Below, one piece after another: positions 1-29,108 of a stretch of DNA of 29,108 nucleotides. The position numbers and the translations under genes are program-made. Within the stretch, counting starts at the first letter, position 1, and every line of letters starts with the position of its first letter. This DNA comes from a virus, in the IMG/VR virus record IMGVR_UViG_3300044998_000332, positions 1-29,108 of that record; one strand, given 5' to 3'. The notes beneath the pieces were generated by a model that did no database searches, was not told the DNA's origin, and saw nothing but the letters and a program-made list of their open reading frames with translations.

Positions 1-256
1 AAAAACATATCTACCCATTCCTGCGCAGATGGAGCCACCGCCGCCCATGCGCCCGTGGGAAGGTGCAGAGATGCAAGACCAGGAAACACTCTACCGCCGC
101 CCCCGCTGGCGTGGTGCAGAGATGCAAAAAAAAACATATCTACCCATTCCTGCGCAGATGGAGCCACCGCCGCCCATGCGCCCGTGGGAAGGTGCAGAGA
201 TGCAAGACCAGGAAACACTCTACCGCCGCCCCCGCTGGCGTGGTGCAGAGATGCAA
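1..256 (+). repeat. Perfect 129-bp tandem repeat, two copies
   Basis: Positions 1-127 are identical base for base to 130-256 (period 129 nt, 43 codons, so the frame is kept). The array reaches the window edge, so more copies may exist outside. Perfect identity, including third codon positions, implies either very recent expansion or an assembly artefact at a contig end. Confidence 0.95.
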
Positions 257-358
257 GACCAAGCTCCCCTCTATCAGCCGCCGCGCCGCGAGATATTCCC
301 GTGGGACGTAGACAAGTATCGCCAACAGGGTATCGCTCCGTACGACCTGTGGAGATAA
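2..358 (+). CDS. 3' end of a repeat-rich virion-type protein (5' truncated by window edge)
   Basis: An open frame enters from the left edge and stops at TAA 356-358, giving 118 readable residues. The sequence is rich in Pro, Met, Arg and Trp and is built from repeats of 43 residues containing PPPPMRPWEGAEMQ and ETLYRRPRWRGAEMQ. Within each unit the GAEMQDQxxLY motif recurs at about 21-22 residues. The tail after the repeats (REIFPWDVDKYRQQ) is unique. An ATG at 29 falls inside the repeat and has no Shine-Dalgarno sequence, so it is not a convincing start. The stop is 3 nt before the next gene, so the two are co-transcribed. I do not recognise a family. The likeliest identity is the C-terminus of the gene that leaves the right edge at 29108 (inference from the circular gene order). 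Confidence 0.6.
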   Translation, partial: KTYLPIPAQMEPPPPMRPWEGAEMQDQETLYRRPRWRGAEMQKKTYLPIPAQMEPPPPMRPWEGAEMQDQETLYRRPRWRGAEMQDQAPLYQPPRREIFPWDVDKYRQQGIAPYDLWR

Positions 359-361
359 ACA

Positions 362-3300
362 ATGGCACGCTTTGACCGCATTGAACACGACGATGGAGGT
401 AACAACAGTGGTGGAATTATCGAGCGCCTACGCGCGTGGAAAGAGTCCAAAGAAGCCGCCCAAGGAGGAGGCCAAGGACAAGGCCAAGGACAAGAAGAAG
501 GCCAAGGACAAGCGCGTCCCCTGGCCGCCCAAGAAGTGCGTGGCCCCCAGCCACAGCCTAGCCGTAGCGACATCCTAGATCGGCTGCGCACATGGCGCGA
601 CCAGCAGCGGGACACCCCGCCAACCTGGGGCAATGCCCCGTCCATGCTGGCCCAAGATGACCGTGACGAGCCGACGCAAAGCAACTACACCGGGCCGAGC
701 GTCGGCCTCACCTCGCCGCGTGTGGATACCGGCGTACCGTCACTTGGCAGCAGACGCACGTTTGATCAGCCCCTTGATCTGCCCACCCCCATGCAGCCCC
801 AGCCGCAGGTCATCCCCGACCGATGGCGCGGTATCAACGCACGGTCTCAGGAAGTGGATGCTGGCCCAGCCGAGCATATGCGGCGCGGGGAGATGTTGGG
901 CATTGACCAGCAGGCGCAGGCCTTGGGCGCCACTCTCCCATCATGGGATGAGCTGCGCGACACGGGCAAGCGGGCGTGGGATTGGTACGCTGATCAGCCG
1001 TGGTTCCAGTATGCACAGCAGTCGAGCCAGGAGATCCGCGACCGGCAACGCCAACAGGAACAGGACGCATGGCAGCGGCGCATGGAGCAGCAGCCGGGCC
1101 AAGGCACAGAACCCGTGCAGCCGCGGCCGTCCAGCGTGCCGGGCTATTACATGCCCGAAAGCCAAGTGCGCCAAACCCCAGGGCAGCAGCAGCTACGCGA
1201 CGCCATCTACAGCCGCACGCTGGGCGCCGATGCGCGCATGGTCTACCCGCCCGGCGCAGATGAGCAGTCCGCCGCGGGCAAGCTGGAGATGGGTAGCGAG
1301 CCGCCCGCGGATTGGTTGGGCCGTGCCGGGGCAAATGCGTGGGGCGCGCTCTATCAGATTGATCATCCGTTCCGCACGGTCTACGGCACCCAGCTTCCCG
1401 TGGTCGGCTATTCCGTTGCGCAGATGGTGGCCGCCCTGGGCAACACCATGCGCGGCGTAGATGCGCCCGGTCTCTATCTGCCCAACGCAGCACAAGGAGA
1501 CAAGCTCCAGGTCAGCACGACGTTTAAGCCCAAGACGCCCGCCGAGAATCCGTTTGCGGTCACGTTGGGCAAGTATGACCAGGGGCGCCAGTTGGCCGAG
1601 GAGTTGGAATCCAAGGGCTACCCCGCCGCCAAACTTGCGCTGATCAACGAGTTCTCCGGCCCGGATGCCGTGCTGCGCACACTGTCAGACATGCCGACGC
1701 AAACCCAGCGCGCCGCACAGTTGGAGGAATCAGCCCAAGCAATCCTCCAGGTTGACCCGTACCTGGCAGCGCAGCAGATGGCAGAGGCAAAGCGGATCCG
1801 CGAGATGACGCCGGTGCAGATGGTTGACGACAACATGAACATTGTTGCCGAGCTTGCCTGGGGCATCCTCTCGCCTGACCCCATCTTTGACGGAGCCGGT
1901 GCTGTGCTGAAACTGCTGCGCCTGACCCCGGAAGCGCGTGCGGTTGGCAAGGTCACGGACGCCCTTAGTCTGGTGCCTGAACAAATCCAGCGCAATCTAT
2001 CCACCGCCGTTAGCCAGCAAAAGGGGCTGATCAACAAGCTCACCAGCGGCGCCACCGACGCCAGCGCCTACTACCGGGAACTGACCCAGCCGTGGATGGG
2101 GACGGGCGAGCGCATCAGTGAGGGGGTGGGATTCTTTGCCCGCACGCCCAACAGCCGGGCTGCCCAAGACACAGAGGCATTGTGGGGCGGTCTTGTGTCG
2201 TTGACGCGCAGCCTAGGCACAGACAAGGCCGACATCCGCGCCGTGCTGGACGCGCTTGCCACCGACCCACGCCGGTTGGTTGACGGCGTGAAACTCAGCG
2301 GGCAAGCGCTTGACCTCGTGCGCGGCGGTGATGGGCTGGTGCGGTGGGACCCAAACCTGGTGGGCAACAACCAGTTTGCGCGCCGTCTCCCCATCATGGC
2401 TGCCGTGCGTGAGGAGATCGTGAACCTGCCCAGCCTCAAGGGGGATGGTCCGTTAGACAACCCTACGCGCTTTTATGCCGAGTTGTACACCAGCCTCTAC
2501 AACGCCAGTCTGAAACTGAACGGGGCGAAGGGGCCAGCCGTCAACCTGGCGGGCATTGCCAAGATTGATGTGCAACGCATTGACAACACCAGCGGGCGCC
2601 TGGTGTTCTTGGATGCAGACGACAAGGTGATTCGCCAAGGGGATGCAATGCCCATCCTCGACGCGCAGAAGAACGCCGACACGCTACGCAAGCAGATGGG
2701 AGACACCGAAGGCAAGGGGGTCATGGACTACATCTCCCTGCCGGTGGACATCCAGCGCGCCGTCATGTCTGATCTGTGGTTGGCCTTGCGCCCAGGCAAC
2801 TGGATTCGCAACGCCATGTCTGCCACCTACATGCTGGTCTCCAACAACGCCTACACGCTCACCAAGTTTGATGACATTGTGAGGGATGTGGCCGGCAAGT
2901 TCGGCGGCGTGGTGCCTAACTCGCGCCTGTTCACCGCCGACACGGGCCTGGAAATGAGCCAAGCCGCCAAGGGTGCAGGGGGGGAAGTAGGCACAAGCAG
3001 CGGGGCCATCGGCTGGATTGCCAAGCGGCTGACCGGCACCGCCGACAACCCCGTCACCCGCGCTATGAATACGGCATACAGCATCCCCTATGGCAAGACT
3101 GAAATTCCGTTGGGGAGCGCCGCCATCCCCGTAGGCGAACAGGCATTCTACGCACGGGCATGGTATGTGCCGTTCCGCCGCGCGCTGGAGCAGGACTTCA
3201 CCGGGCGCGTGGTAACGATGGTGGGCGAGATGGCCGAGCGCATGGGCATTGACCCGGACACGGCGCGCGTGGTGCAGCGTGAGGTGGTGCGGGCCGGGAT

Positions 3301-6300
3301 GGAAGGCAACGGTGAGGCCATCGCCCAAGCCATGCGCAAGCTGGCGACCAGTGACACCATGCCCAACGTGCTGCGCGACCTGGGCGTGAACGATGAGATT
3401 CTCCCTCTCGAACAGTACGCCAAGCTCAACGAGCTGCTGGCCGAGGCTGTGCCGGACACGCTGGGCAATCTTGCACCCCGCATCAAGCAGGTATTCCAGG
3501 ACGCCCGCACCCATTGGTCTGATGTGATGTCGGACGCGCCGCCCCAGCCCGGAACCTATGAGTCCATGCTGGACGAAGGGGCGGATGAGGCCGTGTGGTT
3601 GGCGAGTGAGTTGGATGTAGCCGCCAAGCGCGCTGGCACCTTGACCCCTGAAGTGAAAGCGCAGAACGCACAAGCAGCCAAGGCTTGGCACGACGCTCTG
3701 AGCCAAGCCACCACCAGCCTGGCCGGGGAACTCAAGGCCGCGCCCAACACGCCCGCGACCTGGAACGTCGCCATTGATTACTGGTTCGACATCTACGCCG
3801 CCCGTGCCGACGCGCGCAAGATGGTGGACGAGGCGCGCCGCACCGCACGCGCGGGTGGTCTGGAATGGCCCGCCTATTTTGACCAGGTGCGCAAGGCCTA
3901 CGGCGACATGGCCGTATCTTTTGGCGAGACCAGCACCAAGTACCGCAGCGCGCTCATGGATGCAAGCGCGGGCAATGCGTACAAACCAAAGCACCGTTGG
4001 GGCGACGTGCTGGAACGCTACATCCAATTCGACAAAGACAAGCTCCAGGAACTGCGCGCGCAGGTGCTTGGCGCAGGCAGCAAGGTAGCCGACGACATTT
4101 TTGACGAGATGTTGTTCTACAGTCGGCGCATGACGGAGAACAGCCTGGCCGAAGTCTTTGAGGCATTCCGGCGCTATCCCTCGCTGGAGAGCTATGACCG
4201 CATGGCGGCCGCCATGTTGCAGACAGAACGCATCGGCGCTGCCGCGGCCAAAGCCACCGATCTGCTGCGCCAACAGGCATTGACGGGCGCCATGAGTTGG
4301 CCTGACTTCTATCGGCAAACGAGCAAGATTTGGGCCGATGCCTTTGATGAGCAATCCCTCTATCACAAGGGGCTGGTCTACCACGTCGTCATGAACGGGC
4401 TTGCCAATGAAGTCGGCCAGCATTTGACGTGGACGGAACCGGGCAGCGGCACACAATGGCGGTTGCGCGGGCCGGGCAACACTGAGGGGAAGTGGGCCGC
4501 CGAGAACGTGGACAACGGCGATGTGGTAGAGGACTTCACGCCAGGGGATGGGACTACCCCGTGGACTGCCCCCCAACAAGTGGTGGACGACTACGCCCGC
4601 ATCATGCCCCAGGTGGAAGCCGAAGCCGACGACGTGATCCGCCAGGTGGCCCGCGCAGCATGGGCGCGTCAACACGGCATGACATCCACGGTGCAGGGCG
4701 ATTACACTTTCTCGCCCATCGGCGCACCCATGCCGCGCGTCCGTGGTGCGGATGACCTGCCCCCGCCTGCCGACCTGCCTCCCGATCCTGAGCCGCGTGG
4801 CCCGATTGCGCCGACCCCTGCCGCACCTGCCGCAACGCCGGAAACCATCATTGCCAAGTCCAAGTCATTCGCCAAGATGAGCGCGAGTGAGATCGTCGCC
4901 TCGGTTGAGGATGAGTTGCGCGCCGCTGGCTTTAACGATGCGGAGATTGACGCGCTGCGGAAGTCTGATCGCAACAGCGTGCTGGACATTGTGGAAGGTA
5001 TCCGCGACGAGACCCCGGAGGAAGTCGGGGGGCCGCGGATGTACGACCGTGACGCCTATGTCGCGGCGGCGGTGGAGTCTAGTCCCCTGGTTCAGGCGGC
5101 GCGCGCATCCGCAGACGAGTCGGTGGTGGAGGCTACGGAAGATTTGGTGGCGGCGCGCGCAGAAGCGATGTATGATGGTATTGTGGACACCCCGCCCGCG
5201 CCCACGACGAAGTTGGACGACAACCTGACGGCGCTGCATGGCGGGCTGGGGCTGACGGGCATTGACCCTGCCATCATGGAAAAACTGACGCAGGGGTGGA
5301 AGCCGTTTGCCCGCGCCATGTCGGGGCTGCTGGGGGATGGGCGCCGCACCCGCCAAGTGGCGGCCCCGCAGATGGGCGATCTGGCCTATCACTCCATCAA
5401 CAACCTGGACGTGCTGGAACGGCGCATCCTGGATGACCTGCCGCGCCTGACCATGCCGCGCCCCAACACCATGAACCGGGCGCAGCGCATGGCCCTGATG
5501 GATATGGCGCCCAAGGTGCAAGGCGAGTATGGGAAAAGCCTGGAAGTTGCCCGGCGCATCGGGGATGAGATGGGCAACCATACCATGCTGGACTTTGGCG
5601 ACCGGCGCAACTTTGACACCACGATGGCCCTACTGTTCCCCTATCACTACTTCTGGAGCCGGATGCCCAGCCGCGCGCTGATGGCCGCCTTGCAGAAACC
5701 TGGCTTGGTCAAGCGGGCCTATGAGATCAAGGACGCCATCCGCCGTGAGAATGAACGGGAGCAGATGCCCCAGAAGTTCGAGGGGACTGCGCCCATGCCT
5801 AACACAAACTGGCGGATGGGGGGGGACACGCTGCTTGACGTGGTGATCCCCGGCATGATGTACATGAGCGTCAACCCGTTCATTGAGACCGAGGGCGCCG
5901 AGGGGCTTGACCTGTGGGTGAAGAACGTGCAGAAGTTCAGCCTTGGGCTTGGCCCCATGCAGCAGGTGATGTATGACCTGGCGCGAGACGGCAAGCTGGA
6001 TGGCTATGCTACGCTCAATGACTTCCTGCCCATCCCGCCGCAGTCGGTACGCCAAGCCATCACGGGCGAGATGGGACGCACCGACCAGGCCATGAACCCG
6101 ATCAAGGTTGCCGAGTTTGACCCGTGGCGCGCACGCACAACCGCCGCCGTCATCGGCCAAGAACGCGGCATTGACCCGACCGTGGTGCAGGACGCCCAGC
6201 AGATCATCAACAACCAGGCGCGCGGGCTGCCCATCGCCAACGGTATCAAGGGTGGTGATCTCAACGCTGCCCAGAACCTCGCCGCCGAAGCGGTGCGCCG

Positions 6301-8854
6301 GGCTGCCCAAGAACGGCTGATGAGTCGCGGCATTTCCTTTGCGACCGGCGTGCCAGCCTACCGCTACGCGCCGGCGGATCGTGACCTGCGCGCCATCTCC
6401 AACGACTACCGCACGCTGGCGTATCCGGCGAACCCGATGGGCAGCCGCGCCGCACTCAACGCCCACATCGCCGCCAACCCCATGTTGTCGGCATGGTGGA
6501 CGCGCACGGAGGAGGGAGACGCGCCGGGCCAGTCGGCACAGCGCAGCCGCCGCTATGAGGAGCAGCAGGCAGTCTACGCCCGCCAAGCCGAGGCGGTGGA
6601 CGCCCTGTTGCGGGCCAACCCCAACGCATCCGCCAAGGAAGTGCGGGCCGTCAAAGACCAGTTCCAGCCGGAGCTAGACGCCATCAACGAGAAGTACGCC
6701 CTGGAGAGCCGCGACCCCAGCGCCTATGGACTTAGCCCGCGGGAGCAGGCGCAGCGCCAAGTGGAAGCCATCCTGCGCCATGAGCCGGAGGGCAAACCGC
6801 AGTTCCCTGGGGAGGAGTCCACGCCGGAGGAGAAGCGCCTCTACTATGCGGAGATGGCCGACTGGAACAAGAAGCGCATCCTCGCCATTGACGCGCAGCT
6901 GCGCGCCCTGGCAGGCAAGGGCGGCCCGCCCGACAACGTAACAGGCGAGGCGCGGGGCATGGTGGCCGGTCAGTATACGTCTGACCTGGTGCGGCGCTAT
7001 GAGAACCGCTACGCATCCGAGCTTGAGTACCAGTGGTCGGAGCGCATGGCCTTGGCGGGAGAATACAAGGATGCACAGTGGGCGCGGCGCAACGACGACG
7101 TGAAGCTGGCGACAGGGCAAAAGGGGCTTGACCTGTTCATTGCCTACAACGCCATCGACGACGACGCGAAGAAGGCGGAGTTCAAGGCGGCCAACCCGTT
7201 AGTGGGCGCCGCCGTGGAAGCTGCCTACCACCCGGACGAGTACAATGCGGCCGTGCGTTTGTTCGGGGATGACTGGTACATGGTCTACTCCGGCGCTCCC
7301 GAATACCCAGGGGGAGACGCCACCGAACAGGAGATGGAGGCCTACTACACGGCGCGCAACAAGTACCAGCAGGAGAACCCGGACTTCGAGAAGATTCGCC
7401 TGTGGTACAACGGGCGCCCCAAAGCGTCTGATCCTGCGACCGAGGCCGCCATTGCCAAGCTGGGCTACTTCCCGCGCGACTATGGCAAGGACTACGCTGC
7501 GGTGATGACCTGGCTGCCGGAGGAAACGTTCCAGTGGCGCATCGAATTGAACGCAGCCTACGACCAGAGTGACGACATCGGGCGCCGGTGGATTCGCAGC
7601 AACCCGGACAAGTGGATGTACATCAAGGCCTACCAGGAATGGTACAAGGAGCTTGGCGAGCAATCCACCTACCCCATGCCCGCCCAGCAAGCGGAGGCGC
7701 AACCGCCGCTGCCGGGGCAGTATCAGGGGCCGCGGCCGATGGGGAGCGACATGCAGCCCATGGGCGGCGTGCCGGGGCAACCGCCCGCGTGGAACCGGCC
7801 CGTGGGCAATGATGCGCCGCGCCAGTTCACCAGCATGTTGGGCTACACGCCGGACGCCATGCGCCAGCCCCAGCAGGCAGTCACGCCCGCTGCGCAATCT
7901 CCCTTGGGGCGGATGGCACAGCCGCCGGCCGCGCCGACCCCGCCCGCCGCAGGGGGCAACCAGGGGATCGCGATGGAGTACGCCATGCGCGACCCCAAGT
8001 TTGCCCAGGGCCAGGCCAACGAAGCGGAGTGGCAGGCCCGCCGTGCTGACGTGGGCGCCCGATTTGGGCCGGAGACGGCAAGCCTGTACGATTCCTACCT
8101 TGCGCTGCCCAAAGGCACAGCACGGGCGGAATTTAAGGCACAGCACCCGCAACTGCGCGCCGTCTCGCTGGCGGTGTGGAACGCGCCACAGTATGACTAC
8201 TTGGTGTCCACCTATGGACAAGAGGCGGTCATGGTGTGGGCGCGCACGCCCGCATGGTCTGATACCAGTCAGGCGCGTGCGGCGCGGTCGGCCTACTATG
8301 ACCTGCACCCGGAAGCGTTTGAGATCAACGCGTGGCTGTATGGGCGACCTGGCGGGGACGAGGGAGGCGGCGAGGACGAGACAACGTTCTCCTACAACTT
8401 TGGCGCAGACTACGAGCAGGCGCAGGAGTTGTTTGGTGCAGACATCTGGAACGTGGTCGCCAATTACAAGCGGGGCTGGGACAAGGGGGCAAAGGCTGCC
8501 TACTTTGATCAGAACCCGCAACTGTCCGACTTCTTTGATTGGTGGTATGGCAACCTGGAAGACCAAGTAGCAGTCGCCACCAACCGCAGCACCAGCGGCT
8601 ACGGGCGCGGGTATGGAAGCTATGGCGGTGGCGGCGGCTATCGTGGCGGCTATGGCGGTGGCGGCGGTGGTGGCGGTGGCACCCCTGGGCGAGTGAACGT
8701 GCGCATTGACCCGCGCTACATGGATCGCCGCCTGTGGCCGGAGCTTGGTCGACTGCAAGCCTGGCGGCCCATGCAGCAAGACTACGCCGCCCAGCGCAAT
8801 GCGCCCGACATCGGCCCGGAAAAGCTGCGGCGCTGGCGCAATAACTACAACTAG
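362..8854 (+). CDS. Giant 2830-aa virion-associated protein (putative internal/DNA-ejection protein)
   Basis: ATG at 362 follows GGAG with good spacing; the stop is at 8854. Visible order: an N-terminal Gln/Pro/Gly-rich low-complexity region (about residues 1-280) carrying two similar helices, IIERLRAWKES and ILDRLRTWRDQ. Next comes a long helical region with LRPGNWIRNAMSATYM near residue 810, a Pro-rich linker (about 1455-1495), and a second helical region with FPYHYFWSRMPSRALM near 1760. The C-terminus (about 2255-2740) has about six degenerate units ending in an NP/HP-x-L/F and W-Y-G pattern, then a Gly/Tyr-rich stretch (about 2745-2775). I see no catalytic motif. It takes nearly 30 percent of the window and lies between the portal and scaffold modules. 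Given the lack of tail-tube and tape-measure genes, an internal or ejection protein is my inference; the RPGNxxRN-type segment recalls large polyvalent phage proteins. The product could be processed proteolytically. Confidence 0.6.
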   Translation: MARFDRIEHDDGGNNSGGIIERLRAWKESKEAAQGGGQGQGQGQEEGQGQARPLAAQEVRGPQPQPSRSDILDRLRTWRDQQRDTPPTWGNAPSMLAQDDRDEPTQSNYTGPSVGLTSPRVDTGVPSLGSRRTFDQPLDLPTPMQPQPQVIPDRWRGINARSQEVDAGPAEHMRRGEMLGIDQQAQALGATLPSWDELRDTGKRAWDWYADQPWFQYAQQSSQEIRDRQRQQEQDAWQRRMEQQPGQGTEPVQPRPSSVPGYYMPESQVRQTPGQQQLRDAIYSRTLGADARMVYPPGADEQSAAGKLEMGSEPPADWLGRAGANAWGALYQIDHPFRTVYGTQLPVVGYSVAQMVAALGNTMRGVDAPGLYLPNAAQGDKLQVSTTFKPKTPAENPFAVTLGKYDQGRQLAEELESKGYPAAKLALINEFSGPDAVLRTLSDMPTQTQRAAQLEESAQAILQVDPYLAAQQMAEAKRIREMTPVQMVDDNMNIVAELAWGILSPDPIFDGAGAVLKLLRLTPEARAVGKVTDALSLVPEQIQRNLSTAVSQQKGLINKLTSGATDASAYYRELTQPWMGTGERISEGVGFFARTPNSRAAQDTEALWGGLVSLTRSLGTDKADIRAVLDALATDPRRLVDGVKLSGQALDLVRGGDGLVRWDPNLVGNNQFARRLPIMAAVREEIVNLPSLKGDGPLDNPTRFYAELYTSLYNASLKLNGAKGPAVNLAGIAKIDVQRIDNTSGRLVFLDADDKVIRQGDAMPILDAQKNADTLRKQMGDTEGKGVMDYISLPVDIQRAVMSDLWLALRPGNWIRNAMSATYMLVSNNAYTLTKFDDIVRDVAGKFGGVVPNSRLFTADTGLEMSQAAKGAGGEVGTSSGAIGWIAKRLTGTADNPVTRAMNTAYSIPYGKTEIPLGSAAIPVGEQAFYARAWYVPFRRALEQDFTGRVVTMVGEMAERMGIDPDTARVVQREVVRAGMEGNGEAIAQAMRKLATSDTMPNVLRDLGVNDEILPLEQYAKLNELLAEAVPDTLGNLAPRIKQVFQDARTHWSDVMSDAPPQPGTYESMLDEGADEAVWLASELDVAAKRAGTLTPEVKAQNAQAAKAWHDALSQATTSLAGELKAAPNTPATWNVAIDYWFDIYAARADARKMVDEARRTARAGGLEWPAYFDQVRKAYGDMAVSFGETSTKYRSALMDASAGNAYKPKHRWGDVLERYIQFDKDKLQELRAQVLGAGSKVADDIFDEMLFYSRRMTENSLAEVFEAFRRYPSLESYDRMAAAMLQTERIGAAAAKATDLLRQQALTGAMSWPDFYRQTSKIWADAFDEQSLYHKGLVYHVVMNGLANEVGQHLTWTEPGSGTQWRLRGPGNTEGKWAAENVDNGDVVEDFTPGDGTTPWTAPQQVVDDYARIMPQVEAEADDVIRQVARAAWARQHGMTSTVQGDYTFSPIGAPMPRVRGADDLPPPADLPPDPEPRGPIAPTPAAPAATPETIIAKSKSFAKMSASEIVASVEDELRAAGFNDAEIDALRKSDRNSVLDIVEGIRDETPEEVGGPRMYDRDAYVAAAVESSPLVQAARASADESVVEATEDLVAARAEAMYDGIVDTPPAPTTKLDDNLTALHGGLGLTGIDPAIMEKLTQGWKPFARAMSGLLGDGRRTRQVAAPQMGDLAYHSINNLDVLERRILDDLPRLTMPRPNTMNRAQRMALMDMAPKVQGEYGKSLEVARRIGDEMGNHTMLDFGDRRNFDTTMALLFPYHYFWSRMPSRALMAALQKPGLVKRAYEIKDAIRRENEREQMPQKFEGTAPMPNTNWRMGGDTLLDVVIPGMMYMSVNPFIETEGAEGLDLWVKNVQKFSLGLGPMQQVMYDLARDGKLDGYATLNDFLPIPPQSVRQAITGEMGRTDQAMNPIKVAEFDPWRARTTAAVIGQERGIDPTVVQDAQQIINNQARGLPIANGIKGGDLNAAQNLAAEAVRRAAQERLMSRGISFATGVPAYRYAPADRDLRAISNDYRTLAYPANPMGSRAALNAHIAANPMLSAWWTRTEEGDAPGQSAQRSRRYEEQQAVYARQAEAVDALLRANPNASAKEVRAVKDQFQPELDAINEKYALESRDPSAYGLSPREQAQRQVEAILRHEPEGKPQFPGEESTPEEKRLYYAEMADWNKKRILAIDAQLRALAGKGGPPDNVTGEARGMVAGQYTSDLVRRYENRYASELEYQWSERMALAGEYKDAQWARRNDDVKLATGQKGLDLFIAYNAIDDDAKKAEFKAANPLVGAAVEAAYHPDEYNAAVRLFGDDWYMVYSGAPEYPGGDATEQEMEAYYTARNKYQQENPDFEKIRLWYNGRPKASDPATEAAIAKLGYFPRDYGKDYAAVMTWLPEETFQWRIELNAAYDQSDDIGRRWIRSNPDKWMYIKAYQEWYKELGEQSTYPMPAQQAEAQPPLPGQYQGPRPMGSDMQPMGGVPGQPPAWNRPVGNDAPRQFTSMLGYTPDAMRQPQQAVTPAAQSPLGRMAQPPAAPTPPAAGGNQGIAMEYAMRDPKFAQGQANEAEWQARRADVGARFGPETASLYDSYLALPKGTARAEFKAQHPQLRAVSLAVWNAPQYDYLVSTYGQEAVMVWARTPAWSDTSQARAARSAYYDLHPEAFEINAWLYGRPGGDEGGGEDETTFSYNFGADYEQAQELFGADIWNVVANYKRGWDKGAKAAYFDQNPQLSDFFDWWYGNLEDQVAVATNRSTSGYGRGYGSYGGGGGYRGGYGGGGGGGGGTPGRVNVRIDPRYMDRRLWPELGRLQAWRPMQQDYAAQRNAPDIGPEKLRRWRNNYN
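470..511 (+). repeat. Short 12-bp repeat GGCCAAGGACAA, three copies
   Basis: GGCCAAGGACAA occurs at 470-481, 482-493 and 500-511. It encodes an alternating Gly-Gln tract (QGQGQ) in the N-terminal low-complexity part of the giant protein. It is in frame and probably arose by slippage. Confidence 0.85.
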
Positions 8855-8866
8855 GAACTGCGACTA

Positions 8867-8927
8867 TCTACCCCCATCTACCCCCATCTACCCCCAAATA
8901 TACCCCCAAATATACCCCCAATGGGGG
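8867..8927 (+). repeat. Five regularly spaced C5 tracts (G-quadruplex/i-motif-capable) closed by a G5 tract
   Basis: CCCCC runs lie at 8871, 8881, 8891, 8903 and 8915, spaced 10, 10, 12 and 12 nt, in units TACCCCCATC and ATATACCCCCAA. A GGGGG run at 8923-8927 can pair with the last C-run. The opposite strand therefore has five G5 tracts separated by 5-7 nt loops, a textbook quadruplex pattern. The element fills the gap between the stop of the giant gene and the terminator at 8946. Its function is not readable from sequence. Confidence 0.8.
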
Positions 8928-8945
8928 ATTGACAGTCTCGATCTT

Positions 8946-8975
8946 GGGCCAACCGAAAGGTTGGCCCTTTGTTTT
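8946..8975 (+). terminator. Rho-independent terminator after the giant virion gene
   Basis: A perfect 9-bp stem GGGCCAACC / GGTTGGCCC (8946-8954 with 8959-8967) is closed by a GAAA tetraloop and followed by TTTGTTTT. It ends the transcript of the giant gene and immediately precedes the promoter at 8979. Confidence 0.92.
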
Positions 8976-8978
8976 ATG

Positions 8979-9006
8979 TTGCGATTCTGATTTGTGTTGC
9001 TACTCT
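8979..9006 (+). promoter_or_regulatory. Putative late promoter of the capsid operon (TTGCGA-N16-TACTCT)
   Basis: TTGCGA at 8979-8984, a 16-nt spacer and TACTCT at 9001-9006. The -10-like box ends 43 nt before the scaffold ATG. The same architecture occurs at 22067 and 24239, also directly behind terminators, which makes this more than a chance match. It would let scaffold and capsid genes be expressed independently of the giant gene. Confidence 0.6.
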
Positions 9007-9049
9007 GGATGTAGCGTTTGTTGTGCATACACCACAAGGAGAATCTCTG

Positions 9050-9676
9050 ATGTCAGACGAATTTGCCCCGAATGGCCCCGAACAGGGAGAGCCAGAGCGG
9101 ACAGGCAACGAGTCCCGCAATCTGTTCGAGGACGAAAACTTCCGCAAGTTGCAAGCCGGTTGGCAGCGCAAGATTGAAGAGGCCCGCCAGCTTGCCCTCG
9201 CTAAGGATAACCAGATCGCCCAACTCGCCCAACAGGTACAAGCCCTGGAGGAGCGCGGGTTGGACGACGACGAGAAGCAACAGTTGGCCTTGCGGCGCGC
9301 CGAAGCCAAGCTCGCACAGTTGGAGCGTGAGCGCCAAGAGCAGGAGGAACTCCAGCGCATGATGCAGCAGCGCGACATGGACATCCGGCTTCTGATTGAG
9401 ACACATGACCTGCCAGCTTCCGCCTACGACAAGTTGGCCGAGATGGAGAATTACAAGGAAGCCGTGAAGTTAGCCGTGAAATTGTCGAAGGAACAGACTA
9501 ACGATTCCGGCAAGTCGCGCGACGACCAGCGTAGTCCCGCCATGCCCCGCCAGTTTGTGGGCGGCACCATGAATCCGGCCCAGGCAAGCAGCCTGGATGC
9601 CCAGATTCAAGCTGCCAAAAAGTCCGCCAATCCTGCGCGTGAGTTGGCAAAGCTACTGATGGTTCCTCGCGCGTAA
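9050..9676 (+). CDS. Putative capsid scaffolding protein (coiled coil)
   Basis: This is a 208-residue acidic, Gln/Glu/Lys-rich protein. ATG 9050 is preceded by AAGGAG at good spacing. An upstream in-frame TTG (8969) would lie inside the terminator and promoter and is rejected. Residues 1-30 are disordered and acidic, about 35-115 form a long heptad-rich coiled coil, and the C-terminus (160-208) is basic with an NPAQASSLDAQIQAAK helix. Size, charge pattern, coiled coil and position just upstream of the major capsid gene match phage scaffolds, whose basic C-terminal helix binds the capsid protein in known systems. Function is inferred from context and composition; no catalytic motif is visible. 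Confidence 0.75.
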   Translation: MSDEFAPNGPEQGEPERTGNESRNLFEDENFRKLQAGWQRKIEEARQLALAKDNQIAQLAQQVQALEERGLDDDEKQQLALRRAEAKLAQLERERQEQEELQRMMQQRDMDIRLLIETHDLPASAYDKLAEMENYKEAVKLAVKLSKEQTNDSGKSRDDQRSPAMPRQFVGGTMNPAQASSLDAQIQAAKKSANPARELAKLLMVPRA

Positions 9677-9692
9677 GCCGGGGAGGAACTCT

Positions 9693-10847
9693 ATGCCTAC
9701 TGCACGAACACCCTATACCGATTCCGCCATTGCCAAGCGCATCATCAATGCGATGGTTGATATGGTGGACTGGACACAGGCGCCCACCATCAAGCGCTTT
9801 GGTCTGAACATGGAAGATCGGATGAAGTTTGAGAACTGGCCGCCGGGTGGCACGAAAAAGGTGGAGTGGATGGACGATTCGATGTCGGCCACCAAGACCA
9901 CCCTAAGCGCCAACATCAGCGCTGTTGACACGGCCACCTGTACGGTGGCGGATGGCACGCTCTTTCACACCGGGCATGTCATCAAAATCAACAATGAAGT
10001 GTTGACCGTCGAGGGTGTGTCGGGCAACACATTGACCATCGCCCGCGGCGCTGGCGGTTCGACCGCCGCTACTCATACCAGCGGCGACACCGTGACGATT
10101 CTAACCATCGCCAAAAAGACGATGGAAGATTTCCATGTTGGTCACACGACCAACATGAACATCGTGTACAACTACACCCAAATCCTGGAGGAGTCGATCC
10201 AAGTCGCCAAAGACCAGCAGATCGCAAAGGACTACGGGGTAGACGACACGATGGCCTACCACCTGGGTAAGCTGATCGGCGGCAGCGAGAACGTGGGCGG
10301 CAAGGGACGCGCAGGCGCGCTGACCTTGCGCTTGGCCCAGACGTTCTATTCCGGCCTGCGTCAGCAGCCGTCGGCCAGCGCACGCGGCATGATGGGCGGT
10401 GTGCCGACGTACATCACCAACTCCCTGGGAGCCACGACCACGGCCCTAAGCCGTGACACCATCCACAAGGCGCTACGTGAAGTTTATGATAATGGCGGAA
10501 TGCCCGATCTCATCCTTTGTAGTTCTTGGGGGGCGGAAGTCATCAACGGCCTTTACGAGGAGTTGGTGCGCACGGAACGGTCGGAACAGCGCGGGGGGAG
10601 TACCATCCGCTACATTGACACCCCGGTTGTGGAGAACGTTGAAATCCTGATTGACTGGATGTGCCCGGCAGACACCATGTATGTCCTGGACTCCGAGAAG
10701 TTGGGGTGGGCCACGGTTCGCCCGTTTGAGGTGACGGACTGGTTCGTCAATGGCGACTATTCCGCCAAGTCTGTGCTGGGGGAATACACCTTTATCGTGC
10801 GCAATGGCACCAAAAGCCACCGCGTGATCCGGCACAAGGCCACCTAA
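9693..10847 (+). CDS. Major capsid protein, SU10-like (HK97 fold)
   Basis: 384 residues; ATG 9693 has GGGGAGGA just upstream, a strong site suiting a highly expressed protein. Recognisable features of the SU10 major capsid family (formerly DUF5309) are an N-terminal DWTQAPTIKRFGL region and a beta-rich insertion (about residues 68-134, containing INNEVLTVEGV and ARGAGGSTAATH). Also present are the PDLILCSSWGAEVINGLYEE segment and a C-terminal GEYTFIVRNGTKSHRVI strand. It assembles the icosahedral head with the scaffold encoded upstream and lies 16 nt after that gene. The family assignment comes from sequence recognition without a database search. The terminase, portal and scaffold context supports it strongly. 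Confidence 0.88.
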   Translation: MPTARTPYTDSAIAKRIINAMVDMVDWTQAPTIKRFGLNMEDRMKFENWPPGGTKKVEWMDDSMSATKTTLSANISAVDTATCTVADGTLFHTGHVIKINNEVLTVEGVSGNTLTIARGAGGSTAATHTSGDTVTILTIAKKTMEDFHVGHTTNMNIVYNYTQILEESIQVAKDQQIAKDYGVDDTMAYHLGKLIGGSENVGGKGRAGALTLRLAQTFYSGLRQQPSASARGMMGGVPTYITNSLGATTTALSRDTIHKALREVYDNGGMPDLILCSSWGAEVINGLYEELVRTERSEQRGGSTIRYIDTPVVENVEILIDWMCPADTMYVLDSEKLGWATVRPFEVTDWFVNGDYSAKSVLGEYTFIVRNGTKSHRVIRHKAT

Positions 10848-10857
10848 GGAGGCCATC

Positions 10858-11442
10858 ATGCTAATCCCAACTCAACCGCGGGTGTACCATCATCCGATTG
10901 AGGGAGCGGCCCCTACCCTGTTCTGGGGGAGTGCCGCGCCCGATGGAGCGGTCTCCCTGTTTGCCAACATGCCCGTGGGTACAGAATACTGGCGGCGCAA
11001 CGGCAAGCAGGTCGAGAAGTACATGAAGCTGGCGGATGACCACCAAAGTGGGGATTGGGCGCTCGTGCATGGAGTCATCGCTGCGCGCCTGACCAAAGCC
11101 GACTTCGTTGATGGCGGCGGCGCCAGCGGAACGTACACCTTTGCGGAACAAATCCCCATCCACGCCACCGTGCGTTACAGCCAGGTTGTAGATGTGGTGG
11201 CGTGGAGTGGCAACACCAGTGCAGTCATCACCATTGGCGATGGTTCGGACGTTGATCGCTACAACACCGGGACGCCAAGCGTCTTTTCGACTGTGAACCT
11301 GGTGGATGTGGGCGCGGTGAGTGGCACGGCCTATCACGCCGCGGCCAAAGCTCCGGTCATCACCGTGACGGGCAATAGCGACTTCACCCCCATTGCCGCC
11401 ACCGCCGCGTTGATGGCGCGCATCTTCTATTACGGCAAGTAG
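10858..11442 (+). CDS. Putative head decoration/structural protein
   Basis: 194 residues, ATG 10858 after AAGGAGG, 10 nt downstream of the capsid gene. The N-terminus (PRVYHHPIEGAAPTLFWGS) is unusual. The C-terminal about 110 residues are beta-rich: repeated hydrophobic strands (ATVRYSQVVDVVAWSG, AVITIGDGSDVDRYNTG, PVITVTGNSD) end in an aromatic ARIFYYGK. This resembles the beta-sandwich structural proteins often encoded next to phage capsid genes. It ends just before a terminator-like hairpin, so it closes the scaffold/capsid transcript and may be made in high copy. A head-fibre or decoration role is inferred from position; a specific family is not recognised. Confidence 0.55.
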   Translation: MLIPTQPRVYHHPIEGAAPTLFWGSAAPDGAVSLFANMPVGTEYWRRNGKQVEKYMKLADDHQSGDWALVHGVIAARLTKADFVDGGGASGTYTFAEQIPIHATVRYSQVVDVVAWSGNTSAVITIGDGSDVDRYNTGTPSVFSTVNLVDVGAVSGTAYHAAAKAPVITVTGNSDFTPIAATAALMARIFYYGK

Positions 11443-11465
11443 AGAGATGCCTGTGCGACAAGGAT

Positions 11466-11494
11466 GGGGCGGGCTGCACGGCCCGCCCCGTTTT
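11466..11494 (+). terminator. Terminator-like hairpin after the capsid/decoration genes
   Basis: Stem GGGGCGGGC (11466-11474) pairs with GCCCGCCCC (11481-11489) around a 6-nt loop, followed by GTTTTG. The T-tract is short, so termination may be partial. Because the next genes have no obvious promoter of their own, read-through probably supplies them at a lower level. Confidence 0.75.
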
Positions 11495-11510
11495 GCAAAA
11501 GAACACCTCC

Positions 11511-12314
11511 ATGCACCTAACTCTAGTCACCCAAACCGAGCTGCTCGGCGGCTTGCGCACCCAAATGCGCGATACCGGCGCCACCAAACGGTGGAGTGAT
11601 GCCGAAATCTACGGCGCCATCAACGAGGCATTGACCCACTGGCACAACCGCGTCACGACCCTGCACGTTTATCAGACCACGATATCCGGGGGGCATGACA
11701 TCGTGCCGTTGCCTGCCTATGTGGGCAAAGTCAAGTACCTGCAAAATCTGAACACGGGCGGCGAACGCTGGGCCGAGCTTACCATGTGGGATATACACCC
11801 AGATGCGACAGGCCTGCGCTCCATCCACATCTATGGCGCCTACGCCGGAACGCTGCATGTTGTACACGAGCGCGCCAACGGGCCGGTGCCTAGCAGCATT
11901 GCCACCACATCGGGCAGCATGACCGCCACATCTGATACTGTTGCCGTCACGACCAACGCCGATGTGGAGCCGTGCGGTTGGATTAAGGTGGATGGCGAGT
12001 GGATGGCATACAGCGGCGTGAATCGCGCCGCATCAAGCGTCACGCTACTGAACCTGGCGCGCGGCCAGTATGAGACGACGGCAGCCACACACAACAACGG
12101 AGTTACGGTGCATTGGGGTGTTGCCGCCCCTGACCGTGTTCTCTATGTGCAGTTGTATGACCAGGTGCGCGCGCTACTGCACGCCATGTATCTGACCGAT
12201 GCAGCCGACACCGAAAAGGCCCACCATGAGCGTTACATGAACTATTTCCAGGGTCGCGCCGATCAGTTCTGGCTGCGCCACGCCGCGCGCGGGCCGCGGC
12301 TGAGGATTGTCTAA
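11511..12314 (+). CDS. Putative head-to-tail adaptor/connector protein
   Basis: 267 residues from ATG 11511. The alternative TTG at 11493 falls in the terminator tail. There is no clear Shine-Dalgarno sequence before ATG 11511, so translation may be weak. The N-terminal helix pattern (LLGGLRTQMRDTG...RWSDAEIYGAINEALTHW) is typical of phage adaptor proteins that dock under the portal: short helices with W-S-D-x-E-I and I-N-E-A. A beta insertion (about residues 120-200) and a helical C-terminus (VQLYDQVRALLHAMYLTDAADTEKAHHERYMNYFQGRADQFW) follow. The stop overlaps the next ATG by one base (TAATG). Family membership is inferred from the motif pattern and from its location between capsid and fibre-like genes. 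Confidence 0.6.
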   Translation: MHLTLVTQTELLGGLRTQMRDTGATKRWSDAEIYGAINEALTHWHNRVTTLHVYQTTISGGHDIVPLPAYVGKVKYLQNLNTGGERWAELTMWDIHPDATGLRSIHIYGAYAGTLHVVHERANGPVPSSIATTSGSMTATSDTVAVTTNADVEPCGWIKVDGEWMAYSGVNRAASSVTLLNLARGQYETTAATHNNGVTVHWGVAAPDRVLYVQLYDQVRALLHAMYLTDAADTEKAHHERYMNYFQGRADQFWLRHAARGPRLRIV

Positions 12315-13072
12315 TGCCTAACTACATTGATCAGTTCAACGAGTGTACAGACCCAGTGCCGGGGGACTGGCTGTGGTCGGTAGATGTGAGCGCCGGAGCT
12401 ACGGACAAGGATCGCAAACTCGACATCGGGCGACTTGCGCTCCTTGCGTTTGCCAACATCTTTACGGCCAACCAACGCATCAACGCGTTGGTTGGGATCA
12501 ATGCCGCCCCCAGCAGTTCAGCGCAGCTATTGACGGTGGCGAATGCGGCTGCCGTGGTTGCGCTGCGGGCAAAGGCGGCGGCGTCGCCAAGCGTGCCGGT
12601 GTTCGACCTGCTGGATAGCGGCGATGTAGCGCGTCACCGTAGCTGGGTGTCGTATGGCACGAGCATCCCGGCGGCGCGCACCATGAGTGGCTACCAGGAG
12701 TTTTCGATTCAGCCTGGGAACATTACGACGCAAACGCTGACCGTGGATATTGTCGGCGGCACGTTCCCACGCCAGCCGGTGTACATGGAGGTGATCGGGA
12801 CGTTTTACAACAATAGCGACGGCACGACGGTGCGCGCGCTGTGGGTGGACGACGTGACATTCTCCACGCGATTGAACGCCAGCACGAACGCGACCATCGG
12901 CGTGAACACGCGCCGGGTGACAGACATCAACGCGGTGACCGTGACGGGGCCGACGGCCATCAACGCTGGCGTGCGGTACACGGTGGTGGGGAGTGCGAAT
13001 CTGGTGCGCACGGGGATGCTGCTGCGAGTGTTTTCGGCGAATGACGTGACTGTTACCGCGAGCGTGGCGTAG
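12314..13072 (+). CDS. Putative tail-fibre/minor structural protein
   Basis: 252 residues, coupled to the adaptor gene through TAATG. The N-terminal module (about residues 8-45: PVPGDWLWSVDVSAGATDKDRKLDIGRLA) matches the short repeat-like segments at the start of phage fibre and baseplate-wedge-type proteins. An Ala-rich helical stretch (about 45-95) follows. The C-terminal two thirds are Thr/Val-rich beta strands ending in VRTGMLLRVFSANDVTVTASVA. There is no enzymatic motif. It is probably a virion surface or fibre-anchor protein. Its function is inferred from composition and neighbours. Confidence 0.5.
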   Translation: MPNYIDQFNECTDPVPGDWLWSVDVSAGATDKDRKLDIGRLALLAFANIFTANQRINALVGINAAPSSSAQLLTVANAAAVVALRAKAAASPSVPVFDLLDSGDVARHRSWVSYGTSIPAARTMSGYQEFSIQPGNITTQTLTVDIVGGTFPRQPVYMEVIGTFYNNSDGTTVRALWVDDVTFSTRLNASTNATIGVNTRRVTDINAVTVTGPTAINAGVRYTVVGSANLVRTGMLLRVFSANDVTVTASVA

Positions 13073-13085
13073 GGGAGATAAGAAG

Positions 13086-13367
13086 ATGGCAAGGCTGAGC
13101 ATGGCTATTGGCGAGTTGGTGGCCGATGTCGAAATGCCCGACGAGACGGCGACGGCGCTGGTAAATGAATATCTGGCAGCATATCGCGGGCCAGTGGGCG
13201 AAACACAGCGGCGCAAATTGCGCTGGTTTGTGCGCCATCTTGGAAATCATGTGCAGACTGTGGCTGCTGAACAGGCGGCAGCGGGGGCTGCGGAGGTGGA
13301 GAGGGCGCGGGTGCGCGAGGCGCGCAAGGCAGTTCAATTTGTGCAGCCGGAAGATGCGGGGGCGTAG
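13086..13367 (+). CDS. Small helical protein of unknown function in the tail operon
   Basis: 93 residues; ATG 13086 preceded by AGGGGAG. It is largely alpha-helical and charged (EYLAAYRGPVGETQRRKLRWFVRHLGNHV, then an Ala/Glu/Arg coiled coil). It lies 13 nt after the fibre-like gene and 5 nt before the large tail gene, so it is part of the same transcript. No family recognised. A chaperone or small virion component is possible, but nothing in the sequence decides it. Confidence 0.6.
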   Translation: MARLSMAIGELVADVEMPDETATALVNEYLAAYRGPVGETQRRKLRWFVRHLGNHVQTVAAEQAAAGAAEVERARVREARKAVQFVQPEDAGA

Positions 13368-13372
13368 CGCGT

Positions 13373-15940
13373 ATGCCAGTTGGTCATGTGGCTTTGGATG
13401 GTCGGGAGTACATGCTGGCCGACACGCGTCAGTATCGCCAGATGCTTGGTAACCAGATGGCCCTCCCTGGTACGCAAGGCACAAACGAGTTTCGGTCGCT
13501 GGACTCGTGGGATGCGCTTCTTCTAAGCGACTTCACACAGGGGTTGGGTGTGCGCGACGTCGCCTCTGGCGGCTATCGTTATGCCGAGGCTGACGCGCGC
13601 TACCCTGGGAGCCTGCTCCCGCTTGCCTTGCCATATAGTCCGCACGTTTTTCATGTTGATCAGGCAGTAGACGAATTTCTGCGCGCCACCGATAGCGGCG
13701 GGTTGATTAGCCTGGAAGTCGGCGTGGGCCGGACATACACAAAGATTCGCCTGCGCCCGACCAATGCCGCCGCGAGTGCTTACAGTTTGTGTATGCTCTA
13801 TGCCGCGCTCAGCGATGGTGTGGTGAAACTGAAGGTCAGTCTGTACAATGCCGTCACGTTGACCCTGACACAGTTGTCGCATGACGTGGTGCAAGCTGGC
13901 ACGCCGGAGACAATGTCGCTGCCCCGGTGGTTGGCGCTGGGCGCCGTTGCCGGCAGTGTGCCTGCCAACGAGCACTACATCGAAATCGAGCCGACCCAGG
14001 GGAGCGTGCGCTTGCCGCTGTTTGTAGTTCAGACCACGGGAGATGCGCCCCACAAGCCAAGACTTTTCGACGGCGCATGGGCGACGTGGGCCAACGACCA
14101 GTGGCCCCTATGGTACATGGTCATGGGAACGTCCCCGACCAAGCTCTTGGGAGGCTTTGCCGCCCACAAGATGACCAGCCATATCGAACATCTGGCGCAA
14201 GCGCGCTCCACAAATTTCGCCACCAATCCTGATCTAATCAACGTGCGCACGACTAGCGTGCTGGGTTACGGTGTCACCGCGGGCATTCGCAACCTGCAAA
14301 ACTACCTGGCAGCGCCGCCATCATTGAAGTCGTTTAACATCCTCTTTGGCGAAAACGTTGCCTACAAGTTCGACCGCGTGACCAGGTTGTATCGGCGCGT
14401 GGTGTCCAATCTGCCTGACTTCGCCTGGACGGGCTTTCCCAACACCAAGCCTGCCTACCCGCGGCCAGCAGACCACACCGTGAGCCAAAGCATTGTCCGT
14501 GAGTCCTACGAGTACAGCCCCGGACAGTATGACGACGTGATCTATATCTGCAACCGCGCAAGCTATGAGGTTACAGACCTGACACATGATGCCTACATGC
14601 CCAACTCCATCGTAATGATGCCGGTGGATGAGGAGGTGGGCTACTCCCTCAATGTACATGCAGACTACATTGCTTACGCCAGCGGCTATTATTTCCGCTG
14701 TCTGCAAAACAAGTTCTGCTACTCGACTGTTTTCTATCGCACCAACATTGCCCTGGGCAGCCGCGGGGCCGGTGAGTCCGAATGGTTCACCGTGGGCGCG
14801 GCGTACCCCATCGAGGCCATCGCCACGTTGGGCGAGAACACCTACGTCATTACGGCTGAGGCGTTGTGGTGGTTTGCGCCAGGGGACATCGTTACGGGTC
14901 TGGTGCAATGGCCGGTGCGCGCCGTGGGGACTGTGCGTGCGGTGACGTGGCAAGAGTCACTGTATGTTTCTATGAGCAACAAGCTGTTCCGCTACACCAC
15001 GGATGGCCGATTGATTGATGTGTCGCCTGGGCTAAAGCCTGGAATGAAAGGGGAGTTGCGCGCGGACATCACTGCCCTGTCGTCTACCGATCACATGCTG
15101 TTGGTAGGCATGGCGTCGTATGTGGTGGGGTGGGATGGCTTGGGGTGGGGGATGGTTGCGCATTTGCCAGGCCACCAGGTGCGCAGCATTGTTGTTGACC
15201 GTGGGGACGGTATGCTCGTGATCCTCACCGACAAAACCGTCTTTCACTTGCAGACGCCGCTGACCGGCGAGAATCCCGTTCAGGCTACGCCCGCCCCCCT
15301 CTTTTCGTCGGAGGCATGGCTGGAAACTGATTGGTTCTGGGGCGGCACGCGGGAGGTGTTGAAAGATTGGGAGTCTGTCACCATCTCCCTTGACGACGAG
15401 TTGATCCAGCCGTCAGATAGCGTAAGTGTTTATGTGTGGTTTGAGGGCGCCAACGCTGCCGACCGCACGGGCTGGACGCTGTTAGGCACGACGGCGCTAG
15501 GGGAATCCGTTGGGCAGATTCGCTTCACGGGCGCCAACCGCCAACCCTCGCACCGTATCAAGATTGGGTTGTGGGTCAAGACGCGCAGTTCACAGCCCGT
15601 CGCCGTCGAAAATGTGCGCCTAAAATATCAGATCATGCTCAACGACACTTGGCGCTGGTCGTTCCCGATCTTGATTAGCGGTGACACCGAGCAACCCCAG
15701 CAGATGTTGGACGGCGCGCCCAATCCCTACACCCGTACACAGCAGATCGCCCATCTGCGCGCCCTGGCAAAGGCGGCGGCGCCGGTGGCGTTCCGCGACT
15801 TGACCGGGCAGAATTACGAAGTGAAGGTGGAGGAGGCAGGTTTTTTCCCCAGCCGGGTAGAGGTCGTCGGCGGGACAACGGAGAGTGACGGCATTGTGCA
15901 GGTGACAGTGGAGGAGCAAGGCGGTGCAGTCTCCGCTTAA
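13373..15940 (+). CDS. Large tail/minor structural protein with beta-propeller-like middle
   Basis: 855 residues. It starts at ATG 13373, 5 nt after the previous stop. Order of segments: an N-terminal VALDGREYMLADTRQYRQ motif and a DSWDALLLSDFTQGLGVRD segment, then a beta-rich body (about 80-250). A long region of short beta strands with Trp, Gly and Asp follows (about 300-640). There, phrases such as LYVSMSNKLFRYTTDGRLID and MLLVGMASYVVGWDGLGWG resemble propeller blades. Next is a jelly-roll-like segment (about 650-750) and a C-terminal LRALAKAAAPVAFRDLTGQNYEVKV domain of the type found in tail-tip proteins. No catalytic residues are evident. In a short-tailed phage this could be the nozzle or receptor-facing tail protein; the domain reading is by eye. 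Confidence 0.5.
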   Translation: MPVGHVALDGREYMLADTRQYRQMLGNQMALPGTQGTNEFRSLDSWDALLLSDFTQGLGVRDVASGGYRYAEADARYPGSLLPLALPYSPHVFHVDQAVDEFLRATDSGGLISLEVGVGRTYTKIRLRPTNAAASAYSLCMLYAALSDGVVKLKVSLYNAVTLTLTQLSHDVVQAGTPETMSLPRWLALGAVAGSVPANEHYIEIEPTQGSVRLPLFVVQTTGDAPHKPRLFDGAWATWANDQWPLWYMVMGTSPTKLLGGFAAHKMTSHIEHLAQARSTNFATNPDLINVRTTSVLGYGVTAGIRNLQNYLAAPPSLKSFNILFGENVAYKFDRVTRLYRRVVSNLPDFAWTGFPNTKPAYPRPADHTVSQSIVRESYEYSPGQYDDVIYICNRASYEVTDLTHDAYMPNSIVMMPVDEEVGYSLNVHADYIAYASGYYFRCLQNKFCYSTVFYRTNIALGSRGAGESEWFTVGAAYPIEAIATLGENTYVITAEALWWFAPGDIVTGLVQWPVRAVGTVRAVTWQESLYVSMSNKLFRYTTDGRLIDVSPGLKPGMKGELRADITALSSTDHMLLVGMASYVVGWDGLGWGMVAHLPGHQVRSIVVDRGDGMLVILTDKTVFHLQTPLTGENPVQATPAPLFSSEAWLETDWFWGGTREVLKDWESVTISLDDELIQPSDSVSVYVWFEGANAADRTGWTLLGTTALGESVGQIRFTGANRQPSHRIKIGLWVKTRSSQPVAVENVRLKYQIMLNDTWRWSFPILISGDTEQPQQMLDGAPNPYTRTQQIAHLRALAKAAAPVAFRDLTGQNYEVKVEEAGFFPSRVEVVGGTTESDGIVQVTVEEQGGAVSA

Positions 15941-16466
15941 AGCGCTGCGCCGTCTGCCTGGTCTGAAGGGTGCAGCCAAACCCACGCAGATACCCAGGTT
16001 GCCGGAACTGCCCAAGCCGTCGGCTGGTGATGACCTGGTGGAGCTATGGGCGCGTGCGTTGGACGATCGCAGTCTGGCCCAACGCTGCGCCAAATTGCGC
16101 GCTCAGTACCCCGTTGGATCGCTCCCGGAGTTTGTCTGCTACGACTGGCTGACGCGCCATAATATCCCGTTCCTCTATCAGGCAGCCGTCTATGGTGGTC
16201 GCAGTCGTAGCGGTGGGCTGTTGCCGGATTTTGTTGTGATGAGTGGGGCGGCTATGGTGTGGCAGGTGCAGGGCGACTACTGGCACGCCAAACCCGAAGC
16301 CATACTGAAAGACGATCGCAACGTGGGGCGTTACCGCGGATCGGTGGTGCAGGGAGTTCGTATTGCTGAGGTGGTAGAGCTATGGGAAGCTCGACTCATA
16401 GGCCGCGCGCTGCGAGAACAAACGCTGCGCGCGGCCCTGGCGGGTCAATCGTTGGGGCGGGCGTAG
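15924..16466 (+). CDS. Small PD-(D/E)XK/Vsr-like endonuclease-fold protein
   Basis: 180 residues from GTG 15924, which overlaps the tail gene by 17 nt and has GGAGGAG upstream. After a basic Pro-rich N-terminus comes a nuclease-like core: GSLPEFVCYDWLTRHNIPF (Glu in the first helix), then a GG hairpin. LLPDFVVMSG supplies the Asp strand, and VWQVQGDYWH replaces the usual E-x-K with Q-x-Q. The C-terminus RIAEVVELWEARL resembles the end of Vsr/DUF559-type cores. Known members nick or cleave DNA; here the altered third motif may mean altered metal binding or loss of activity. Lying last in the virion operon, it might be packaged or act in genome processing (inference). Confidence 0.55.
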   Translation: MQSPLKALRRLPGLKGAAKPTQIPRLPELPKPSAGDDLVELWARALDDRSLAQRCAKLRAQYPVGSLPEFVCYDWLTRHNIPFLYQAAVYGGRSRSGGLLPDFVVMSGAAMVWQVQGDYWHAKPEAILKDDRNVGRYRGSVVQGVRIAEVVELWEARLIGRALREQTLRAALAGQSLGRA

Positions 16467-16472
16467 GCGCCG

Positions 16473-17009
16473 CTAGTCGCGCACAATGCCTAGTGTAATC
16501 GTGAACGTTTCCTGCGCCACAGGCGTGTAGGCGTTTGTCACAGTGAGGACACCATACAGGGACGTAGACGCGTCGGGCAGGTAGAACGGACGGGCCTGTG
16601 CCGACAGTTCGTAAATACGGTTGCCAGCTGCTCCAGAAGCCGTGTTGACTACAAAGCTATGGCTGGCCGCAGTCAGGGTAAGCACCGCCACGCAGTCGTT
16701 AAGCTGCGCATCCGTGGGCGCAAACGGCGCGTTGTCGTTGGCGACCGTGGGCGGGCTGGTAAACAGGTAGAGGCGGAAATCCGCGCCGGTGCCCTGGTTT
16801 GCGCTGTCCACGATGGTTGCGCCGACGATTGTCCCGCCCCGCCCAATGTGGCCGCTGGGGAATCGTGACGCATCGGCAAAGGTGATGGCGGCGCCAACGG
16901 CGGCGCTGACTACATCCCCTGCGGCATACTGCGTTGTGTCGTTGGGGCGCGTGACGACTGCGCTTGTTCTGTACGACCTGTTTGTGAGTGGTTCGACTGG
17001 TGATCCCAT
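16473..17009 (-). CDS. Virion-like beta-rich structural protein encoded in the replication operon
   Basis: 178 residues on the minus strand; ATG at 17009 preceded by AGGAG. The sequence (TSAVVTRPNDTTQYAAGDVV, FADASRFPSGHIGRGGTIVGA, FRLYLFTSPP, YGVLTVTNAYTP) is beta-rich and resembles small phage head or tail structural proteins that start with a RPxDTxxYxxGDV segment. It is the last gene of the leftward operon, 18 nt after the MazG-like gene, and converges on the nuclease gene with a 6-nt gap and no obvious terminator. An early-operon position is unexpected for a virion protein. Family recognition is tentative. Confidence 0.55.
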   Translation of the reverse strand: MGSPVEPLTNRSYRTSAVVTRPNDTTQYAAGDVVSAAVGAAITFADASRFPSGHIGRGGTIVGATIVDSANQGTGADFRLYLFTSPPTVANDNAPFAPTDAQLNDCVAVLTLTAASHSFVVNTASGAAGNRIYELSAQARPFYLPDASTSLYGVLTVTNAYTPVAQETFTITLGIVRD

Positions 17010-17027
17010 GTTGTATTTCTCCTGTGT

Positions 17028-17573
17028 CTAGCCTACCACGGGCAGTTGGAATCGCAAGTGTGGCAGGTGTTTTTCTTTGATGCGTTCCATGCGGGCCTTG
17101 ACCAATTGGGTCAGGGCGTCCACGGTCTTGATGTCCGGGTGGGTGGAGATGTAGAAGATCGTTCCCCAAAGCTCCATGTCGGTTGGCGCAAGCCACGGCT
17201 TCTCTCGGCTGCGGCATTGATCCCACGCTTGGTAGGAAATCACCGCAACCAACTGCTCAACCCCGCTCCATGTTTCCAAATTAACGTTGTGCGCTGTTTC
17301 GGGCGAGCGCGAGCTAGGCAAAGCCGACGCCAACATCATGGCGCAGTCGGCCAACTCCTCCGTCACCGTGGAGTGCTTCTCGTGGTTGCGCGCGTAGCCG
17401 AGATTCTGGCGCATCTCTGCGTCCAGCGCTTCGGCGGCCTCGGTGGCTGCGAATCGGAGGCAGTCCAGGCGGTCGGGTGTGGGGAAGTAGGGTTCCAGGA
17501 TGGCCCGGTTTTCTTTCACCAGGTCAATCAACCCCTTGATCTGTAAGATTACCGGCTTCAGCATTTTCGGCAT
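17028..17573 (-). CDS. MazG-like all-alpha NTP pyrophosphohydrolase
   Basis: 181 residues; ATG at 17573, 3 nt after the ThyX stop, with GGAGGAG in the end of thyX serving as ribosome site. The all-alpha NTP-PPase signature is visible: EAAE (Glu45, Glu48) in one helix, then EELAD (Glu73, Asp76) in the next, the E-x-x-E...E-x-x-D magnesium site. Enzymes of this superfamily hydrolyse (d)NTPs to monophosphates and pyrophosphate. Phage versions are thought to adjust nucleotide pools or alarmone levels. The neighbouring thymidylate synthase supports a nucleotide role. The C-terminal half (about 95-181) is longer than a minimal MazG domain and not recognised. Confidence 0.7.
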   Translation of the reverse strand: MPKMLKPVILQIKGLIDLVKENRAILEPYFPTPDRLDCLRFAATEAAEALDAEMRQNLGYARNHEKHSTVTEELADCAMMLASALPSSRSPETAHNVNLETWSGVEQLVAVISYQAWDQCRSREKPWLAPTDMELWGTIFYISTHPDIKTVDALTQLVKARMERIKEKHLPHLRFQLPVVG

Positions 17574-17576
17574 GAC

Positions 17577-18194
17577 TCACTCCTCCTGCATGGCTTTGGC
17601 TACGGTGGGATAGCATTGGATGAAGATGTCCTGCACGGCCAGGGCCACCTGGCGGTGTTCCGCCTGGGTGTCGGGCTGGGTGCGTAGTTGGATGTAGTGA
17701 ATCCACGACCGGCAACTTCCCGTCATGTACAGGGTCGTGCGCGTGGCTTGGGGCAGGACCATGCGTGCGCACTCGCGCGCAACTCCCTCGGCCAGCAGTC
17801 TCTCGTAGACCCGTGCCGCCGCCACTAAATAACGTTGGATCAGTTCGTCCAGGTCTGGGTTCTTGATGGGGTCGGTGCTGCTTTGGCGGTTCTTCTCTGC
17901 CTGTCGCCGTAGGGTGATCGGATCAAAGGTAGGCGCATCGCCGTTGTAGCGGCGTGATAGCTGTTGGAATGTGAAGCTCCTGTGGCGGAGTATCTGTGTC
18001 GCGATAGCCAGCGATGTAGTTATCTCGACGGTGAGGTACGAATGCTCAAACACTGACCAGTGTCCGTGCTTGAGGCAGTAGGCCAGCAGCTTGGCGTAGT
18101 CGGGGTTGTCCTGGTTGTTGGGGTTGGAGACGCGGGCGATGTACGCCATCGTCTGCTCCGGGTTCGGCGTGACGCTGATTAACTTGACGCTCAC
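17577..18194 (-). CDS. thyX: Flavin-dependent thymidylate synthase ThyX
   Basis: 205 residues. I choose GTG at 18194, which overlaps the upstream stop as GTGA; the longer frame to 18728 is only a shadow of the preceding gene. ThyX methylates dUMP to dTMP using FAD, NADPH and methylene-tetrahydrofolate. Visible signatures: HWSVFEH (residues 45-51), the ThyX motif RHRSFTFQQLSRRY (70-83), and ECARMVLPQATRTTLYMTGS with downstream LRTQPDTQAEHR. In the motif, Thr stands where the consensus RHRxxS has Ser. It sits in the replication operon between the loader-like and MazG-like genes, consistent with boosting dTTP during phage DNA synthesis. Confidence 0.93.
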   Translation of the reverse strand: MSVKLISVTPNPEQTMAYIARVSNPNNQDNPDYAKLLAYCLKHGHWSVFEHSYLTVEITTSLAIATQILRHRSFTFQQLSRRYNGDAPTFDPITLRRQAEKNRQSSTDPIKNPDLDELIQRYLVAAARVYERLLAEGVARECARMVLPQATRTTLYMTGSCRSWIHYIQLRTQPDTQAEHRQVALAVQDIFIQCYPTVAKAMQEE

Positions 18195-18718
18195 TTGGGG
18201 CCTCCCATCAGGCGCTTGATCACGTTGCCCACATGCTCCACGGTGCCGCCCTTGGCCTCGAGGAGATTGACGGACTGCGGTAGCAGGCGCCGGTTGGCGA
18301 GGTCTCGCTCTTGGGCTTGCTCGAACATGCGCATGAAGTGCGCGCGGTCGGCCATGCCGTTCTCGCTGGCGCATAGGTCGCGCCACCCCATGTTGGCGAC
18401 AATGCGGGCGACGATGGGACTGTCGAATGTCGGGCTGCCCCAAGCGCCCACGCGCCGAATCTCCGCGGTGACCATGCCCCAGGCGGCGTCGGCGGTTAGC
18501 TGGTGCTGCGGCTGGGTCAGGCGATACCAGCGCTGGCGCAGCTCCGCCACGGTGGGCAGAAAGGTACACTCGCTGATCGCCTGGTCTGTGACGACCTGCA
18601 ACTCCTCCACGGGGATGTCGCGCAGCAGTTTGACGTACATGGCGACCGTCCCCTCGGTGGCCCGGTTGTTGGGATATGCCTCGAACAACTGGCGCAGGAT
18701 GGCGGCGATAGAGTTCAT
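18191..18718 (-). CDS. Putative replicative helicase loader (G39P-like)
   Basis: 175 residues; ATG at 18718 overlaps the initiator stop as ATGA, with AAGGAG upstream inside that gene. The N-terminal domain (about residues 1-65, ending VTDQAISECTFLPTVAELRQRW) follows the pattern of phage helicase loaders of the G39P type: a helical domain with Y-x-x-L-L-R-D-I-P and F-L-P-T-V-A-E-L. The second part (80-135: AWGMVTAEIRRVGAWGSPTF, NMGWRDLCASENGMADRAHF) resembles extensions of phage replication proteins. Together with the upstream DnaD-like initiator it would recruit the host DnaB-type helicase, since no phage helicase is seen. Function is inferred from motif pattern and operon position. Confidence 0.6.
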   Translation of the reverse strand: MNSIAAILRQLFEAYPNNRATEGTVAMYVKLLRDIPVEELQVVTDQAISECTFLPTVAELRQRWYRLTQPQHQLTADAAWGMVTAEIRRVGAWGSPTFDSPIVARIVANMGWRDLCASENGMADRAHFMRMFEQAQERDLANRRLLPQSVNLLEAKGGTVEHVGNVIKRLMGGPK

Positions 18719-19506
18719 AGCTGCACATCTCCTTTCTCTAGCTTTGCAAAAAAGGCGTCCACCGCCTCGGTGCCTTGGGACTGCCGTCGTGCGGGGGCGG
18801 GTGCGCTGTTGGATTGTCGCCGCGGGTCATGGGTCTTGGCCGCCGCGTGGTTGCGCGCGCAGGTTGCGATGTACTTGAAGTTGCGTGCGTTGGCTATGAC
18901 GCTGGCGGTGATGCCGGCAATCACGGCGTCGGGGCCGCACTCGTCAATGAGGTCGTGCAGGTTGTCCGAAAGGATGGGCGACAGGGTTCCAGGGATGTTC
19001 TGGTACCAAGCCTCAATGACTCGTTGGCGGGCGCGCGCCTTCTCCTCATCATCTTTCTTTTTCATTGGCGGATCAGAGGACGGATCAGATGACGGATCGG
19101 CTCGCGTCGGCGCGAGTACGGTACTCGCATCGGTGCGAGTACCCCCCCCCTCGCCATGCGAGTACGGTACTTGCATGGTGCGAGTACCCCCCTCCCGCGC
19201 TGGGAGTACCCCCCCTGGCAGGATGCAAGCACGTTCAAGGTTGATGCGATACTGGTTGGGGCGGTTGCGCTGACTATCCCAACCACCAGCCTGCACCAAC
19301 TCGACCTTGCCCTGTTTGATCAGCTTATGGATGATGCGGCGCGCCTGGTCTGCGGACAGGCGCGCTTTCTTGGCGACGGTGGCGATGGATGGATAGATGC
19401 TGCCGCCGTCGTCGTTGGCGAAGTCCGCAAGGGCCAGCAACACAAGCAGTTCGCTCCCGCTGGCGTCGGCGCTGTCCCAGATGGCCGCCATGACTTTGAT
19501 GCTCAT
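18715..19506 (-). CDS. DnaD/O-like replication initiator with origin repeats inside the gene
   Basis: 263 residues; ATG at 19506 after GGAGG. The N-terminal winged-helix domain (about residues 15-90: ELLVLLALADFAN, SIYPSIATVAKKARLSADQARRIIHKLIKQGKVEL) resembles phage replication initiators. A low-complexity middle (about 96-150) is encoded by iteron-like DNA. The C-terminal domain (about 158-222: VIEAWYQNIPGTLSPILSDN through NFKYIATCARNHAAA) resembles DnaD/DnaB2 helicase-loading domains. Such proteins bind the phage origin and hand over to a helicase loader, which is encoded next with an ATGA overlap. The layout mirrors lambda O, where iterons also lie inside the initiator gene. A 9-base homopolymer at 19142-19150 interrupts the middle and could be slippage-prone. 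Confidence 0.7.
   Translation of the reverse strand: MSIKVMAAIWDSADASGSELLVLLALADFANDDGGSIYPSIATVAKKARLSADQARRIIHKLIKQGKVELVQAGGWDSQRNRPNQYRINLERACILPGGVLPAREGGTRTMQVPYSHGEGGGTRTDASTVLAPTRADPSSDPSSDPPMKKKDDEEKARARQRVIEAWYQNIPGTLSPILSDNLHDLIDECGPDAVIAGITASVIANARNFKYIATCARNHAAAKTHDPRRQSNSAPAPARRQSQGTEAVDAFFAKLEKGDVQL
19045..19210 (-). other. Putative replication origin: iterons plus AT-rich tract inside the initiator gene
   Basis: GCGAGTAC occurs at 19112, 19135, 19158 and 19180, with a degenerate GGGAGTAC at 19202. Copies at 19112 and 19158 form palindromes (GCGAGTACGGTACTCGC, 19112-19128; one mismatch in the second). Those at 19135, 19180 and 19202 are followed by a C-run. The whole block repeats with a period of 45-46 bp. 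Downstream in gene sense lie two 12-bp repeats, CGGATCAGAGGA (19069) and CGGATCAGATGA (19081), then an AT-rich stretch (about 19046-19067, roughly a quarter GC) in an otherwise GC-rich genome. Iterons followed by an AT-rich segment within the initiator gene is the lambda-type origin arrangement. The assignment is inference from this architecture. Confidence 0.6.
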
Positions 19507-19507
19507 G

Positions 19508-19609
19508 TCATCCTCCTAACGCCCAGATTGCCACTGTGGGGATGCACCACCCCCACAGCAGCAGGGCGACGGCGCCTAGGATGATGGCGTCTTGCGTTTT
19601 CTCGGTCAT
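19508..19609 (-). CDS. 33-aa single-span membrane protein
   Basis: ATG at 19609 directly follows the TAA of the upstream gene, and GGAGG lies 5 nt before it. The 33-residue product has a short polar N-terminus (MTEKTQDA) and one hydrophobic segment (IILGAVALLLWGWCIPTVAIWAL). Its 3' end GGAGGATGA supplies the Shine-Dalgarno sequence of the initiator gene starting at 19506. Good start signals and gap-free coupling argue that it is real. Function unknown; it could also serve mainly as a translational coupler. Confidence 0.6.
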   Translation of the reverse strand: MTEKTQDAIILGAVALLLWGWCIPTVAIWALGG

Positions 19610-19876
19610 TTATCCCTCCAGGTGGGGCGCCAAGATCGCATCGCCAATGCTCGATCCGGCAATGATGACTGCCTCACCGAGTGGCTGTGCCAGCCCGCGC
19701 CCGGCGATGGCGACGGCCAAAGCCTCTAGCCCGCCCATCTCGCGCCCGCCGCCTGCGATTTCCCTGGTCGCCGCGGCGTTGGCTGCCACCGCCGCCGCCA
19801 GGACAAGCAGCGCAGCCGCAATAGGTTCGCCCACTTCCTCAAGAGCATCAACGTAGTCGTCAATAACTTCTTTCAT
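19610..19876 (-). CDS. 88-aa Ala-rich hydrophobic protein, unknown function
   Basis: ATG at 19876 overlaps the regulator stop as ATGA; AAGGAGG lies 7 nt upstream. The N-terminus is acidic (MKEVIDDYVDALEEVGEP), followed by an Ala/Val/Leu-rich segment (AAALLVLAAAVAANAA) and a second weaker hydrophobic stretch (EALAVAIAGRGL...GEAVIIAGSSIGDAILA). It could be a small membrane or helical-hairpin protein. No family recognised. It sits between the regulator and the initiator, so it is an early protein. Confidence 0.6.
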   Translation of the reverse strand: MKEVIDDYVDALEEVGEPIAAALLVLAAAVAANAAATREIAGGGREMGGLEALAVAIAGRGLAQPLGEAVIIAGSSIGDAILAPHLEG

Positions 19877-20145
19877 CGTGCTGCCTCCTTCAGTAGTTCT
19901 GCGATCCGCTGGTTCATCTTCCAGAAAGGTTCCGGGTATCCCTCGCTGACCAGCAGGTCAATCGGGTTGCACCCTAGCGCCGCCGCCAAACGCTCGGCAG
20001 TCCTTGCCGACCAGCCGCCACCGCGCAGTACCGGCGTCAGCGTGTTGGCATGGACGCCACTCATGGCGGCCAACTCCTGCACGCTGCGAATCCCCTTCTC
20101 CCGCATCAGCGCGTGAACGCGCTCCCCATCAATTCGTAGTTTCAT
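19873..20145 (-). CDS. Cro/CI-like XRE-family regulator
   Basis: 90 residues from ATG 20145, with AAAGGAG 6-7 nt upstream. The frame continues upstream to 20550 but that part has no start signals and crosses the operators, so it is rejected. The helix-turn-helix is clear: SVQELAAMSGVHANTLTPVLRGG (residues 21-43), followed by ARTAERLAAALGCNPIDLL typical of XRE proteins. No protease or dimerisation domain follows, so the size is Cro-like rather than full CI-like. It is the first gene of the leftward replication operon and faces a divergent early operon. The two matching operator-like palindromes between them are its likely targets (inference), giving autoregulation. Confidence 0.85.
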   Translation of the reverse strand: MKLRIDGERVHALMREKGIRSVQELAAMSGVHANTLTPVLRGGGWSARTAERLAAALGCNPIDLLVSEGYPEPFWKMNQRIAELLKEAAR

Positions 20146-20173
20146 TCGCCGCTCCTTTCGTCTGCATGACCAT

Positions 20174-20212
20174 ATTCTAGCACAGTTTTCTGTGAATCGT
20201 CCCCCCCCAAAA
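20174..20212 (-). promoter_or_regulatory. Leftward early promoter (mirror copy of the rightward one)
   Basis: Read on the minus strand: a G8 tract, then TTCACAGAAAACTGTG, one base, and TAGAAT (plus coordinates 20174-20179), forming an extended -10 (TGCTAGAAT). There is no good -35. The operator palindrome fills the -35/-10 spacer, so a bound regulator would block polymerase. The start codon of the regulator is 29 nt downstream of the -10. Confidence 0.6.
20180..20195. promoter_or_regulatory. Operator-like palindrome O-left
   Basis: GCACAGTTTTCTGTGA contains the perfect inverted repeat CACAG-TTTT-CTGTG. Its sequence matches the reverse complement of the site at 20286-20301 at most positions. 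It is adjacent to the leftward -10. Confidence 0.65.
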
Positions 20213-20270
20213 TGGCGGCAGCAACCCGTTTTTGGGGTCGGGCGCGAAAATTTAAGGTATGAAACTAAAG

Positions 20271-20307
20271 TTTGGGGGGTTCTATTCACGGTAAACTGTG
20301 ATATACT
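20271..20307 (+). promoter_or_regulatory. Rightward early promoter
   Basis: TTTGGGGGG (20271-20279), then TTCACGGTAAACTGTG and TATACT at 20302-20307 as -10. The -35 region is poor. The unit is an inverted copy of the leftward promoter, including the G-tract, operator and -10 spacing. It drives the operon starting at 20407 after a leader of about 90 nt. Confidence 0.6.
20286..20301. promoter_or_regulatory. Operator-like palindrome O-right
   Basis: TCACGGTAAACTGTGA is a near-perfect inverted repeat (TCACGGT / ACTGTGA, one mismatch). It lies immediately upstream of the rightward -10. Together with O-left it gives a consensus near YCACAGTTTWCYGTGA. Confidence 0.65.
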
Positions 20308-20336
20308 GGCAAGCAGGAAGGACGACCAAAAAGAAT

Positions 20337-20365
20337 CCCCGCCGGTGCTTGCGACACCAACGGGG
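20337..20365 (+). promoter_or_regulatory. Leader hairpin of the early rightward operon
   Basis: CCCCG (20337-20341) pairs with CGGGG (20361-20365), and GGTG (20344-20347) with CACC (20355-20358), leaving a 2x2 internal loop and a 7-nt apical loop. No T-tract follows, so it is not a terminator. It lies in the 5' leader between the promoter and the ribosome site at about 20396. It might affect mRNA stability or translation; no riboswitch class recognised. Confidence 0.45.
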
Positions 20366-20406
20366 AACCTCCAGCCCAACATCACATCATCACAAAGGAG
20401 ACGACA

Positions 20407-20610
20407 ATGAAGATTGTACCAGACCCAGAGCGTGCCAGGCAAGAGGGTGGGCGCAAGTATTACCGGCGCTTGCCGATGGCGTACTGCATCAACGAGGACG
20501 AACGGATTGGCTTCTTGGAGGCAGCGGAGAAGGAGTGGGAGGAGTTGCATGAACGCGAGGACGATTGCACCAAGCAGGGAGTTAGCTATGAGCCAGCCTG
20601 CGTTCAGTAG
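20407..20610 (+). CDS. 67-aa charged early protein, unknown function
   Basis: ATG 20407 follows AAAGGAG at good spacing. The product is highly charged (MKIVPDPERARQEGGRKYYRRLP, then an acidic helix FLEAAEKEWEELHEREDD). It is the first gene of the rightward early operon and overlaps the next gene by 23 nt. Position suggests an early host-takeover or anti-repressor-type role, but nothing in the sequence proves this and no family is recognised. Confidence 0.65.
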   Translation: MKIVPDPERARQEGGRKYYRRLPMAYCINEDERIGFLEAAEKEWEELHEREDDCTKQGVSYEPACVQ

Positions 20611-20767
20611 CCCGCCCCCCGTCTTTGCCGTCTACTGGACGGGGCCGGGAGAGTATGCGCCGCGCTACGTCACTCCGCAGGTGGTGTGGTGGGCAAAGGT
20701 GCGCAACCCCGTCGCTGGGGTGCGCTTCGACAACTACGAGCAGACACGCAAATTCAGGAGGGACTAA
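20588..20767 (+). CDS. 59-aa early protein, unknown function
   Basis: ATG 20588 lies within the end of the previous gene, and the stop TAA overlaps the next ATG by one base (TAATG). The 59-residue product is aromatic and Pro-rich (PPVFAVYWTGPGEYAPRY, QVVWWAKVRNP, RFDNYEQTRKFRRD). Its end encodes AGGAGGG, the ribosome site for the RecT-like gene. Only the short version from ATG 20588 is plausible; the open frame upstream overlaps the preceding gene. No family recognised. Confidence 0.55.
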   Translation: MSQPAFSSPPPVFAVYWTGPGEYAPRYVTPQVVWWAKVRNPVAGVRFDNYEQTRKFRRD

Positions 20768-21555
20768 TGACAAACGCAATCCAGCCGCTACCCCGTACCC
20801 ACTTGGGCGGGCGAGACGAAATCAAGGCTGTCAAGCTACGCATGGCCAGCATGATGCAGCTCCCCCCCGATGTCCCCGACGATGTGGTGTGGGCCGCCGC
20901 GCAGCTCGCGGTCGCCCATCATCTCAACCCGTTCAACGGGGAGATCATGATCATGGACATGGGCGCCGTGGAGGTGGACGGCCAGTGGATCAGGCAGTAC
21001 CGCCCCCACGTCGGCATTAAGGGGCTGCGCGTGATGGCCCGCCGCCAGGCCAACTATATGACGCGCTTTGATGTCATGTCGCCGGACGAGGTGCAGCAGC
21101 AGCGGCGCGGCGACTATGACCCTGACGACATCGGCGTGCGCTGCACGCTGTGGCGGCTGGACGTGGCGCGCGAGTGCCAGCAGATCGGCATCCCGTATCA
21201 GCCGGTCGTAGCGATGGGGTTCTACCGCCGGCGGGCAAAGTGGAGCAAGAAGAAAACGGAGTGGATGGCGGACAACATCCCCAACACCTGGACCGCCCAG
21301 CAAGTGGCCGAGAAGCGCGCGGAGGCCAACGCCATCAAGCAGGCGTTTGACATGCAGATCGAAATCGCAGACCCCGCCACCGAGGACGAGTACATCGAGG
21401 CCGTGGCGCGCATGGTGGAGGTCGAGGATCAGCGAACGGCCCCCATGCTGGAGCGCAGCGTCGGCACGGATGAGGAGGGTTTGTACGCGGTCGAGAATCG
21501 GCCAGCGTCTACGAATGTCAACGGCAAAGGAGCGCAATATGCAGCAGCTAAGTGA
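20767..21555 (+). CDS. RecT-like single-strand annealing protein
   Basis: 262 residues from ATG 20767, chosen because AGGAGGG precedes it; an in-frame GTG at 20686 lacks such a site. RecT-family proteins anneal complementary single strands during phage recombination and concatemer formation. Supporting patterns: AAAQLAVAHHLNPFNGEIMIM, QYRPHVGIKGLRVMARRQANYM in the core, and TAQQVAEKRAEANAIKQAFDM (about residues 176-196), the basic helix typical of the family. The last 50 residues are acidic and variable. Two small genes follow in the same operon. A partner exonuclease is not seen in this window. The assignment is from motif recognition. Confidence 0.75.
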   Translation: MTNAIQPLPRTHLGGRDEIKAVKLRMASMMQLPPDVPDDVVWAAAQLAVAHHLNPFNGEIMIMDMGAVEVDGQWIRQYRPHVGIKGLRVMARRQANYMTRFDVMSPDEVQQQRRGDYDPDDIGVRCTLWRLDVARECQQIGIPYQPVVAMGFYRRRAKWSKKKTEWMADNIPNTWTAQQVAEKRAEANAIKQAFDMQIEIADPATEDEYIEAVARMVEVEDQRTAPMLERSVGTDEEGLYAVENRPASTNVNGKGAQYAAAK

Positions 21556-21775
21556 TCTGCCGGAGGTGGTGGCCGACCTCACAGAGACCAACGATGAGGC
21601 AACTTACCTCATCTACCAGCACCAGGCGGTGGTTGATGCCCAGCGTACCGCCCTGGCAGAGTTGGCCCGCGAGAATGAAGCCATGAAGGAGGCGCTTAAA
21701 TCCCGCATCCTGCGCGTCTATCAGACGCAGCCCGAATCGCCCGTGCCTGACCTTGACTCCATCTGCTGGAACTAG
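21539..21775 (+). CDS. 78-aa coiled-coil early protein
   Basis: ATG 21539 overlaps the end of the RecT-like gene by 17 nt and is preceded by AAAGGAG. The protein is mostly one long helix (AVVDAQRTALAELARENEAMKEALKSRIL) with a polar C-terminus ending DSICWN. Coupling to recT suggests a recombination accessory such as a nuclease inhibitor, but this is inference only. No family recognised. Confidence 0.6.
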   Translation: MQQLSDLPEVVADLTETNDEATYLIYQHQAVVDAQRTALAELARENEAMKEALKSRILRVYQTQPESPVPDLDSICWN

Positions 21776-21783
21776 GAGACCCC

Positions 21784-21987
21784 ATGACACCCCAAGAAGC
21801 CGCCGCCATCATCCGCACCACGCTCAACCGTGAGCGCGCCATGCGCGAACGCGTCTTTGCCCACAAACCCGACACTTTGACCGCCAAACTCGCCGAGATC
21901 GACCGCGCCTCCGCTGCCCTGGACATCCTGACCCCGCCCAGCACCGAACCCGCCCGCCCCGGCCTCTTTGACGAGGTGACGCTCTAG
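21784..21987 (+). CDS. 67-aa early protein, unknown function
   Basis: ATG 21784 with TAGGAG upstream, 8 nt after the previous stop. Helical N-terminus (MTPQEAAAIIRTTLNRERAMRE), then an Ala/Asp-rich helix, ending in a Pro-rich tail and PGLFDEVTL. The closing Phe-Asp-Glu-Val-Thr-Leu is reminiscent of short protein-interaction tails such as beta-clamp-binding peptides (QxxLF-type), but the match is weak. It is the last gene before the terminator at 22018. Confidence 0.55.
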   Translation: MTPQEAAAIIRTTLNRERAMRERVFAHKPDTLTAKLAEIDRASAALDILTPPSTEPARPGLFDEVTL

Positions 21988-22017
21988 CTCCGTTCATGCG
22001 CTGCAACGCATCCGCCG

Positions 22018-22062
22018 CCGCCGCCGAACCTCACCCCTGGGCGATTCGGCGGCGGTGGTTTT
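22018..22062 (+). terminator. Terminator of the early rightward operon
   Basis: CCGCCGCCGAA (22018-22028) pairs with TTCGGCGGCGG (22045-22055), 11 perfect bp around a 16-nt loop, followed by TGGTTTTC. It separates the early operon from the lysis promoter at 22067. Confidence 0.85.
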
Positions 22063-22066
22063 CGTG

Positions 22067-22094
22067 TTGCGGTCAAGCAGGATCGTGATACTGT
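22067..22094 (+). promoter_or_regulatory. Putative late promoter of the lysis cassette (TTGCGG-N16-TACTGT)
   Basis: TTGCGG at 22067, 16-nt spacer, TACTGT at 22089-22094. The flanks GTGTTGCGGT and GTGGTCA are shared with the promoter at 24239. The first gene starts 35 nt after the -10 box. Confidence 0.65.
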
Positions 22095-22129
22095 GGTCAC
22101 AAAGCCGTGTGTAGCAGGGGGGGGGCAAT

Positions 22130-22414
22130 GTGATCCCGGACGAAACTCGTAATAGCGCTCGACTGGACGACCATGACAAGCAACTTGCCAACATCGCCCT
22201 CACTCTGTACGGGAGTGACGCCATGCATTTGTTTGGCTTGGTGGACAGGTTGGCAAAGATCGAAAGCGTGTTGGAGAAGGTTGTCACCTGGCAGCGTGAC
22301 GTGCAACTCACCTTGCGGGTAGGCACGGCGCTCCTGGGTGCAACCGCTGTGTTTGGTGGGCTACAGGCGTGGCCCGAATTGCGCAAACTGTTCGCCATTT
22401 TGGCAGGAGGGTAG
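22130..22414 (+). CDS. XhlA-like lysis accessory/holin-type membrane protein
   Basis: 94 residues from GTG 22130; the overlapping ATG at 22128 runs straight into TGA. A G9 tract (22117-22125) takes the place of a normal ribosome site. The N-terminus is a charged helix or coiled coil (RLDDHDKQLANIAL, LFGLVDRLAKIESVLEKVVTW). It is followed by one transmembrane segment (LRVGTALLGATAVFGGLQAW) and a short tail. That order of coiled coil then single span is like XhlA proteins, which work with a holin. The following holin-like and endolysin genes fit. The start codon is the least certain point. Confidence 0.6.
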   Translation: MIPDETRNSARLDDHDKQLANIALTLYGSDAMHLFGLVDRLAKIESVLEKVVTWQRDVQLTLRVGTALLGATAVFGGLQAWPELRKLFAILAGG

Positions 22415-22418
22415 AGAC

Positions 22419-22634
22419 ATGAATATGCCGTGGTATGTGAAACTGCTGAACAGCCGCAAGTTTTGGCTATCTATGTCTGGCGTCATCTCCGTCGTGACGC
22501 TCTACGCCCTGGGCGTGGAGATTGATCCCGAAACGCTGGCGAATGCCATCACGACCATCGTCAGCGCGCTGGTGCTGGCGATTGCCGGGGAGGATGCCGC
22601 CCGCTACCTCGCCGCCAAGCGGAGCGACGAATGA
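22419..22634 (+). CDS. Holin-like small membrane protein
   Basis: 71 residues; ATG 22419 after AGGAGGG. Two hydrophobic segments are visible: FWLSMSGVISVVTLYALGV (about residues 15-33) and AITTIVSALVLAIAGEDA (about 43-60), with a charged C-terminus AAKRSDE. This is the general plan of two-span phage holins, which form the lesion that releases endolysin. Its stop overlaps the endolysin ATG as ATGA. The role rests on topology and cassette position; no named holin family is certain. Confidence 0.65.
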   Translation: MNMPWYVKLLNSRKFWLSMSGVISVVTLYALGVEIDPETLANAITTIVSALVLAIAGEDAARYLAAKRSDE

Positions 22635-24175
22635 GCCTCAGCCTACTGAGCGTATTCGCCAAGCCTACCCACAGCAACGCCTGGCTTGAGTATGTGACGC
22701 AGCTCAAGCCGTATGACATCCTCCTGCTTGACCCGGACATCCAGCAGGTGAGCGATGCGCATGTGGCCTCGCCCGATAGCGAGATCACGATCCGGCGCTG
22801 GGATTGGGACGACGCGCGCACGGAGCAGAATCCCGATGGCATCTATGGCCGGTTGCGCGATGACCCTGAAGGGCTGGCCGCCTGGCAGGTGGAGCAGTAT
22901 GCGGAGTTGATTCGCGGCTGGGAAGATGAGGCGAAACGCCGAGGGCTGCCCTGGCCCGACCGCGAGCAGTTGGTGATGCACCTGACCAATGAGCCGGACA
23001 CCAACACGCTCATGGCGCAGATCAACCGCACGACGGTGGTGGGCGCAAAGCTGGCGTGGAACTTTGGCTGCAAGGTGGATGGGCTGAACCTGTCCACGGG
23101 CCATCCGGCGCATCTGTTCAACGGTCAGTCGGACTGGCGTCTGCTGCTGGAGGCGCTGGAGGCGCTGGAAAAGACGGGCAGCTATGCGACGGTGCATGAG
23201 TATCGCAACAGCCTGGGCATCCGTCACCCGGACACTTATCCCTGGCACATCACCCGCCATCACTGGGCACCGCGCGGGCCGCGCTACAAGATTGGCGAGT
23301 ACGGGCTGGAGGAAATCCTCAACGGCGTGATGGCTGATCATCATGGCTGGATGGGCCGTGTCTCGCCGGAGCAAATGTTGGCCGACACGGACTGGTATTT
23401 GGGTCAGGTGCGTGATGACGTGGTGGCGGTGCGCTGGTACATGACCGACTTTGCCGACCGGCGCTGGCGCACGTTTGACAGTACGCCGCTGCACCCGCAG
23501 TTGGTGGAGATCGGGCGGCGCCATGTGCGCGCTGCCCCGAAGCCACAGCCCAACGCCCCGATCCCGGTGCCTCAACCACCGCCGCCAAGTGTCCCGCCCG
23601 CGCAGCCCAGCCCCGGCAAGGTCTCGCCCAAGGTGCTGTCTGCGATCCTGCGCGTGGAGTCGGGCGGCCGCGCGTTCGGGGATGATAAGCGCCTGCTCAT
23701 CCGTTTCGAGGCGCACATCTTTGGCCGCTATGCGGACCCCGGCTTTTTCGTTCTGCACTTCAAGCACGACGCCGCCAAGCCGTGGATGGAGCAACACTGG
23801 CGCGAGCAGCCAAACGCCCCGTGGCGCCCTGTCCACACAGGCCAGCAGGCCGACGAGTGGGCCGCCTTCGAGTTCGCCGCATCACACAACCAACGCGCTG
23901 CGATGCTGTCCATCAGCATGGGCGCCCCGCAGATCATGGGGTTCAACTACGCAACCGCCGGCTACTCCACCGTCCAGTCCATGTTCGATGGATTCACGCG
24001 CGGCGGGGAGCAGGAGCAGACGTTGGCGTTCATGTCGTTCCTCCTCAACACGGACGGGATGTTGGATGCCATCAGGCGCAAGGACTGGCGTACCATCGCC
24101 CGGCTCTACAACGGGCCGGGAAACATCGAGGTCTACGCAGACCTCCTCCGCAAAGCCTACCTCGCCATCCAGTAA
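22631..24175 (+). CDS. Modular endolysin: clan GH-A-like glycosidase plus N-acetylmuramidase domain
   Basis: 514 residues, ATG 22631 overlapping the holin stop. N-terminal domain (about 1-300) looks like a TIM-barrel glycosidase. LTNEPD places an acid/base-type Glu at 121, and IGEYGLEE places a candidate nucleophile Glu at 223, the NEP...E pattern of clan GH-A. A Pro-rich linker follows (about 302-330). The C-terminal domain (about 335-514) matches N-acetylmuramidase (DUF3380): ILRVESGG with Glu343 as likely catalytic residue, LLIRFEAHIFGRY, SISMGAPQIMGFNY, LYNGPG. It would cut the peptidoglycan glycan strand at the end of infection. There is no signal peptide, so release depends on the holin. 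What the first domain cleaves is unknown. Confidence 0.8.
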   Translation: MSLSLLSVFAKPTHSNAWLEYVTQLKPYDILLLDPDIQQVSDAHVASPDSEITIRRWDWDDARTEQNPDGIYGRLRDDPEGLAAWQVEQYAELIRGWEDEAKRRGLPWPDREQLVMHLTNEPDTNTLMAQINRTTVVGAKLAWNFGCKVDGLNLSTGHPAHLFNGQSDWRLLLEALEALEKTGSYATVHEYRNSLGIRHPDTYPWHITRHHWAPRGPRYKIGEYGLEEILNGVMADHHGWMGRVSPEQMLADTDWYLGQVRDDVVAVRWYMTDFADRRWRTFDSTPLHPQLVEIGRRHVRAAPKPQPNAPIPVPQPPPPSVPPAQPSPGKVSPKVLSAILRVESGGRAFGDDKRLLIRFEAHIFGRYADPGFFVLHFKHDAAKPWMEQHWREQPNAPWRPVHTGQQADEWAAFEFAASHNQRAAMLSISMGAPQIMGFNYATAGYSTVQSMFDGFTRGGEQEQTLAFMSFLLNTDGMLDAIRRKDWRTIARLYNGPGNIEVYADLLRKAYLAIQ

Positions 24176-24181
24176 CACGAA

Positions 24182-24210
24182 AGCCCCAGGCTGCCAGGCC
24201 TGGGGCTTTT
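24182..24210 (+). terminator. Terminator after the lysis cassette
   Basis: AGCCCCAGGC (24182-24191) pairs perfectly with GCCTGGGGCT (24198-24207) around TGCCAG, followed by a TTTT run ending at 24210. An AAA just upstream could make it weakly bidirectional. Confidence 0.92.
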
Positions 24211-24238
24211 GATTGCGCGGGGGCGCCACCTTCCCGTG

Positions 24239-24266
24239 TTGCGGTGCCTCGCCTGGGTGTTAGGAT
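24239..24266 (+). promoter_or_regulatory. Putative late promoter of the packaging operon (TTGCGG-N16-TAGGAT)
   Basis: TTGCGG at 24239, 16-nt spacer, TAGGAT at 24261-24266, with GTGTTGCGGT and GTGGTCA flanks matching the lysis promoter. The first gene starts 34 nt after the -10 box. Confidence 0.65.
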
Positions 24267-24300
24267 GTGGTCAGATTTTCCTGTTCTGAGGTCCTGAGCA

Positions 24301-24630
24301 ATGGCACGATTCGCGCCGGGTCAGTCTGGTAATCCAGGTGGCAGACCATCGCCGGCTAAGGCGGCACTGAGAGACGCGCTCGACAAAACGGTTGGCCCGG
24401 TCAAGCTGCGCCGACTGTGGCGCACGCTCTACGGGTTGGCCGAGGATGGCGACCTGGAGGCAATCAAGCTCATCTTCGCCTATGCCTATGGCAAGCCGAC
24501 CGACAACGTGCAGATTAGCGGCGACGCGGACGAGCCGTTGGCGGTGGCCTTCCGCTGGGTGAGAGCAGCCGATGCAACAACTGGTAGACCTCAAGGCGCC
24601 GCACGGTCCGAAGCAGCAGGCGATGGTTGA
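24301..24630 (+). CDS. DUF5681-like protein, putative small terminase subunit
   Basis: 109 residues from ATG 24301, with GAGG upstream at rather long spacing. The N-terminus FAPGQSGNPGGRP is the hallmark of DUF5681 proteins, which frequently precede large terminase genes. A helical region follows (AKAALRDALDKTVGPVKLRRLWRTLYGLAEDGDLEAIKLIFAYAYGKP). Small subunits recognise phage DNA and recruit the large subunit. Its last 59 nt overlap the large-subunit gene. Assignment rests on the motif and adjacency. Confidence 0.7.
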   Translation: MARFAPGQSGNPGGRPSPAKAALRDALDKTVGPVKLRRLWRTLYGLAEDGDLEAIKLIFAYAYGKPTDNVQISGDADEPLAVAFRWVRAADATTGRPQGAARSEAAGDG

Positions 24631-25792
24631 GCATCCGGGCAGCGTGGTCGCCATGTGCGGCCGGCGTTTTGGTAAGACGGACGCGTACGTCCAGCGCATC
24701 CTGTGGCAGGCAACGACCAAGCCCGGCCTCTACTGGTGGGTGGGTCTGTCGTGGCGGTCGGCCTCGCTGAAACGGGCGTGGCGGGAGATGACGGCGATAG
24801 CGAGGCAGGTGTACCGGGCGATGGGTCTGGACGAGAGGCACCTCATCAACAACAGCCGCTACGAGATCATCATCCCCGGCCTGTGCGAAATCTGGTTCCG
24901 CACGGCGGACAATCCATCCTCGCTGGCTGGTGAGGGTATCTGCGGGGCGGTGCTGGATGAGTTCACCCTGATGGATGAGCGCGTCTGGACTGAGTATGTG
25001 GAGGGTACGTTGGTTGACCTCGGCGGGTGGGCGGCATTTTCGGGAGTCCCCAAGGGCTGGAATTGGGGCGCCGGTCTGTGGCACGCCGCAGCAGATCGAC
25101 CCGGCTGGTTGCAGGTCAAGGCCACCAGTTACGACAACCCGTTCATCCGGCATGACCGGCTGGACGAAATCCGCCTAAGCGTACCTGACCGCCTGTTCCG
25201 CCAAGAGTACCTCGCAGAGATCGTGGACGACGGGGCATTGTTCCGCAACGTGCAGGCCTGCGCCATCGCCACACCCCAGCAGCAGGCACAGTCCGGCCAT
25301 GAGTACGTCATCGGCGTGGACTGGGGGAAGTGGGAGGATTACTCGGTGTTCACGGTCATTGACCAGACGACGCGTGAGTGTGTCCACGTTGACCGCAGCA
25401 ATCATGTGGACTACCTCATCCAGCTAGAGCGACTCAAGGCGCTGCACGCCCGCTTCCGCTGCCGTCAGATTGTGGTCGAGACCAACAGCAACGAGGCGCT
25501 CATCGAATTACTGCGACGGTCGGCGCTGCCCATCGTGGAGTTCCGCACCACCAACCAGAGCAAGGCCGCCATCATTGACTCCCTCATCGTCGCCTTTGAG
25601 CAGTCCGACATCCGCATCATCCCGCACGATGTGTTGGTAGCAGAGTTGCAAGCGTTCAAGGCCACACCGTTGTTGACCGGCCTGCGCTATGAGGCGCCAT
25701 CGGGGATGCACGATGACTGTGTGATGAGCCTGGCGTTGGCGTGGCACGCAGCCCGCCACGTCGCCACGTTTCGAGTGTCACGGCGAGGGTGA
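24572..25792 (+). CDS. Terminase large subunit (TerL)
   Basis: 406 residues from ATG 24572. It is the DNA-packaging motor, pumping phage DNA into the prohead through the portal and cutting the concatemer. ATPase: Walker A CGRRFGKT (Gly30-Thr36), Walker B GAVLDE (Asp129, catalytic Glu130), and a coupling-motif-like SGVPKG further on. Nuclease (RNase H fold): GVDWGKWEDYSVF (Asp250), VVETNSNE (Glu303), GMHDDCVMSLALAW (Asp381/382). It overlaps the TerS-like gene, and the portal follows after a small gene. The length is at the short end for TerL but both domains appear complete. Confidence 0.92.
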   Translation: MQQLVDLKAPHGPKQQAMVEHPGSVVAMCGRRFGKTDAYVQRILWQATTKPGLYWWVGLSWRSASLKRAWREMTAIARQVYRAMGLDERHLINNSRYEIIIPGLCEIWFRTADNPSSLAGEGICGAVLDEFTLMDERVWTEYVEGTLVDLGGWAAFSGVPKGWNWGAGLWHAAADRPGWLQVKATSYDNPFIRHDRLDEIRLSVPDRLFRQEYLAEIVDDGALFRNVQACAIATPQQQAQSGHEYVIGVDWGKWEDYSVFTVIDQTTRECVHVDRSNHVDYLIQLERLKALHARFRCRQIVVETNSNEALIELLRRSALPIVEFRTTNQSKAAIIDSLIVAFEQSDIRIIPHDVLVAELQAFKATPLLTGLRYEAPSGMHDDCVMSLALAWHAARHVATFRVSRRG

Positions 25793-25794
25793 TC

Positions 25795-26028
25795 ATGGCG
25801 GTGCGTGTGCTGACGATGGTCAAGCGAGGCATGATGTCACGCCGCAAGTCTACGGCCTACGACCCATGGATGGCGCTGGCGGTGGCGGTGCTTCAACAGG
25901 CCTACGCCGATGCGCATGGGTGCCGTGTCCTGGGTGTGAGCAGTCGCCGTACCGCCGAGCAAATACGCAATGAGGCCCGCCAATTCCTTGAAAGAATGAA
26001 AGCCGATCTCTATGAAGCTGACAATTGA
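25795..26028 (+). CDS. 77-aa basic protein between terminase and portal genes
   Basis: ATG 25795 preceded by GAGG inside the terL stop region; the in-frame ATG at 25741 overlaps terL and is less likely. The N-terminus is basic (MAVRVLTMVKRGMMSRRKSTAYDPW), then helical (ALAVAVLQQAYADAHGCRVLGV, RRTAEQIRNEARQFLERM). It overlaps the portal gene by 17 nt. No family recognised; proteins in this position are sometimes small virion or packaging accessories. Confidence 0.55.
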   Translation: MAVRVLTMVKRGMMSRRKSTAYDPWMALAVAVLQQAYADAHGCRVLGVSSRRTAEQIRNEARQFLERMKADLYEADN

Positions 26029-28096
26029 CGACATCAACCGCCGTGTATCCGAGACCGATGGCGAGCGCACCAGCTACCGGCTGGAGGCTGCACAGTGGGA
26101 ACGGATGTGGCGGTTGGAGCGCGAGACGGAGACCCGGCCTCGCAACACTCGCAACGCCGACGTAGAGAGCGTGGACATCACCGCTAACGAGGCCGAGCAG
26201 GTGACGATGCCGACCCCGTACAACATCGTGGCCCTGGCTACCCGTTTGATTGCCACCATGCCCCGCGTCGAGGTGCCGTCCACGTCAGGCGAGCAGGAGG
26301 TTGACGACGATGCCGCGCGCCGGGAGTCCTGGCTGACCGCATACTGGCAACGTCTCAACAAACAGGCGCGCCGCAATCTCATCGAGGACTTGGCGTGGTT
26401 CATGCTGGTGCGCGGGCGGGCGGCGGTGGAAGTGCTGTGGGTGGAGGACGAGTTGCCCTCGCGTCTCAAGGGCCGGCGCCTGCCGGTGATTGTGCGCGCG
26501 ATTGACCCGCTGTGTGTGGGTGTCCGCCAAGGCCCGCTTTACACAGAGTACGCCTACCACAAGACCATGATGCGCCGGGGCAGCATCCGCCAGTTCTTCC
26601 CCGACTTTGACTGGCAGGACAGCGAGCGCCCCAACCAGTCATGGAGCCGGGCCGATGATGAGGAGTACGAGATCGTCTCGTTCTACTACACCAACCCCGC
26701 TGATGGCGTGGTCTGGTATGCGGTGACGGTGGATGGCCGGTTTGCCCAAGAGCCACAGCCTACCGAGTGGATTGATATCCCCCTGGTGGAGGTCAGCGGC
26801 GACAGCGCGCCCTTGGGGGACGAGCTGTACCGGGGCATGTCCATCTTGCACCCGCTGAAGGAGATGTGGCCGCTGCAGAACCGCATCATGAGTTGGATTA
26901 GCACGGGGCTGATGTACTACTTCCTCCCGATCATCACCATCAGCAACCCGAACAACATCCTGCTACCCGACATCGAGGTCGGGCCGAATCGCACCTACCA
27001 GCTACCCGCGGGGGTGGCGATGGACATGATTCGCCCGGATGTGAACGTGCCGCTGGCCTCGACCATGCTGCAAGCGGTGGATGCCAGTATCCAGCAGTCC
27101 ACGTTCCCAGGGGTGATGTACGGCAAAGAACCGGGGCAGGTGCAAGCGGGCTATGGGGTCAACATCCTCGCCAACCAAGCCAAGGGGCGCATCAATGTCC
27201 TGCGCGAGAACCTTGAGTCCCTCATCGAGCATGTCAATGAGCTGCTCCTGTTCTGTGTTGATGTGCTGGCCGGCAATGATGGCGTGGCGGTCTGGGGCTT
27301 TGATGAGCGCGTGTCTCGTCCCTACCAGGTGACGCTCAAGCCGGACGACATCAACGGCAACTACGAAAACATGGTCCACCTGTTGCCGGAGAACCCGATG
27401 GACGACATGGCGAAGATTCTCCAGGCCAAGCAACTGGTCGAGGCTGGACTCATGTCGCGCATGACGTTCTGGAATCGGGTGATCAACTACCCCATGCCCA
27501 ACGACGAGTATGTGCGCATCGCCGTGGAAAAGACCATGGAGGATGACACCATGCGTCCCAAGTGGCTGCTCCGTGCGCTGCAAGAACGGTTCCCCAAATC
27601 GTGGGAGGAGTTTGTTTTCGGCACCCCGCTACAACAGGTGGCCGAGGCCGATGCTCAGTACCAGCAACAGCAGAAGGCGGAGAAGCAGGCCAAGCGCGCA
27701 GCCAACGCCGCCAGGCGCTACGCCGAGACAGGCATTGTGCCAAACGGGTTCATGCTCATGCCCGATGGTACCCTCGCCCCCGCCAACGCTGCGCCTCCCC
27801 CTGGGATGATGCCCCCTGGGATGATGCCCCCTGGGATGATGCCCCCTGGGATGATGCCACCGGGTGGGATGCCGATGGATGGAGGTGCTATGCCGCCGGG
27901 TGCCATGCCGCCGGGGATGCAACCGCCAGGCATGATGGGGGTGCCGCCTGAGATGGCGGGGCAGATGACGCCGGAAATGCTGGGGCTGCCACCGGGTGCG
28001 CCGCCAGGCATGTTCCAGGAGATGACCGGGCAGGGGCCATTGCCCGACGAAGAAATGTTGCGCCGTCTAAGTGGCGGTCAGATGCCGCCCGCGTAA
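26012..28096 (+). CDS. Portal protein
   Basis: 694 residues from ATG 26012. It would form the dodecameric head vertex through which DNA passes. Supporting features: a conserved early region (TMPTPYNIVALATRLIATMPRV), a clip/stem-like core (EMWPLQNRIMSWISTGLMYYF), and a helix-rich segment VQAGYGVNILANQAKGRINVL with LIEHVNELLLFCVDVL. The C-terminal barrel-like region (NPMDDMAKILQAKQLVEAGLMS) follows. The last about 100 residues hold a basic coiled coil (QQQQKAEKQAKRAANAARRYAE) and a PPGMM repeat tail. Position directly after terminase genes and the overall pattern fit phage portals of podoviruses with similar large portals. Recognition is by pattern, without a search. Confidence 0.85.
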   Translation: MKLTIDDINRRVSETDGERTSYRLEAAQWERMWRLERETETRPRNTRNADVESVDITANEAEQVTMPTPYNIVALATRLIATMPRVEVPSTSGEQEVDDDAARRESWLTAYWQRLNKQARRNLIEDLAWFMLVRGRAAVEVLWVEDELPSRLKGRRLPVIVRAIDPLCVGVRQGPLYTEYAYHKTMMRRGSIRQFFPDFDWQDSERPNQSWSRADDEEYEIVSFYYTNPADGVVWYAVTVDGRFAQEPQPTEWIDIPLVEVSGDSAPLGDELYRGMSILHPLKEMWPLQNRIMSWISTGLMYYFLPIITISNPNNILLPDIEVGPNRTYQLPAGVAMDMIRPDVNVPLASTMLQAVDASIQQSTFPGVMYGKEPGQVQAGYGVNILANQAKGRINVLRENLESLIEHVNELLLFCVDVLAGNDGVAVWGFDERVSRPYQVTLKPDDINGNYENMVHLLPENPMDDMAKILQAKQLVEAGLMSRMTFWNRVINYPMPNDEYVRIAVEKTMEDDTMRPKWLLRALQERFPKSWEEFVFGTPLQQVAEADAQYQQQQKAEKQAKRAANAARRYAETGIVPNGFMLMPDGTLAPANAAPPPGMMPPGMMPPGMMPPGMMPPGGMPMDGGAMPPGAMPPGMQPPGMMGVPPEMAGQMTPEMLGLPPGAPPGMFQEMTGQGPLPDEEMLRRLSGGQMPPA
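27797..27856 (+). repeat. 15-bp tandem repeat in the portal gene (PPGMM)
   Basis: Four perfect copies of CCCCCTGGGATGATG at 27797, 27812, 27827 and 27842. They encode PPGMM and are followed by degenerate PPG/MPPG copies to about 28010. The array is in frame, in the portal's C-terminal tail. Confidence 0.95.
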
Positions 28097-28106
28097 GGAG
28101 GATGAT

Positions 28107-29108
28107 ATGGCACAGTCACTAGGTTGGGCGCAAGCCCCGACCAACAACAAAACCGCTGAAACGGCGATGACCGCAGCCGCAAATACGCAAAGCAACCTGG
28201 TCATGCGCAACGATTCGACAAACGGCTGGAACACGCATTACAGCAAGGTTGACTCGCCCACCATCAGCCAGCCGCGCCCCCAGCAGCCGCCGCCACAGGA
28301 TATGTATGGGATGATGCAACGAGCTGGGTCACAGTTTTCGCAGCAGCCGCCAACCCAACAGCCGCCAACCCAACAGTTGCCAACCCAACAGCCGCCAGGT
28401 GTAGCCGGAGGCACCGGGTGGAATCTCCCGGCCTGGACGCCACCTGTTCCGAATCAGGTTAATCCCAACAGCCCGTTCCAGCCTGCGACGGCTATCCCGT
28501 ACAACTACAATTTCAATCCAGGGCGACTAGGCAACGCAGATGATCGCTGGAGTCTGGAGTTTGGCTTGCAGTCGGCGCAGTTTGCCCAGAACGTGCAACA
28601 GTACAACGCCGATTTCTCCGAGGGACAGCGCCGATGGAATGGCGAATTCGGTTGGGGGCAGCAGCGTGATCAGTTCGGGATGTCACTGGCCGGTCGGCAA
28701 CAGCTGTCATTAGAAGAGCAGAACCGCATCGCTGCGCAGCAATGGAACCAACAGTTTGGTCACAACAAAACGATGGATACCCAGGCCCTCGCTTTGCAGG
28801 GTCGACAGGTTGATCTCACCCACGCCCAGGGGATGGACGCCAACGCCGCCCGCCGCTACGAAGCTGACCGCGCACAACAGGCACAACTAGGGAGTGCTAA
28901 CACCTATGCAGGGGCGCAACGCTATGGTTCTGACCAACAGCTTGCTGGAACTCAAACGATGGCTGCCGCCGACCGCTACCAGGCTGACCAAGCACGCATG
29001 GCACAACTAGGGAGCGCCAGCACCTATGCTGGGGCGCAACGCTATGGTTCTGACCAACAGCTTGCTGGAACGCAGGCGATGGCCGCCGCCGACCGCTACC
29101 AGGCTGAC
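28107..29108 (+). CDS. Ala/Gln-rich repeat virion-type protein (3' truncated by window edge)
   Basis: ATG 28107 with AAGGAGG at ideal spacing, 10 nt after the portal stop; 334 codons without a stop to the edge. The N-terminus is polar, with a QPPTQQ repeat (about residues 74-94). A Tyr/Asn-rich segment follows (PYNYNFNPGRLGNADDRWSLEFGLQ). After about residue 145 the protein becomes helical with the recurring pattern RYxxDQxxAxxQ, organised as 40-residue repeats at the edge. Length, repeats and position suggest a structural, perhaps internal, virion protein. The 118-residue fragment at the left edge is probably its C-terminus; a direct join of the two ends would be out of frame, so some sequence is missing between them. 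Confidence 0.65.
   Translation, partial: MAQSLGWAQAPTNNKTAETAMTAAANTQSNLVMRNDSTNGWNTHYSKVDSPTISQPRPQQPPPQDMYGMMQRAGSQFSQQPPTQQPPTQQLPTQQPPGVAGGTGWNLPAWTPPVPNQVNPNSPFQPATAIPYNYNFNPGRLGNADDRWSLEFGLQSAQFAQNVQQYNADFSEGQRRWNGEFGWGQQRDQFGMSLAGRQQLSLEEQNRIAAQQWNQQFGHNKTMDTQALALQGRQVDLTHAQGMDANAARRYEADRAQQAQLGSANTYAGAQRYGSDQQLAGTQTMAAADRYQADQARMAQLGSASTYAGAQRYGSDQQLAGTQAMAAADRYQAD
28881..29108 (+). repeat. 120-bp tandem repeat, about 1.9 copies, reaching the right edge
   Basis: 28881-29000 repeats at 29001-29108 with 8 differences in 108 positions. Six of the eight are synonymous and two change a residue (N/S and T/A). The unit is 40 codons, built from two related 20-residue halves starting RYxxD. 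Confidence 0.95.

Follow-up and report, generated by a model that had tools for sequence, protein, structure and literature searches.

A likely replication origin of a tailed phage within the linker-coding region of its own initiator gene

We found that a set of short DNA repeats in a phage initiator gene, located in the part of the gene which codes for a protein linker, is in all likelihood the replication origin of that phage; the mechanism of opening and loading is one that we infer. Origins inside initiator genes are already known, and by this feature alone the present case is a new member. The second repeat element which it appears to share with other phages suggests a variant that is not described in the literature searched, which is not proof of novelty. 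The window, i.e. the whole stretch of DNA analyzed, is IMG/VR record IMGVR_UViG_3300044998_000332 (29,108 bases) and is probably incomplete, with genes running off both ends. It belongs to a tailed phage, and its proteins include an SU10-like major capsid protein, large terminase, N-acetylmuramidase, RecT and ThyX (Pfam and PHROG searches). Two very long ORFs were also observed (362-8854, 2830 aa; 13373-15940, 855 aa), the shorter of which matched nothing in Pfam or PHROG. A leftward operon begins at ~20.15 kb and comprises a Cro/CI-like HTH gene, the initiator gene (19506-18715), an overlapping 175-aa gene (18718-18191) and thyX. Its genes and domains are as follows.

19873..20145, minus strand: Cro/CI-like HTH regulator at the head of the operon (HTH_26, E 7.6e-10)
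18715..19506, minus strand: initiator gene, P0001, 263 aa, with N-terminal wHTH, disordered linker with repeats and weak DnaD/DnaB_2-like C-terminal domain (Pfam, PHROG, AlphaFold2)
19309..19461, minus strand: predicted wHTH DNA-binding domain of P0001, residues 16-66 (Pfam HTH_36, E 1.9e-11)
18847..19002, minus strand: weak DnaD/DnaB_2-like C-terminal domain of P0001, residues 169-220 (Pfam, 19.4 bits, cut-off 22)
18191..18718, minus strand: probable G39P-type helicase loader, P0003, 175 aa, overlapping the end of the initiator gene (PHROG, AlphaFold2 fold match)
17577..18194, minus strand: thyX, coding for flavin-dependent thymidylate synthase and following P0003 in the operon (Thy1, E 4.7e-48; start inferred from sequence)

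Judged by its domains, P0001 is an O-like/primosomal wHTH initiator with HTH_36 and a weak DnaD-like C-terminal domain. It matched the PHROG families “replication initiation O-like” (E 9e-17) and “primosomal”, and in Pfam it showed HTH_36 instead of Phage_rep_O, for which there was no match at E≤1. The DnaB_2 (E 9e-4) and DnaD_N (E 7e-4) matches were sub-threshold. In the AlphaFold2 model, the wHTH had a pLDDT of 87-97, the C-terminal domain was helical and of modest confidence, and residues 107-145 were below 50; this predicted disordered linker is the segment encoded by the repeats. The site had earlier been described as the low-complexity middle of a DnaD-like initiator; the linker is indeed of low complexity and predicted to be disordered. 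A Foldseek search with the whole model returned generic wHTH proteins with weak scores (top PDB entries 4pql, 4pt7 and 5kbj, E 0.01-0.02, TM-score ~0.4), among them a DNA-bound plasmid RepA (5kbj). The N-terminus of P0001, with its HTH_36 wHTH and the start MS-x3-M, resembles that of initiators bearing the repeat GAACCRTCA, and all 38 members of that set (38/38) matched HTH_36.

The overlapping gene P0003 matched a PHROG helicase loader family (E 3e-4). The best PDB match of its AlphaFold2 model was SPP1 G39P (1NO1; prob 0.97, rmsd 2.1 over 60 columns, 27% identity), which at E 1.1 is statistically weak. P0003 had no match to Pfam G39P, and none to Phage_lambda_P or a PHROG P-like family. Close relatives in IMG/VR were found neither for P0003 nor for P0001. 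Homologues of P0003 were located immediately behind the initiator in Moorella phage MCACPph1, one small gene further in Aeromonas phage 4_4512, near motif-bearing initiators in IMG/VR contigs L027, L035, L136, L114, L036 and L111, and also in the protein-selected locus L284. The protein family found at these loci and in the window, PHROG 9804/10105, is listed as of unknown function. It comes behind HTH_36 initiators, its model is similar to SPP1 G39P, and it is probably a widespread helicase-loader family, which would give these entries a likely role.

The iterons were identified in the sequence at a start-to-start spacing of 23, 23, 22 and 22 bp, followed by 23 bp to a degenerate sixth copy. 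On the plus strand they read GCGAGTAC (19112, 19135, 19158 and 19180), GGGAGTAC (19202) and degenerate GCAAGCAC (19225); a single further copy of GCGAGTAC in the 29-kb window is at 23295. The coding-strand forms are given below.

19112..19119, minus strand: iteron 5, GTACTCGC, forming the left arm of a perfect palindrome of 17 bp (19112-19128)
19135..19142, minus strand: iteron 4, GTACTCGC, with a G tract before it
19158..19165, minus strand: iteron 3, GTACTCGC, forming one arm of an imperfect palindrome (19158-19174)
19180..19187, minus strand: iteron 2, GTACTCGC, with a G tract before it
19202..19209, minus strand: iteron 1, GTACTCCC, one mismatch, with a G tract before it
19225..19232, minus strand: possible degenerate copy, GTGCTTGC, 23 bp away and in phase

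The palindrome, GCGAGTAC-G-GTACTCGC, is perfect in its first occurrence and has one mismatch in its second; the sequence-only reading of this DNA had placed two iterons in palindromes. That reading had also counted four iterons plus one degenerate copy with a 45-46 bp period. The array was confirmed as five regularly spaced copies, four exact and one with a single mismatch, and the degenerate copy is a sixth. The period is 22-23 bp; 45-46 bp is the distance between every second copy, as the palindromic kind and the G/C-tract kind alternate. Tracts of 6-10 G or C adjoin three iterons (19139-19217), and other such tracts are present in the early region at 20200-20208 and 22117-22126. A chain of five 8-mers with at most one mismatch at 21-24 bp was found in none of 1000 synonymous-codon shuffles of the initiator gene (a four-copy chain in 3), and it was absent from every other 792-bp stretch of the contig, except for those overlapping the iteron site. 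The best 8-mer count without the spacing criterion was matched in 21-48 of 20000 shuffles, and is less discriminating than the spaced chain because the peptide itself is repetitive. A pattern search of IMG/VR for an exact triple of GCGAGTAC gave no match.

Next to the iterons, we found the 12-bp repeats and AT-rich stretch that had been described as following them.

19063..19098, minus strand: three 12-bp repeats, coding strand GATCCGTCATCT / GATCCGTCCTCT / GATCCGCCAATG (tandem-pair matrix score; GATCC variant in other initiators)
19043..19066, minus strand: AT-rich stretch AATGAAAAAGAAAGATGATGAGGA, candidate unwinding region (71% AT in 24 bp)

The latter is the only 24-mer of 71% AT between 17577 and 19506 and the richest in the initiator gene. 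Under a weight matrix from whose training the window was left out, the pair at 19098/19086 on the coding strand was the top-scoring tandem pair of the whole 29 kb on both strands. Its score was equalled in 5 of 400 synonymous shuffles of the initiator gene; this result is modest, as the peptide DPSSDP already has a repetitive sequence. Compared with GAACCRTCA, T replaces the second A of GAACC and the third copy is degenerate, so that the strict GAACC core is not exact. However, these repeats contain the best tandem pair in the window, and the GATCC variant is found inside other wHTH initiators; the GATCCGTCA repeats are therefore probably a variant of the GAACCRTCA element. A scan of IMG/VR for GATCCRTC triplets found 66 arrays on 64 contigs. 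Of these arrays, 47 were inside wHTH initiators, mostly of one clade of close relatives, and L453, L461 and L480 look independent.

In the relatives compared, which number hundreds of genes, a common plan was observed: a wHTH, 3-5 phage-specific iterons at 21-23 bp, and 1-4 second repeats every 11-12 bp. Iterons were located in the same part of the gene in Bordetella PHB09 (AAAGGGTGCA, spacing 21, 21 and 22 bp), Mesorhizobium P1 (AAGGGTGACACC, 23 and 22 bp), Arthrobacter PhluffyCoco (AACGGGGTGAC, 22, 22 and 22 bp) and EBPR podovirus 2 (ACCCGGAA, 22 bp), all of which are relatives by wHTH similarity alone. Aeromonas phage 4_4512 has iterons CCCCGCAG at 22/23 bp; its locus (L420, 1652-1806) contains six iterons as 45-bp duplicated pairs, followed by 12-bp GATCCTAACAAT/GAACCTAACAAT repeats. 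Read from its sequence, this is a recent iteron-pair duplication with the frame kept: two iterons make 45 bp, or 15 codons, so that duplication of a pair keeps the reading frame. No clear iteron array was found by the spacing detector in Ruegeria 45A6 and Arielagos. Two Arthrobacter phages (L010, 3357-3404; L011, 3362-3405) have linker repeats 25 bp apart with G tracts (CCCCGGGGGGG) and no clear 22-bp iterons. Among 44 initiators, 38 had three or more copies at 19-26 bp (shuffle mean 13.8, maximum 20) and 24 had four or more regularly spaced copies (shuffle mean 3.1, maximum 6). A greedy cluster count was also tried as an iteron test and was rejected, as it was not discriminating in most relatives. 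In a set of 38 relatives (55-93% identity), codon identity at conserved residues rose from ~0.5 in the flanking domains to ~0.8 in codons 84-131, the stretch that contains both iterons and second repeats. The same rise was seen in two further sets that overlap the first. This codon-constraint test covers related sets only, and P0001 of the window is outside these sets.

The short repeat AACCRTC followed the iterons every 10-13 bp in several relatives. An IMG/VR scan for three copies returned at least 120 contigs, and among the matches listed, 99 of 144 arrays (83 of 120 loci) were inside an ORF with a wHTH. For the remaining 37 loci among the matches listed, 13 were cut <300 bp from the locus end and two had a wHTH ORF just before the array; many other non-wHTH loci look like 12-bp protein repeats. 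A control pattern of the same composition, CCAARTC, gave one wHTH ORF match in 544 arrays among the matches listed (99 of 144 for the motif), and 521 of the 544 had an exact 12-bp protein-repeat period. Because both totals are lower bounds, the location of the arrays, and not their raw number, is the evidence. Among 31 representatives chosen by protein only (<60% identity to each other), the element had 60 coding-strand copies at a spacing of 11-12 bp, compared with 10.6 in synonymous shuffles (maximum 18 in 100 shuffles), and one copy on the opposite strand. The base after the searched core was A in 60 of 60 copies and the base before it mostly G, which extends the element to GAACCRTCA. The second-repeat block is a local AT maximum in many genes. 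At a spacing of 10-13 bp, GAACCRTCA arrays occur in phage initiator genes (IMG/VR loci L017-L136) so often that origins of uncultured phages could be located by them. A literature search for GAACCRTCA returned only primers or unrelated text; most subscription papers were outside its scope, and such absence is no proof of novelty.

By analogy with the 5'-ATCA repeats of RctB, we propose that the second element is a strand-specific unwinding or ssDNA-binding element. More specifically, there is an even chance that the GAACCRTCA/GATCCRTCA of HTH_36 phages, nearly invariant and present once per helical turn, is the single-strand capture site of the initiator, i.e. a loader-independent counterpart of the DnaA-trios and the RctB ATCA repeats, by which origins can be found from sequence alone. 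A different possibility, in our view somewhat doubtful, is that the origin is real and the second repeats bind a host factor (e.g. DnaA, IHF/HU, DnaG or DnaB) as double strand rather than the initiator on single strands. Among phages with different hosts, the element varies far less than the iterons do, as would be expected of a binding site for a conserved partner. However, it does not resemble a DnaA box or an IHF site by eye, and its strand bias and 11-bp spacing beside the iterons fit contact with the initiator. Also, it co-occurs with DnaB-type, DnaC-type and lambda-P-type downstream genes and with varied C-terminal domains, HTH_36 being the common factor; it goes with a single family of initiator domains, irrespective of the loader or helicase encoded next.

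It is very unlikely that the repeats are an operator cluster through which the wHTH protein regulates its own operon while replication starts elsewhere. Proteins with the fold of the P0001 wHTH are often regulators, and iteron proteins commonly autoregulate. However, the repeats lie in mid-gene, ~300 bp inside, whereas the divergent promoter region is near 20.15-20.4 kb. Besides, the array has the anatomy of an origin (regular iterons, second repeats and AT-rich stretch) next to a loader-like gene, and this anatomy is found again where the downstream genes are DnaB, DnaC-like or lambda-P-like. GC skew was uninformative on the position of the origin: the global maximum of the cumulative skew was at 28.1 kb, away from the repeats, in an incomplete contig, and a local change at 19-20.5 kb coincided with, and is confounded by, the divergence of transcription.

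Even less likely is a purely protein-level explanation, in which the DNA repeats of a low-complexity linker would simply mirror peptide repeats (GTRT, SSDPSSDP). It is consistent with the predicted disorder of the linker and with the 12-bp repeats of the window, which share one frame and encode DPSSDPSSDP. In contrast, the iterons fall in different frames, given their 22-23 bp spacing, and shuffles that preserve the peptide abolish the array. Among relatives, all three reading frames are used for the second element (54, 27 and 18 of the 99 wHTH-ORF arrays, among the matches listed), and synonymous codons are frozen there. Least likely of all is a role as cis sites in some other process, e.g. 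packaging or recombination: phage genes can embed pac sites, but the large terminase gene is ~5 kb from the repeats at 24.6 kb on the other strand, the sites are within a replication initiator, and from phage to phage the layout goes together with the initiator family.

The placement of an origin inside this initiator gene, already made from the sequence, was supported by the O-like PHROG match, HTH_36 (E 2e-11), the loader-like neighbor, the shared layout and the frozen codons of the related set. In the mechanism that we envisage, the wHTH of P0001 would bind the GCGAGTAC iterons at 22-23 bp, a phage-specific address, and wrap the DNA, and the strain of wrapping would open the neighboring 12-bp repeats and AT-rich stretch. 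The initiator might then hold one exposed strand through GAWCCRTCA-type repeats, one per helical turn, in the manner of RctB on 5'-ATCA or DnaA on DnaA-trios, and the C-terminal domain together with the overlapping G39P-like loader would place the replicative helicase on the strand that had been opened. To our knowledge, origins have been mapped for only a few phages. A searchable, conserved second element would allow origin prediction inside the initiator genes of many uncultured phages and prophages, and a variable address with a constant opening element in one short segment would permit a direct test of DNA opening by small phage initiators.

Several known systems resemble parts of this arrangement. 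The RepA proteins of staphylococcal plasmids (pSK41, pTZ2162; RepA_N) also have a wHTH N-terminal domain, which in RepA binds iterons, and the likeness at the E-values and TM-score given above is one of generic wHTH similarity. In the unwinding region of Bacillus subtilis oriC, the DnaD Recognition Element is a motif of single-stranded DNA that is specific to one strand (PMC10201434). A DnaD-like domain, weak in P0001, and a strand-specific repeat in the candidate unwinding region would be common to both cases, but the motif consists of pairs of 5'-TnnT-3' and not of GAACCRTCA. Vibrio cholerae ori2, with six 5'-ATCA repeats in the unwinding element and the initiator RctB (PMC11711613; PMC10797057), similarly combines double-stranded iterons with RTCA-type repeats that are evenly spaced along one strand of the adjoining unwinding region; the sequence beyond RTCA differs, and the likeness is an analogy only. 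DnaA-trios provide a further precedent (PMC10797057).

The closest parallels are phages lambda and SPP1. In lambda, ori lies in the middle of gene O with iterons and an AT-rich stretch, and a helicase loader gene is next (PMC7466680); a sequence scan located its iterons at 39034, 39054, 39078 and 39101. The window similarly has its probable origin in mid-initiator gene, direct iterons at ~20-24 bp, an AT-rich stretch downstream and a loader-like gene next. The parallel with lambda O/ori and an unrelated-looking initiator, drawn in the sequence-only reading, thus holds for the layout and for the HTH_36/DnaD-like initiator without a Phage_rep_O match; the partner gene resembles SPP1 gp39 and is not lambda-P-like. 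In addition, lambda O, when scanned, contained no good tandem GAACCRTCA pair, whereas the window has the 12-bp variant. In SPP1, gp38 binds direct repeats in its own gene (oriL in gene 38), with an AT-rich unwinding element and the small loader gp39 (PMC6316719). No G40P-like helicase gene was present among the window proteins scanned, and a second origin like oriR was not found in the window. Repeats inside the initiator gene and an AT-rich element are shared with SPP1, and the best, if weak, PDB match of the model of the small loader-like gene is G39P. As the partner gene is more like gp39 than like lambda P, the functional model that comes nearer is SPP1 gp38/gp39; the site is very probably an origin, with a lambda-like layout and a partner gene closer to that of SPP1.
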